A stretch of DNA of 51,960 nucleotides from Deltaproteobacteria bacterium (GTDB taxonomy: Bacteria > Myxococcota_A > UBA796 > GCA-2862545). Positions 1 through 51,960 of this stretch are shown in pieces (within the stretch, counting starts at the first letter, position 1; each line of letters starts with the position of its first letter). The notes beneath the pieces are model-generated. The model saw nothing but the letters and a program-made list of their open reading frames with translations. It searched no databases and was not told where the DNA came from. Position numbers and translations under genes: made by a program. The DNA lies in assembly GCA_006226595.1 (NCBI GenBank), contig SBGP01000011.1, positions 1 through 51,960 of the forward strand. The letters are read 5' to 3'.

Positions 1-1
1 C

Positions 2-436
2 ACGCGTGGCCCCACCGGCTATCAACAACCGGCTAACCTCATTAATGGTACTGCCCGTGGTCACCACATCATCCACCACGGCGGTGATGGAGGTGACGGC
101 GGCTGGGGCGGCACCGGCGGTGTTGGCGGCGACGGCGGCTACGGTGCCTTCGGCGGCCTTCAGGGCGACGGCACGGCCTTCCTGGAGTGGGCGGGCCGCG
201 TCGGCGGCAACGGCGGTGACGGCGGCGACGGTGGCCATGGCGGCGGCGGCGGCGGCGGCTGCGGCGGCGCTTCCTACGGCCTGTACGTCGCTTCGGGTTC
301 GGGCCCGGCGGCCTACCTGTCGGACAACCTCGTCGGCGCGGGACGCGGCGGTGTGGGTGGGCAGGGCGGCTTTGGCCCGGGCGGCACGTACGGCACCGGC
401 GGTGCTGCGGGTGCGAGCGGCGGGTCGAACTTCTGA
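2..436 (+). CDS. Glycine-rich protein, C-terminal part (5' end outside window)
   Basis: An open frame runs without a stop from the window edge to TGA at 434-436. It encodes about 144 residues dominated by Gly with Asp, Ala, Tyr and Asn, in irregular GGDGG and GGxGG repeats, and ends in Ser-Asn-Phe. The frame has C/T-ending third positions typical of genes here, whereas the Ala/Arg-rich frame offset by one looks like a shadow. The composition recalls PGRS-like or collagen-like low-complexity surface proteins. The start and any N-terminal domain lie outside the window, so function cannot be assigned. One CAT/GGC-rich stretch contains a Cys in a poly-Gly run (near 238-270). Confidence 0.7.
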   Translation, partial: TRGPTGYQQPANLINGTARGHHIIHHGGDGGDGGWGGTGGVGGDGGYGAFGGLQGDGTAFLEWAGRVGGNGGDGGDGGHGGGGGGGCGGASYGLYVASGSGPAAYLSDNLVGAGRGGVGGQGGFGPGGTYGTGGAAGASGGSNF

Positions 437-474
437 TTGCCGCGTGCGATGCGGGAACCGGTTAATCGGGCCCG

Positions 475-1620
475 ATGCGTACGACCCGCGGCAAGCCGAC
501 CCACGATCGAATCCTCCTCGGTGACTCCGACCTCGCCGAGGCCTTGGCCCAGGCGCTCGGCGTCGAGGAGCAGGTGGAGCGCTACGCCCACCACTTCCAC
601 ACCTACCCCGCCGGGCTTCACCCCGATGCGGCTCGGGACCTGCTCTCGCTGTTTGAGGGCCCTCGCGTGCTCGACCCGTTCTGCGGCGGCGGCACCGTGC
701 TCGTCGAAACTCGAGCGGCAGGACGCGTGGCCATCGGCCGAGACCTGTCGTCGACCGCGCTTCGGGTGGCTCGCGCACGCACGGCATCGCCGGACGAGGC
801 TTTCCTCACGCGGCTGCGCTCGCGCGCCCGCAAGCTCACCGCCGTCGCCCAGGAAGCCCGGGACATGCCGCCCGAGCAGATCTACCAGGGTGTGCACGAG
901 TGGTACGCCCCGCACGCCCTGTACGAGCTCGAGAGCATTCGCCGGGGCATCGAAGAGTCGGACGAGGACCTGCAACCGCTCTTGTGGGCGCTGTTCAGCA
1001 GCATCCTCATCAAGACGAGCTGGCGAAAGTCCGACACGTCGGCCCAGCGCGTGAAGCACAAGCGTCCAGCCGGCACCACGGCGATCCTGTTCCACAAGAA
1101 GACCCGAGAGCTCGCCCGCAAGCTCGCCGAGTTCGCGGAGGCGGTCCCCGAGGGCACGCCTGAGGCCGATCTCGCGCAGGGCGACGCGCGCGAGCTGCGC
1201 ATCGACGGGCGGGTGAACCTGGCGCTTACGTCGCCCCCGTACCCGGGCACCTACGACTACCTGCCGCTGCAGCACTTGCGGCGGATCTGGTTCCAGGAAG
1301 ACCGCCACGAGGATCCGCAGGAGATCGGGTCGCGTCGCTCCTGGCGTGGCGGCACGAAGACCGCGCGCCGAGACTGGGCGGCGGCGACCGCGGCGTGGAC
1401 CACGTCGGTCGCGAACGCGCTGCTCCCCGGTGGCCACCTGGTCATCGTCATCGGCGACGGACTCACGCCCGCGGGTCCGATCGATGCCTCGGAGATCACC
1501 GAGAAGGCTGCGCAAGTGGCCGGGCTCGAGAGCGTGGCGCGTGCCAGTCTCGAGCGTCCGGACCACGCACGTCGCTCCACTCGCTGGGAGCACGTGTTCG
1601 CCTACCGCAAGCCCGAGTAG
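475..1620 (+). CDS. Orphan DNA methyltransferase-like protein (N4/N6 amino-methylase type)
   Basis: A 381-residue SAM-dependent amino-methyltransferase-like protein. A YPAGLHP segment (residues 44-50) is followed by the SAM-binding motif DPFCGGGT (67-74), and the catalytic motif TSPPY lies at 252-256, then a Gly-Thr-Tyr-Asp-Tyr segment. The SPPY motif is typical of exocyclic-amino DNA methylases, especially N4-cytosine enzymes. The order is SAM motif first and catalytic motif second, with an Arg/Lys-rich helical region of about 180 residues between them. No restriction endonuclease or specificity gene is adjacent, so it looks like an orphan enzyme. An RNA substrate cannot be excluded. It begins 38 bases after the glycine-rich gene, with no strong Shine-Dalgarno. 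It ends convergently against the lipoprotein at 1663 across a hairpin. Confidence 0.75.
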   Translation: MRTTRGKPTHDRILLGDSDLAEALAQALGVEEQVERYAHHFHTYPAGLHPDAARDLLSLFEGPRVLDPFCGGGTVLVETRAAGRVAIGRDLSSTALRVARARTASPDEAFLTRLRSRARKLTAVAQEARDMPPEQIYQGVHEWYAPHALYELESIRRGIEESDEDLQPLLWALFSSILIKTSWRKSDTSAQRVKHKRPAGTTAILFHKKTRELARKLAEFAEAVPEGTPEADLAQGDARELRIDGRVNLALTSPPYPGTYDYLPLQHLRRIWFQEDRHEDPQEIGSRRSWRGGTKTARRDWAAATAAWTTSVANALLPGGHLVIVIGDGLTPAGPIDASEITEKAAQVAGLESVARASLERPDHARRSTRWEHVFAYRKPE

Positions 1621-1628
1621 GTCGAGCC

Positions 1629-1646
1629 CGTCCGGCGAGCCGGACG
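1629..1646. terminator. Hairpin between convergent genes
   Basis: A perfect 7-bp inverted repeat (CGTCCGG / CCGGACG) with a 4-base loop lies in the 42-base gap between the stop codons of the methyltransferase and the convergent lipoprotein. Its position suits a two-way terminator. No T-run follows on either strand, so the call is tentative. Confidence 0.45.
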
Positions 1647-1662
1647 TGACTCGCCGGGGCCA

Positions 1663-2121
1663 CTAGTCGCAGGGCAGCCCGGTATCGGTCTCATCGGTGC
1701 TGAGCACCTCGAGCGCCTCGACCAGCCAGTAGGCCTCGCCGTCGGCGAAGGTCACGGTGGCGTCGACGAAGCCCGTCTCGGCGCCGGCCCCGATCGAGAG
1801 CACGGCCTCGTTCGCCCGGGCCTGCAGCGCGTGCACGGCGACTTCGCCGTGGAACTCCACGCTCGCGACCTCGCTCAGGTCCACGCCCTCGGCGCCGCGC
1901 AGGCTGATGATGCCCATGCCGCCCGCGTCGATGGACGGGGGGTCGAGGTACAGCCCGAGGGGGTTGACGTCGACAGCAGTGTCGGTCGGCGCGGGTTCCT
2001 CGTCGACCAGGGGATCCCAGTCGCCGTCGTCCCAGTCGTCGTTCCAACCGTCGGCGTTGTAGATGATGCAGCCCTGCGCGAGAGGCAGGGCAACCATGGC
2101 CAGCATTGCGATGCGCGTCAT
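1663..2121 (-). CDS. Small acidic lipoprotein, function unknown
   Basis: A 152-residue protein. The start at 2121 is chosen because AGGAGG lies just upstream on the minus strand; an in-frame start 30 bases further upstream has no such site. The N-terminus is a signal peptide ending in a lipobox with Cys after Leu-Ala-Gln-Gly. A Trp/Asp-rich acidic spacer follows, then a beta-rich domain of about 100 residues that could be Ig-like (it contains LDPPSIDAGG). It ends in Cys-Asp. It lies 48 bases downstream of the caspase-like gene on the same strand, so it may be the last member of the sigma/anti-sigma/caspase operon. The Shine-Dalgarno partly overlaps a stem of the hairpin at 2123-2158. No family is recognised. 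Confidence 0.75.
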   Translation of the reverse strand: MTRIAMLAMVALPLAQGCIIYNADGWNDDWDDGDWDPLVDEEPAPTDTAVDVNPLGLYLDPPSIDAGGMGIISLRGAEGVDLSEVASVEFHGEVAVHALQARANEAVLSIGAGAETGFVDATVTFADGEAYWLVEALEVLSTDETDTGLPCD

Positions 2122-2122
2122 G

Positions 2123-2158
2123 AGCGCCTCCTTGTCCGACTGTTCGGACACCGGCGCT
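2123..2158 (-). promoter_or_regulatory. Two-tier hairpin overlapping the lipoprotein Shine-Dalgarno
   Basis: On the minus strand, an inner perfect 7-bp stem (TGTCCGA / TCGGACA, 4-base loop, 2133-2150) is enclosed by an outer 6-bp stem (AGCGCC / GGCGCT, 2153-2158 with 2123-2128). The last two G of the AGGAGG ribosome-binding site are part of the outer 3' arm. The structure could act as a processing or termination hairpin after the caspase gene, or modulate translation of the lipoprotein. This is a reading of base pairing only. Confidence 0.4.
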
Positions 2159-2169
2159 GCCGAGAAGCG

Positions 2170-4260
2170 CTACCGCTCGGGCAGATTCTTCGGCGATTCC
2201 GCGGGCGTGCTCGGATCGGAGAGCACGGGCGGAAGCTCGGGCTCGTCGGACCCCGGCGTCTCCTCGATCTCCACGGGCTCGGCCTGCTCGGGCTCGGCCT
2301 CCACGCTCGTCGGAAGCACCGGGCTCTCGCTCGGCGCCGACTCTTCGAGCAGCGGAAGCTCCGACCGTCGCGGCGCCACGCCACCGATGTGGAAGCCCAT
2401 GCCGCCACTCCACCGGAGATGCCAGCTCGCGAAGTCGGTGCTCTCCATGCGGGCCTCGCCGCGAATGAAGTAGCGGGGGCTCAGGTACCAACGCAGCGCA
2501 CCGCCCGCGGCCACGTACGGACGGAAGGTGTTCTCCGGCACGTCGCTCGGCACCCGATCCGGCGAGCTCGTCATCGTCGACACCGTCGAGTACATGCCTG
2601 CGGCAATCACGAGCTCCGGGCGTGTGCGCGCGAGCTCGGGCCCGAAGGTCAGGCGTCCGCCGTACGAGATGTCGACCGAGTCCTGCCCGGGCAGCGCGCC
2701 CGCGCGGTCGAGGCCGATCGCGACGCCGGGGTAGGGCACCACGTCGATCGACAGACCGACCGACTCCGCGTCGAGGAACGAGCGCCCCCACGCGGTCTCG
2801 ACCGAGATCATCACGCCGGTGCGCGGCCGGAAGTGGGTGCGCTGGTGGACGCCCCACGACGCGTCCGCGATCGACCAGAAGTAGGCCGACGCTCCCAGCC
2901 AGGTGAACAGGTTCGGTCCCGGCCACAGGCGGTTCGCGAGCCCGCCGCGATGCTGCTCGGTCAGGCTCCAGCCGATCCCGTTGAGCACCGCAGTCGAGGT
3001 CAGGAACAGCAGTCCGTCGCCAAAGCGCTTGTCGTAGGCCTGGCCAGCACCGGGGAGCAGCGCCGAGGCGATGCCCGCCACCGCCGGCGAGTGCCAGGGA
3101 TCGATCTTCGGCAGCCCCATGTCGTTGAACTGGGGCTTCTTGAGCATCCAGTAGTCTTCGGTCTCCGTGACCGCGCCCCCCGTGCCCTTGACCTGGGCGA
3201 CCTCCTGGGTGGCGTCTCCCCACCGGTCCACGGTGACGGCGCCTCCGTCGGACACCGAGAGGCGAACCTCCTGCAGGCGGCCATCGAGACGACGGCGCAG
3301 CAGGTAGCGGCCAGGAGCGACGGCGATGTCGACCACCCGGCCCTCGACCTTGGCGACCTCCGCCACCGGGCGCTCTCCGGGCAGCGCGAGCACGGTGACC
3401 GTACCCGCCGAACTCTCCGGCAGGCGCAGGCGGGCCGTGGCCTTGCGGACATCGGTGAGCCACAGGTCGCCGTTGCCCTCCATCTCGATCTCGTAGGCGG
3501 GGTGCTGCGCGCCTGCGGCGGTCCCGGCGGTTCGCGCGACCGTCCGGTCGTAGGCGTAGCTGTAGGCCTCGTTCAGGCTGACCCACCCGTCGCCCGTGTC
3601 GGCGGCACCGCGCAGTGCGGAGAGCAGGTAGTAGGTGAAGAAGCTGCCGCCGAGCAGGGCGGATTCCTGGGCATCCTCGTTCGCGGAGGAGGCCGCGATC
3701 CATGCCTCGCCACGGGCCACCGTCCCGCGCTCGGTGAGGAAGGGCGCCTCGACGCTCGCGCCCTTGATGGTGGTCACCGCGCCGGAGCGACACGCATCGA
3801 GCACACCGAGGTGCACCTCGGCGTCGACCTCGCGAATGCGTCCCTTGAGTTGCTCGTAGGGGTAGATCTCCTCGCCGAGCTGCAGGCCGCGCGCGTCGGC
3901 ATGGCCCGAGTAGTAGAACAGGAACAGGTCCTGCGCATCCGCCGCCGCGACCTCCGCGAACACCGCGTCGAGCTCGGCCGACGACGGGGAGGGGAGGTAG
4001 GTCACGTCGTAGCGCTCGAAGCCGCCGAGCTCGGTCAGCACGTCGGCCATGCGCTCGGCATCGGACTCGGCGAAGCGCAGCTGCTCCAGCGAGCTTCCAC
4101 CGTCATTGGCACCGACGATCACCGCCCGCCGACGCACCTCGGCGGTGGCCGTCTCGACGGTGGGATCCACGGCCGAAGCCCCGGACTCGGCGTCGTCCTC
4201 CACCGAGGCGGACCAGGCCGTGACCGGGAGCAGCAGGGCCGCCGCGAGCAGCGGCCTCAT
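2170..4260 (-). CDS. Exported caspase-family (C14-like) protein with DUF5683-like and barrel-like C-terminus
   Basis: A 696-residue protein. The start at 4260 gives a clean signal peptide (about residues 1-18) and an ATGA overlap with the upstream anti-sigma gene. Residues 45-265 form a caspase-like p20/p10 domain with the catalytic pair in YYSGHAD (His120) and DACRSG (Cys157). A segment after Leu-Arg-Gly-Ala-Ala-Asp fits the usual end of bacterial caspase-like domains. Residues 275-350 look like a PEGA-type beta domain. Residues 395-430 contain LLPGAGQAYDKRFGDG, typical of DUF5683-like membrane segments. Residues 470-625 alternate like an outer-membrane barrel. The tail is Glu/Pro/Ser-rich. 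The protein probably acts in the envelope. Both catalytic residues are present, so it may be active. The substrate is unknown. Confidence 0.8.
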   Translation of the reverse strand: MRPLLAAALLLPVTAWSASVEDDAESGASAVDPTVETATAEVRRRAVIVGANDGGSSLEQLRFAESDAERMADVLTELGGFERYDVTYLPSPSSAELDAVFAEVAAADAQDLFLFYYSGHADARGLQLGEEIYPYEQLKGRIREVDAEVHLGVLDACRSGAVTTIKGASVEAPFLTERGTVARGEAWIAASSANEDAQESALLGGSFFTYYLLSALRGAADTGDGWVSLNEAYSYAYDRTVARTAGTAAGAQHPAYEIEMEGNGDLWLTDVRKATARLRLPESSAGTVTVLALPGERPVAEVAKVEGRVVDIAVAPGRYLLRRRLDGRLQEVRLSVSDGGAVTVDRWGDATQEVAQVKGTGGAVTETEDYWMLKKPQFNDMGLPKIDPWHSPAVAGIASALLPGAGQAYDKRFGDGLLFLTSTAVLNGIGWSLTEQHRGGLANRLWPGPNLFTWLGASAYFWSIADASWGVHQRTHFRPRTGVMISVETAWGRSFLDAESVGLSIDVVPYPGVAIGLDRAGALPGQDSVDISYGGRLTFGPELARTRPELVIAAGMYSTVSTMTSSPDRVPSDVPENTFRPYVAAGGALRWYLSPRYFIRGEARMESTDFASWHLRWSGGMGFHIGGVAPRRSELPLLEESAPSESPVLPTSVEAEPEQAEPVEIEETPGSDEPELPPVLSDPSTPAESPKNLPER

Positions 4261-4934
4261 GGCTCTTTGTCCAGCAGCAGCCGGCGAACCTGCACGCCCT
4301 TCGGCGGGGAGCCCGTCACCGCCTGCTTCACCGCGCGGTCCGAGAGCTCGTCGCCCGAGAAGATCAGCGCGACCTGGATGTCGCCGGGCGTGTCGTCGAG
4401 ACGCAGCGAGAACGGTGCGGTCTGCCATCGCTCGGCCTCTCCTTCGGCGGTCCAGCGGCCATAGATCTCGACGGCACCAGTGCCGTCCACACCTGCCAGC
4501 GTGACCTGAGGAAGAGGTGGACGCTTGAAGCGCAGCTGAATTCGATCGCCCTGGTGCACGACCTCACCCGGGGCGAGCGCGTGGCCGTCGCCGCCGTCGT
4601 CGAGCCAGGCCTCGGCGACAGCGGTTCCCTTGGTGCGAGTGTCGGGCTCGACCGGTCCCCCGAGCTGCAGCGCGAGCACGGCCACCGCGGCGAGCGCCAC
4701 CGCCGGTAGCCAGCGACGCACGCCGAACTGCGGGCGAATCACCTCGCCCTTGGCCTCGCGGATCGCTTCGGGTACGGGCCGAAGCTCGAACGCGGCGCGG
4801 TGGTTCTCCTGCGCGGTGAGCCGGCCACGACAGCGGTCGCAGGTCTCGAGGTGGGCCTTCGCCTCGGCCTCTTCGGCGGGCTCGAGCTCGCCATAGCGGA
4901 GGGCGTGGAGCTTCAGCGTGGAAAGGTGACTCAT
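4257..4934 (-). CDS. Zinc-finger anti-sigma factor with single TM and exported C-terminal domain
   Basis: A 225-residue protein starting with ATG at 4934, preceded by GGAGGAG and overlapping the sigma-factor stop by one base. The N-terminus has the zf-HC2 pattern (His28, Cys32, Cys35 in AHLETCDRC) that binds ECF sigma factors. A hydrophobic segment at about 74-92 is the membrane span. The outer domain (about 95-225) is beta-rich and contains GDRIQLRF, resembling DUF4384-type domains often found beside caspase-like proteins; that resemblance is tentative. It probably holds the neighbouring sigma factor inactive until an envelope signal is sensed. It overlaps the caspase start by four bases, which suggests translational coupling of all three genes. 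Confidence 0.85.
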   Translation of the reverse strand: MSHLSTLKLHALRYGELEPAEEAEAKAHLETCDRCRGRLTAQENHRAAFELRPVPEAIREAKGEVIRPQFGVRRWLPAVALAAVAVLALQLGGPVEPDTRTKGTAVAEAWLDDGGDGHALAPGEVVHQGDRIQLRFKRPPLPQVTLAGVDGTGAVEIYGRWTAEGEAERWQTAPFSLRLDDTPGDIQVALIFSGDELSDRAVKQAVTGSPPKGVQVRRLLLDKEP

Positions 4935-5503
4935 CACTCCTCCTCGAGCCAGGCCGGCGGGTTCTCGGCGAGGCGCTTGCGAAACACGCCGATGCGCTTG
5001 CGGACCGCGGCGGCACTGACGCCGAGCAGCTCCCCGATCTCCTGGTAGGTCATGCCGTCGACGAAGTGGAAGACGAGCGCGTCCTGCGTGCCCTCGTCCG
5101 CCTCGGCGAGCACCCGCTGCACGAGGTCCCGGACCGCGTGGGGCTCGAGCATGCTGTCGAGCACGGGAGTCACCGGGAGCTCGTCGACCAGCTCCTCCGG
5201 GTGCCGACGTCGGTAGCGAAGGCGGTTGAGACAGGCGCTCGTCGCGATCTTGAACAGGTAGGTGCTCGGCTTCGCATCCCCGCGAAAGCTGCCGCGGTAC
5301 CGATGCAGGCGCAGGAACACCTCCTGGCACACTTCCTGGGCGTCGGCCTCGTTGCGCAGCAGCGTGCGACACCGGCCGAGGACCAGGTCACCGTAGCGGC
5401 GGTACAGGGCCTCGACGTCCAGGGTCGTCCTCCGGGTGTCCACGACGGGTCGCGCGTCGACGCGCGCACCCTGGATTTGCGTAATGGCTACGGTCGCACT
5501 CAC
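4934..5503 (-). CDS. ECF-family RNA polymerase sigma factor
   Basis: A 189-residue protein with sigma-70 region 2 (about residues 30-100; LYRRYGDLVLGRC, then QEVCQEVFLRLHRY and FKIATSACLNRLR) and region 4 (about 125-180; GMTYQEIGELLGVSAAAVRKRI helix-turn-helix). Region 3 is absent, as in ECF sigma factors. The GTG at 5503 is preferred because GGAGG lies four bases upstream; a GTG at 5527 would add eight residues but has no ribosome-binding site. It is the first gene of an overlapping trio with its anti-sigma factor and a caspase-like exported protein, so it probably regulates its own operon and envelope genes. Confidence 0.9.
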   Translation of the reverse strand: MSATVAITQIQGARVDARPVVDTRRTTLDVEALYRRYGDLVLGRCRTLLRNEADAQEVCQEVFLRLHRYRGSFRGDAKPSTYLFKIATSACLNRLRYRRRHPEELVDELPVTPVLDSMLEPHAVRDLVQRVLAEADEGTQDALVFHFVDGMTYQEIGELLGVSAAAVRKRIGVFRKRLAENPPAWLEEE

Positions 5504-5591
5504 GGCGCCTCCCGATGCGTTGGACACCAGAGGCGCGAAAAAGCGCTACCGCGATAACACGACTCGCGATCGCCTATACGCCGGGAGCTTG

Positions 5592-5620
5592 CCGATGTTG
5601 CATCGGTCGGCCACGGGCCG
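5592..5620. terminator. Tandem small hairpins after the barrel-like gene
   Basis: A perfect 6-bp stem (CCGATG / CATCGG, 3-base loop, 5592-5606) is followed by a 5-bp stem (CGGCC / GGCCG, 5608-5620). Both lie immediately after the stop of the minus-strand barrel-like gene and before the sigma-factor gene. They may separate the two transcription units. There is no T-run. The rest of the 5504-5625 gap shows no promoter that can be named with confidence. Confidence 0.35.
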
Positions 5621-5625
5621 CAGCC

Positions 5626-6297
5626 CTAGAACTGGTAGCCGATGCGCCCCTGGATGCCGGGCTGGCCCTGCCACAGGGTGCCGCTGACCGCGAAGCCATA
5701 GCCTTCGATGTCGAGCTTGTAGGTGAGGACCGGCGCGAGGTTCGCAATGCCGATGCGCAGGTAGTGGCCCTCGTACACGCCGGTGAGACCAGCCTCGAAC
5801 GACTTGTAGAGATCGGCCTCGAACCACGGATCCCGAAACACGATCGGGACCACCGGCACCGACGCGTCGAGGCGAAGGTTCTCGATGCCGCCCTCGGCCG
5901 CGACGCCGAGGATGCCAGCCCCGGTCCAGTTGCCGGTGACGTCACCCGCGAAGCCCGCGAACACGTACCCACCGAGGTTGAACACGTTGTCCTCGAGCTG
6001 CACCGGGCTGCAGCGACCGTAGGCGGTGCCGAGCCACGTCCAGTCGTCGATTGCTCCCTGGGGCGCGCCCATCGCCATCATGCCCGCGGCGCACACGTCG
6101 CTCGTGCCGGCGTCCACACCAAAGGCGGGACCCGCGGGACCGAGCCCGAAGCCGTCGGCATCGAGGGTCGGCATGTAGTAGCCGCCGACCCAGCCCTCAC
6201 CGCGACCGCTCGGTCGGTACACCGCGCTGGGCAGGACGAAGGAAGCGGGGGCCGCGGCCTCCGCGGGAGCGGCGAACAGGAGCGAGAGAATGAGCAT
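5626..6297 (-). CDS. Predicted outer-membrane beta-barrel protein, function unknown
   Basis: A 223-residue protein with a short Ala-rich signal peptide (about 1-15). The rest alternates hydrophobic and polar residues with many Gly, Tyr and Trp, and ends in Tyr-Gln-Phe, a C-terminal aromatic signature of outer-membrane barrels. The start is supported by GAGG six bases upstream. Internal phrases such as GGYVFAGFAGDVTGNW look like barrel strands. No specific family is recognised. It lies between the sigma factor and the pyrophosphatase gene on the same strand, with hairpins on both sides, so it may be a single-gene unit. Confidence 0.7.
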   Translation of the reverse strand: MLILSLLFAAPAEAAAPASFVLPSAVYRPSGRGEGWVGGYYMPTLDADGFGLGPAGPAFGVDAGTSDVCAAGMMAMGAPQGAIDDWTWLGTAYGRCSPVQLEDNVFNLGGYVFAGFAGDVTGNWTGAGILGVAAEGGIENLRLDASVPVVPIVFRDPWFEADLYKSFEAGLTGVYEGHYLRIGIANLAPVLTYKLDIEGYGFAVSGTLWQGQPGIQGRIGYQF

Positions 6298-6308
6298 GCA
6301 GCGCCTCT

Positions 6309-6326
6309 ATGCCGTCGAGACGGCAT
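6309..6326. terminator. Perfect 7-bp hairpin between same-strand genes
   Basis: ATGCCGT / ACGGCAT with a 4-base loop, placed between the stop of the MazG-like gene (6336) and the ribosome-binding site of the barrel-like gene (start 6297). It has the same 7-bp stem and 4-base loop format as the hairpins at 1629 and 2133. It is a likely terminator or RNA-processing element, with no T-run. Confidence 0.45.
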
Positions 6327-6335
6327 CGGGGAGGA

Positions 6336-6722
6336 TCAGTCGTCGGACTCGGTAACCGACTGCCACTCCGGGTACTCGTCGTACTTGAGCGCCCGACCCC
6401 GGACGCGGTCGGCGGGGTACTTGGCCGCGGCGACCGCGAGCTTCGCGTCGAGTGCGGCAGCGAGGTCGATGTCGGCCCGCTCACAGAAGTTGAGCAGACA
6501 CATGAGCACGTCGGCGGCCTCACCGGCGACGGCAGCGCGACGCTTGTCGCTCAGCGGCTGCGGACCTTCGTCTTCGCACCACAGATACAGCTCGAGCAGT
6601 TCGCCGGCCTCGACGGACAGGGCCATGGCCAGGTTTCGGGGCGAGTGGAACCTGGCCCAGTCCCGTTCCTCGGAGAAGGCCTTCACGCGCGCCTGAAGCG
6701 CGGTGAGGGTCGGCTCGCTCAT
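6336..6722 (-). CDS. MazG-like nucleotide pyrophosphohydrolase (DCTPP1/RS21-C6 type)
   Basis: A 128-residue all-alpha protein matching the small MazG-like dCTP pyrophosphatase group in length and motifs. The metal-binding ExxE (Glu38-Glu41, in EAGELLE) and ExxD (Glu68-Asp71) are both present, and HSPRNLAMALSVEAGE matches the family's first helix. Such enzymes convert dCTP or modified dCTP to dCMP and pyrophosphate, sanitising the nucleotide pool. Its ATG overlaps the stop of the upstream GNAT gene by four bases, so the two are probably co-translated. The exact substrate is inferred from the family. Confidence 0.85.
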   Translation of the reverse strand: MSEPTLTALQARVKAFSEERDWARFHSPRNLAMALSVEAGELLELYLWCEDEGPQPLSDKRRAAVAGEAADVLMCLLNFCERADIDLAAALDAKLAVAAAKYPADRVRGRALKYDEYPEWQSVTESDD

Positions 6723-7540
6723 CCGGCCTCCAGGGTGATCAGCCGCATCGGATGCGCACGAGTGAAGCCCGAGCGCTCGTACAGCGCGACCGCGGGCGTA
6801 TTCGCCTCGTTGACGTGCAGGGTCACGCAGGCGTGCTGCACGAGCAGGCGACGGCAGAGTTCTCGCATGGCAGCGGTCGCGTAGCCCTTGCCGCGATGGT
6901 GCAGCGGCACGTAGGTCCCGCCGACCTGACAGCCGACCTCGGTGGTGGTGCCGACGTTGATCTGGAACAGGATCTCACCGTTGCGCTCGAGGACCCAGGT
7001 CCGGCCGCTGCGGATCCGGTCGACGACGACCGCTTCGTGGGTCGGGCCTTCCTCGAGGGCCGGGTTTCGCCCCAGATCCTCCTCCTCCATGAGCCCGGCG
7101 TAGTGGGCAATCTGCCGCCACTCGTGCTCGAGGGCGCGGCGAAAGCCCGGGAGTCGCTCGCCTGCGGGCGGTGTGTCGCACATGTACAGGCGCTGGTCGA
7201 AGAAGCAGCGGGTCTTGATGCCCGGAGCCCACTCGCCCCACAGCGCGTCGGTCGCGGCACGCGGACCCACCGTCATCACCGGAAAGTGGCGACGGCGGCG
7301 CAGGTGTGCGCCGATCAGCCCGGCGGCGTCCACGCGCGGCGCGTAGGGCACGGCCAGCCGTCCTGGCACGAGCAAGGTCACCCCGTGCAGCGTGTCGCCA
7401 TCGGTGGCCCCCAGCCACAGCGCACGCTGGAGGGGGTGCACGTCGAGAAAGCCGAGCAGGAACAGGTTGATCACGGGATCGTGGCGCAGCAGCTCTTCCG
7501 TCGCTGCTTCCCAGCTCGAGTCGAGTCGCACGACCTCCAC
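6719..7540 (-). CDS. GNAT-family N-acetyltransferase
   Basis: A 273-residue protein. The C-terminal half carries GNAT motif A (GTYVPLHHRGKGYATAAM, with the acetyl-CoA pyrophosphate loop HRGKGYA) and motif B (NEANTPAVALYERSGF). The N-terminal half (about 1-130) resembles the extension found in DUF4081-type acetyltransferases. The GTG start at 7540 is supported by GGAGG seven bases upstream. It forms an overlapping pair with the MazG-like gene downstream and is divergent from the DUF2505-like gene across 83 bases. The substrate is unknown. Confidence 0.8.
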   Translation of the reverse strand: MEVVRLDSSWEAATEELLRHDPVINLFLLGFLDVHPLQRALWLGATDGDTLHGVTLLVPGRLAVPYAPRVDAAGLIGAHLRRRRHFPVMTVGPRAATDALWGEWAPGIKTRCFFDQRLYMCDTPPAGERLPGFRRALEHEWRQIAHYAGLMEEEDLGRNPALEEGPTHEAVVVDRIRSGRTWVLERNGEILFQINVGTTTEVGCQVGGTYVPLHHRGKGYATAAMRELCRRLLVQHACVTLHVNEANTPAVALYERSGFTRAHPMRLITLEAG

Positions 7541-7623
7541 GCACCAGCCTCCGCCCCAGACAACGCACCCGTCTCCGGGCCCCCGAGCGTAACAGGTTAT
7601 GCGGTCCGGCCCGGAGGTCTGGC

Positions 7624-8148
7624 ATGCAAATCCAGAGCGAGTCCCGTATCGCGCATCCCATCGACAAGGTCTTCCCGTTGTACCGCGACCGTCTTCCCGA
7701 GGTCGTTCCGTACATTCCCGATGTCTCCGAGATCAACGTGCTCGCCCGTGAAGAGGGCGATGGCGTGGTCAAGCTGCACAACGAGTGGGTCAGCGATCGC
7801 GAGATCCCCTCGGTGGTGAGCAAGTTCATCAAGCCCGAGCACCTGCGGTGGGATGACTTCGCCACCTGGCGCGAGGCGGACACCACCTGTTCCTGGGAGC
7901 TCAAGACGCGCGCGTTCACCGAGGCGGTGACCTGCACCGGTCAGACGCAGCTCATCGCGGATGGCGACCAGACGCTGGTGCGCCTCACCGGCGACTTCCA
8001 GCTCGACGTGTCGAAGGTGAAGGGCGTGCCGAGCTTCCTCGCCAAGCGCATCGCTCCGCAGCTCGAGAAGTTCATCGTGTCGCTGGTCACCCCGAACCTG
8101 GAGCGCGTGAACGGCTCGCTCCAGCAATTCCTCGACGAGCAGGGCTGA
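7624..8148 (+). CDS. SRPBCC-superfamily protein, DUF2505-like
   Basis: A 174-residue protein with the helix-grip START/SRPBCC profile. An N-terminal strand is followed by a helix with IDKVFPLYRDRLPEVVPYIP, alternating strands come next, and a long C-terminal amphipathic helix (EKFIVSLVTPNLERVNGSLQQFL) closes the fold. Length and layout match DUF2505 proteins. These proteins bind hydrophobic ligands or lipids; no specific ligand can be named. The ATG follows GGAGG by six bases. Its TGA overlaps the ATG of the next gene by one base, so the two products are probably made together and may act together. Confidence 0.6.
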   Translation: MQIQSESRIAHPIDKVFPLYRDRLPEVVPYIPDVSEINVLAREEGDGVVKLHNEWVSDREIPSVVSKFIKPEHLRWDDFATWREADTTCSWELKTRAFTEAVTCTGQTQLIADGDQTLVRLTGDFQLDVSKVKGVPSFLAKRIAPQLEKFIVSLVTPNLERVNGSLQQFLDEQG

Positions 8149-8738
8149 TGGCGCTCTCCGGCCCCAAGGCGCAGAGCGTCACCGTCGAGTCCACGCCCGA
8201 CGGCTGGGACATCGAGCCCGGCTACCACGGCGAGATGAGCCTCGATGCGGGCACGCGCCTGATCGTCTCCGCGCCTTCGGCTCAGCTCGCCGAGGTGCAC
8301 CAGGACCTCGTGCGCGCGCTCGCCGAGCCGCTGTCGTTCCTGTACCGCCAGAAGATCGACCGCCGCGCGGTGGCGGATGGCGAGACCCCGAACACGACGC
8401 TGAAGCCCCGCGACTTCATCGCGCTGGACCTGTCACACGGCGAGGTCCTCGCGGCCCTCGAGCTCGCGTCGGACCTCGTCTACCACGACGCTCGGGGCGA
8501 GTTCTGGATCCGTGGCGGGGCAGGGGAGCAGCTCGTGATGGACTCGGACGGCATCCTCTACGCCTACCCGGACGATCCGAGCTTCCGCGACGTGGCCGAG
8601 AAGCACGGCCTGTTCGAGGCGGACATCACAACCCTCGCGAACCGCGACTACGTGAAGCACTTCTTCCACGCCGAGGCGGACGTGGCGGAAGACGCCCTGC
8701 TCAAGACGCTGCGCCTCGTCGAGGTCCCGGCCCAGTAG
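8148..8738 (+). CDS. Conserved-looking hypothetical protein, partner of the DUF2505-like gene
   Basis: A 196-residue soluble protein with no signal peptide or membrane span and a mixed alpha/beta pattern. A central segment (DFIALDLSHGEVLAALELASDLVY) predicts a long helix, followed by short acidic strands (LVMDSDGILYAYPDDP). I do not recognise a family. Its start overlaps the stop of the SRPBCC-like gene (TGATG), which implies a shared operon and probably linked roles. It is followed by a hairpin and the convergent dus gene. Confidence 0.65.
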   Translation: MALSGPKAQSVTVESTPDGWDIEPGYHGEMSLDAGTRLIVSAPSAQLAEVHQDLVRALAEPLSFLYRQKIDRRAVADGETPNTTLKPRDFIALDLSHGEVLAALELASDLVYHDARGEFWIRGGAGEQLVMDSDGILYAYPDDPSFRDVAEKHGLFEADITTLANRDYVKHFFHAEADVAEDALLKTLRLVEVPAQ

Positions 8739-8739
8739 G

Positions 8740-8770
8740 GCCCGCGCAGCGCCGTCGGCCGTGCGCGGGC
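8740..8770. terminator. Hairpin between convergent genes
   Basis: A perfect 8-bp stem GCCCGCGC / GCGCGGGC with a 15-base loop fills the 37-base gap between the plus-strand hypothetical gene (stop 8738) and the minus-strand dus gene (stop 8776). It is a probable two-way terminator without a T-run. Confidence 0.45.
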
Positions 8771-8775
8771 GGCGC

Positions 8776-9828
8776 CTACTTCGCGACCTGGGGCTGGAAC
8801 GAGTCGGCCTTGAAGGTCTCGGGCACGAACGGCGCGTGACGCGGGCCGAGGCGGTCCGGCAGACCATCGAAGAAGGACTCCACCACGTCGATGGCCTCGC
8901 CGATCTCCTGGCTGTGGAAGATGCCCTGGCGCAGCTCGGAGCCGTAGGGCACGCCCTTGGTGAAGTAGCCGCTGATCTTCTTGAAGCGCCCGAGGGTGCC
9001 CTTCTCGCTGTGGAACCGGTCGCGGATGTCCTCGAGGTAGCCGAGGAGCACGCGCTTGCGCTCGAGGAAGTCGATCTCGGGGATCGGCTCGCCCTTCATG
9101 GCGGCCTCGATCTCGCGGAACACCCACGGGTTGCGGATCGCGCCGCGCCCGATCATCAGGCCGGCCGCACCGGTCTGGGCCATCGTGTCGAGCGCGCTCG
9201 CCGCATCGACGATGTCGCCGTTCGCGACCACCGGGATGCTGAGCTTGTCGACCACGGCACGCAGCGTGTCGAGCTCGCGCACGCCGCCGTACTTGTCCGT
9301 GCGCGTGCGCCAGTGGACGGCGACCATCTCGGCGCCTTCTTCCTGGCACATGTACGCGATCTCGGGCGCGTTCTTGTGGTCGTGGTCCCAGCCCGAGCGC
9401 ATCTTCACCGTGAACGGGATGTCGACGGCCGCACGCATGGCGCGCACGATGTCGCGGGCGAGCTCGGGCTCCTTCATCAGGGCCGAGCCACCGGAGTGGG
9501 CGCAGACCTTCTTGGACGGGCAGCCCATGTTCAGGTCCACGATGTCGGCACCGAGGTCCTGGACGATCTTGGCGCCCTCGGCCATCGAGGCGGGGGTGCG
9601 GCCGTAGATCTGGATGGAGAGAGGCGACTCGTCCGGGTCGAACTCGGCCATCTCGAGCACCTTCTTCACGTTCCGCTTCAGCCCCTCGGCGGCGATGAAC
9701 TCGGTCACCGTGAGGCCACAGCCGCCGATGCGGCGCACGAGACGACGGAAGATGACGTCGGTGACGCCCTCCATCGGGGCGAGCACGAGGTTGGGCTCGA
9801 TGGCGATGTCGCGGATGACGAGAGACAC
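8776..9828 (-). CDS. dus: tRNA-dihydrouridine synthase
   Basis: A 350-residue FMN-dependent TIM-barrel enzyme that reduces uridine to dihydrouridine in tRNA D-loops. APMEGVTDVIFRRL near residue 17 is the FMN-side signature, NMGCP (100-104) carries the catalytic Cys103, and IGRGAIRNPWVF near residue 226 is the phosphate-binding segment. The C-terminal helical domain (about 245-335) is present. The length matches the DusB-type group, but A/B/C assignment is uncertain. The GTG start at 9828 has GGAG six bases upstream. It follows the kinase gene on the same strand after 36 bases. Confidence 0.92.
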   Translation of the reverse strand: MSLVIRDIAIEPNLVLAPMEGVTDVIFRRLVRRIGGCGLTVTEFIAAEGLKRNVKKVLEMAEFDPDESPLSIQIYGRTPASMAEGAKIVQDLGADIVDLNMGCPSKKVCAHSGGSALMKEPELARDIVRAMRAAVDIPFTVKMRSGWDHDHKNAPEIAYMCQEEGAEMVAVHWRTRTDKYGGVRELDTLRAVVDKLSIPVVANGDIVDAASALDTMAQTGAAGLMIGRGAIRNPWVFREIEAAMKGEPIPEIDFLERKRVLLGYLEDIRDRFHSEKGTLGRFKKISGYFTKGVPYGSELRQGIFHSQEIGEAIDVVESFFDGLPDRLGPRHAPFVPETFKADSFQPQVAK

Positions 9829-9864
9829 GGGCGCTCCGGGTGCAAGACGCAGTGCGGACGCCTC

Positions 9865-11355
9865 TTATCCGGCCAGGAACACCCACGCGAGCAGGAAGGC
9901 CAGGCCACCGCCCAGCACCGCGCCTGCGGCGAGGCCGATCACCCCCACGACAATGGGCGCGCGGCTCTGCGCCTGACGAGGGGCGAGCATCTCGACTTCC
10001 ACGGTCTGCGTATCCAGCGGCAGCTCGCCGGTGGGCTCGGGCTGGGACAGTTCGCCCAGCTGCAACGGCGTGGCCGGCGTGATGAACAGGTCGCCGACCG
10101 CCTCCTGACCGGTCGTGTCCTCGAGCTCCTCGACCAGGCGTCGCAGGGTGATGTTCGTCGACTCGTCGAGCGCATCGTCGTGGCCGTCGTGGGAGAGCAG
10201 CGCCTCCTCGATGCCCTCTTGATGGAAGCCCTCCTCGGTCTCTTCCCAGCCCCCGTGCTGGCGCGGCGCCTGCTCGGCCTCCTGGAGAGGGATCTGCGCG
10301 AGGGCCTCGGTCGAGTCGATGAGCTGAGGCACCAGGCCACGCAGATCGTCATTGGGCTGGGTCGGAACCGGCTCGACCCAGGGGACGAGCTGCTCGTGCG
10401 CGAAGTGCTCGAGCGACGGCCCCACCGCGCGGTCGCCGAGGATGCGGAACGTCTGGGCGACCTCCGCCGCCGAGGGCCGAGCGCCGGGATCGAACGCGAC
10501 CATGCGCAGAAGCATCGAGCGCAGGGTCTGGTCATCGGCGGTCGTGCGCATGTCGAGGCGGCCGATCGTAGCCACGACCTCGGCGAGATGGCGGTCGTGC
10601 GCCGGGTTGCGCGCGCGGAGGCGACGCAGCCAGCGGCCGCGGAAGAGCTCGACCGCGAGGATGCCGAGGGCGTAGATGTCCCCGTTCGAGCTGCTTCGCT
10701 TGCCGTCCCGCCGCTCCGGGGAGAGGTACTTCACGAGCCCGCGCTTGAGGGCGCCCGCGCGCGCGCTGCGCCCCGCGAGCGAGCTATACCCGATGCCGAA
10801 GTCGACGAGCGCGACCTCGCCATCTCGGCCGATCAGCACGTTCGTGGGCTTCACGTCGCGATGCACGAAGCCCAGCCCGTCGTGCGAAGGCCAGGGGGCG
10901 CGGTTCATCGCGGCGTCGAGGGCCTTGGCGACGTCGCGCACGATCTCACAGATCACGCGCCCCGGGAGCACCGTGCCCGTCTCGCGCAGGATCTCCACCC
11001 AGTCGAGAAGATCGACGCCGTCGACCCACGGGCTGACGAGCGCAGGGTAGTCGCCGACGCGCACCAGATCCGTGGGGCTGACGATGTGCGGATGGCGGAG
11101 CAGCGACAGGGCGCGTCCCCGGTCGCGCACGGTCAACAGACGCTCCATCGAGCGCCGGTCCCGTGGCCGCACGACCTTCACCGCAGCGAGCGATGCTCCT
11201 CGGTCGCGCTTGCACATCGCCACGAACACCGCCGATGACGGGCCGGTCGCAACCTCTCTCAGGAGGGCGATCTGCGATGGTGCCTGGGGCACGGCGAGCA
11301 CGGTTTGGGCTCCGAAATGCGGTGGAGGAGGGCGTCCGCGCTGTAAAGGTATCAC
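9865..11355 (-). CDS. Ser/Thr protein kinase with C-terminal membrane anchor
   Basis: A 496-residue Hanks-type kinase. The ATP lysine is Lys60 (AAVKVV), the catalytic loop HRDVKPTN is at 165-172 and the metal-binding DFG at 185-187. An SPERR segment serves as the activation-segment end. The usual Gly-rich loop is degenerate (LLREVATGPSSAVF). After the catalytic domain come about 150 acidic, low-complexity residues, and then one hydrophobic helix at about 468-492 that ends at the C-terminus. The protein is therefore probably tail-anchored with the kinase in the cytoplasm and no outer sensor. The GTG at 11355 is the only reasonable start. It is divergent from the large envelope/ABC gene cluster, with 91 bases between. 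Confidence 0.88.
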   Translation of the reverse strand: MIPLQRGRPPPPHFGAQTVLAVPQAPSQIALLREVATGPSSAVFVAMCKRDRGASLAAVKVVRPRDRRSMERLLTVRDRGRALSLLRHPHIVSPTDLVRVGDYPALVSPWVDGVDLLDWVEILRETGTVLPGRVICEIVRDVAKALDAAMNRAPWPSHDGLGFVHRDVKPTNVLIGRDGEVALVDFGIGYSSLAGRSARAGALKRGLVKYLSPERRDGKRSSSNGDIYALGILAVELFRGRWLRRLRARNPAHDRHLAEVVATIGRLDMRTTADDQTLRSMLLRMVAFDPGARPSAAEVAQTFRILGDRAVGPSLEHFAHEQLVPWVEPVPTQPNDDLRGLVPQLIDSTEALAQIPLQEAEQAPRQHGGWEETEEGFHQEGIEEALLSHDGHDDALDESTNITLRRLVEELEDTTGQEAVGDLFITPATPLQLGELSQPEPTGELPLDTQTVEVEMLAPRQAQSRAPIVVGVIGLAAGAVLGGGLAFLLAWVFLAG

Positions 11356-11446
11356 GGCAGGAAGCGCGACTACGCGGGTTGAATTGGCTATCCGACCGTG
11401 GCAAGGTTCGTGTGTTCAGCCCCCAGAGGGGGCCAGAGGTGCCTAC
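11356..11446. promoter_or_regulatory. Divergent intergenic region with 5' hairpin before the envelope/ABC gene cluster
   Basis: These 91 bases separate the kinase (minus) from the TPR lipoprotein (plus) and must hold both promoters. A TTGAAT near 11380 could be a -35 element, but no convincing -10 follows. A perfect 6-bp hairpin GCCCCC / GGGGGC with a 3-base loop (11419-11433) sits directly before the AGAGGT ribosome-binding site of the lipoprotein and could affect its translation. Confidence 0.35.
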
Positions 11447-12484
11447 ATGACTCACATGCGACTCGTCCCGATCGCCCTCGGGCTCGCCCTTCTCACGGCG
11501 TGTCTCGGCGGTGGCGACAGTCCCGAAGTGACCCAGCCGGCGGACGCCCTGCTCTCCGGCAACGATCTCCCCGCGGCGCACGCGCAGTACGAGGCCATCG
11601 CCACCGCGAACCCGACTTCGGTGTACGCGGCAACGGGCCTCGCGCACTCGCTGATGCTCAAGGGCGACTACGACGCGGCCCAGAAGGCCCTCGCCGGCGT
11701 GCAGGAAGCTGCCGACAAGGCGGGTTCGGGCAAGGAGCTCCGCCTCCGCCGCGCGCTGATCGCTCTGGCCGCCAACGATCTCGACTCCGTGAAGCAGTAC
11801 GGTGCCGAGTCCGAGCTGCCCGAAGGCCTGGTGCTCGCCGCCGAGGTCCAGCTCGTCGACGCCGCTCAGGAAGAGGCCATCGGCCTGCTCAACCAGGCGG
11901 TCGCCGGCAGCGGCCCCGCCTCGAAGACGGCCAAGCGCTACCTCGACGACCTGCAGAGCGGCGACCAGTACCGCGCGGGCCTCGCCGAAGCGACGGCCCT
12001 GTGGGCGCTCGGTCTCCGCGAGGACGCCTGTGAGCAGGCCGAGGAGATCGTCAAGGAGCTCGAGAGCGAGGATCGCGACGAACTGCTGATCCTGTGGGCC
12101 GGTCGCGCGGTCACCTCGGGCAAGGGCGGCATCGCCCGCAGCCTGCTCGACGCGGTCGAGGATGCCGGCCCGCACGTGTGGCGTGTCCAGGCGACCTCGG
12201 CGATGATCGACGTCGCCGACGGCGAGTTCGACAACGCGAAGACGACCTTCGAGGCGCTCACGAAGCTGGCCGAAGAGGGCCAGATCCCCATGTCGGGCGT
12301 ACTCGATGCGAAGGCTACGGCGGCGGCGCTCTGCCCCGACCGCGACGTCGCCCGCGAGATCCTGGGCGAGACCGGGGAATCCGCGAGTGCAGCTGCGGGT
12401 CTGCTGAAGGCCGGCGCGGTCAAGGCGGCGCGCGATGCGGCCCCCGCCGGCGGCCTGCTCTCGACGTACCTGGAGAACCGATGA
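11447..12484 (+). CDS. TPR-like lipoprotein
   Basis: A 345-residue protein with a signal peptide ending in the lipobox LLTAC (Cys about 20) and a helical-repeat body of TPR-like pairs (ADALLSGNDLPAAHAQYEAI, then GLAHSLMLKGDYDAAQKAL). The ATG at 11447 follows AGAGGT; an ATG nine bases later is an alternative. Its stop overlaps the next start as ATGA. It opens a plus-strand series of twelve tightly spaced genes that includes a full peptide ABC importer. A periplasm-facing scaffold role is inferred. Confidence 0.8.
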   Translation: MTHMRLVPIALGLALLTACLGGGDSPEVTQPADALLSGNDLPAAHAQYEAIATANPTSVYAATGLAHSLMLKGDYDAAQKALAGVQEAADKAGSGKELRLRRALIALAANDLDSVKQYGAESELPEGLVLAAEVQLVDAAQEEAIGLLNQAVAGSGPASKTAKRYLDDLQSGDQYRAGLAEATALWALGLREDACEQAEEIVKELESEDRDELLILWAGRAVTSGKGGIARSLLDAVEDAGPHVWRVQATSAMIDVADGEFDNAKTTFEALTKLAEEGQIPMSGVLDAKATAAALCPDRDVAREILGETGESASAAAGLLKAGAVKAARDAAPAGGLLSTYLENR

Positions 12485-12927
12485 TTCGTCGCGCCCTTCC
12501 GCTGCTCGCTCTCGCCCTCGCTCCGCTGACCCTGGGCACCGTCGGCCTCGCGCCCAGCACCGCGGTGGCCGAGGAGCCGGGCATCCCTGTCGAGATCACG
12601 GTCATCGACGAACAGGGCCAGCCCGTCCCGACCGCGTCCGTGCGGCACCCCGAGGAGAAGCTTCCTCGCGCGGTGAACACGGTCGACGGCAAGGTGACCC
12701 TCCAGGTCCTCTACCTTCCCGACGGCAGCGAGCTCGTCATGGAGAAGGGGGCCGTTCTCGAGCTCGAGGTCTCGGCCCCTGGCTACGAGAACTACCCCGT
12801 AAAGTACGTCGTCCGGAAGCGCCGCAACGCGTTCAACGTCATCCTCAAGAAGCTGAATCTCGAGGACGACTCCGAAGAGATGGACGATCCGATCATCCAG
12901 TTCCACCGCGATCGTCCTCGCGACTGA
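12481..12927 (+). CDS. Small exported beta-sandwich (carboxypeptidase-regulatory-like) protein
   Basis: A 148-residue protein with a signal peptide of about 30 residues. Its single domain starts VEITVIDEQGQPVPTASV and continues with VDGKVTLQVL and LEVSAPGYENYPVKYVV, the pattern of carboxypeptidase-regulatory or CnaB-like Ig folds. A charged acidic tail follows. It overlaps the preceding lipoprotein by four bases and precedes the Pro-rich protein by 17 bases, so all are likely one operon. The product is periplasmic, and the binding partner is unknown. Confidence 0.75.
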   Translation: MIRRALPLLALALAPLTLGTVGLAPSTAVAEEPGIPVEITVIDEQGQPVPTASVRHPEEKLPRAVNTVDGKVTLQVLYLPDGSELVMEKGAVLELEVSAPGYENYPVKYVVRKRRNAFNVILKKLNLEDDSEEMDDPIIQFHRDRPRD

Positions 12928-12944
12928 TCAGGAGACCCGGTTTC

Positions 12945-14294
12945 ATGACCCGCTTCTGCGTCTCGCTCGCCCTCCTGCTCGCGTCGAGTTCTGCCCTGGC
13001 CAACACCTGGGCAGACTACGAAGAGCTCTTTCCGGTCTTCCCGTGCCACGACGGCTGGGTCGGCTGTGTGATCCAGGGGGAGCACGTCACTTCCGAGCCG
13101 CTGCGCGGCGCCAACGGCATGCCTGTGCCGGCGAACCAGCGCATCGACTTCATGAGCCTCCAGCCGACGGTGTCGTTCAACCCGTTCGGCAAGCTCTCTG
13201 ACTACTCCGGTGTCGCTGCCCCCAGTGCAGCGCCCGAGCCGCCCCCGCCGCCCCCGCCGCCGGTCGAGCTTCCGCCCGAGCCGGTGCCCGTCGATCCGGG
13301 GCCGGTCGCGGTGAACACCACCAGCCCGAAGCCGTCGCTGCCGACGCCGCCGACGCCGACTCCCGTGGCTCCGACGCCCGTGGCGCCGACGCCGGTTGCA
13401 CCGACGCCGACCCCGGTTGCGCCGACGCCTTCTCCGGGCGGTGGCGGCTCCATGGTCCGTCCGACCGGCGGCGGTGGCTCCATGGTCCGTCCGACGGGTG
13501 GCGGTGGCTCCATGGTTCGGCCGACCGAGCCGACGCCTCCGACGCCGACGCCGGTCGCTCCGACGCCGACGCCGGTCGCTCCGACGCCGACCCCGGTCGC
13601 GCCCACGCCGACACCCCCGACGCCGCAGCCCGGTGGCGGTGGAAGCATCCGTCCGACCGAGCCCACGGTGGCCGCGGTGGTCGAGCCTTCGGGCCCGGCG
13701 ACCTGCGACGACCTCAAGGCGCTCGAGCCGGCGGCCATGCTCGGCCGTCTGTCCAAGGAGCAGGTCGCCTGCCTCGAGTCGTCGCTGCAGGCGTCGACGC
13801 TGCAGACCGACAAGAAGAAGATCTCCCTGCTGATGATGCAGGACGCCTGGTCCAAGAGCGACAAGAAGGGCTGGGAGAAGCTGGTCAAGCGGCACCTCGC
13901 CGAGATCGACCAGTCCGACCCGGACCTCTGCTACAAGTACGCGCAGGTGCTTTACAAGATGGGCTCGAGCCGTGCGAGCGGCGTCATTCGCTGGGCCGAC
14001 GTCGCCCTCGAGAACAAGACCCGCTGGTCGGGCGAGACCTACACCTCGCGCGTGTACAACCTGTACAAGCTCCGCGCCGGCGCCCAGAACAAGATCTGGA
14101 TGGCCGCCGAGGACGAGCACGCCAAGTCGCCGAGCGCCGACTCCGACGAGAAGCGCGCGTCCGCCCGGGCCAAGACCAAGGTCATGGCGCGTGAGTGGTA
14201 CGACTACGCCAAGGGTGCGGGCAAGGACACGACCAAGGCGCTTCAGCTATGCGTGTCCGCTGCCGGAACCCAGGAATACTGCGAGGGCGGCTGA
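12945..14294 (+). CDS. Exported Pro-rich repeat protein with helical C-terminal domain
   Basis: A 449-residue protein with ATG after AGGAG. A signal peptide (about 1-19) is followed by a small Cys-containing domain (20-85), then a Pro/Val/Thr-rich linker (about 95-240) with many PTPVA repeats and three copies of GGGGSMVRPT. The C-terminal domain (about 250-449) is helical and Lys/Asp-rich, with TPR-like pairs (DLCYKYAQVLYKMG). The Pro-rich segment would make an extended arm able to span the periplasm. It is flanked by lipoproteins in the same operon, so an envelope scaffold role is likely. No family is recognised. Confidence 0.75.
   Translation: MTRFCVSLALLLASSSALANTWADYEELFPVFPCHDGWVGCVIQGEHVTSEPLRGANGMPVPANQRIDFMSLQPTVSFNPFGKLSDYSGVAAPSAAPEPPPPPPPPVELPPEPVPVDPGPVAVNTTSPKPSLPTPPTPTPVAPTPVAPTPVAPTPTPVAPTPSPGGGGSMVRPTGGGGSMVRPTGGGGSMVRPTEPTPPTPTPVAPTPTPVAPTPTPVAPTPTPPTPQPGGGGSIRPTEPTVAAVVEPSGPATCDDLKALEPAAMLGRLSKEQVACLESSLQASTLQTDKKKISLLMMQDAWSKSDKKGWEKLVKRHLAEIDQSDPDLCYKYAQVLYKMGSSRASGVIRWADVALENKTRWSGETYTSRVYNLYKLRAGAQNKIWMAAEDEHAKSPSADSDEKRASARAKTKVMAREWYDYAKGAGKDTTKALQLCVSAAGTQEYCEGG
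13437..13526 (+). repeat. Three 30-bp tandem repeats encoding GGGGSMVRPT
   Basis: Three in-frame 30-base units at 13437-13466, 13467-13496 and 13497-13526 differ only by a few third-position changes. They are embedded in longer PTPVA-coding repeats (about 13337-13660). The unit encodes a natural Gly4-Ser linker followed by Met-Val-Arg-Pro-Thr. Confidence 0.9.
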
Positions 14295-15637
14295 TGCGGT
14301 TCACCCGCAGTGCGTGCCTGGTGCTCGCGCTCTCCGCTGGCTGTAGCGGAAGCTCGGGCACCGAGGCGACGGTCACGGCCGAAGCGGACAAGCCCAATGC
14401 GGGTCTGCTCGCGGACTCGTGGATGCTCAAGACCGCCACCGAAGAGGGACTGGCCCCGTTCCAGACCCCCGGGTGGATGGCCTTGATCACGAACCGCGAT
14501 GTGCCGAAGGCCGCCAAGGCCCTCGGCGCGAACGGTGGGATGCCGGGCGCGCGTGCGCACGCAGATGCCGCGGCGATGTTCCGTCAGGCGGCCATGTGCA
14601 GTGCCGAGGCGCTGCGCGAGACCTACGGCGAGACGCCGCAGGAAGGGGACCCGGCTGGGACCGCCCACCTGCTCACGGTCGCCAACCTGATCCTCGGCGA
14701 CGCCGAGGGGGCCAAGGCCGCCGCCGAGAAGATGGCGTCCGTGGAAGGGGACCCGTCCGCTTCCTGGCACGCCGCGTGGGCCGCGGGCACCTGGCCGCCC
14801 GACTTCGCCGCGATCCCGGTGTCCCTGGGTGAGCCGAAGGCCGGTGACTGGCCGCATCTGGGCAACCTGCCGCACTACGAGCTGCCCGAGCAGACCGAGC
14901 AGAAGCGTATGGTCGCGATGGGCGATCCGGGCGCGCTGGTGGCTGCCGCCATGTGGCACGACCAGGTCGCTTCCACGCTGGCAGGGGATCAGGCCGCGAT
15001 CGTCGAGGTCTACGACGCGCGGTACCTCCTGCCCATCGAGACGGATCCCGCCGCGGCGGGCCCGATGCCCCTCGACCTGATCTTCGGATCCGAGCTGATG
15101 CACCCCGAGGACGGAAACTTCCTCCTCGCCGTGCGCAAGGACGGCCTCTCCGCCGTCGACTCCTGGAAGGGCAAGAGCCTTCTCGCGGACATCACCTCAC
15201 GGACGATCGTCGACGGAAAGATCGACCCCGAGCGCGCACGCGACGTGGGTCAGGGACTTCGTCGCGTTGTCTTGGATGAGATGGAGGCCGCCGGGGGTTC
15301 CCCAATGGACTATCACCGAACGTTCGCGGACATCGCTCGGGTGTCCGCGCTCCGCGGCCTCGCGGAGGTCGCGCGCGCAAGCGGCGACGAGTACACGGAG
15401 GGAATCCTGCGCATCTCGGCACTCGATCACAGCGCCAGTGCAGCCACCGCGGATCCCGCCTGGCTCCTGTCGATGTGTGCCTACGATGCGGGCAACCGAT
15501 TCCCGACCCGTGCCTACGAGCTTCTTCACAATCTGATCACGCGTGTCCCCGAATTGGAGACTGCGCGGTATGGTCTCGACGTCCTTTCCCTTCGGGTCAG
15601 CCGCGAAAGCGGTGGTGGCCAGATTCCGGGCATGTAG
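14294..15637 (+). CDS. Lipoprotein with helical-repeat body, function unknown
   Basis: A 447-residue protein whose ATG overlaps the previous stop (TGATG). The signal peptide ends in the lipobox LSAGC (Cys about 17). The body is Ala-rich and helical, with TPR-like features (HLLTVANLILGDAEGAKAAAEKM) and a second helical part near the end. No catalytic motif is seen. It lies directly before the ABC binding-protein gene with a 14-base gap, so it may help present substrate to, or anchor, the importer. Confidence 0.7.
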   Translation: MRFTRSACLVLALSAGCSGSSGTEATVTAEADKPNAGLLADSWMLKTATEEGLAPFQTPGWMALITNRDVPKAAKALGANGGMPGARAHADAAAMFRQAAMCSAEALRETYGETPQEGDPAGTAHLLTVANLILGDAEGAKAAAEKMASVEGDPSASWHAAWAAGTWPPDFAAIPVSLGEPKAGDWPHLGNLPHYELPEQTEQKRMVAMGDPGALVAAAMWHDQVASTLAGDQAAIVEVYDARYLLPIETDPAAAGPMPLDLIFGSELMHPEDGNFLLAVRKDGLSAVDSWKGKSLLADITSRTIVDGKIDPERARDVGQGLRRVVLDEMEAAGGSPMDYHRTFADIARVSALRGLAEVARASGDEYTEGILRISALDHSASAATADPAWLLSMCAYDAGNRFPTRAYELLHNLITRVPELETARYGLDVLSLRVSRESGGGQIPGM

Positions 15638-15651
15638 CAGAGGTGCCATCG

Positions 15652-17226
15652 ATGCGTCGGCCTCATCTCCCACTCACGATCGTCGCGGGTCTCGCGAGCA
15701 CGGTGCTCCTCACCGGCGCGGGCCCCGTCTCCTACTTCGAGGAGGCGCTCCCGACGACGCTGAACCCACTGTTCGCGCAGTCCATGGTGGACTTCCGGTC
15801 TCAGGAGCTCGTCTTCGACCGGTTGTACTACCACTCTGCCGTCAACAACGAGCTCGTGAGCCGACTCGTTGAGCGGTACGAGAAGGTGGACGGCGGCAAG
15901 GGCGTAAAGCTCTACCTGAAGCAGGGCATCAAGTGGCACGACGGGCAGAACTTCTCTGCCGACGATGTGTGCTTCACGATCAACGCCATGCTCGATCCTC
16001 GGACGAGTTCGCCGATCGCGAAGAACTTCATCGAGAGCCTCGAGGCCTGTGATTCACAGGACAAGGGCAAGACCGCGCTGATCACGTATCGCAAGGTCTA
16101 CCACAACCCCCTCGAGCGCCTCGGCTTCGCCATCCTGCCCGAGCACAAGTTCGAGTCGACCGCGATCAAGCCGGACTCCGAGTTCAGCAACCGTCCGATC
16201 GGCACGGGCCCGATGACCGCCTCGCGCGGCACTCGCGGTGTGACCTTCAACGCCTACGCCAACGAGCACCACGGCGCGAAGATCAAGGACCTGAAGCTCC
16301 AGGAGGGCAGTGACCCGTTCGTCCAGGTGCGAACGGTCATCAACGCCGGCGTGCACGGCGTCATCTCCGTCGCCCCGAACTTCCGCCCGGAGATCGCGGC
16401 CCAGGACGATGTCGCACTGAAGTCCTACGACCTCCGGTCGTGGTGGTTCATCGCGATCAACACGGCCAAGCCGTACCTCGCGCCCCAGAAGATCCGTCAG
16501 GCGCTCGATGTCACCATCGACCGTACCGAGCTTCGGGAGCTGTCGATCGGTGTCGACCCGAACGACCCGCACCCGCCGTGTGAGTTCATCTCCGGCCCGT
16601 TCGTCCAGTCCTCGCCGTACTACAACCGCTCCATCAAGGTGAAGGAGCGCAGTGACATGGCGAAGGTCAAGGAGCTGATGCTCGCCGGTGGTGCCGCCGA
16701 GTCCGGTGGCCGCTGGACCTTCAACGGCGAACCGATCAAGCTCAAGGTCGGCATGAACGCGCCGCTCGACATGGAAGCGCGCGACCTGCTCAACCAGATC
16801 GGCAACCAGCTCGAGGCTGGCGGCTTCGGCCGCGAGGTCTACCGCATCCCGTCCGACGACTGGAACCGCAAGGTCGTCACTGCGCAGATGCAGGACTTCG
16901 ACATGCTGATCGGCAAGTGGTCCTTCGGAACCGTCGAAGAGGTCAACCCGCTGTTCCACACCCGCGCTCGCGGCCAGGGCAGCCTGAACATCTTCAACTA
17001 CTCCGATGCCAAGGTCGACGAGATGCTCGGCCAGTACGACATCGCGAAGACGGACACCGAGGCGCAGGACGCGTACCACGCGCTGCACGAGTACCTGTCG
17101 CAGGATCTGCCGTACCTGTTCCTGTGGAAGCTCGACACCAAGAGTGCTTGGCGCAACGAGATTCGCAGCAACATCATCGCGCCCTATTTCTACTTCACCG
17201 AGTTCGACCAGTGGAAGGCGAACTAG
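15652..17226 (+). CDS. ABC transporter substrate-binding protein, family 5 (peptide type)
   Basis: A 524-residue protein with an N-terminal signal sequence and no clear lipobox. The family-5 solute-binding signature WHDGQNFSADDV occurs near residue 90. The rest follows the usual bilobal layout, with YFYFTEFDQW at the C-terminus. Family members bind oligopeptides, dipeptides, nickel or other small molecules in the periplasm; the ligand here is not deducible. It is preceded by an AGAGG site. The gene is followed by a stable hairpin and then the cognate permease and ATPase genes. Confidence 0.88.
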   Translation: MRRPHLPLTIVAGLASTVLLTGAGPVSYFEEALPTTLNPLFAQSMVDFRSQELVFDRLYYHSAVNNELVSRLVERYEKVDGGKGVKLYLKQGIKWHDGQNFSADDVCFTINAMLDPRTSSPIAKNFIESLEACDSQDKGKTALITYRKVYHNPLERLGFAILPEHKFESTAIKPDSEFSNRPIGTGPMTASRGTRGVTFNAYANEHHGAKIKDLKLQEGSDPFVQVRTVINAGVHGVISVAPNFRPEIAAQDDVALKSYDLRSWWFIAINTAKPYLAPQKIRQALDVTIDRTELRELSIGVDPNDPHPPCEFISGPFVQSSPYYNRSIKVKERSDMAKVKELMLAGGAAESGGRWTFNGEPIKLKVGMNAPLDMEARDLLNQIGNQLEAGGFGREVYRIPSDDWNRKVVTAQMQDFDMLIGKWSFGTVEEVNPLFHTRARGQGSLNIFNYSDAKVDEMLGQYDIAKTDTEAQDAYHALHEYLSQDLPYLFLWKLDTKSAWRNEIRSNIIAPYFYFTEFDQWKAN

Positions 17227-17256
17227 GGGAGTGCGCTTCCGCTGCGGCGGTGGATT

Positions 17257-17311
17257 GAGGCCCGGTTCGGGAGGTTGCTCGCAAACAACGCGAGCCTTCC
17301 AGCCGGGCCTC
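17257..17311 (+). terminator. Stable two-stage hairpin between binding-protein and permease genes
   Basis: An outer 9-bp stem GAGGCCCGG / CCGGGCCTC encloses an inner 6-bp stem GCTCGC / GCGAGC with a 7-base loop, all in the 173-base gap after the binding-protein stop. There is no T-run. Such structures commonly stabilise the binding-protein mRNA or attenuate read-through into the permease genes. The rest of the gap, up to the AGGGAGG before 17400, shows no named feature. Confidence 0.6.
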
Positions 17312-17399
17312 TGGCGTTGTGGGCCCACAGAGTTGGTGGGTGCCCTTTGCCTCCATCCCCACTGTCGTATGATGCCAAGCCTGTAAGGGAGGAAACAGG

Positions 17400-18329
17400 G
17401 TGCCTTGGTGGACACGACCACTCGTCCGTCTCGCGGCGGCCCTGGCACTACCTCTGCTCATCCCGGCGTTGATTACGCTGATCTTGTGGGCGTTGCCTGG
17501 TAGTCCGGCCGAAATCATCTGCCCGCCCGAGCGCTGCGGCGCCGAGGCGACGGCGGAGCTCGAGCGCCACTTCCACCTCGATGCTGGACCGCTCGGGTTC
17601 TACACCCACTGGCTCGGCAACGCGGTGCAGTTCGACTTCGGCACGAGCTGGCGCGTGATGGCCGGTGTCCGCATCTCCGAGATGCTCGCCGGTGCGCTGC
17701 CCGCGACCACGAAGCTCATCCTCATCGCGATGACTCTCGTCCTCGGCGCGAGTGCGCTGGCCACGGCCCAGATCATCCCCAAGCGCCTCGACCCGGTGTG
17801 GCAGGCGATCGGGCTTCTGCCGACCGTCATCCTCGCGCTCCTCTGTGCGGCGTACGTGACGATCACCTACGGCGCAGTCAGCTACGACGGCTGGCCCGGA
17901 ACGTTGCGACTGCTCATGGGCGGCCTGGTGCTCGGTGTGGCTGACGGCACGCTCGGCCAGGCGATCCAGGGCACGCGCAGCATCTTCGAGGAAGAGGTGA
18001 AGCAGCGCTACGTCGGCATCGCCGTACTCCGCGGCGAATCGGTCCTCTCGAACACGCTGCCCAACGTCATGCCGGCGCTGGCCGGACAGCTGCGCGGTCG
18101 CGTGCTCGCGATGCTCTCGGGGTCGGTCGTGGTCGAGGTCGTCCTCGGGGTCGAGGGCCTCGGGCAGCTGGTGTGGGACGGTACGCTGAAGCAGGACTTC
18201 GGCCTGGTGCTCGCGGCTGCCTGGGCCTACGCCCTGCTCTCGTCCGCGCTCCTTGCCATGCAGGCGCTCGTCGAGATCGGCACGGCCTGGTACGTCCGCC
18301 GCAGCCCCGTCGTCCCGGAGGTCGCGTGA
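17400..18329 (+). CDS. ABC transporter permease, DppB-like
   Basis: A 309-residue polytopic inner-membrane protein. The first span is at about 8-30, a periplasmic loop of about 65 residues follows, and then about five more spans, as in DppB/OppB. The ATPase-contact (EAA-type) loop is around AVLRGESVLSNTLPNVMPAL, followed by the typical EVVLGVEGLGQLVWDG segment. The GTG start at 17400 is supported by AGGGAGG upstream. Its stop overlaps the GTG of the next permease gene. Confidence 0.88.
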   Translation: MPWWTRPLVRLAAALALPLLIPALITLILWALPGSPAEIICPPERCGAEATAELERHFHLDAGPLGFYTHWLGNAVQFDFGTSWRVMAGVRISEMLAGALPATTKLILIAMTLVLGASALATAQIIPKRLDPVWQAIGLLPTVILALLCAAYVTITYGAVSYDGWPGTLRLLMGGLVLGVADGTLGQAIQGTRSIFEEEVKQRYVGIAVLRGESVLSNTLPNVMPALAGQLRGRVLAMLSGSVVVEVVLGVEGLGQLVWDGTLKQDFGLVLAAAWAYALLSSALLAMQALVEIGTAWYVRRSPVVPEVA

Positions 18330-19150
18330 AGCGTGCAGTCTGGGCGGGCCTCGCAGGCCTGATGCTGTTCACCCTCCTGCTCCTCGCGGCTACCGCGCCG
18401 GACCGGCTTCCTGGCATGGATGCCGGCGCTCGCGCTCTGGGCCCGGGGGACTTCCCGCCGTTCGGCACCGATCGCGACGGGCGGTCGTTGCTGGTCTATG
18501 CGCAGCAGGGAGCGGCGATCGTCGCGCTCCCCACGCTGCTGTCCGGCGTGATCGTCGCGTTCCTCGCCACGATCGCGGGGCTCGCGCGCTGTGCGGCAAT
18601 TGGCTGGCTCGACTCCGGCCTTCAGGCCTTCCAGGAGCTCGTCGGCGCCCTGCCGCGACTCGTGGTGGTGCTCGTCGTCGCCATGCTGCTTCCCTACGAC
18701 TGGCGCACGCTCATGCCGATCGCGTTCACGTGGGCCATTCTCGCGGCGCCCGCGGCGATGGACGAGGCCGCGGCGACTGCGGGTCGACTGGGCGGTGCAC
18801 GCTTCGTCGAGGCGCTGCGCGCTCACGGCTTCACCGCCGGACGGATCTACCTGTACCACGTGACCCTGCTCAACCTGCGGCCCGTCATTGCGCGTCAGGC
18901 CGCCGAGGTGATGATGCAGGTGATCTTCCTCGAGATCGCGCTGTCCTACCTGGCCGATGCCAGCGGTGGCGACGCGGCCTCGTTCACGCACTCCGCCGAC
19001 ACCAAGAGCTGGGCCTCGCTGCTGTACGAGGGCTACACCTGGCTCGCGGCGGGGCTGCCGCTCGCGCACGCCATGGCCCTGGGCCTCGGTCTCGTCGGCT
19101 GCACCGTGCTCGGCACGCAGGCCTTCCGTCTGGCTGCGAGGGCCCGATGA
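18326..19150 (+). CDS. ABC transporter permease, DppC-like
   Basis: A 274-residue polytopic membrane protein starting with GTG in a GTGA overlap with the DppB-like gene. One N-terminal span and a periplasmic loop with GTDRDGRSLL (the usual DppC GTDxxGRD-type phrase) precede about five spans. The ATPase-contact loop is near GGARFVEALRAHGFTAGRI, and the family's LEIALSYLADASG segment follows. It pairs with the DppB-like permease to form the channel. Its stop overlaps the next ATG. Confidence 0.88.
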   Translation: MKRAVWAGLAGLMLFTLLLLAATAPDRLPGMDAGARALGPGDFPPFGTDRDGRSLLVYAQQGAAIVALPTLLSGVIVAFLATIAGLARCAAIGWLDSGLQAFQELVGALPRLVVVLVVAMLLPYDWRTLMPIAFTWAILAAPAAMDEAAATAGRLGGARFVEALRAHGFTAGRIYLYHVTLLNLRPVIARQAAEVMMQVIFLEIALSYLADASGGDAASFTHSADTKSWASLLYEGYTWLAAGLPLAHAMALGLGLVGCTVLGTQAFRLAARAR

Positions 19151-19887
19151 GCGTCGTTCTCGTGGTCAACGATCTCACCATCCGCACCCCCGAGCGCCGC
19201 CTCGTCGAGGGGGTCAGCTTCGAGGTCCACCAGGGTCGCGTCACCGCGATCGTCGGCCACTCGGGAAGCGGCAAGTCGCTGTCCGCCCGCGCGTCCATGG
19301 GTGTGCTCGACGTGGACCCCGGCCTCGAACGCGGAAGCCTTCTCTACCCGGCGCTGTCCGGTGAGAAGGACTGGTTCGAGGGTGTGCGAGGGCAGGGGAT
19401 GGGCGCCCAGCGTCGCCTCGCCCGCGACACCGCCCGCTACCGCGGCTCGTACGTCACCTACAGCCCGCAGTCCGCGTCCTCGGCGCTCAACCCGGGCCGC
19501 AGCATCGGGCAGCAGCTCGCGATCGCGATTGGTCGGCGCGAGACCCCTCCGGCGGACCTCGGCGGTGCCATCCGGGACGTGCTCAAGGAGGTCGGACTGC
19601 CCCCGCGCGCCGCCTACGCCGTTCCCTCGGAGCTCTCCGGTGGCATGGCCCAGCGCGCCGCAGTGGCGATTGCCATCGCCCCGCAGCCGAAGGTCCTCAT
19701 CGCCGACGAGCCAGAGACCGGGCTCGACCCCGTCCTTCGGCGCGTCGTGACCGAGCTCATGCTCGAAGTGGCCGCGAATCACGGTGTGGCGCTGATGCTC
19801 ATCACGCACAACATGGACACCGTGCGTCGCATCGCCGATGATGTCGTGAGAATTGGCCCGCACGCGAGTGGAACCGAAGATGTCTGA
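19147..19887 (+). CDS. ABC transporter ATPase, DppD-like (short)
   Basis: A 246-residue ATPase with Walker A GHSGSGKS (about 37-44), the signature LSGGMAQR and Walker B VLIADEPETGLD. A Q-loop-like SPQS segment is present (YSPQSASSALNPG). It is about 70-80 residues shorter than typical DppD because the C-terminal oligopeptide-transporter tail (HPY region) is absent. The ATG overlaps the permease stop. It presumably forms a heterodimer with the DppF-like ATPase to power peptide-type import. Confidence 0.9.
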   Translation: MSVVLVVNDLTIRTPERRLVEGVSFEVHQGRVTAIVGHSGSGKSLSARASMGVLDVDPGLERGSLLYPALSGEKDWFEGVRGQGMGAQRRLARDTARYRGSYVTYSPQSASSALNPGRSIGQQLAIAIGRRETPPADLGGAIRDVLKEVGLPPRAAYAVPSELSGGMAQRAAVAIAIAPQPKVLIADEPETGLDPVLRRVVTELMLEVAANHGVALMLITHNMDTVRRIADDVVRIGPHASGTEDV

Positions 19888-20683
19888 CGCGCCCATCGTC
19901 GACTTCAAAGCCGTCAGCAAGACCTTCGTCTTGCCTGGCGCCTGGCCTTGGAGTCCGAAGCGCGAAGTGCACGCGGTCCGCGACGTGAGCTTCCAGGTCG
20001 CTCCAGGCGAGGTCCTCGCGCTCGTCGGCCAGAGCGGCAGCGGCAAGACGACCGTGTCGCGCTGCGTGCTCGGCCTCGAGAGCATCACCAGCGGCGAGAT
20101 CGTCCTCGAGGGCCAGCGCTGGGACACGCTCAGTGAGCGCGAGCGCCGCACCAAGCGCGTGAAGTACCAGTACGTGCCCCAGGATGCGCTTTCCGCCCTC
20201 GATCCGCAGCAGACGTCTCTGGAGCACGTGGTCGAGTCGCTGACGGTGCTCGGCGGGGTGTCGCGCGAAGAGGCGCACAAGCGCGGCGCCGAGATGCTCG
20301 AGAGCCTCGGGCTCGGTCACCGACTCAATGCGCTCCCGCGCGAGATGTCGGGTGGCGAGCAGCGACGGGTCACGCTCGCGCGCGTGTTCGTCCTCCAGCC
20401 GTCGCTCGTGGTCGCCGACGAGCCGACTTCGGGCCTCGATCCGGACCGTCAGGAGTCCGTGCTCGAGGATCTGATCCAGAACCTGCCCAAGGGTGCCGGG
20501 TGCATCCTGGTCACCCACGACATGGCTCAGGCCCGCGCCTGGTGCCATCGCGCGTTGGTCATGCTTGAGGGTAGGGTCGTCGAGGAGCTACGCTTCCCCG
20601 ACGGACAGCCGACCCATCCTTACTCGCGCATGCTGTTCGATCCGTGGGGCGAGCACGACCTCGCCCAGTCCACGGCCATCTAG
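19880..20683 (+). CDS. ABC transporter ATPase, DppF-like
   Basis: A 267-residue ATPase with Walker A GQSGSGKT, signature MSGGEQRR and Walker B VVADEPTSGLDP. The C-terminal THPYSRML keeps the core of the HPY motif that is missing in the partner ATPase. ATG at 19880 is chosen over an upstream TTG at 19853. It overlaps the DppD-like gene by eight bases. It is the second nucleotide-binding subunit of the importer. Confidence 0.9.
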   Translation: MSDAPIVDFKAVSKTFVLPGAWPWSPKREVHAVRDVSFQVAPGEVLALVGQSGSGKTTVSRCVLGLESITSGEIVLEGQRWDTLSERERRTKRVKYQYVPQDALSALDPQQTSLEHVVESLTVLGGVSREEAHKRGAEMLESLGLGHRLNALPREMSGGEQRRVTLARVFVLQPSLVVADEPTSGLDPDRQESVLEDLIQNLPKGAGCILVTHDMAQARAWCHRALVMLEGRVVEELRFPDGQPTHPYSRMLFDPWGEHDLAQSTAI

Positions 20684-20691
20684 GAGCCCCC

Positions 20692-21864
20692 ATGTCCACT
20701 CTCAACGCTGCACGCCTCGCGCTTCGCCTCACTGGGGCCGCGCTCGTGGTCGCTCTCGCGGCCCCAACGGCTGCGCTCGCGCAGTCTGCGGATCAGGCCG
20801 AGGCCTATCGTCTCGAGCAGGAGATCAAGCGCCTCGCCGATCGAAATGCCTGGGCGGGCGTCGAGCGCGCCTACGAGGACCTGGTCAAGCTCGACGCGCA
20901 GGTCAGCGTCGAGATCCACAACATCGGTGCACAGTCCGCGCGCTTCCTGGGCAAGACCTACGAGGTGTACTCCCGCCTCGAGCGCGCCCTCGCGATCGAG
21001 CAGGACGAGCAGAACGCCTCCGACCTCGCGGGTATCGACGCCCAGTACGGCCGCGTGCGCATCAAGGGCGATCCCCGCCGGCGCCCCGAGCTCATCCGCG
21101 CCCAGATGCCGTTCCTGCCGGACCAGCGAAAGAGCGTCGAGTGGGCTCAGCGCGTCGTCGCCGAGACCGGCTCCTTCGAGGGCATGCTCCCCAGCGGTGA
21201 CTACGAGATCGCGGGCAAGGCGTTCACCGTCGCCCCCGGTGCCGAGTGGCAAGACGTGAACGTCAGCCGCAAGGAAGCCACGGCTGCGGGCGCGCGAGGC
21301 GAGGGGATCATCTACAAGGGTCCCGTCGCCGTGCTCGGCTACAGCTTCGCCGCCAGCGGCGAGCCGTCCGAGGCCAAGCCGGCCGCGGATGTCGCGTCGC
21401 CGACGTCCATCTCCGGCTCCGGCCTTCACCTCGAGGGTGGCTACGAGATCGGTCTCACGCGCCAGTTCGGCGTCGCGCCGGTCGTGGGCTACCGCGGGAT
21501 GTACTCCGGCGGACACACCTTCCATCACTTCACCGCGTGGGCCGCGTTCGCGTTCCGTCCGGGTGATCTCCGACTTGCGGCTGGTCCCGCGTACGGCGTG
21601 ATCCAGGGCAGCGGCACCGGCGTTGCCGAGTGGTTCGACGCGAACCACGATCGCGTCGCCAACCCCTCTGACTCCATCGGCTACCAGGGCGTCGCCGCCG
21701 GTCCGGGTCTAAAGTTCAGCGCCGGATACGGTTTGTTGGACTTTGATCCGCTCCAGGGTGTTGTGGAGTTGGGTGGCATCGTCCAGACGGACGGCGCGCG
21801 CACCTACATGGGATTCGGTCTCCACATCGGGATCGTCCCGAAGATTCCACGCTTCGAGGGCTGA
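20692..21864 (+). CDS. Exported coiled-coil plus barrel-like protein
   Basis: A 390-residue protein with a signal peptide ending near ALAQS (about residue 31). A helical N-terminal domain (about 32-110; EAYRLEQEIKRLADRN) may form a coiled coil. A small beta domain at 155-200 contains LPSGDYEIAGKAFTV. The C-terminal half (about 235-385) is Gly/aromatic-rich like an outer-membrane barrel. The ATG follows TAGGAG. It starts eight bases after the ATPase gene, so it is probably cotranscribed with the importer. Function unknown. Confidence 0.75.
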   Translation: MSTLNAARLALRLTGAALVVALAAPTAALAQSADQAEAYRLEQEIKRLADRNAWAGVERAYEDLVKLDAQVSVEIHNIGAQSARFLGKTYEVYSRLERALAIEQDEQNASDLAGIDAQYGRVRIKGDPRRRPELIRAQMPFLPDQRKSVEWAQRVVAETGSFEGMLPSGDYEIAGKAFTVAPGAEWQDVNVSRKEATAAGARGEGIIYKGPVAVLGYSFAASGEPSEAKPAADVASPTSISGSGLHLEGGYEIGLTRQFGVAPVVGYRGMYSGGHTFHHFTAWAAFAFRPGDLRLAAGPAYGVIQGSGTGVAEWFDANHDRVANPSDSIGYQGVAAGPGLKFSAGYGLLDFDPLQGVVELGGIVQTDGARTYMGFGLHIGIVPKIPRFEG

Positions 21865-21905
21865 TGCTCCTCTTCACTTCCTCGCTGACTTCAATGGAGA
21901 CGCCG

Positions 21906-22982
21906 ATGCTGTCGTCTGGGATCAAGGCCGGACTCGTTCTGGCCGCGGCTGCGACCCTCACGCTCGCCGCACTTCCCGCCTCCGCTGGGGAGGTCACCCA
22001 CTCTTCCACGGGCCACGTCGAGAATCCGGTGTGGAACGCGGCAGGAGATCACCTGTCGTTCGAGGTCAACCCGCTCGGCGGGAACATCGACCTGTTCGTG
22101 TCCGAGGTAGCAGGGGGATCCGCCAAGGCGGGCCGCCAGATCACGCTGCCCGGCGGTGGCTCGGGCTTTGGCGGTGCCAAGCGCGTCGCGGTGAACTCGA
22201 GCTGGCACCCGAGTGGCTTCGTCGTCTTCGAGGCGACCAACTCCTCCGGCGTGTACCGGCTGTACTTCGCGCAGCCGCCCGCGGTCACGGCCGCCGAGCT
22301 GCTTCCGCAGACGGACGAGCCCGGCTCGCTCCAGTACCCGAGTGTCGCGGGCAACGGCAGTGCGGTGGTGTTCACCACCAGCAACTCGGGCGCCGGTGAC
22401 ATCCGCATCTGGGAGCCCAACACGGGCAACCGCCGCAGCTTGACGTCCACTGCTGGCACCGAGGTGTTCCCGGCCTTCTCGCCCGATGCGGCGCAGGTCG
22501 TGTTCACTCGCAAGAACAACGGCGGTGAGGACGTGTTCCTCGTCGACGTGGCCACGGGCCAGGAGAGCGCCGTCGCGGGCGGTAGCGGCGACCAGACCCG
22601 CCCGACCTTCGCGATGGGCGGCAACCGCGTCGTCTACTTCAGCAAAGCGAGCGGCAGCGAGTCCTGGGACCTCGTCTCGGTGAACTCCAACGGCAGCGAC
22701 CGCAAGACGCTGGCTTCCAACGTGAAGCTGCCACAGCGCGCCCGCCCGGCGGTGTCGCCGGACGGTCAGTGGGTCGCGTACGCCGAGGAAGGCGGCACGC
22801 AGGTGGTGCTCATCAAGGCGGACGGCTCGAGCAAGGTGCCGATCCAGACCGACCACAGCTCGGTCGGTGAGCCGGCGCTCGCCAGCAACAACGGCAAGCT
22901 CCTGCTCGCGTACACCGGACTGATCAACTCGGACTCCGACTGGCGTCGCCTGTACGTGGTCGACATCACCGGCAAGATCTGA
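21906..22982 (+). CDS. Exported TolB-like beta-propeller protein
   Basis: A 358-residue protein. ATG at 21906 is preferred because GGAGA lies five bases upstream and it gives a compact signal peptide ending ALPASAG; ATG codons at 21864 and 21894 are alternatives. The body consists of WD40-like/PD40 repeats typical of TolB, for example FSPDAAQVVFTRKNNGGEDVF and VSPDGQWVAYAEEGG, about six blades. It has no TolB N-terminal domain and no tol-pal genes are near, so it is called TolB-like only. It is the last gene before a strong terminator and probably the end of the importer-associated operon. Confidence 0.8.
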   Translation: MLSSGIKAGLVLAAAATLTLAALPASAGEVTHSSTGHVENPVWNAAGDHLSFEVNPLGGNIDLFVSEVAGGSAKAGRQITLPGGGSGFGGAKRVAVNSSWHPSGFVVFEATNSSGVYRLYFAQPPAVTAAELLPQTDEPGSLQYPSVAGNGSAVVFTTSNSGAGDIRIWEPNTGNRRSLTSTAGTEVFPAFSPDAAQVVFTRKNNGGEDVFLVDVATGQESAVAGGSGDQTRPTFAMGGNRVVYFSKASGSESWDLVSVNSNGSDRKTLASNVKLPQRARPAVSPDGQWVAYAEEGGTQVVLIKADGSSKVPIQTDHSSVGEPALASNNGKLLLAYTGLINSDSDWRRLYVVDITGKI

Positions 22983-23005
22983 CGCTCGGTCCTGCACCAA
23001 GCAGA

Positions 23006-23029
23006 ACGGCCACCCCTCGGGGTGGCCGT
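23006..23029 (+). terminator. Rho-independent-type terminator
   Basis: A perfect 11-bp inverted repeat (ACGGCCACCCC / GGGGTGGCCGT), effectively 10 bp with a 4-base loop, lies 23 bases after the TolB-like stop, followed by GTCGTTT. It lies between this gene and the convergent lipoprotein gene and closes the long plus-strand gene cluster. Confidence 0.8.
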
Positions 23030-23054
23030 CGTCGTTTCAGCACCGCGTGGTGCG

Positions 23055-23645
23055 TCAGAACACGTTGCACTGCGGGTCAGAGACGTAGGCCGCGCGTCCG
23101 TCGATGAGCACGCCGTTTCCGAGGAAGTCGCCATCGGTGAACTCGAAGCGCGCGGTACCGTTCGGTGAGGCCTGCACGTAGTAGGTCACGTTGCCGTCGT
23201 TCCCCTCGATGTCTTCGAGGTTCTGCGGGCAGTTCGAGGTCTCGCCGTCGAAGGTGAGGTCGAGCACGATCTCGTGGCTGCAGCCCACACAGTCGACCGG
23301 GCCGCTGACCGTGCCGAAGGCGTTCCAGCGCAGGTAGCACGGGCCCTGGCCCATGTTGCTCCAGCTCTGGTTCGGGTACAGGATCCAGTCCTCGTACCCG
23401 GTGAGCAGCCCGTCCGAGAAGGTGAACTCGCCGACGAAGTAGCCGGTGGCCCCCGTGTAGGGCGTGCCGTCGAAGTCGTCGCACTCGGCGTTTGCCCCGA
23501 GCCCGTCGTACGGGTCGAAGCTCTGCGCGCTCCCCGTGTCGCCGCTGCTGCCGGTGTCCGAGCCCTCGTCACTGCCCTCATCGACCGGCGTGAGCCCACC
23601 GAGGGTACAGCCCGCGAGGAGCACGGGAATCAGAAGAACGCGCAT
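23055..23645 (-). CDS. Lipoprotein, second copy of a tandem paralogous pair
   Basis: A 196-residue protein with lipobox LLAGC and a Ser/Asp/Thr/Gly/Glu spacer. The body shares with the upstream neighbour the order FDPYxG, ECDDFDGTP (CEDFEGTP in the neighbour), GATxYFxGEF, GYEDW, an RWxxFGTVS core, DCVGC, a YYVQA strand and a FLGxGVL segment ending near a C-terminal Cys. The conserved Cys suggest disulfides. Its start overlaps the upstream paralogue's stop by 16 bases. No known family is recognised; the beta-rich pattern suggests a surface-exposed domain. Confidence 0.8.
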   Translation of the reverse strand: MRVLLIPVLLAGCTLGGLTPVDEGSDEGSDTGSSGDTGSAQSFDPYDGLGANAECDDFDGTPYTGATGYFVGEFTFSDGLLTGYEDWILYPNQSWSNMGQGPCYLRWNAFGTVSGPVDCVGCSHEIVLDLTFDGETSNCPQNLEDIEGNDGNVTYYVQASPNGTARFEFTDGDFLGNGVLIDGRAAYVSDPQCNVF

Positions 23646-24199
23646 CGCTGCTCCGACTGGTACGCACCGCGAGTGGACGTGAGCACGCCGTCGCCGAGAA
23701 AGGTGCCGCTCGAGAACTCGTAGCGAGCGTAGCCGTCGTTTCCGGCCTGCACGTAGTAGACAGCGCCACCCTCGTTGTCCGGGCCCTCGAGCGCCTGCAG
23801 ATCGGGCTGGCAGTCCGACTCGTCCTCGTTCCAGGTGAACGACAGGGACAGCTGGTGGGTGCAGCCCACGCAATCGGTCGGCTCGCTCACCGTGCCGAAG
23901 ACATCCCAGCGGATGGCGCAGTCCCAGCCCGGGCGGGCGATGGTCGGATCCTCCCAGGCGTCGTTGGCGAACAGCACCCACTCTTCGTAGCCGGTGACCA
24001 CGTCCGCATCGATGGCGTACTCGCCCATGAAGTACGTGGTCGCCCCAGGCACGGGCGTGCCCTCGAAGTCCTCGCAGTTCGGGTTCTCTTCCATGCCCTC
24101 GTAGGGGTCGAAGTCCGGGCCGTCGGTTCCGGTGTCGTCACCGGTGCCGTTGTCGCCAGCACAGCCGATGAGGAGCAAGGTCAGTGCGAGTGCGCGCAT
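23630..24199 (-). CDS. Lipoprotein, first copy of a tandem paralogous pair
   Basis: A 189-residue lipoprotein with lipobox LLIGC and a Gly/Asp/Thr spacer. It matches the downstream gene along its whole length (FDPYEG, CEDFEGTP, GATTYFMGEY, GYEEWVLF, RWDVFGTVS, DCVGC, YYVQAGNDG, FLGDGVL) and ends in Cys-Ala-Phe-Phe. The pair clearly arose by tandem duplication and has since diverged considerably. Envelope location is implied by the lipobox. Function unknown. Confidence 0.8.
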   Translation of the reverse strand: MRALALTLLLIGCAGDNGTGDDTGTDGPDFDPYEGMEENPNCEDFEGTPVPGATTYFMGEYAIDADVVTGYEEWVLFANDAWEDPTIARPGWDCAIRWDVFGTVSEPTDCVGCTHQLSLSFTWNEDESDCQPDLQALEGPDNEGGAVYYVQAGNDGYARYEFSSGTFLGDGVLTSTRGAYQSEQRCAFF

Positions 24200-24244
24200 G
24201 TGTCTACCTCCGAGGCCCCAGGGTACCGCGGACCGGAAGCGTCG

Positions 24245-25216
24245 TCAGCGCTCAGGTGCAAACGCGGTCACCCCGCGGGTCGACACCAGCTGGTCGAGCG
24301 CCAGGGCAGCTCCGGCTTCGCCGCTTCGCAGCGCCCCCTGCCAGGCCCAGGCTTCCCACTCGGGCCCCAGGCCGGAAGCAGCCGCGAGCTCCGCAGCCGG
24401 CGTAAACGGCGCCTCGCCGAGCAGGGCGACGCGGAGCGCGTCGTGAAGGGCGCGCCGAGGCGCATCCGCCGTCGCGAGCGCCGTCGGCCAGGCGGCGAGG
24501 TAGTCCGGGTCCGGCGTCTCACCGAGCAGCAGCGCCGCCGCCACCGCGTTCTCCAGGAACCACGGGTCCGCGAGCCGGCGAAGGCCCGTGTCCTCCGCGG
24601 CGTCCTCGAGGCTCTCCAGCGCCGAGAAGGTGGCATCCACGTCGCCGACCCAGGTCGCTCCGCGCAGGACCGCCCGAGCGAGGTCGAGTTGCATCCACGC
24701 GAGGCTCTCGGCGGCGTCTTTCGCGCGAGCATGCCGGCTCTGGGACTGGCGGACGTCCCGCGGCCGCAGACGCTCCGCCTCGGTGAGCAGTGCGCGAAGC
24801 TCCAGCAGCTCACCCCGGCACGCGAGGCTCCATGCGAGCTGGACCTCGACCCACAGTGCACGCACCGGGTCGTCTCGGCGACGCCACGCCTCCGCCGCCC
24901 GTCGGAGCAGCGCATCGGGCACCGGTGATGCGTAGCCCAGCGCGTCCCGGACCTGGCGAGCGAGGGTCTCGGTCGCCGAGAGGGCCGCCTCGCTCCCCGC
25001 GAACGGATCCGGCTGCGCGAGCAGCGGGGTCAGCGCATCGAGCACGCCGTGCGCATCGCCGAAGTCGTGCTCCGCCTTCGCGCGCCGCCAGCACACGGTC
25101 ACCAGCCGCTCGCCCCCCGCAGCCGCCCGTTGGGCGTCGGCCAGCGCGCGCCGGCAGCCTTCGCCATCGCCATCTGCGCGTGCCTGGCGCGCCTGCTCGA
25201 GCAGTGGATCGATCAT
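24245..25216 (-). CDS. Helical-repeat (TPR-like) hypothetical protein
   Basis: A 323-residue soluble protein, Ala/Leu/Arg-rich, with repeated helix pairs (MIDPLLEQARQARADGDGEG at the N-terminus) that resemble TPR or ARM-like repeats. It has no signal peptide and no catalytic motif. ATG at 25216 overlaps the upstream stop (ATGA), favoured over a GTG nine bases upstream. It is the last gene of the pheS-pheT minus-strand run; no link to translation can be shown. Confidence 0.7.
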   Translation of the reverse strand: MIDPLLEQARQARADGDGEGCRRALADAQRAAAGGERLVTVCWRRAKAEHDFGDAHGVLDALTPLLAQPDPFAGSEAALSATETLARQVRDALGYASPVPDALLRRAAEAWRRRDDPVRALWVEVQLAWSLACRGELLELRALLTEAERLRPRDVRQSQSRHARAKDAAESLAWMQLDLARAVLRGATWVGDVDATFSALESLEDAAEDTGLRRLADPWFLENAVAAALLLGETPDPDYLAAWPTALATADAPRRALHDALRVALLGEAPFTPAAELAAASGLGPEWEAWAWQGALRSGEAGAALALDQLVSTRGVTAFAPER

Positions 25217-25689
25217 CGCTGACACCGGGGATGCAGGGTGGTGAGGCTCGTCTCGAGGCCATCGAGCTCGAACCGCGTCTCGACGGGCTCGGCTCCGAAC
25301 GGCTGAAACGCGAACAGCAGCACGTCGTGCGTGCGCAGGAGCTTCAGCTGCTTGCGAGCGTTGCGGTAGTGGAGAGTCTCGACCTGGACGTCCTTGCGCA
25401 TGAACTGGTTGGCGGCGGGCTCGGAGTCGAGCTGCTGCCGGGTCAGTGCGAGGAAGTCGTCGTAGTAGTCGGTCTGGACCTCGGGGCGAAGGCCCGGCGT
25501 GCGCACGTACACCGCGAGCCGCTTACGGTCGCACTCGACGACGAGCTGCGGAAGCGAGACCACCCCCTTGGTGCCGACGACCTCCTGCTCCGCGTCGAGC
25601 GCAATGCGCTGAAGCGTGTCGCTCGGCGAGCTCTCCGCCTGCCAACCGGCGTGGGCGGGGACCGCGAGTGCGAGCAGCAGGCCCAGCAC
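25213..25689 (-). CDS. Small exported protein cotranscribed with pheT
   Basis: A 158-residue protein starting with GTG at 25689, one base after the pheT stop. This start leaves a compact signal peptide (VLGLLLALAVPAHAG). The body is mixed alpha/beta and polar, with two Cys (one in VVECDRK and one near the end). Other in-frame starts lie inside pheT and give no sensible N-terminus. Its position directly after pheT and its overlap with the following gene imply one transcript. No family recognised. Confidence 0.7.
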   Translation of the reverse strand: MLGLLLALAVPAHAGWQAESSPSDTLQRIALDAEQEVVGTKGVVSLPQLVVECDRKRLAVYVRTPGLRPEVQTDYYDDFLALTRQQLDSEPAANQFMRKDVQVETLHYRNARKQLKLLRTHDVLLFAFQPFGAEPVETRFELDGLETSLTTLHPRCQR

Positions 25690-25690
25690 G

Positions 25691-27814
25691 TCAGGCCCGC
25701 AGGCGCACGCCAGCGTCACCCAGACGCCGGACCACGACATCGACGAGGTGCTCGCAGGTCGCGTTGACCTCGTCCGCCGTGCGGCCCGACTCACCCGGCG
25801 CGAAGCGCAGCTCGAAGGTGAGCGTGCTCACGGCGACGCCATCCTCTTCGTGGTCGAACCGATCGACGACGGTGGCTCCCTCGAACCAGCCGGGCGCGTG
25901 ATCGGCCACCACCGCCAGGACCTGTGACGCGTACACGCCGCGCGGCAGGGTGAACGCCAGGTTTCGCACGATGTCGTGGTGCACCGACGGCTCCTCGTAC
26001 GCGACCGCCTTCGGCGTGGCCTGCAGCGCCATCTCGTCGAGCTCGAGGTACACCGGCCGGACCTTGCCGAGCTTGAACGCCTGGCGCACCGTCGGGTGCA
26101 CCTCGCCGATCGCGCCCACGCGCTGTTCTCCGAGCCACACGTCCGCGCGACGGCCCGGATGGAGCAGCCCCTCGAAGGTGCCGTCCAGCTCGCTCGTGCG
26201 AAGGGTCAGCGGCACGGAGAGCGCGGTCGCGATCTCGCGGATGAGTCCCGCGAAGAAGTGCGCATCGGCCACCCGCTGACGGCCCGTCCAGTCCGGATCG
26301 GCCTCGTGGCCAGCCGCCACGGCCCACAGCACGTGCCGCTCGGTGCACAGTCCGTTCGCCGCCTCGGCGTCCGGGTGGAAGGTCCGCGTCCACTCGTAGG
26401 CTCGGATCTCGTCCTGGCGCCGCCGCAGGTTCGCAGCCACCGCTTCGACCGCCTGGGCCAGTGCGTTGTTCTTGAGGAGCGAGTACGCGCGCTCGAGGGC
26501 GTTCTCGGTCTCGACGTACGCGAACAGCGGATGCCCCTCGGTGATGCCGAGCTTGTCCCGCAGATCGCGGCCGTGGAAGCCGTTGGTGATCACCTCGTAG
26601 AAGCCGTTGCCGAGCAGGACCTCCTCGGCGGCCTCGCGCACCCGCTCCCGATGGCTGGGGATGGCGCCGCGGTCCACGTTCGGAAGCCGGGTCGGGGTGT
26701 CGTTGTAGCCGATGGACTTCGCGAGCTCCTCGACGAGGTCCGCGTTCTTGTCCACGTCCCACAGGCGCGACGGCGGCACGCGCACGAGCACCGTGTGGCG
26801 ATCGCGCTCCACGCCGTCGACAGGCCACTCTTCCGGCCAGTCCGGCCAGCAGCCGCTGACCTCGAAGCCGTAGCGCGAGAGGCGGTCGCGCACTTCCTCC
26901 TCGGTGAGGGGGTACTCGAGGAAGCCCGCGGCATCGACCACATCGAGGCCCACCACGCGAACGGGGTCGGTCCAGCCGCCGTGATCACCGGTGAGTCCCT
27001 CGCGATGCCAGCCTGCGCGCTCCATGAGATGCACCACGCGCCCGGCGCCCTCGAGCACCCGGGCGAAGTCCGAGCCACGCTCGAAGCGAGCGCTGGAGTC
27101 GGTGTGAATGCCCAGCTGCCGGCTGGCCTTGCGGACCGCCACCGGGTCGAAGCCCGCGGACTCGAGCAGCACGCGCGTCGTGCTCTCGGTCGTCTTCGAC
27201 TCCTCACAGCCGATCACGCCCGCGATTGCGAGGATCTTGCTGTTGTCGGCGATGACCATGATGCCCGCGGGGATCTCGATCGGCTCCTCCGTGAACAGGG
27301 GCCATGCCTTCTCGCCCGCGCGGGACAAGCGCACCGTGATCGCACCATCGAGGGTGTCAGCGTCGAAGGCGTGCGTGGGCTGGCCCAGCTCCAGGTTCGC
27401 GAGGTTGGTCGAGTCGACCACCGGGTGCACCGACGCGAGGCCCGCCGCGAGCAGGGGACGCAGCTCCTCGCGGGAGAGGTCGCGCTGCTCGCCGCGCACC
27501 AGCAAGGTGGCCGTGTAGCGCGGACACAGCTCGGTCTCGATGTTCACGGGCCACGGCGTGGCGCCCGTCTCGAGCCGCGCGACGGGGGGCCGGGTCACGC
27601 CATCGCCGGTGCGACCCGAGACCTCGCGGGCGACGCCCTCGTAGCAGTAGTGATCCCCACGGTTCGCGAGCAGCTCGACGGTGAGCGTCTCGCCGGTGGG
27701 ACCAGCCTCGATGCGCTTCACCTCGACCCCGACGTCGTCGAGCAGGTGGCGGATCTCGCTGGTGGAGGATGGCAGCTGGATGTAGCGTCGAAGGACGTCG
27801 ATCTCGAGCTTCAC
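25691..27814 (-). CDS. pheT: Phenylalanyl-tRNA synthetase beta subunit lacking the tRNA-binding (EMAP-like) domain
   Basis: A 707-residue protein; GTG at 27814 with GGAG upstream gives the usual start KLEIDVLRRYIQLP. After the first about 35 residues (DDVGVEVKRIEAG) the sequence goes directly to ANRGDHYCYEGVAREV, the equivalent of the TPNRADC region of E. coli PheT. The OB-fold tRNA-binding domain of about 110 residues that normally lies between is missing. The B3/B4 editing region (about 120-290), B5, the catalytic-like core and the C-terminal anticodon-binding FDX-ACB domain (about 610-707) are present. It partners with PheS to charge tRNA-Phe, and lies downstream of pheS after an 80-base gap with a hairpin. 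Confidence 0.92.
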   Translation of the reverse strand: MKLEIDVLRRYIQLPSSTSEIRHLLDDVGVEVKRIEAGPTGETLTVELLANRGDHYCYEGVAREVSGRTGDGVTRPPVARLETGATPWPVNIETELCPRYTATLLVRGEQRDLSREELRPLLAAGLASVHPVVDSTNLANLELGQPTHAFDADTLDGAITVRLSRAGEKAWPLFTEEPIEIPAGIMVIADNSKILAIAGVIGCEESKTTESTTRVLLESAGFDPVAVRKASRQLGIHTDSSARFERGSDFARVLEGAGRVVHLMERAGWHREGLTGDHGGWTDPVRVVGLDVVDAAGFLEYPLTEEEVRDRLSRYGFEVSGCWPDWPEEWPVDGVERDRHTVLVRVPPSRLWDVDKNADLVEELAKSIGYNDTPTRLPNVDRGAIPSHRERVREAAEEVLLGNGFYEVITNGFHGRDLRDKLGITEGHPLFAYVETENALERAYSLLKNNALAQAVEAVAANLRRRQDEIRAYEWTRTFHPDAEAANGLCTERHVLWAVAAGHEADPDWTGRQRVADAHFFAGLIREIATALSVPLTLRTSELDGTFEGLLHPGRRADVWLGEQRVGAIGEVHPTVRQAFKLGKVRPVYLELDEMALQATPKAVAYEEPSVHHDIVRNLAFTLPRGVYASQVLAVVADHAPGWFEGATVVDRFDHEEDGVAVSTLTFELRFAPGESGRTADEVNATCEHLVDVVVRRLGDAGVRLRA

Positions 27815-27836
27815 GGGAGGGCTCCGGCGTGGGAGA

Positions 27837-27857
27837 CGCCCGCGCGTGTGGCGGGCG
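27837..27857 (-). promoter_or_regulatory. Hairpin between pheS and pheT
   Basis: A perfect 7-bp stem CGCCCGC / GCGGGCG with a 7-base loop lies in the 80-base gap between pheS (stop 27895) and the pheT ribosome-binding site. It may stabilise or process the message. There is no T-run and no leader peptide. Confidence 0.35.
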
Positions 27858-27894
27858 AGGGGACCCGGGTATGGGTCGGGGAACGTCGAGTGGT

Positions 27895-28932
27895 TCAGGC
27901 TCCGCGGTGCAGGCGACGCACCACGCGGAGATCCGGCTCGTAGAGAGTGTTGACCTTGGTCACGCCGGCCCACTGGGCCGCCATGCGCGTGGTGCCGAGG
28001 CCGAAGGCGATGCCGCTGACCTCGCTAGGGTCGAAGCCGAACTCCTCGAAGACCTTCGGGTGGACCATGCCCGCGCCGAGGATGGTCACCCAACCCGCGC
28101 CGTGGCATGCCTCACAGCCCGCGCCATCGCAGTGCACGCACGCGAGATCCACACCGATCGAGGGCTCGGTGTACGGGTAGAACTTGGGCTTGAAGCGCAC
28201 CCGGCGCTCGGCGCCGTACAGCTCCTGCGCGATGAACGCGAGCACGCCCTTGAGGTGGGCGAAGGTCAGCCCACGATCGATCCACAGCCCTTCGAGCTGG
28301 TGGAACATCGCGAGGTGCGTCGCGTCGACGGCCTCGTTGCGGTACACGCGACCGGCGCTGGCGATGCGGATCGGCAGCTCGGTTTCGCGCTCGAGCACGC
28401 GGGCCTGCACGGTGGTCGTGTGGCTGCGCAGGAGCAGGCTGTTCGGCAGCCAGAAGGTGTCCTGCATGTCCCGAGCCGGGTGGTGCTCGGGGATGTTGAG
28501 CGCGTCGAAGTTGTAGTAGGGGTGCTCGACCTCGGGGCCATCGACCAGCGTGAACCCGAGGCGACGCAGCACCTCGAGGCACTGGCGCTCGACCAGCGTC
28601 ACCGGATGGCGCGCACCGCGGTGAGCCGCCGTACCGGGCAAGCTGAGATCCTGCCACTCGGCGGCGATCTGGTCCTCGACCTCACGGGCGCGCGCCGCGT
28701 CGAGGGAGGCGACGATCTCCTCCTCCATCAGACGCTGGGTCGCGTTGATCGAGGCAGCCACTGCCGGGCGCTCGGCGGGATCGACGTGGCGAAGCCCCTT
28801 GAGGGCCGCCTTGATCTCGCTCTTCTTGCCGGTGTGGATGCGGCGGACCTCTTCGAGCTCGGCCGGGGTCCGCGCCTGGGACAGGGCCTCACGGAAAGAG
28901 GCCAGGATGGCGTCGACGTCGGGTGTGGACAT
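27895..28932 (-). CDS. pheS: Phenylalanyl-tRNA synthetase alpha subunit
   Basis: A 345-residue protein with ATG at 28932 after GAGGAG. It has the N-terminal coiled-coil (about 1-90) and the class II catalytic core: motif 2 around RIASAGRVYRNEAVDATH, FHQLEGLWIDRGLTF, and motif 3 GIAFGLGTTRMAAQ. A CxxC...CxxC zinc-knuckle-like insert (CVHCDGAGCEACHGAGW) precedes the ILGAGMVHP segment, as in several bacterial PheS proteins. It is the first gene of the minus-strand pheS-pheT run and forms a heterotetramer with PheT. Confidence 0.95.
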   Translation of the reverse strand: MSTPDVDAILASFREALSQARTPAELEEVRRIHTGKKSEIKAALKGLRHVDPAERPAVAASINATQRLMEEEIVASLDAARAREVEDQIAAEWQDLSLPGTAAHRGARHPVTLVERQCLEVLRRLGFTLVDGPEVEHPYYNFDALNIPEHHPARDMQDTFWLPNSLLLRSHTTTVQARVLERETELPIRIASAGRVYRNEAVDATHLAMFHQLEGLWIDRGLTFAHLKGVLAFIAQELYGAERRVRFKPKFYPYTEPSIGVDLACVHCDGAGCEACHGAGWVTILGAGMVHPKVFEEFGFDPSEVSGIAFGLGTTRMAAQWAGVTKVNTLYEPDLRVVRRLHRGA

Positions 28933-29069
28933 GACTCTCCTCGGACCGGACCGGTAACGCGACGGCTCGTGACATCGCCAGACGAACCCGCACTGAAGAA
29001 GCGTGTCTTTCGAGCGTAAGTAGTGAACGAGAGCGCCGTTTCCCACACCGACAGACAAAGGAGGTTCCC
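28933..29069. promoter_or_regulatory. Divergent intergenic region, pheS and microprotein
   Basis: A 137-base gap between the pheS start (minus) and the microprotein start (plus). It must hold two promoters, but no convincing -35/-10 pair was found on either strand. No Phe-rich leader peptide or T-box-like structure was seen before pheS. AAAGGAGG (29057-29064) belongs to the microprotein gene. Confidence 0.3.
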
Positions 29070-29174
29070 ATGACGCTCGCACAACCCACCATGGCCAAGG
29101 TGGCCGGCTCCGTCATCCTGTGGGGCCTCATCGTCTTCGCGGTGCTCGTCACCGAGTCGGCCGTCGCCGGCTGA
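29070..29174 (+). CDS. 34-residue single-span membrane microprotein
   Basis: The frame from ATG at 29070 to TGA at 29172-29174 encodes 34 residues. The first twelve are polar (MTLAQPTMAKVA), followed by a hydrophobic helix (VILWGLIVFAVLVTE) and a short Ser/Ala/Gly tail. The Shine-Dalgarno AAAGGAGG ends five bases before the ATG and is one of the strongest in the window. A perfect G+C-rich terminator follows at 29224. The combination of ideal ribosome-binding site, membrane helix and own terminator makes it very likely a real gene. Function unknown; such proteins often modulate a membrane complex. Confidence 0.75.
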   Translation: MTLAQPTMAKVAGSVILWGLIVFAVLVTESAVAG

Positions 29175-29223
29175 GAGACGCTTCCGGGCCCCACCCATCC
29201 CCATCCCCAGCCGCAGGGGCCCA

Positions 29224-29251
29224 GCCCCCGCCTCATTCCCGAGGCGGGGGC
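29224..29251 (+). terminator. Terminator after the microprotein gene
   Basis: A perfect 11-bp stem GCCCCCGCCTC / GAGGCGGGGGC with a 6-base loop, followed by ATTCTCGTT. It lies 49 bases after the microprotein stop and before the sulfatase-like gene. Confidence 0.8.
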
Positions 29252-29308
29252 ATTCTCGTTGGAGGCCGGGCCCTGTCGCGGTTACCTGCGGCCGTGAAGG
29301 AGCCACGC

Positions 29309-31798
29309 TTGGCTGACTGGCCTGCCCACACCTCGATGCGCCCCGCAGGCGCCGTGCTTCTCGTCGCCGCCCTGCTCGGACTGCGCTGCGCCGGCAGCGA
29401 GGCGCCGCCACCGCCCGTCGAGCCCGGTCAGACCATCCTCCTCGCGCGTCAGCCCGAAGCCTTGTTCGATCTGCAGCTCGCGGGCCACAACCGCCCCGAG
29501 GGCCTGCTTCGCGCGCCGAACCGCTTCACCGTGGACACGGAGCTGATCGAGGCATCTCGCGACGACAAGGCGGTGACCTGGGTGACCCCCATGCCCGTCG
29601 GCGGCGTGTGGCTCTCGGAGCACCGCGGAAAGCGGCCGAACGGCATGCAGCTGTTCTACTTCGGCGAGGAGCTCGTCTACGCGAAGCACAACCTCGGCGC
29701 CAAGAGCTGGTGGACCGACGGCGACAAGCTCTTCGTACGGCTCGGCCTCGACGTGGCGCCCGATCCGAAGCAGCTGCAGGTGACCTTCGCTCGCGCGGCG
29801 GCCCACAGCCGCATGCTCAACGACGCCACCGACCCGCGCAACGGCAAGGAGTTTGCGCTGCGCATGCAGCCGATGGGGGACGACCATCGGCATGGCCTGC
29901 TGCTTCCCGCGCCGTCCCGCGCGACGTTCCGCGTGGATCTGCCCGCCGGTTCCGCCGTACGCAGTCGGGTGCACATCCTCCCGCCCGGCGTTCGCCAGGG
30001 CTTTGCCTCGGACGGCGCGACCCTCACGGTCGAGGTCAGCGTCGGCAAGGACGTGCGCACCACCGAGCTCCCGCTGACCCCGGACGAGCCCGCCGAGCTG
30101 GACCTCGATCTCGGCGAACTGTCGGGTACCGCCACCGTACGCTTCCTCACCGCCCCCGGTGAGACCGCGGTCTACGACTACGTGTTCCTCGAGGAACCCG
30201 CGATCGAGCCCGCGCACCGAGCCCGCGGTCGCAAGGTCGTCATGGTGTTCCTCGACACCGTTCGGGCCGACCACACGTCGATCGGCGGAAGCCGTCGCGA
30301 CACGACGCCAGCCCTGCGGCGCTTCTCCGAGAAGGCCGCGGTGTTCACGGACGCTCGCACCGTCGCCGCGTGGACGCTCCCGTCTGCCCGCAGCGCGTTC
30401 ACCGGTCGTCAGCCCGAGCACTGGGGCTCGGCCCCCACGCTCATGGAACTGCTGGCCGCCGACGGCTTTCGCTCCGCCTTCATCGCGACGAACGGCTTCA
30501 CCGCCGCCGAGTACGAGATGGACCGCGGCTTCTCCGAGCACATCCTGCGCTTTCTCGAGCCCGCGGACGAGCTCACGGATCGCGCCATCGGCCTGCTCGA
30601 AGAGCACGCAGACGAGGACTACATGCTCGTCGTCCAGTACATGGACGCGCACCTTCCGTACCGCGAGCCCGACAGCCACCTGACCCTGTGGGCCGCTGCA
30701 GAGCCGCCGCCGCAGCTCGGCCGCAACCCGCGCCACATCACGCTCAACACGCTGCGCGCGATGCCCGACGACCCCAAGGTGTACGACGAGGCCCGCGACT
30801 ACCTGCTCGAGCGCTACGACCAGAACCTGCGTTTCATCGACGACCAGCTCGAGCGGCTGTTCGCGGTGCTCCACGAGGACGACGTCGTCGTCGTGTTCGC
30901 CGATCACGGCGAGGAGTTCCTCGAGCACGGCTACTGGGAGCACGGCCACTCCTTGTTCGAGGAGATCGTGCACGTGCCGATGGTGGTCTCCGGACCAGGG
31001 ATCGCCGCGGGCCGCGTCGATTCCCCGACCTCGCTGGTCGACCTCGCCCCGACCGTACTCGACTCCCTGGGCATCGACGTCGCCGTGCCCTTTGATGGCC
31101 AGTCGCTGGTCGCCGCGACCCACAAGCAGCCCGAGGCTCTCGAGGAGCTCGCCGAGCGACCGATCGCGATGGGACGCACGCTGTACTTCGGCGACGAGTG
31201 GGGCGTGGTCTACGGCGGCAAGAAGTGGCTGACTTCCGAGGGCACCGAGAGTCTGTACGACCTCGCGGCCGACCCGACGGAGCAGAGCGACCTCGCCAAG
31301 GATCATGATCTCGGCGCCTGGCCCGAGCTGCTCGCGGCAGGGCTCGGCGGAGAGGTCGGCGAGGCCTGGCTGCTCATCGGCCCAGGCGACGACAAGATGA
31401 TCGTGCCCGGCGAGGTAGGCGTGCGGGTCACCCACCCGAAGGGCCTGACGGCTGCGTGGCGGCCGGCACACATCTTCCCGGTGACCGATGCGAGCGTGAA
31501 GGACGGCGTGTTCGCCCTGGACGTTCTCGCGGGCCGGATGACCGCGCGCGAGGTCTACCTTCTCGGCCAGGAGGGCGCCTCACCCGAGGGACTGGAGCTC
31601 TCGGTGACGGCGCGTGGTGAGACGTGGAAGGGGACGGTGGCCGAGAACGCCGGCAATGTGCTCGTCGAGGTCGGCCCCCCCGACCTGCGCTACCGGCTCG
31701 TCCGTGCGCGGGCTCCGCTGTTCCGCAACGGCACCCTGGACGCGTACTCGCCGCTGATGAGCGACGCCCTCAAGGAGCTCGGCTACCTCAAGGAGTAG
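29309..31798 (+). CDS. Sulfatase/alkaline-phosphatase-superfamily lipoprotein with Thr nucleophile position
   Basis: An 829-residue protein if started at TTG 29309, which has AAGGAG six bases upstream; ATG at 29336 is the alternative (820 residues). A signal peptide ends at the Cys of LGLRC, a probable lipobox. The first about 310 residues form a beta-rich domain. The sulfatase-like domain then shows metal-ligand motifs MVFLDTVRADH and FADHGEE. The position of the formylglycine residue in the CxPSR-like motif is Thr356 (TLPSAR, then SAFTG). Thr at this site is known from phosphotransferase members of the superfamily such as LtaS, so a phospho- or phosphoglycerol-type activity is more likely than a classical sulfatase. 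It is convergent with an FGE-like gene, and the coding ends overlap by 11 bases. Confidence 0.85.
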   Translation: MADWPAHTSMRPAGAVLLVAALLGLRCAGSEAPPPPVEPGQTILLARQPEALFDLQLAGHNRPEGLLRAPNRFTVDTELIEASRDDKAVTWVTPMPVGGVWLSEHRGKRPNGMQLFYFGEELVYAKHNLGAKSWWTDGDKLFVRLGLDVAPDPKQLQVTFARAAAHSRMLNDATDPRNGKEFALRMQPMGDDHRHGLLLPAPSRATFRVDLPAGSAVRSRVHILPPGVRQGFASDGATLTVEVSVGKDVRTTELPLTPDEPAELDLDLGELSGTATVRFLTAPGETAVYDYVFLEEPAIEPAHRARGRKVVMVFLDTVRADHTSIGGSRRDTTPALRRFSEKAAVFTDARTVAAWTLPSARSAFTGRQPEHWGSAPTLMELLAADGFRSAFIATNGFTAAEYEMDRGFSEHILRFLEPADELTDRAIGLLEEHADEDYMLVVQYMDAHLPYREPDSHLTLWAAAEPPPQLGRNPRHITLNTLRAMPDDPKVYDEARDYLLERYDQNLRFIDDQLERLFAVLHEDDVVVVFADHGEEFLEHGYWEHGHSLFEEIVHVPMVVSGPGIAAGRVDSPTSLVDLAPTVLDSLGIDVAVPFDGQSLVAATHKQPEALEELAERPIAMGRTLYFGDEWGVVYGGKKWLTSEGTESLYDLAADPTEQSDLAKDHDLGAWPELLAAGLGGEVGEAWLLIGPGDDKMIVPGEVGVRVTHPKGLTAAWRPAHIFPVTDASVKDGVFALDVLAGRMTAREVYLLGQEGASPEGLELSVTARGETWKGTVAENAGNVLVEVGPPDLRYRLVRARAPLFRNGTLDAYSPLMSDALKELGYLKE

Positions 31799-32657
31799 GC
31801 AGGTCGCGGGCGCAGCGTCCGCCCATGCCGCCGTACCAGAAGTCCTCGGGGTGATACGTCCGCGACCGGGTGCGGAAGGGCTCACCGCTGCCGATCGCCC
31901 CGCCACGCATCACGCGGTACTCCTGGTTTCCCCCCTGGAACGGCTCGGCCGAGCTGGTGTGATCGGAGTAGCCGACGTTGAGGTTGTACCAGTCGGCGTT
32001 CCACTCGAACACGTTGCCGGCCATGTCGCAGATGCCCTGCTCGGTGTTGCCGTCCGGCTTGCTGCATGGCGGGTTCGCGGTACCCACGCCGCAGCCGATC
32101 TGCCCGTTCTCGTCCATGACCACGTGCGTGCAGCTGGGCTCCGGGGAGTTGCCCCAGGTGTACTCGTAGTCCTTGCCCGCGGAGCGCGCGGTGTACTCCC
32201 ACTCCGCCTCGGAGGGCAGGCGGCCGCCAGCCCAGCGGCAGAAGTCGCGGGCCTGGTACCAGTTGACGCACGTCGCTGCGAAGTCGTGGAACTGGCTGTC
32301 CTTCCAGTAGCAGTGCCCACCCTCGGGGAGCGGGGTGCACGCGCCAGCCTCCCAGCACGCGTAGTACTCGCCGGCCGTGATCTCGGTGCGCGCCATCTGG
32401 AAGGCGGGGACGTCGACCGTGTGGGCCGGCCACTCGCGGGACTCGCCCTCGGGCGACTCGCTTCCCATGAGGAAGCTGCCACCGGGGATGTCGACCCAGT
32501 CGAGGGTGATGGTCGGCACGTCGCCCGTCTCGCCCGACTCGGCGGTCTCACCGGTCTCGGCCGTCTCTCCGGTCTCACCGCTGTCGGTGAGCTCGTCGGT
32601 CGTGTCGGTGTCGGGGCCCGTGCAGGCGAGTACGGGTAGGAAGATCAGCCAGCGCAT
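31788..32657 (-). CDS. FGE/SUMF1-like domain lipoprotein without catalytic cysteines
   Basis: A 289-residue protein with lipobox VLACT, a spacer of repeated Glu-Thr-Gly-Glu units (about 20-46) and a formylglycine-generating-enzyme-like domain (about 52-289). The family phrases IPGGSFLMGSE, RTEITAGEYYACW, GGRLPSEAEWEYTAR and MAGNVFEW are all present. In the last segment GGAIGSGEPFRTRSR, the two active-site Cys of true FGE (Cys336 and Cys341 of human FGE) are replaced by Ser and Arg. It is therefore probably a binding or structural protein. Extra Cys pairs suggest disulfides. Confidence 0.88.
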   Translation of the reverse strand: MRWLIFLPVLACTGPDTDTTDELTDSGETGETAETGETAESGETGDVPTITLDWVDIPGGSFLMGSESPEGESREWPAHTVDVPAFQMARTEITAGEYYACWEAGACTPLPEGGHCYWKDSQFHDFAATCVNWYQARDFCRWAGGRLPSEAEWEYTARSAGKDYEYTWGNSPEPSCTHVVMDENGQIGCGVGTANPPCSKPDGNTEQGICDMAGNVFEWNADWYNLNVGYSDHTSSAEPFQGGNQEYRVMRGGAIGSGEPFRTRSRTYHPEDFWYGGMGGRCARDLPTP

Positions 32658-32702
32658 GTCCTCTCCGATTCCCGAATGTATGCAATCGCGGGCGCGTCCG
32701 CC

Positions 32703-34511
32703 TCAGGCAGGCGCAGGCGCGTCGCTCGCGGTCGCCTTGTCGTCCTGGCTCAGCTCGTAGGCCATGAGCCCGCCGACGAGCACGAAGTAGGCCACGAACA
32801 TCCACGACAGGGTGCCGGTGATCGTGTAGCGCTCGACCCGCGGATCGGTCTGGAGAATCAGCGTGTGGCTGACGATCTCCATGCCGAACAGCCACAGCAG
32901 GCCGACCACGTTGCTCGGTCGCTTCAGGTCCTCGGCGTGGAACATCACGAGGACGAGCCGAAGGATGTAGTAGTAGTACGACGGGTTCGTGAGCACGAAC
33001 AGCGGGAGCACCGCGAGCGGTGGCAGCTGGTGGAGCGGCCGCTTCGAGCGGATGCCGTAGGCGCACACGAGCAGGATCGCGCCCACGCCGAGGATGCGCA
33101 GGTCTCCCTCGATGAGGTCGACGAGCACGCCCTTGCCGGCAATGCCGTTCTTGCCCCGGGTCTCCGGGTTGTACGGCTTCTCTCCAAGATGGACCGCTTC
33201 TGGATCCCCGTGGATCACGCACTCCGAGCCGATCATGCGCTCGAGCGTGCCGCAGGGGGTGTCGCGCATCTCGGCCCGCGTCTGCTCGCCGTGGAAGAAC
33301 AGCGCATCGCCGAGACCGACCTTCTGCGAGCTGAACTGGGACGAGTGCTTCACCGCGTTCTTCGCGCCGGTGGCGAAGCCGTCCACGCCCGTGTAGCCGA
33401 GCGCGAGCGTGCCGAGGACCGCGGTGGTCGCGATGCCGCCGATGAGGAAGCGACGCGTGCCCGCGCTGATCTCGCGGGTCTGGTACCAATCCCAGCCCAT
33501 CTTCGCGACGACGGGCACCCCGAAGATGAACGGGAAGATGCGCGACAGGGCGGACCAGGCGAGCAGACCGCCGGCGAGGCCCTGACGACCGGCCTTGAGG
33601 GCGACCATGCCTCCGGCGAGGGCCACCACCCAGTCGAAGCGAAGCAGCGACTGCGTGAGCACCGGCCAGCGACTCGAGAAGGTCGCGACGTACCAGATCG
33701 CCGCGATCAAGGCGACGTCCGGGCCGTAGATCCACCCGATGAACCCGAAGAGCACGAGGACCAGGACGAGGTCGACGCTCGTGATCCACTTCAGGTTCTC
33801 GACCGGCACCAGGTTCGACAGGGTGCCGCCGAACAAGGTCCACGTCGGAGGCGGGTTGTAGCCGTGGTCGACGAAGAAGTTCTTCTTGAGGCCGCCGGTG
33901 CCGTACTTCTCGATGCGGTGCTTCAGGAACCAGTCGACGTCGTGCTTGAACGACTCCCAGCGCTCCGGAGTGAACCCGTCCTTGGCCGTCGACACGGACA
34001 AGGCGGCACTCGCGCGCTCTTCCTTGTAGGTCTCGAGGCTGCGGATGACCTTGACCTCGTTGACCACCCGCTGTGGGCCCTCGCGATCGGCGAGCAGCAT
34101 CGCCTCGTACAGCTTTGTGTACCCGAGCTCGTCGAAGTACTTCGAGTTCACGTAGTAGTAGATGATGTCCGTGTAGTCGTCGAAGCCCTCGGCCCACTCG
34201 CGATCGAACTGGTAGTAGTTGAACGAGCCGTAGATGATGCCGAGCAGCGCGACCAGGCGAGCAAGCCGGGTGAGCTGCTTGCGGAGCTCCTCGGCCAGGC
34301 GATGCCGGAACGCGAAGAACAGCGTCAGCGCCACGCCCAGGTAGGCGAGCTGAAGGCGTCCCTCGTGCGAGCCGGTGCGGCTGACGCGCTCGAACGAGGT
34401 CGCGATGAGCCACGCCCAGCCGATCATGAGGACCACCTCGACCCAGTGGTCGCGACCAAAGCGGTCGATCCGCTGCCACAGGGTGGGATTGGGCTCCGGC
34501 GTCTCGCTCAT
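32703..34511 (-). CDS. Large polytopic membrane protein, possible GT-C-type glycosyltransferase
   Basis: A 602-residue protein with ATG at 34511 after GGAGG. About 10-12 hydrophobic segments are spread over the length, with a large hydrophilic region after the third. Early acidic residues in a Tyr-rich segment (FDREWAEGFDDYTDIIYYYV), together with YFDELGYTKLYEAM, resemble GT-C or GT87-like polyprenyl-phosphate-sugar transferases, but the match is weak. The C-terminus is cytoplasmic and Ala/Pro-rich. It lies alone between the FGE-like gene (45-base gap) and the divergent zinc-ribbon pair. Activity cannot be assigned. Confidence 0.75.
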   Translation of the reverse strand: MSETPEPNPTLWQRIDRFGRDHWVEVVLMIGWAWLIATSFERVSRTGSHEGRLQLAYLGVALTLFFAFRHRLAEELRKQLTRLARLVALLGIIYGSFNYYQFDREWAEGFDDYTDIIYYYVNSKYFDELGYTKLYEAMLLADREGPQRVVNEVKVIRSLETYKEERASAALSVSTAKDGFTPERWESFKHDVDWFLKHRIEKYGTGGLKKNFFVDHGYNPPPTWTLFGGTLSNLVPVENLKWITSVDLVLVLVLFGFIGWIYGPDVALIAAIWYVATFSSRWPVLTQSLLRFDWVVALAGGMVALKAGRQGLAGGLLAWSALSRIFPFIFGVPVVAKMGWDWYQTREISAGTRRFLIGGIATTAVLGTLALGYTGVDGFATGAKNAVKHSSQFSSQKVGLGDALFFHGEQTRAEMRDTPCGTLERMIGSECVIHGDPEAVHLGEKPYNPETRGKNGIAGKGVLVDLIEGDLRILGVGAILLVCAYGIRSKRPLHQLPPLAVLPLFVLTNPSYYYYILRLVLVMFHAEDLKRPSNVVGLLWLFGMEIVSHTLILQTDPRVERYTITGTLSWMFVAYFVLVGGLMAYELSQDDKATASDAPAPA

Positions 34512-34574
34512 CGTTCCTCCGACGGCGGAGGATAACCCCGTGGGGCTGGCCGCGAAGTTCGCGGCGTGTAGGCT

Positions 34575-35525
34575 TTGGCAGATGAAGGAGACAGGGCCCT
34601 GAGCGCTCACAACTGTCCGCAATGCGGCGCCAGCGTCGACGTGGATGCATCGCAGCTCGCGGCGACCTGCGCCTTCTGCGATTCGCCGCTCGAGCTCGCC
34701 GCCGCCGAGGCCGAGGAACCGGTCGACGCCGTCGCGCCGTTCCAGCTCACCGAGGCGCAAGCCCTGCAGCGGCTGCGGGACCACCTCGGCAGCCAGTGGC
34801 TGGCTCCCGGCTATGTGCGAAAGCTCGGTCGGCCGGGTGAACTCAAGCCCGTGCTCGTGCCGTTCTACGTGTACGACGCGACGGCGCGCACCGACTTCAG
34901 CTGCCAGGTCGGCTGCTACTGGTACCGCACCGAGACCTACACCACCTTCGAGAACGGCAAGGCCGTGACCCGCACCCGCCAGGTACGGGAGACCGAGTAC
35001 ACGCCGCTCTCGGGCACCCATGGGCGCACGTGGACGAACCACCTGGTCAGCGCGTCCAAGGGCCTGCCCGAGACCGAAGCCAACCAGCTCGAGCCCTTCG
35101 ATGTCGGGGCGGCGTTGCCCTACGATGCCACGCTCGTCGCCGGGCTGATCGCGGAGCGACCCACCGTCGACCACGGCGAGGCCGAGCACACGGCACGACA
35201 GGAGCTCGCACAGCGCGAGCAGCAGGCGATTGCGGGCGGGCACCTTCCTGGCGATACGTACCGAAACCTGCAGTCGTCCACGCGTTCGCAGATCGACGCC
35301 GTGCGCCTCGTCATGCTCCCCGTGTGGATCGCCGCGTTCAAGCTGCCTGGGAAAGGGGAAGCGCTGCGCATGCTCGTGAACGGGCAGACCGGCGAGGTGG
35401 TGGGCGCGGTGCCGACGAGCTGGGCCAAGGTGGGCGTACTCATCGCCGTCGGCTTGTTCGCGCTGCTCGGCTTCTTTCTCTGCTTCTCCGGCTGCGGCGG
35501 TCTCGTCGCCCTGGTGGAGGGCTGA
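34575..35525 (+). CDS. Zinc-ribbon protein with C-terminal membrane anchor (first of a pair)
   Basis: About 316 residues from TTG at 34575. An in-frame CTG at 34599 is preceded by AAGGAG eight bases upstream and would give MSAHNCPQCG, so the true start is uncertain. An N-terminal zinc ribbon has CPQC and CAFC knuckles (about residues 14-35). A beta-rich middle contains PVLVPFYVYDATART, and a hydrophobic helix at about 285-308 anchors the C-terminus. It is paralogous in layout to the next gene, which starts one base before its stop ends. Soluble regions probably face the cytoplasm. Function unknown. Confidence 0.75.
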   Translation: MADEGDRALSAHNCPQCGASVDVDASQLAATCAFCDSPLELAAAEAEEPVDAVAPFQLTEAQALQRLRDHLGSQWLAPGYVRKLGRPGELKPVLVPFYVYDATARTDFSCQVGCYWYRTETYTTFENGKAVTRTRQVRETEYTPLSGTHGRTWTNHLVSASKGLPETEANQLEPFDVGAALPYDATLVAGLIAERPTVDHGEAEHTARQELAQREQQAIAGGHLPGDTYRNLQSSTRSQIDAVRLVMLPVWIAAFKLPGKGEALRMLVNGQTGEVVGAVPTSWAKVGVLIAVGLFALLGFFLCFSGCGGLVALVEG

Positions 35526-36364
35526 TGCGCGCGATTCGCTGCGATGGTTGTGGTGGCGCGGTCGCGGCACGTCCAGGCGAGCGCCTGCCCGCGTGCCTGT
35601 TCTGCGGTGAGACCGCGCTCACCGAGGTCGAGGCCGCCGAGCACATCGAGCAACCTCAACTGTTCGCGCCGTTCCTCGTCGACGAGGACGCCGCGCAGGC
35701 CGCGTTCGCGAAGTTCGCGCGCAGCAGCTGGTGGTACCCGAGCGACCTGGCCTCGTCCCGGCTGGATCTCAAGCGTCTCCTGCTGCCCGCGTGGGCGTTC
35801 TCGGGAAGGATCGAGCTGCATTGGACCGGCCTGGTCTCGGCGAGCAACCGCGCCGGCAAGCGCCCCGTCGCCGGACACGACACCGTGGACGTGGACCAGG
35901 TCCTCGTGCCGGCGAGCCGCTCGCTGCGCATCGCGGAGCTCCACCAGCTCGGTGCCTTCGACGAGACCGCACTGGTCGACTTCGAGCCCGAGCAGTCGCC
36001 GGCCCCCTTCGAGCTCTCCGAGCTCTCGCGAAGTGCCGCCACCGAGCGTGGCCTGGGGGCGATGGAAGACAGCCAGCGCCAGATCGTCCAGCAGCGCAAC
36101 CAGCTGCTCTCCATCCGGCTGAGCACCATCCTCCACCAGATCACCGGCAAGCCCGTGCTCGTGCCGATCTGGATCGGTGCCTACCGCTACAACGACGTCG
36201 TGTACCGCATTCTCGTCCACGGGCAGACCGGGCGCCTCGTCGGCCGAGCCCCGAAGAGCCTGTGGAAGATCCTGTTCGTGATCACGGTCGTCATCGGCGT
36301 GGCCGCCGCCATCGCGATGTGCCTGCTCGGCGGGGGCGGCCTCGCGGCGTTGCTCAACGCCTAG
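35525..36364 (+). CDS. Zinc-ribbon protein with C-terminal membrane anchor (second of a pair)
   Basis: A 279-residue protein with the same plan as its neighbour: N-terminal ribbon (CDGC and CLFC), a middle domain with LLLPAWAFSGRIEL, a PVLVPIWIGAYRYND strand followed by VHGQTGRLVGRAP, and a C-terminal helix (about 247-270). The neighbour has the matching VNGQTGEVVGAVP. The TGATG overlap suggests coupled translation and perhaps a heteromeric complex. It is convergent with the CPBP-type gene, overlapping by four bases at the ends. Confidence 0.78.
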   Translation: MRAIRCDGCGGAVAARPGERLPACLFCGETALTEVEAAEHIEQPQLFAPFLVDEDAAQAAFAKFARSSWWYPSDLASSRLDLKRLLLPAWAFSGRIELHWTGLVSASNRAGKRPVAGHDTVDVDQVLVPASRSLRIAELHQLGAFDETALVDFEPEQSPAPFELSELSRSAATERGLGAMEDSQRQIVQQRNQLLSIRLSTILHQITGKPVLVPIWIGAYRYNDVVYRILVHGQTGRLVGRAPKSLWKILFVITVVIGVAAAIAMCLLGGGGLAALLNA

Positions 36365-37239
36365 CCGAGCCGCGCCACGTAGCCGGCCGCGTTCACCGCG
36401 ATGAGCTGCGCGGTGTGCAGCAGCCACAGTGGCAGGAAGCTGCGCGCACGCCACGCGAACATGCCCGCGAGCACGCCTCCGGGCAGGCTGACGAGGCACT
36501 CGGTGATCGGCTTGTCCAGGTGCCCGAGGAAGAACACGATGGCCTGGGCCTCGATGGCGCCGCGCACGTCCCCGCGCAGCGCGAACAGCCACAGGAGTAG
36601 CCCCCTGAACATCAGCTCCCATCCGTAGATGTCGAGCGTGAGCCCCACCACGTGCGAGAGGAAGCCGGCGAGGTCGCCGCGAGCCGAGCGGAACGGAGGG
36701 TAGAAGGCCAGCATGTCCGGAGCCGCGGCGACCAGCGCCGCACCCCCCACGCCGAGCAGCAGGAGCCCGAGGCCCGTGCGCGGTAGCCACCACCGCCAGT
36801 CTCCCAGTCCCAGGCCAAAGCGATCCAGCGCCATGCCGCCCAGGACCAGGCTCCCGTACGCGAAGCCGTACCCGGCGACCACCGCGACGGTGGCGGCGTG
36901 ACCGAGGGCGTCGAGTCCTGCCTGACCCTCGACCACGGCCACGGCCCACGGCAGCGCACCGAGCACGGCGCTGACCGCGGCCAGACCGAGCGCCGGCCAC
37001 GCCCGCTCCCGCCATGCCCACCACAGGGCCAGACAGGCGAGGGGAACCGCGCCGTACATGCCGGAGCGCCAGGCGCCACGCACGATCAGGTCGCCGCCCA
37101 CCCGCACCTTCATGCCTGAGAGCAGGGCCAGGCAAGTCACGGTGCCGAGCGTGTGCAGGAGCAGGCGGTCACGCAGCGGGGACTCGACCTCGGGCAGGTC
37201 GCCGAAGGCCCAGTGCCACGCCGCAGCGAGGCGACTCAT
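36361..37239 (-). CDS. CPBP-type (CAAX-like) intramembrane protein
   Basis: A 292-residue polytopic membrane protein with about eight spans. The segment GWELMFRGLLLW matches CPBP motif 1 (EExxxR) except that the first Glu is Trp. FFLGH supplies the FxxxH motif 2, and LLHTAQLIAVN has the His and Asn of the last motif with longer spacing. Members cleave prenylated or other peptides, or have non-proteolytic roles. The missing first Glu makes peptidase activity doubtful. Its ATG overlaps the stop of the beta-subunit gene of the molybdo-enzyme, so it is in the same operon. Confidence 0.75.
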   Translation of the reverse strand: MSRLAAAWHWAFGDLPEVESPLRDRLLLHTLGTVTCLALLSGMKVRVGGDLIVRGAWRSGMYGAVPLACLALWWAWRERAWPALGLAAVSAVLGALPWAVAVVEGQAGLDALGHAATVAVVAGYGFAYGSLVLGGMALDRFGLGLGDWRWWLPRTGLGLLLLGVGGAALVAAAPDMLAFYPPFRSARGDLAGFLSHVVGLTLDIYGWELMFRGLLLWLFALRGDVRGAIEAQAIVFFLGHLDKPITECLVSLPGGVLAGMFAWRARSFLPLWLLHTAQLIAVNAAGYVARLG

Positions 37240-38213
37240 CGCGCCTGCGCGACGAGTTCCTCGAGCCCCCGGCGCATCTCGACCCGCGCCATGTGCCGAC
37301 GCCAGTCCGGATCACCGTGCAGGCTGCGCTGCGGGCGAACCTGCTTGTAGCAGCGCTCGGCGAGGTGCTCGATCATCGCGTCGTCGAGCGCGTGGCCCAC
37401 CGCCTCGTCCATGCCCTTGAGCACCTTGGGCTGCGGCATCAGGGCGCTCGCCACCGCAAACAGCTCGGTGACCACGCCGTCGACGATGGCACCCGACAGC
37501 CCGAGACCGAGCTGGGGAAAGTCGATCGCCGCCCGGGTGCGCACCTTGCGGTAGGTGCTCACGTGGCCCTCGGGACGCGGCGGCACGAGGATCGCGGTGA
37601 TCAGCGCCTTCTCATCGAGCCCGACGGCCTTGCGGCCCTCCTGCTGGTACAGCTCGCGCATGCTCACCTCGGACACGCCGCCGGCATCGAGCACTTCGAC
37701 GCGGGCGTCGAGGGCGATGAGCACGGGCACGGTGTCCGCGGAGTGGGCGGCGACGCACTTCTTCTTGCTGCCGATGACGTGGCACAGCGTGCCCTCGGCC
37801 TTCAGGCAGTAGCCGAGCGCGGTCCGCCACTGCTCGCTCTGGTTGTAGAACAGGCAGCGGGTGTCGAGCATGACGTTGCCACCGAGGGTGCCCATCTTGC
37901 GATGCTGCGGTCCGGCGACGAGCCCGGCGGCCTTCGACAGCCCGGCGGGCAGGCTCTCGTCGGCGGCAAGGGTGTCGAGGGTGGTCCCCGCACCGATGCG
38001 CAGGCTCCCGTCCTCGCCATGGGTCACGCCAGTGAAGCCATCGATGTGCGACAGGCTCACCAGGTGCTTGGGCGTGAACAGGCCGTGCTTCATGTTCGGG
38101 AGCAGGTCGGTACCGCCAGCGACGAACAGGCTCTCGGGGAGCTCGGCGCGCAGGCGGGCGGCCTCGGCCACGGTGGTCGGGAGGTGGACCTCGAAGGGCT
38201 GCATACGAAGCAT
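37236..38213 (-). CDS. 4-hydroxybenzoyl-CoA-reductase-like beta (FAD, extra [4Fe-4S]) subunit
   Basis: A 325-residue FAD-binding subunit of the xanthine dehydrogenase family. VAGGTDLLPNMKHG (about 31-44) is the FAD pyrophosphate loop, and HRKMGTLGGNVMLDTRC continues it. Four cysteines at 120, 136, 144 and 153 have spacings of 16, 8 and 9, the same as the Cys122/138/146/155 ligands of the extra [4Fe-4S] cluster in Thauera aromatica HcrB. That cluster loop separates 4-hydroxybenzoyl-CoA reductases from ordinary xanthine or CO dehydrogenases. ATG at 38213 follows AGGAGG seven bases away. It lies 11 bases after the fused gamma/alpha gene. Confidence 0.88.
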   Translation of the reverse strand: MLRMQPFEVHLPTTVAEAARLRAELPESLFVAGGTDLLPNMKHGLFTPKHLVSLSHIDGFTGVTHGEDGSLRIGAGTTLDTLAADESLPAGLSKAAGLVAGPQHRKMGTLGGNVMLDTRCLFYNQSEQWRTALGYCLKAEGTLCHVIGSKKKCVAAHSADTVPVLIALDARVEVLDAGGVSEVSMRELYQQEGRKAVGLDEKALITAILVPPRPEGHVSTYRKVRTRAAIDFPQLGLGLSGAIVDGVVTELFAVASALMPQPKVLKGMDEAVGHALDDAMIEHLAERCYKQVRPQRSLHGDPDWRRHMARVEMRRGLEELVAQAR

Positions 38214-38224
38214 CGGTCTTCCTC

Positions 38225-41059
38225 CTACTTGGCCGCTTCGGCGGCGTCCGCGGCGCGCTTGGCCTGGATGGCCGCGAGCACGCGCTCCGGGGTGAACGGC
38301 ATCTCGCGCATGCGCACGCCGACCGCGTCGTAGATGGCGTTGGCGATCGCGGGAATCGCCGGATGCAGCGGCCCCTCGCCAGCTTCCTTGGCGCCGTACG
38401 GCCCCTCGGGGTCGACGGTCTCGACGATGTCCGCCTTCATCAGCGGCGTGTCCAGCGTCGTGAGGATGCGGTAGTCGAGGAGGTTCGGGCCCATGTGCAG
38501 GCCGTCGTCCCGGTAGGTCATCTCCTCGGTCAGGGCCTCGGAGGCGCCCATGTACACGCTGCCTTCAATCTGGCCCTCGACGAGCACCTTGTTCAGCGCA
38601 CGGCCGCAGTCGTGGGCGGCCCAGATGTTGTGGACGGTGACCTGGCCGGTCTCTTCGTCGACGGTGACCTCGGCCACGTGGGCGGTCGCGCTGTACGCCG
38701 GGGACGCGCCGATGGTGCCTCCGCGGTAGTCGCCGCCGCGGTCCTTGGTCCAGTAGCCGCCGTGCTCGGCGAGTACACCGCCCGCAGCCTCGGCGAGCCA
38801 CAGGACCTCGCGCACGGGCATGACCTGCTCGGGGTTCTCACGGTCGTAGAACTCGCCGGGGCGCACACCGATACGCGCGGCAGGTAGCTCCCACTGCGAA
38901 GCGAGGGCGTCGACCATGCGCTTGCGGAGCTTGCCCGCCGCCTCCTTGGCCGCGGTGCCCGCCATCAGCGTGATGCGCGAGCTGTACGCACCGAGGTCCA
39001 CCGGGGTGAGGTCCGAGTCCGCGCTGACGACGACGATGTCGTCCATCGGCACGCCGGTCTCCTCGGCGGTGATGATGGCGAGCATCGAGTCCGAGCCCTG
39101 CCCGATGTCGTTGGTGCCTGCGAACACGGTGATCACGCCGCTGCGGTCGCCGCGAAGGAGCACGCCGCTCTGCGGCATCTCGTTCGGGTAGATTGGGTAG
39201 TTCGTGCCCGAGATGTACATGCTCGTGGCCACGCCGACGCCGCGCCCATGCGGCAGCTTGCCGCGCTTGTCCTTCCATCCGGAGGCTTCTTCGACCGCGT
39301 CGAGGCACTGCTTCGCGCCGCAGGTGTGCGCGACCATGCCGTTGACCGTGGCCTCGCCATCCTTCATCGCGTTGATGCGGCGCATCTCGAGCGGGTCGAT
39401 GGCGAGCTGCTCTGCGAGCTCGTCGATCGCCGTCTCGAGCGGGAAGCGCGGCTGCACGGAGCCATGGCCTCGCTTGGGTCCACACGCCGGCTTGTTCGTG
39501 TAGGCGCGGCGGCTGCGGTAGCGGTAGGTCCCGAAGCGGATCGGACCCGCGAGCAGCTGGCCCGCGTAGTAGGTCGTGACCAGCCCGAAGGAGTGGTAGG
39601 CGCCGCCGTCGAGCACGATGTCGTTGTCGACCGCGGTGATGTTGCCGTCGGCGTCCGCGGCGATGGTGAAGTCGAACTCCATCGGGTGACGGCCGCGGTG
39701 CGCGTAGAACACCTCTTCGCGGGTGTAGAGGATCTTGACGGGGCGCCCAGCCTTCTTCGAGAGGACCGCGACGCAGAACTCGAGGTCGAAGGGCTCGGAC
39801 TTGCCGCCGAACGCTCCGCCGAGTGCCGGCTGAATCACCCGGATCTTGGTCTCGGGCATGTCGAGCACCTTGGCGAGCTCGCGGTGCAGGTAGTGGCTGA
39901 CCTGCGTCGCCGACCAGACGGTGAGCTTGCCCTCTTCGTCCCACTTCGCAATCGCGCAGTGCGGCTCGATCGGCGCGTGCGTGGAGCCGGAGTAGCGCCA
40001 GGTATCGCGCACGACAGCAGCGGCGCTGTCGAGGGCGGCGTCCACCTCGCCGAAGGCCAGCTCGACGCGCTTGCAGAGGTTGTTCTTGCGGGGGCGGCCC
40101 CTCCAGTCGGTGTCGTGGACCAGCGGCGCGCCCTCGTCGAGGGCCTTGCGCGGGTCGAGCACCGGCTCGAGCACCTCGTACTCGACCTCGATCGCAGCGA
40201 TCGCCAGGTTCGCCGTCTCTTCGTCGACGGCGGCCACCGCGGCCACGCCGTCCCCGACGTAGCGCGTCTTGCCGACACACAGGGCGTGCTCGTCGGGCGT
40301 CCACGGAATGACGCCGAAGCTCGTCGGCAGATCCTCGCCGACCATCACCGCCTTCACGCCGGGCATCGCCTCGGCCTTGGAGGTGTCGATGCGGACGATC
40401 CGGGCGTGCGCGTGGGGCGAGCGCAGGATCTTGCCGTGGAGCATGCCGGGCAGCGCGATGTCGTCGGTGTACTGCGTCGCGCCAGTGGCCTTGCCGATGG
40501 CGTCGGTCTTGCGGGCGCGCGAGCCGATGACGGTGAATCCCTCGGTCGGGGTACCGGTCACGCGAGCCACGGGCTCGGCGAGCTCGTTCTCGGCGCGAAG
40601 GTCCTTGGCGGCAAGCTGCACGGCCTCGTAGATCTTCGTGTACCCGGTGCAGCGGCACAGGTTGCCGGAGAGCGCATCGCGGATCTCGTCGAGCGAGGGA
40701 TCGGTGTTCTTCTCGAGCAGCGCCGCCGCGCTCATGATCATGCCCGGCTGGCAGAAGCCGCACTGCAGCGCACCGGTCACGTCGAACGCCCGCTGGATCG
40801 CCGCGGGTCGGTTGCCCTGCGTCAGGCCCTCGACCGTGGTGATCTCGCGACCCGTGGCCTGCATCGCCAGCGTGCAGCACGCGAGCACGGGCTCACCGTC
40901 GAGCCACACGGTGCACGCGCCGCAGTCACCCTTGTCGCAGCCCTGCTTGGAGCCGGTGAGCTCGGCCCGGTAGCGGAGCACCTCGAGGAGGGTCCAGTGG
41001 TGGGGCACGACCAGCTCGTGGTCCTCCCCGTTGATCCGAAGGGTGCGTAGCTCCTTCAT
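38225..41059 (-). CDS. Fused gamma/alpha (2Fe-2S plus molybdopterin) subunit of a 4-hydroxybenzoyl-CoA-reductase-like enzyme
   Basis: A 944-residue fusion. Residues 1-165 are the iron-sulfur subunit, with Cys41, Cys46, Cys49 and Cys61 for the first [2Fe-2S] and Cys100, Cys103, Cys135 and Cys137 for the second. After a short linker, residues about 190-944 are the molybdenum-cofactor subunit. Cofactor-contact segments include GGAFGGKSEPF, TNDIGQGSD and GAYSSR, and AGEGPLHP near the end holds the catalytic-type Glu. In Thauera these are separate genes (hcrC, hcrA). ATG at 41059 follows GGAG. Together with the beta subunit it would remove the 4-hydroxyl of 4-hydroxybenzoyl-CoA in aromatic degradation, but a related substrate is possible. 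No benzoyl-CoA pathway genes are in the window. Confidence 0.88.
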   Translation of the reverse strand: MKELRTLRINGEDHELVVPHHWTLLEVLRYRAELTGSKQGCDKGDCGACTVWLDGEPVLACCTLAMQATGREITTVEGLTQGNRPAAIQRAFDVTGALQCGFCQPGMIMSAAALLEKNTDPSLDEIRDALSGNLCRCTGYTKIYEAVQLAAKDLRAENELAEPVARVTGTPTEGFTVIGSRARKTDAIGKATGATQYTDDIALPGMLHGKILRSPHAHARIVRIDTSKAEAMPGVKAVMVGEDLPTSFGVIPWTPDEHALCVGKTRYVGDGVAAVAAVDEETANLAIAAIEVEYEVLEPVLDPRKALDEGAPLVHDTDWRGRPRKNNLCKRVELAFGEVDAALDSAAAVVRDTWRYSGSTHAPIEPHCAIAKWDEEGKLTVWSATQVSHYLHRELAKVLDMPETKIRVIQPALGGAFGGKSEPFDLEFCVAVLSKKAGRPVKILYTREEVFYAHRGRHPMEFDFTIAADADGNITAVDNDIVLDGGAYHSFGLVTTYYAGQLLAGPIRFGTYRYRSRRAYTNKPACGPKRGHGSVQPRFPLETAIDELAEQLAIDPLEMRRINAMKDGEATVNGMVAHTCGAKQCLDAVEEASGWKDKRGKLPHGRGVGVATSMYISGTNYPIYPNEMPQSGVLLRGDRSGVITVFAGTNDIGQGSDSMLAIITAEETGVPMDDIVVVSADSDLTPVDLGAYSSRITLMAGTAAKEAAGKLRKRMVDALASQWELPAARIGVRPGEFYDRENPEQVMPVREVLWLAEAAGGVLAEHGGYWTKDRGGDYRGGTIGASPAYSATAHVAEVTVDEETGQVTVHNIWAAHDCGRALNKVLVEGQIEGSVYMGASEALTEEMTYRDDGLHMGPNLLDYRILTTLDTPLMKADIVETVDPEGPYGAKEAGEGPLHPAIPAIANAIYDAVGVRMREMPFTPERVLAAIQAKRAADAAEAAK

Positions 41060-41140
41060 GGGCGGCTCCGTGCGATGGGGGCCGCTTGTAACACACCGGA
41101 GCAGGGGGCCGCGCAGTGTTCACACCGCCGGCCCGGCCGC

Positions 41141-42589
41141 TCACGCCCCGATGCCGAGCAGGGTGAGGAGCAGCGCCGGCCCCCAGCCCGTGCCGCGCTG
41201 GTTGACGAAGCTCGGGCCCGCCATGTCGATGTGCAGCCACTCCCCGTCGTAGTCGCCGAGGTGCTCGCCGATGAACTGGCCAGCGCAGCTCGACTGGGCG
41301 TTCGCGCGATCCTTCACGGAGTTCCTGAGGTCCGCGACCTTGCTCTGGAACTCCTTGCGGAACAGCTCCGGCGCGTACGGCAGCGGGTGCACGAGGTGAC
41401 CGCTGGCCTTGCCGGCAGCGACGGCGCGCTGCTCGATGGCCTCGGTGTTCGCGTAGATGCCGGCATGGAGGCGGCCGGTTGCGACGAGCTGGGCGCCGGT
41501 CAGGGTCGCGAGATCCATGAGCACGTCCGGCTCGCGGTTGGCGATCACCCACGCCACACCGTCGGAGAGCACGAGCCGGCCCTCGGCATCGGTGTTGTTG
41601 ATCTCGACCTTCTTGCCCGAGAGCATCGACAGGATGTCGTCGTTGCGGATCGCCTTGGGGCCGATGGCGTTCTCCGCGACGCAGAGCACCGCGGTGAGCT
41701 TCTGGGTCGCGCCGAGCTCGACCGCGGCGAGGAAGCTCGCGAGCACGGCCGCCGCCCCGCCCATGTCGGACTTCATGCCCGGCATGCCGGTCTTCGGCTT
41801 CAGCGACAGGCCGCCGGTGTCGTACACGATGCCCTTGCCGACCCACGCAACCTTCTCGGTCGCGCCCTCGGGGGCGTAGTCGAGCACGATCAGCGCGGGA
41901 GGCTGCTCAGCCGCGCGTCCGACGCCGTACAGACCGCCGAGGCCCGCCGCCTTCAGCGCCTCACCCCGGATCACGGTGATGTCGACGTCCGGGTGCGCAT
42001 CCGCGAAGGTCTTTGCGGCGTGCACGAAGTGATCGACGTTCATCTCCTCCGGCGGCGTGTCGACCATGCGCGCCGCGCGCCGCACGGCCTCGGCCACGGT
42101 ATCGAGACGCTTCACGTCCGCGACCGGTCCATCCGGGGCGAGGAGCACGGCTCCGGCCCGCCACTCGTTGGACGGCGAAGCGGTGTTGAACAGGGGGAGC
42201 GCACGCGCGATGGCCGCAGCGGTCGCCACGCCGTGAGCGCCATCCTCCAGGGCCGCGAGCACGCCCATCGAGCCCTTGCGCATCGCAGCACTCACCAGGC
42301 CGGGAATCGCCCAGGCGCGGGAAGGCGCGTTGTGGCGCGAGCAGGCCTCGGGGAGCACGCCGACGACGATCTTCGCGGGACGGCCCGTGGTCCACGTGGA
42401 GGTGCTGCGGCCGCTGTCGCCACCCTGGGTGTTCTTGACCATCGTCTTGTACACGTCCCGGTCGATCGACGCGGGCAGGGCCGCGATCACGTCGTCGCGC
42501 AGCAGCTGATCGCTACGACCAAAGACGAGCAGCGTGTCCACGTCGGCAAGGACATCGGTGGAAGTCGAGAACTCGAGGACGGCGGGCAT
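41141..42589 (-). CDS. Leucyl aminopeptidase, M17 family
   Basis: A 482-residue cytosolic metallo-aminopeptidase that releases N-terminal residues from peptides. The M17 signature NTDAEGRL is present, with metal-site segments KGIVYDTGG and KSDMGGAAAV. The N-terminal macro-like domain is about residues 1-170. ATG at 42589 follows GGAG. It precedes the molybdo-enzyme genes on the same strand after 81 bases and is divergent from the RluA-type gene with only 46 bases between. Confidence 0.92.
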   Translation of the reverse strand: MPAVLEFSTSTDVLADVDTLLVFGRSDQLLRDDVIAALPASIDRDVYKTMVKNTQGGDSGRSTSTWTTGRPAKIVVGVLPEACSRHNAPSRAWAIPGLVSAAMRKGSMGVLAALEDGAHGVATAAAIARALPLFNTASPSNEWRAGAVLLAPDGPVADVKRLDTVAEAVRRAARMVDTPPEEMNVDHFVHAAKTFADAHPDVDITVIRGEALKAAGLGGLYGVGRAAEQPPALIVLDYAPEGATEKVAWVGKGIVYDTGGLSLKPKTGMPGMKSDMGGAAAVLASFLAAVELGATQKLTAVLCVAENAIGPKAIRNDDILSMLSGKKVEINNTDAEGRLVLSDGVAWVIANREPDVLMDLATLTGAQLVATGRLHAGIYANTEAIEQRAVAAGKASGHLVHPLPYAPELFRKEFQSKVADLRNSVKDRANAQSSCAGQFIGEHLGDYDGEWLHIDMAGPSFVNQRGTGWGPALLLTLLGIGA

Positions 42590-42635
42590 GGGCACTCCGG
42601 GAAAGACAGCAGTAGTAACTCCCCGGAGGATCGCG

Positions 42636-43547
42636 GTGGCCGACCAGCCCATCTCCATACACATCGTGGCAAGCGACGGACACGGCGAGCGCCTGGATGC
42701 GTGGTGTGCCGGACGTCTGCCGGGGCTGCTCACGCGCAACGCGGTGAAGAAGGCGCTCAAGCGCGGGGAGATCACCGTGGATGGCGTGGTCGAGCCGTCG
42801 CATCGCTTCCTGCAGGAAGGCCAGACGGTCCGCCAGCTGGAGCCGTCTACGCCAGCACCGAAGGTGTTTCCCTTCGACGTGCCCGTCGTGTTCGAGGACG
42901 ATTACGTCGCTGTGCTGCACAAGCCCGCAGGGCTGCGGGTCAACGGTCCCGCCTGGCGAACCCTCGAGAACACGCTGCCCCACAACCTCGCGCCGTCTGC
43001 ACTCCCACAGGCCTTACGGGTTCCGCGGGTCGCGCACCGCCTCGACCTGCCCACCCAGGGGCTGGTCGCGTGTGCGAAGACCCCCGAGGCGCTCGTCGGT
43101 CTCGGGTGGGCGTTTCAGCGCCGAGAGGTCCGCAAGACCTACGTCGCCCTGGCGCTCGGCAAGCTCGAGGGGCAGGGGAGCGAGCAGCCCATCGACGGGC
43201 GCACGGCGTCGACCACCTGGGAGGTGCTGTCGCACAGCCGCTGCCTGAAGTGCCCCGAAGGCTGGCTCACCACCGTGCGCCTGCACCCGCACACCGGGCG
43301 ACGCCACCAGCTCCGCCGGCACCTGGCCCAGGCGGGACACCCCATCCTCGGCGATACGGCGTACACCCCCGACGACGTGCCCGTCCTGCAGGGGAAGGGG
43401 CTGCACCTGGCAGCGGTCCGCCTCGAGCTCGCGCATCCCGTGACCGGCGAGGCCCTGGACATCCGGATCGACGAGCCCCCGAAGTTCGCCTCGTTCCGCG
43501 CCCGAGAGACGCGCCGCTGGCACAAGCATCACCCGGAGACCCCGTGA
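42636..43547 (+). CDS. RluA-family pseudouridine synthase
   Basis: A 303-residue enzyme starting with GTG at 42636 after CGGAGGA. An N-terminal S4-like RNA-binding segment (about 10-60; RLDAWCAGRLPGLLTRNAVKKALKRG) precedes the catalytic domain. The catalytic Asp lies in HRLDLPTQG, and LHPHTGRRHQLRRHLAQAGHPILGD is the family's C-terminal signature. It isomerises uridines in rRNA or tRNA; the exact site is not deducible. Its stop overlaps the GTG of the next lipoprotein gene. Confidence 0.9.
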   Translation: MADQPISIHIVASDGHGERLDAWCAGRLPGLLTRNAVKKALKRGEITVDGVVEPSHRFLQEGQTVRQLEPSTPAPKVFPFDVPVVFEDDYVAVLHKPAGLRVNGPAWRTLENTLPHNLAPSALPQALRVPRVAHRLDLPTQGLVACAKTPEALVGLGWAFQRREVRKTYVALALGKLEGQGSEQPIDGRTASTTWEVLSHSRCLKCPEGWLTTVRLHPHTGRRHQLRRHLAQAGHPILGDTAYTPDDVPVLQGKGLHLAAVRLELAHPVTGEALDIRIDEPPKFASFRARETRRWHKHHPETP

Positions 43548-43918
43548 TCTGGCTGTTCCTCCTCGCGTGCTCGACCAGCGAGCCCGTGCGCACGCACTCC
43601 GCGACGCACACGCCCACGGTGAGCGCCGTGGACCCCGTCCTCGGACGCCTGCGGGCCAAGCCGCTCGCCTACACCCGTCATGCACGCTGTCGCATGGACT
43701 GCCGCCACATCCGCGAGGACGAGGTCGACGAGATCCTGCGAGTCGGCAAGGTCGCGCCCGACCGCACCCGTCACGACGGGGAGTGCACGTCCTACGCCGT
43801 GGAGGGGGTGACCAGCGACGAGCAGGAGGTCCGCATCGTGTACGCCGACTGCGCCAGCGAGACCCGCGTGGTCACGGCCATCGACCTCGGTGAGGACTGG
43901 CCGTGCACCTGCGACTGA
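43544..43918 (+). CDS. DUF4258-like lipoprotein
   Basis: A 124-residue protein starting with GTG in an overlap with the RluA-type gene. A short signal sequence ends in lipobox LLACS (Cys about 8). The rest matches DUF4258-like layout: YTRHARCRMDCRHIREDEVDEIL, a charged turn, an EVRIVYADC strand and a VVTAIDLG strand. DUF4258 belongs to the BrnT/RelE-like fold group but is normally cytoplasmic; export and six Cys in the mature domain (two as a CxC near the end) suggest a disulfide-stabilised periplasmic version. No antitoxin-like gene is beside it. Confidence 0.7.
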   Translation: MIWLFLLACSTSEPVRTHSATHTPTVSAVDPVLGRLRAKPLAYTRHARCRMDCRHIREDEVDEILRVGKVAPDRTRHDGECTSYAVEGVTSDEQEVRIVYADCASETRVVTAIDLGEDWPCTCD

Positions 43919-46036
43919 TCAGTCCTCGCGGAACGCGGGCTTCTTCCAGGGGTCGAAGCTGAACCCGTAGAGCAGGAAGGCCTCGCCGGCGGGCGCTCCC
44001 TTGTACAGGGCCCACGCGCGGAGCTCGATCTGGTGGCGAAGGCCCTGCCGGTCCGTGTGCAGGCCGATCACGGTGCGGGCGCCGCCGCCGAGCTCCCAGA
44101 TCCCAGCCACGCCCATCGGACCGATGGAGAAGCGCTCGCCGCCGACCGTCGCACCCACCGACACGGTGCCGAAGTGCGACAGCCGATCCGTGCCCGTCGC
44201 ACCGCCCTGGTACAGCAGGTAGCGAAGGAAGGGCGCGCTCTCCATGCCGATGAACAGGCTCAGCGGACGCTTGGGCCCGAAGTCGCTGTCACAGGTGAGG
44301 GCCACCGCTGGCGAGCCACCCACGGCGACGGTGTTGTTCGCGCCCACGTGTGTCCACGAGTACACCGTGCTCGACAGGGACACCGCGGCGCCCGCACCGA
44401 CCGAGAAGCGGCCACACACGGGCATCGCCGCACGGGTCGGACGCTTCGGCTCGGCGCGGGCCTGAACTCGCGTCAGCTCGGGGTACTCCGTCTCGTCCTC
44501 GGGCTCGGGCGGGTCGAGCTCGTTGCGAATGGCCTTGCGGCCTCGCACGGGCTGACTCCACACGTAGAGAATCATCACCTCGCCGGTGGCCGGTCCGAAC
44601 ACGGTGAGGCGGGCTTCGATGCCCTTGCTCGAGCCACCCGCGGTCCACGGTGTGAGCGCCGCGCGAAGTCCCGCGCCGTAGTTGAGGAGACCGCCGGTGA
44701 TGAACGGTCCGGCGCGCAGCGTCGGGCTGCCGAAGGTCGCGCCGAAGGTCGCGTTGGCGAGGTGAATGCCGCCACCTTCGCCGTCCGGGAGGATCCAGAA
44801 GAACAAGGCCGCCGAGTCCAGCCCGGCGAAGAAGCGAGCGTGCGGCCCACCGAACTCGTAGCCGAGGGCCAGGGCGGGGAAGAAGGGGATCTGGACCTCG
44901 GTGGGTCCCAGCGTCGCGCCCATCGCCCAGCCCGAGCCGACGACCACGTGCTGCTGCCGCCGCGAGCGCTCCAGGGGCGTGACCTGCTCGCGTCCGAGGA
45001 AGGAGGGGACCTCGACCCCCATGACCATGCGACGGCGCTGGACCCGTGGCGTGCGCAGCCGTGGACCCGGAGCGGGCCCGTCCTGGGTGGTCTGCGGCGT
45101 CGTGTCCTGTGCCGGTGGAAGCGTGGTGACCGCGTCCGTGCACGAGCCCGTGAGTCCGCGGATCGCCCGGCCGTCCGAGACGATCACGTCCGCGCAGTAG
45201 TCGCCGTTGAGCTCGGCCAGGGCGACGTGCCGCACGCCTGCGGGGGTCGCGTGCGCCTCGACCTCGTCTCCGGTGAGCCAGGTGGACACGCCATCACCCA
45301 CGACCAGCAGCTGGTCCACGCTGGGCAGCAGCCACTTCACGTCGGGGACGGGGGTCTGGCGGTTGGTGTGGTCCGCGACGGTGTAGGTGTCCGGCAGTGA
45401 CCAGGTCCAGGAGCGCCGTGCCCACGCGAGGTCGCCAATCGGTCCGCCCGTCGCGAACGTGGACATGCCGATGGGACCATGCTCGTACACGGTGTCACCG
45501 CCAACGACCGCGTAGCCGACGAGGTCGTTGTGGGCGGCGAGCAGCGGCGTGCCCTCGAGCGCTGGAATGCTCTGTTCCGGCGACCGCACCAGGCCCTGCG
45601 CGGAGGGGTCGAAGGCGCTGATCCATCCGGGACCCGCGGCGACGACGTACGACAAGCCATTGGCGCGCACGACGACGACCTCGGTGCACTCGCGCAGATC
45701 GTAGGTGGTCGCTTCCCCACCATACCGCCCGGCCCACGGCACGCTCCACAGACCCGAGGCGCCGCATCCGACCAGGTCGTCGCGCGCATCGCCGTCGACG
45801 TCGAGCAGCACCGCGGCCCGACCTCCGCGGTCGAGCGATCGCACGACCTCACCGTGGGCGACGTCGACGATCCACGAGGTGTCGTCGCCCATCGCGACGA
45901 CGACGTCGCGAGGGCCCATGGGCGCCGCGACCAGGCCCTGCACGTCGCCGGGCATCTCGATGGGCTCGGACTCGGTGAACTCCCAGGCGAGGGAGGGCGC
46001 GGAGGCGAGGAGCAGTGCGAACGGAAGGCTGCGCAT
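43919..46036 (-). CDS. Exported propeller plus outer-membrane-barrel-like protein
   Basis: A 705-residue protein with ATG at 46036 and signal peptide ending PSLAW. Residues 20-320 look like an integrin/VCBS or quinoprotein-like propeller (LLDVDGDARDDLVGCG, ALAELNGDYCADVIVSDG). A Pro/Gln/Thr linker (about 325-350) leads to a Gly/aromatic-rich C-terminal half (about 375-705) that alternates like an outer-membrane barrel. Its stop abuts the convergent DUF4258-like gene. It would place a propeller at the cell surface or in the periplasm. Function unknown. Confidence 0.72.
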   Translation of the reverse strand: MRSLPFALLLASAPSLAWEFTESEPIEMPGDVQGLVAAPMGPRDVVVAMGDDTSWIVDVAHGEVVRSLDRGGRAAVLLDVDGDARDDLVGCGASGLWSVPWAGRYGGEATTYDLRECTEVVVVRANGLSYVVAAGPGWISAFDPSAQGLVRSPEQSIPALEGTPLLAAHNDLVGYAVVGGDTVYEHGPIGMSTFATGGPIGDLAWARRSWTWSLPDTYTVADHTNRQTPVPDVKWLLPSVDQLLVVGDGVSTWLTGDEVEAHATPAGVRHVALAELNGDYCADVIVSDGRAIRGLTGSCTDAVTTLPPAQDTTPQTTQDGPAPGPRLRTPRVQRRRMVMGVEVPSFLGREQVTPLERSRRQQHVVVGSGWAMGATLGPTEVQIPFFPALALGYEFGGPHARFFAGLDSAALFFWILPDGEGGGIHLANATFGATFGSPTLRAGPFITGGLLNYGAGLRAALTPWTAGGSSKGIEARLTVFGPATGEVMILYVWSQPVRGRKAIRNELDPPEPEDETEYPELTRVQARAEPKRPTRAAMPVCGRFSVGAGAAVSLSSTVYSWTHVGANNTVAVGGSPAVALTCDSDFGPKRPLSLFIGMESAPFLRYLLYQGGATGTDRLSHFGTVSVGATVGGERFSIGPMGVAGIWELGGGARTVIGLHTDRQGLRHQIELRAWALYKGAPAGEAFLLYGFSFDPWKKPAFRED

Positions 46037-46103
46037 ACCGTGAACCTGACATCTCAGCGGGCCGGATGCACGCCGAGGTGACTTTGACGCGTCAGGCACG
46101 AGC

Positions 46104-48131
46104 CTATTCGCCCCCGGGAGGGGCTTCGTCCTCGGGGGTCTCGTCCTCGGGCTCCGGAAGATCTCCGCCCAGCTTCATCGCCTCCATCACCATCGGACGA
46201 AGCTCGTCGTACCGGGAATCGTCGATCTCGACGAAGCTGGTGATGCGCTCGAGCGTGCCCAGCCGTCCCTCGCCGACCACCTTCTCGGGGGAGAACTCGA
46301 GCAATGCCTTCTGCATGGCCGCGACGAGCTCCGGGTCGGCGTGCAGCGCGACGATGGCGTCGTGTGGGGCGCGCCCGGTGATCATCAAGGTGCGGGTCTT
46401 CGACACCGCGATGCCGACGCCCTCCGCGGTCCGCAGCGAGCCGGCATACGTGGCACCGAGGTCACACTCCCCGTTGGCGACGCCCTCGACCACCTTGTGG
46501 TGGTTGCCGATCTCGAACGGGATGAAGTCCTTGTCGGGGTCGAGCCCGATCTGGCGCATCTGGTACGTGGGCATCACGTAGCCCGAGGTACTGGACGGAT
46601 CGGGGTAGCAGAAGCGCCCGCCCTTGAGGTCCTCGAGCTTGGTCGCGTTGGAGTCGTCCGGTACGAGGAGCAGCCCGTCGCTACCGCTACTCTCGTCGAA
46701 CACCTTCATCGCGAGCAGCTCGAGATCCGAGTGCTTGTACTTGGTCTTGATGTACAGCGCGGGCGGGAGCGACGCGAACTGCGCCTTGCCGGCAGAGAGG
46801 TGCATCGCAGCCTGGTCATAGCTCTCGGCGAAGGGCAGCTCGACCGGCCGCTGAAGCTCCTGTTCGAGGTAGCGGCGGAAGGGCTCGAGCTCGCTCGCGT
46901 CCTGCCCGACAACCTCGGGGAACACCATGACCACTGGCTCGCCCTCGGGCGACACGTAGGTATCGACGACGGGCGCGTTCACGTAGGCGTAGATCCCGAG
47001 CCCTCCGAGGAGCACGGCGATCAGCGTCGCCAGGGTCGCGGCCACCGCGGCGAAGCCCATCATGCCGACCGCAGACGTCGTCGCGACGCTCCCGCCACGA
47101 GTCAGGCTCGTCGACGTCGCCTGGGTCGCGCTGCGCTCGAGGGCCTCCTCGACCGCGCTCTTGCGGGCGCGGTGCCGGTCGCCGAGCACGTTGGCGATGT
47201 ACTGCGCCGTCTGGTCCTGATCGATGTGCACACCGGCGGACCGCGCGGCGTCGAGCAGGGCTCGCTGCATCTCGGCCGACGTCTGGTAGCGGTCCTCGCG
47301 CTTGGTGGCGAGCGAGCGCGCGACCACGTCCGCGATGGCTTGCGGCACCTCGGGGCGCATCTCGGTGACGTCGCGGATCTGGCCGGTGACGATGGCCTGG
47401 AGCACGCCGAGCTCGGTGCGGGCGACGAACAGCTTCTCGCCGGCAAGCAGCTCCCAGAGCACCGTGCCGAGCGTGAAGATGTCGCTGCGCCGGTCGAGCT
47501 CCTCCTGATGGCACTGCTCGGGGCTCATGTACGAGAGCTTGCCCTTGAGCACGCCGGTTCGTGTGCGCTCCCCGAGCTCGCTGGCCTTGACGATGCCGAA
47601 GTCGAGCAGCTTCACGTGGCCGCCCGCCGTGACCATCATGTTGTGCGGCGTCAGGTCGCGGTGGACGAGTCCCAGGGACTTTCCGGCCGTGTCCCGCGCC
47701 TCGTGAACCGCGTGCGCCCCGGCGCATGCCTGGGAGACGAGGTTGACGACCACGCCGATGGGCAGGGGATGCCCCGCGTCCGCCCCGGTCTTCACCAGCT
47801 CGCGCAGCGACGAACCGTCCACGTACTCCATGGCGATGAACGGCAGTCCGTCAGCCTCGTCGAGCTCGTAGATCTGCACCACGTTCGGGTGGTTCACCCG
47901 AGCCTGGACCCGCGCCTCCTGGAGGAACATCTGGATGAAGTCGGGGCGCTCTGCGAGGTGCGGGAGGATGCGCTTGATGACGACCAGCCGCTCGAAGCCG
48001 TGCGAGCCGCGATCCGTCGCGAGATGGATCTCGGCCATACCACCGACCGCCAGCCTCTCGACGAGCTGGTACTTGCCCACGTTGGCAACGGGAGCTGGCG
48101 TGGGCAGTGAGATGCGCGAAACCTCCGACAC
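46104..48131 (-). CDS. Receptor-type Ser/Thr kinase with PhnD-like extracytoplasmic binding domain
   Basis: About 675 residues from GTG at 48131; ATG at 48173 is possible but would overlap the mutY start. The cytoplasmic Hanks-type kinase (about 20-300) has the Gly-rich loop ERLAVGGMAEIHL, Lys53, catalytic loop HRDLTPHN (157-164), DFG (177-179) and SPEQ. A transmembrane helix lies at about 355-384. Residues about 398-650 read as a periplasmic phosphate/phosphonate-binding protein of the PhnD type, including FASLPPALYI, CYPDPSSTSGYVMP and NHHKVVEGVANGECDLGA. The tail is Glu/Pro-rich. This architecture suggests direct ligand sensing coupled to phosphorylation. Confidence 0.9.
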   Translation of the reverse strand: MSEVSRISLPTPAPVANVGKYQLVERLAVGGMAEIHLATDRGSHGFERLVVIKRILPHLAERPDFIQMFLQEARVQARVNHPNVVQIYELDEADGLPFIAMEYVDGSSLRELVKTGADAGHPLPIGVVVNLVSQACAGAHAVHEARDTAGKSLGLVHRDLTPHNMMVTAGGHVKLLDFGIVKASELGERTRTGVLKGKLSYMSPEQCHQEELDRRSDIFTLGTVLWELLAGEKLFVARTELGVLQAIVTGQIRDVTEMRPEVPQAIADVVARSLATKREDRYQTSAEMQRALLDAARSAGVHIDQDQTAQYIANVLGDRHRARKSAVEEALERSATQATSTSLTRGGSVATTSAVGMMGFAAVAATLATLIAVLLGGLGIYAYVNAPVVDTYVSPEGEPVVMVFPEVVGQDASELEPFRRYLEQELQRPVELPFAESYDQAAMHLSAGKAQFASLPPALYIKTKYKHSDLELLAMKVFDESSGSDGLLLVPDDSNATKLEDLKGGRFCYPDPSSTSGYVMPTYQMRQIGLDPDKDFIPFEIGNHHKVVEGVANGECDLGATYAGSLRTAEGVGIAVSKTRTLMITGRAPHDAIVALHADPELVAAMQKALLEFSPEKVVGEGRLGTLERITSFVEIDDSRYDELRPMVMEAMKLGGDLPEPEDETPEDEAPPGGE

Positions 48132-48171
48132 GGATTCTACCCAAGGGTGACGCGTTCGATAAGGAGGCGGC

Positions 48172-49284
48172 ATGCGACCCGCGACACACCTTCGTCAAGA
48201 CCTGCTCGCCTGGTACGACCGCCATGCACGCGATCTGCCGTGGAGGCGCCACCCCTCGCCGTACCACGTGCTGCTCTCGGAGCTGATGTGCCAGCAGACC
48301 CGCGTGGACACCGTGCTCCCTTACTTCGCGAAGTTCACGGAGCGCTGGCCGCGACTCGAGGACCTCGCCGCCGCCACCGAACAGGACGTGGTCGATGCCT
48401 GGGCGGGTCTCGGGTACTACCGCCGTGCGCGCTTCCTGCACCGTGCGGCGAAGGCGGCGGTCGCGCGGGGCGGACTGCCCGCCAATGTTCCAGCGTTGCG
48501 CGAGCTGCCCGGGATCGGGCCGTACACCGCCGGCGCCATCGGCTCCATTGCGTTCGGCATCCCCACGCCGCTGGTCGACGGCAACGTCGAGCGCGTGCTT
48601 TCCCGCCTCGACGACCGCGACGCGGATCCGCGCTCGGGACCTGGAAAGAAGGCGCTGTGGACTCGCGCTGAGCAGCTCGTGAGCCCGGAGCGCCCCGGCG
48701 ACAGCAACCAGGCGCTGATGGAGCTCGGTGCGCTGGTGTGCACGCCGAAGCGTCCGAGCTGCGAGCGGTGCCCGTGGACGGCGGACTGCGCGGGCAAGCA
48801 CCGCGCCGAATCCCTTCCCAGGAAAGCCCCCAAGAAGCCACCGACGCGCATTCGCGAGGTCGCGGCCCTGGTGCGGGACGGGGATCGCTTCCTCCTCGCC
48901 CGACGCAAGCCGGGCGGGTTGCTCGGCGGGCTGTGGGAGCCGCCCCGCGCGAGCCCCGAGGAGGGCGAGAGCCTCGAGCTCGCCGCGGTTCGCGCGATTC
49001 GCGAGGGCGTGGGCCTGGACGCACGTGTGGTCGGAGCGCTCGGCGCCATCACTCACGTGTTCTCGCATCGCCACCTGACGCTCGAGCTGTTCGAAGTGCT
49101 CGCCGAGCCTGGGGAGCCGGTCGCCGGGACCTACGCGGAGGCGCGCTACGCCGAGCCAGCGGAGGTCGCGCTGTCCCGACTGGGCGAGAAGGCGGTGAGT
49201 GCTGCGAAGCAGGCCCAGCCGAGCGTGCTGCTCGCCGCCGACCCGTCGCGCGCGGAGTACACTCCGGACGTGGAGACGCGTTGA
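48172..49284 (+). CDS. mutY: A/G-specific adenine glycosylase
   Basis: A 370-residue DNA repair enzyme that removes adenine mispaired with 8-oxoguanine. The catalytic Glu is in SELMCQQTRVDTV, the helix-hairpin-helix LPGIGPYTAGAI precedes the catalytic Asp of PLVDGNVERVLSR, and the [4Fe-4S] cysteines follow the C-x6-C-x2-C-x5-C pattern (CTPKRPSCERCPWTADC). The C-terminal NUDIX-like domain (about 225-350) recognises 8-oxoguanine. ATG follows AAGGAGG. It shares a CATG start region with the divergent kinase gene. Confidence 0.95.
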   Translation: MRPATHLRQDLLAWYDRHARDLPWRRHPSPYHVLLSELMCQQTRVDTVLPYFAKFTERWPRLEDLAAATEQDVVDAWAGLGYYRRARFLHRAAKAAVARGGLPANVPALRELPGIGPYTAGAIGSIAFGIPTPLVDGNVERVLSRLDDRDADPRSGPGKKALWTRAEQLVSPERPGDSNQALMELGALVCTPKRPSCERCPWTADCAGKHRAESLPRKAPKKPPTRIREVAALVRDGDRFLLARRKPGGLLGGLWEPPRASPEEGESLELAAVRAIREGVGLDARVVGALGAITHVFSHRHLTLELFEVLAEPGEPVAGTYAEARYAEPAEVALSRLGEKAVSAAKQAQPSVLLAADPSRAEYTPDVETR

Positions 49285-50015
49285 CCACGGCTGCCGTCAT
49301 CATCATCGGGGACGAGATCCTCACCGGAAAGTTCGCCGACGAGAACGGCATCTTCGCCATCCGCCGGCTTCGAGAGCTCGGCGTGGACCTCGAGCGCATG
49401 GTGTTCATCCGCGACCACGTGCCGACCATCGCGCGCGAGGTCCGCGAGTGCGCGGCAGCCTACGACTGGGTGTTCACCAGTGGTGGCGTCGGGCCGACCC
49501 ACGACGACATGACGCTCGAGGCCGTCGCCGAGGGCCTGGGCGTGGGCCTCGAGGAGCGCCCGGAGCTCGTCGCGCTCCTCGATCGATTCGGCATCGAGCG
49601 CACCGAGGCCGCCATGCGCATGACCCGTGTCCCGGTGGGCACCGAGCTGGTGGGCGATCGGCCGGACGAGCTGCCCGTACTCGTTGCGGGCAACGTCGTG
49701 GTCCTGCCCGGCATTCCGCGCCTGTTCCACACCAAGTTCGAGCACCTCGCACCGCGACTGAGTGGCCTGACCATGGCCACGGCCCGGCTGTACACGGACG
49801 AGCACGAGACCGACATCGCCGAGCGGTTGTCCGCAGTGGATGCGGCATTCGCCGACGTCCGCATCGGTAGCTACCCGCGCTTTGGCGAGGGAGCGCATCG
49901 GGTCATGGTGACGCTGGAGTCGCGGGACGTCGACGCACTCCGCACCGCTGCGCAGCGCCTCGGCGGCGAACTCTCGCTCACCGCACCCATCGACTACGGC
50001 GGCAGGGCCCTGTAA
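49281..50015 (+). CDS. CinA N-terminal/MoCF-domain protein
   Basis: A 244-residue protein starting with TTG in a TTGA overlap with mutY and GGAG five bases upstream. It has the MoaB/MogA-like fold motif set: AAVIIIGDEILTGKFADEN at the N-terminus, SGGVGPTHDDMT and LPGIPRLFHTKF. It lacks the CinA C-terminal NMN-deamidase domain. Stand-alone CinA-N proteins occur in bacteria and match the N-terminal half of eukaryotic FAD synthase, probably acting as a nucleotide or cofactor phosphatase. The substrate is unproven. Confidence 0.85.
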   Translation: MTTAAVIIIGDEILTGKFADENGIFAIRRLRELGVDLERMVFIRDHVPTIAREVRECAAAYDWVFTSGGVGPTHDDMTLEAVAEGLGVGLEERPELVALLDRFGIERTEAAMRMTRVPVGTELVGDRPDELPVLVAGNVVVLPGIPRLFHTKFEHLAPRLSGLTMATARLYTDEHETDIAERLSAVDAAFADVRIGSYPRFGEGAHRVMVTLESRDVDALRTAAQRLGGELSLTAPIDYGGRAL

Positions 50016-50102
50016 AACCCTGTCCCTGGCCATTGCCCACGCCCTGATGTGGGGACACGGTGAAAGGGAACCGAACCTCGCCGCGTTGTTCCTACGAGGA
50101 CG
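50016..50102 (+). promoter_or_regulatory. Intergenic region before the TPR membrane protein
   Basis: An 87-base gap between the CinA-N-like gene and the TPR protein. TACGAGGACG just before the ATG at 50103 provides a GAGG ribosome-binding site. No convincing promoter or terminator was identified. Confidence 0.25.
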
Positions 50103-51647
50103 ATGACCCAAGCCACTCCCGCCAGTGCCCAACACCGCCGCCACGCCCTGCGCATCACCGCGTCCTTCCACGGTGAGCAGGTCGAGGAAGTCGTGGTGCC
50201 TCGCGGCGGAGAGGCCCTGCAGATCGGCAACAGCGCGCTTCTCGCCGTACCGGTGCCCGAGGGCCTGCCGTACATCGCGCGGGTGAACTTCGTCACGCCG
50301 TTCAAGGCGGTCATCACCGATGCCGAGGGCGCATCGGCGACGCTCGACCCCGACAACGAGTACGCGTACACCTACGGGCCCATCGCGCTGCGGCTGCAGC
50401 TCGTGCCCCAGTTCGCGCATCGTCGCTTCGGCGCGGTACCCGTGCTCGGTAGCCTCGCGTGGCTGTCGGTGGTGCTGATGACGACCATCGGGGTGATGCA
50501 GGCCCAGATCCTCTGGGAAAAGCAGTGCGAGTGGTTCGGCATCTGCGCGCAGGAGCAATCCAGCGGCATGTCCGCCGTCGAGACCGCGGAGTACCTGACC
50601 CGGCTCCTCGACAACGACCTCGCCGGCTCCGATGACGGGGCGATCGAGAAGCACGAGCCCGAGCTCGACACCGAGAAGGTGAGCGACATCTACATGCCGG
50701 CCGGCGACAAGGGCCCGACCGACGAGCTGGGTGGCGCGGAAGAGGTCGGTCCCGAGCCCGAGCGCAACCCCGAGGTCGAAGAGGCCGTCGACCCGCTCCC
50801 GGAGAAGGAAGCCGAGACCCAGGCCGACGAGGAACTCGCGATCGAGGACGGCACGCCGATCACCCAGCCCGCGGACCCCGAGGAGGCGGTGGAGGAGGGG
50901 GTCGCCGACGCCGACGGCATCGAGGACGTGCTCGAGGAGCCCCAGGACCCGACCATCGAGGACAAGGAGGGCTTCGGTCTTCCCGACTGGTACGACGCGC
51001 GTGACGCCGCCGCCGACAACATCGAGATCAAGCTGATGAAGCAGATCTCCGAAGAGCGGCTGCGCATCGATCCCAACGACCTCGAGGCGCTGTCGGTGCT
51101 GTCCTACTACCAGTACCTGGCGATGGAGTACGAGGCCGCCGAGGAGACCTACGACAAGTGGATCGCCCTCGCTCCGGAGTCGAGCGCCGGGTACAACAAC
51201 AAGGCGCTCATCTACAAGCGGCTGGGTGACTACAAGCGTGAGGAAGGCCTGTACCGCGTGGCTCTCGCGCTGCGACCGAACGATGCCACCGCGCTGAACA
51301 ACCTCGCCGTGAACCTCGCGCACCAGGGCCGCTACGACGAGGCGCTGACCCTCATGCGCCAGCTCGAGACCCTGCAGCCTGGCGATCCCTACGCCGATCT
51401 GCACCGGGCGAAGATCTACGCCGAGATGGGCGAAGACGAGATGGCCTTCGAGTACCTGCGCAAGGCCCTCGAGGGCATGAAGGCGCTCGATACGCTGCAC
51501 CACATCGAGTTCCGCCAGGACATCCGCGTCGACCCGAGCTTCGCGAAGCTCCGCAAGACGCGCCGCTTCCACGAGATCCTGCTCGAGTACTACGGGGAGG
51601 ACACGCCGCTGCCGGGCGACTTCGACCTGGAGGACCCCGACCTGTGA
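50103..51647 (+). CDS. TPR membrane protein with acidic linker
   Basis: A 514-residue protein. The N-terminal domain (about 1-108) is beta-rich and resembles an FHA-like or envelope-protein N-domain (GEQVEEVVVPRGGEALQIG). One membrane span at about 117-137 follows, then an acidic linker of about 130 residues rich in Glu, Asp and Pro, and four or so TPR units (about 295-470; SSAGYNNKALIYKRLGDYKR, NNLAVNLAHQGRYDEAL). The architecture recalls myxobacterial envelope or motility scaffold proteins, but no direct homologue is claimed. It is followed 31 bases later by coaD. Confidence 0.78.
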   Translation: MTQATPASAQHRRHALRITASFHGEQVEEVVVPRGGEALQIGNSALLAVPVPEGLPYIARVNFVTPFKAVITDAEGASATLDPDNEYAYTYGPIALRLQLVPQFAHRRFGAVPVLGSLAWLSVVLMTTIGVMQAQILWEKQCEWFGICAQEQSSGMSAVETAEYLTRLLDNDLAGSDDGAIEKHEPELDTEKVSDIYMPAGDKGPTDELGGAEEVGPEPERNPEVEEAVDPLPEKEAETQADEELAIEDGTPITQPADPEEAVEEGVADADGIEDVLEEPQDPTIEDKEGFGLPDWYDARDAAADNIEIKLMKQISEERLRIDPNDLEALSVLSYYQYLAMEYEAAEETYDKWIALAPESSAGYNNKALIYKRLGDYKREEGLYRVALALRPNDATALNNLAVNLAHQGRYDEALTLMRQLETLQPGDPYADLHRAKIYAEMGEDEMAFEYLRKALEGMKALDTLHHIEFRQDIRVDPSFAKLRKTRRFHEILLEYYGEDTPLPGDFDLEDPDL

Positions 51648-51678
51648 TGGGAAGCTATGACTCCCTTCTGGAGAGAGC

Positions 51679-51960
51679 ATGAGCCGCACCGCGCTGTACG
51701 CGGGTTCCTTCGACCCCATCACCCTCGGGCACCTCGACATCATCCGACGCGCGACGGCGCTGTTCGATCGCGTGGTCGTCGCCCTCGGGCACAACCCGGC
51801 CAAGCGCTACTTCTTCGAGATGGCCGAGCGTGAGCGCCTGGTGAAGCAGGCCTGCGCGGACCTCGCCAACGTCGAGGTCGTGCCGTTCTCGGGCTTGCTC
51901 GTCCACGCGTGCCAGCAGCACGGGGCCGACGTCATCCTGCGGGGTCTGCGCTCGAGCGCA
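51679..51960 (+). CDS. coaD: Phosphopantetheine adenylyltransferase, N-terminal part (3' end outside window)
   Basis: The first 94 residues of CoaD, which adenylates 4'-phosphopantetheine in coenzyme A synthesis. YAGSFDPITLGHLDII holds the nucleotidyltransferase TxGH motif, VALGHNPAKRYFF and VILRGLRS match conserved CoaD segments. ATG follows GGAGAG. The frame is open to the window end; the usual length is about 160 residues. Confidence 0.95.
   Translation, partial: MSRTALYAGSFDPITLGHLDIIRRATALFDRVVVALGHNPAKRYFFEMAERERLVKQACADLANVEVVPFSGLLVHACQQHGADVILRGLRSSA

What the first reader, a model, noticed from the sequence alone, without database searches (positions are those of the whole stretch)
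46104..48131. Transmembrane Ser/Thr kinase fused to a PhnD-like phosphonate/phosphate-binding domain
The sequence shows a complete Hanks kinase (Lys53, HRDLTPHN, DFG), one membrane helix, then about 250 residues with periplasmic PhnD-type features, including SSTSGY and NHHKVVEGVANG. PhnD proteins normally deliver phosphonates to ABC importers. Fusing one to a kinase would give a one-component receptor kinase for a phosphorus-type or related small ligand. No phn transporter genes are nearby, so this domain may sense rather than transport.
Basis: partly seen in the sequence, partly recalled or inferred. Interest (0 to 1): 0.78.

Follow-up and report, generated by a model that had tools for sequence, protein, structure and literature searches.

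The report
Receptor kinase with PhnD-type sensor domain
This gene makes a membrane protein whose outer part looks like the clam-shaped proteins that catch phosphonates and similar oxyanions and whose inner part is a Ser/Thr kinase; the same design recurs across the Myxococcota with a signature pair of cysteines, so it is a real but uncharacterised family of receptors whose ligand is not known.

Summary
One intact frame (46104-48131, minus strand, 675 aa) encodes a catalytically complete Hanks kinase, one membrane helix and a PhnD-type domain (Pfam PF12974, E 1e-43; AlphaFold2 pLDDT 92; VIA-align Z 28 to PtxB and AioX). The architecture recurs in the window's genome and, in 52 examples counting five truncated at contig edges or split by a stop, across at least 11 family-level groups of the phylum. 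Leaving the two cysteine columns out, these outer domains fall on one side of a single branch (SH-aLRT 94). All 52 carry Cys508 and Cys556; none of 69 other PF12974 domains do, including two soluble kinase-PhnD fusions that arose separately.

The 'phosphonate' reading is only partly supported. The oxyanion half of the PhnD pocket is kept (Tyr438, Ser514, Ser516, His544) and so is Asp591 (PhnD Asp205), but PhnD Tyr93 and Glu177 are not. The genome has no free PhnD, no PhnJ, and no PhnE, PhnW or phosphonatase above cut-off. Best reading: a one-component transmembrane receptor kinase for a small oxyanion-bearing ligand of unknown identity. PhnD-like sensors on histidine kinases (TtrS) are known; I found no paper describing one on a Ser/Thr kinase. 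New variant of a known kind.

The parts
46104..48131 (-). whole gene, 675-aa receptor kinase, GTG start (an upstream ATG at 48173 would add 14 aa and overlap the divergent mutY start)
   Evidence: open frame; conservation with same-genus orthologue begins at ISLPTPAP, downstream of the GTG
47274..48068 (-). Hanks-type Ser/Thr kinase domain, residues 22-286, all catalytic residues present
   Evidence: Pfam PF00069 E 7.7e-31; motif check
46989..47063 (-). single membrane-spanning segment, residues about 357-381
   Evidence: hydropathy 2.3 over 19 residues; present in all 48 fusions scanned, median 12-residue linker to the outer domain
46209..46892 (-). PhnD-type periplasmic binding domain, residues 414-641 (fold extends about 397-663)
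   Evidence: PF12974 E 1.3e-43; AlphaFold2 pLDDT 92.4 and PDB matches
46818..46820 (-). Tyr438 = PhnD Tyr47 / AioX Tyr88 (oxyanion contact)
   Evidence: alignments; pocket list in PMC5908839
46584..46592 (-). Ser514-Thr515-Ser516 = PhnD Ser127-Thr128-Ser129 oxyanion loop
46500..46502 (-). His544 = PhnD His157 / AioX His192
46359..46361 (-). Asp591 = PhnD Asp205 (contacts the amino end of 2-aminoethylphosphonate in PhnD)
46608..46610 (-). Cys508, invariant in transmembrane kinase fusions only
46464..46466 (-). Cys556, invariant in transmembrane kinase fusions only
43919..46099 (-). downstream gene, 4 nt after the kinase stop, probably co-transcribed; exported protein of unknown fold, conserved next to the kinase only within the genus

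Best explanation
A one-component transmembrane receptor Ser/Thr kinase. The PhnD-type outer domain sits in the periplasm on a short stalk, closes around a small molecule that carries an oxyanion group (phosph(on)ate, sulf(on)ate, arsenate or similar; identity unknown), and the closure changes the pairing of two receptors and so the activity of the cytoplasmic kinases, which phosphorylate cytoplasmic targets not encoded next door. Shown here: the domains, fold, order, single membrane helix, complete kinase motifs, retained oxyanion residues, the cysteine pair, and that the family is conserved across the phylum. Inferred: periplasmic orientation, ligand class, closure and dimerisation, and any role of the cysteines.
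For: Pfam and NCBIfam matches. AlphaFold2 model of the outer domain, pLDDT 92.4, pTM 0.86, matching PtxB 5o2j (Z 28.2, rmsd 2.3 A, 250 aa), AioX 6esv (Z 28.4), ArrX 6x8w (Z 27.9) and PhnD 3p7i (Z 25.7). Oxyanion residues Tyr438, Ser514, Ser/Thr516 and His544 conserved over the family. Complete catalytic residues in all 46 full kinases checked; the other two of 48 rows are cut by a contig end. One membrane helix and short linker in all 48. Kinase-fused domains fall on one side of one branch, SH-aLRT 94-96. Same order in single-contig genomes G008, G087 and G151. No free PF12974 protein in the genome, no PhnE above cut-off.
Against: No binding, phosphorylation or localisation data were found for any member; homologues of the fold bind chemically varied ligands, and one structural relative is described as a sterol transporter (7t1m), so even the oxyanion class is an inference. 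PhnD Tyr93 and Glu177 are lost. The pocket mapping rests on sequence alignments, as model coordinates could not be inspected. There is no conserved neighbouring target or transporter outside the genus.
Confidence: 0.7

Rival explanations
1. Receptor specifically for phosphonate, phosphite or phosphate, used as a phosphorus-status sensor.
For: Closest solved structures are phosphite- and phosphonate-binding PtxB. Tyr438, Ser514-Thr515-Ser516, His544 and Asp591 match PhnD residues.
Against: PhnD Tyr93 is Ser484 here and variable in the main clade, and Glu177 is not acidic under either alignment option. The genome has no PhnJ and no phosphonatase, PhnW or PhnE above cut-off. AioX and ArrX, which match equally well, bind arsenic oxyanions.
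Confidence: 0.15
2. Envelope or redox receptor in which the outer domain is mainly a dimerisation or protein-binding module and the invariant cysteine pair (disulfide made or broken) sets the active state, with the pocket secondary.
For: Cys508/Cys556 occur together in 52 of 52 transmembrane kinase fusions and in 0 of 69 other PF12974 domains, including secreted free ones and two soluble kinase fusions.
Against: Pocket residues Tyr438, Ser514, Ser/Thr516 and His544 are as conserved as the cysteines or nearly so, which argues for real ligand binding. A single inherited structural disulfide would give the same pattern, and whether the two cysteines are close enough to bond was not measurable here.
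Confidence: 0.15
3. A kinase whose outer domain is a degenerate, non-binding relic.
For: No transport partners; loss of PhnD Tyr93 and Glu177 in the main clade.
Against: Oxyanion residues and the fold are conserved over a phylum-wide family in which outer domains otherwise differ by about 60% or more.
Confidence: 0.05

Closest known systems
TtrS and other histidine kinases with PhnD-like sensor domains (tetrathionate and thiosulfate sensors)
   Same: PhnD-type periplasmic sensor fused to a membrane kinase; 838 such sensor kinases were counted in PMC5408782
   Different: Those are histidine kinases working with response regulators; here the kinase is Hanks-type Ser/Thr, the sensor is C-terminal after one membrane helix, and there is the Cys508/Cys556 pair, whose presence in TtrS was not checked
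AioX / ArxX / ArrX arsenic-oxyanion sensor proteins
   Same: Same fold (Z 27-28); share Tyr88, Ser161, Ser163 and His192 equivalents
   Different: Separate soluble proteins acting through histidine kinases; AioX Cys106 (arsenite ligand) is Pro456 here and Tyr131 is Ser484
PtxB, HtxB and PhnD binding proteins of phosphite/phosphonate ABC importers
   Same: Fold and oxyanion loop; best sequence matches in the PDB
   Different: Free binding proteins delivering to importers; here fused to a kinase, no importer found, pocket altered, cysteine pair added
GlnH-GlnX-PknG of Actinobacteria
   Same: A periplasmic solute-binding protein controlling a Ser/Thr kinase across the membrane (PMC6069109)
   Different: Three separate proteins and an amino-acid-binding GlnH; here one protein with a PhnD-type sensor
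PASTA receptor kinases (PknB/PrkC/Stk1) and ECF43-linked kinases such as PknS
   Same: Kinase, one membrane helix, extracytoplasmic sensor
   Different: Outer domain is PASTA or TPR rather than PhnD-type; the window protein scores 243.6 against the 450-bit cut-off of the PASTA kinase model, over the kinase and membrane part only

Membership tests
Hanks-type Ser/Thr protein kinase | Gly loop, catalytic Lys, helix-C Glu, HRD Asp, Asn, DFG | tested here: met
   Lys53, HRDLTPHN at 157, DFG at 177; PF00069 E 7.7e-31
PF12974 (Phosphonate-bd) fold family | score over the curated cut-off and PhnD/PtxB fold | tested here: met
   149.6 bits against 27; Z 25-28 to PtxB, AioX and PhnD
PhnD phosphonate ABC transporter binding protein (TIGR03431) | score over the curated equivalog cut-off | tested here: not met
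   95.9 bits against 261.1
PhnD phosphonate ABC transporter binding protein (TIGR03431) | 2-aminoethylphosphonate pocket: Tyr47, Ser127, Thr128, Ser129, His157, Tyr93, Glu177, Asp205 | tested here: not met
   Six of eight kept; Tyr93 is Ser484 and Glu177 is not acidic
PhnD phosphonate ABC transporter binding protein (TIGR03431) | partner ABC importer | tested here: not met
   No PhnE match above cut-off in the genome, 97% complete; weak permease matches only; no importer genes beside the kinase among the genes examined
AioX/ArrX arsenic-oxyanion sensor | AioX Cys106 in the pocket | tested here: not met
   Pro456 at the aligned position
TtrS-type PhnD-sensor histidine kinase (NF040750) | score over the curated equivalog cut-off | tested here: not met
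   14.3 bits against a 750-bit cut-off, over residues 486-536 of the outer domain only; the kinase is PF00069
PASTA receptor kinase (NF033483) | PASTA repeats and score over cut-off | tested here: not met
   243.6 against 450 bits, match ends at residue 384; no PASTA domain
Ligand-gated receptor kinase (functional class) | ligand binding changes kinase activity | not testable with these tools
   needs binding and phosphorylation assays

The most novel reading that the evidence does not exclude
A phylum-wide class of Ser/Thr receptor kinases in Myxococcota whose PhnD-type sensor has been re-purposed, marked by an invariant cysteine pair found in no other PF12974 domain examined, for a ligand or redox signal different from phosphonates; the sensor has moved between kinase lineages as a module.
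Probability: 0.3. Interest if true: 0.68.

Novelty: new variant of a known kind. Interest (0 to 1): 0.55.

Why it matters
The signals that switch bacterial Ser/Thr kinases on are mostly unknown; PMC6069109 calls this an outstanding question. Myxobacteria are reported to have a large Ser/Thr kinase family (PMC2877116). Here is a widespread receptor kinase with a well understood small-molecule pocket and well characterised structural relatives, so the ligand can be found by ordinary binding screens and the coupling of ligand to kinase tested in one polypeptide. The cysteine pair gives a simple sequence test for membership.

Tried and rejected
Frameshift or two separate genes: rejected for the window (one open frame); one orthologue (L069, Archangiaceae) does have an in-frame TAG between kinase and membrane helix, true break or assembly error not decided. 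Assembly chimera: rejected, same order in three single-contig genomes. Conserved partner gene: none beyond the genus within about 5 kb. Phosphonate catabolism elsewhere in the genome: PhnJ absent, phosphonatase/PhnW/PhnE only below cut-off. Transferrin relationship: the family profile reaches ovotransferrin at E 2.6e-7 and transferrins appear at Z about 20; taken as the old PBP-II/transferrin relationship, not as evidence of iron binding. Cys-Cys distance: could not be measured, as model coordinates are not released. AlphaFold2 of the downstream gene failed (pLDDT 32). Family-wide profile A1 was too diverse for the search for related loci, so a six-member set was used. Papers: no description of a Ser/Thr kinase with a PhnD-type domain found in ten searches of the open-access library; the 2008 myxobacterial kinome paper (PMC2572974) is not held, so a prior mention there is not excluded.

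Full report
Observation. Pfam finds Pkinase at residues 22-286 (E 7.7e-31) and Phosphonate-bd PF12974 at 414-641 (E 1.3e-43). Lys53, HRDLTPHN (157) and DFG (177) are present. A single hydrophobic segment lies at about residues 357-381, with a linker of about 12-17 residues to the outer domain. A consensus scan found no sigma-70-type promoter and no convincing terminator around the gene, which says little in a GC-rich genome.

Fold. An 18-sequence alignment of outer domains (A1) gave an AlphaFold2 model with mean pLDDT 92.4 and pTM 0.86. Foldseek and VIA-align put PtxB, AioX, ArrX, HtxB and PhnD at the top (AioX 6esv Z 28.4, rmsd 2.6 A; PtxB 5o2j Z 28.2, rmsd 2.3 A over 250 residues; PhnD 3p7i Z 25.7). 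The refutation condition 'folds unlike type-2 phosphate/phosphonate-binding proteins' is therefore not met.

Pocket. Using the residue list of PMC5908839 and the HMMER alignments to AioX and PtxB, Tyr438 = PhnD Tyr47, Ser514-Thr515-Ser516 = Ser127-Thr128-Ser129, His544 = His157 and Asp591 = Asp205. PhnD Tyr93 falls on Ser484 and is variable in the main clade (Tyr in a smaller clade); Glu177 falls on Gly564 or Tyr562 depending on a two-residue gap, and neither is acidic. AioX Cys106 falls on Pro456. So the oxyanion-binding side shared by PhnD and AioX is kept, but the specificity side is not that of PhnD or of AioX. Asp591 is also common in free relatives, so it is not special to the kinase family. 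Asp485, next to Ser484, is conserved in most of the main clade.

Spread. The window's genome (G000, 7.23 Mb, 97% complete) has only two PF12974 domains and both are kinase-TM-PhnD proteins: the window gene and L002 on contig C1. In 63 genomes of the order and 379 of the phylum the same architecture recurs. After removing duplicates the set holds 52 transmembrane kinase fusions, among them five partial or split rows (L088, L099 and L131 cut at contig ends, L038 with a partial kinase, L069 with an in-frame stop), across at least 11 family-level groups, plus named Myxococcaceae, Archangiaceae and Myxococcales MAGs. Orthologues in three single-contig genomes (G008, G087, G151) exclude assembly chimeras. 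All 46 complete kinases keep every catalytic residue checked, so these are not pseudokinases.

Cysteines. Cys508 and Cys556 (A1 columns 127 and 175) are present together in 52 of 52 transmembrane kinase fusions and in 0 of 69 other PF12974 domains from the same phylum, with no exceptions. Some of the 69 were read only over the matched stretch; their open frames are too short to hold a kinase as well. PtxB and AioX have other residues (Ala) at these positions in the alignments. A tree with those two columns left out puts the 52 on one side of one branch (SH-aLRT 94; 95.7 in an 89-row version), while a first tree with four very long-branch rows broke the group. Two kinase-PhnD proteins without a membrane helix (L142, L143, maximum hydropathy 0.35 and 1.05) lack the cysteines and sit among free binding proteins, so kinase-PhnD fusion happened at least twice. 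The simplest reading is one founding membrane receptor that acquired the pair, probably a disulfide in the oxidising periplasm; a redox role is possible but untested. From topology the two residues lie on or next to neighbouring strands of lobe 2, but I could not measure the distance.

Modularity. The window kinase is 53-59% identical to kinases of distant families in the set, while its paralogue's kinase is only 28% identical to it; yet the paralogue's sensor is 48% identical to that of L041, whose kinase is of the window type. The sensor seems to have been moved onto a different kinase lineage (inference).

Context. Upstream and divergent is mutY (48172-49284, HhH-GPD and NUDIX_4). Four bases downstream is 43919-46099, an exported protein without Pfam match, 57% identical in the same-genus orthologue where it also follows the kinase. 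Within about 5 kb nothing is conserved beyond the genus. The genome has no PhnJ, and only sub-cut-off matches for PhnE, phosphonatase and PhnW.

Known or new. PhnD-like sensors on histidine kinases are well known (838 sensor kinases with PhnD-like domains in PMC5408782), as are separate PhnD-like sensor proteins (AioX/ArrX, PMC5908839) and a solute-binding protein that controls a Ser/Thr kinase through a bridge protein (GlnH-GlnX-PknG, PMC6069109). I found no paper on a Ser/Thr kinase with a PhnD-type outer domain in ten searches of the open-access library, which does not cover subscription journals. Verdict: observation confirmed, architecture real and conserved, phosphonate ligand unproven; a new variant of a known kind, with a clean sequence signature and a directly testable ligand question.

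Noticed in passing
L142:60-2579 and L143:1593-3629: Kinase-PhnD fusions without a membrane helix, i.e. apparently soluble, lacking the cysteine pair; an independent second fusion of the same two domains.
   Followed up: partly
L069:4795-6798 (Archangiaceae MAG): Orthologue split by a single in-frame TAG between the kinase and the membrane helix; real gene break or assembly error not decided.
   Followed up: partly
L018, L024, L028, L140, L141 (group f27): PF12974 domain followed in the same frame by a hydrophobic multi-helix part that looks like an importer permease: a binding protein-permease fusion.
   Followed up: no
G336 (loci L105-L109, L131): One genome with six copies of the transmembrane kinase-PhnD family.
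   Followed up: no
window 43919-46099: Exported protein of unknown fold (beta-strand repeats at the N-terminus in a poor model), 4 nt downstream of the kinase, conserved next to it in the genus.
   Followed up: partly
outer domain family profile A1: The profile reaches eukaryotic transferrins in sequence (E 2.6e-7) and fold (Z about 20).
   Followed up: partly
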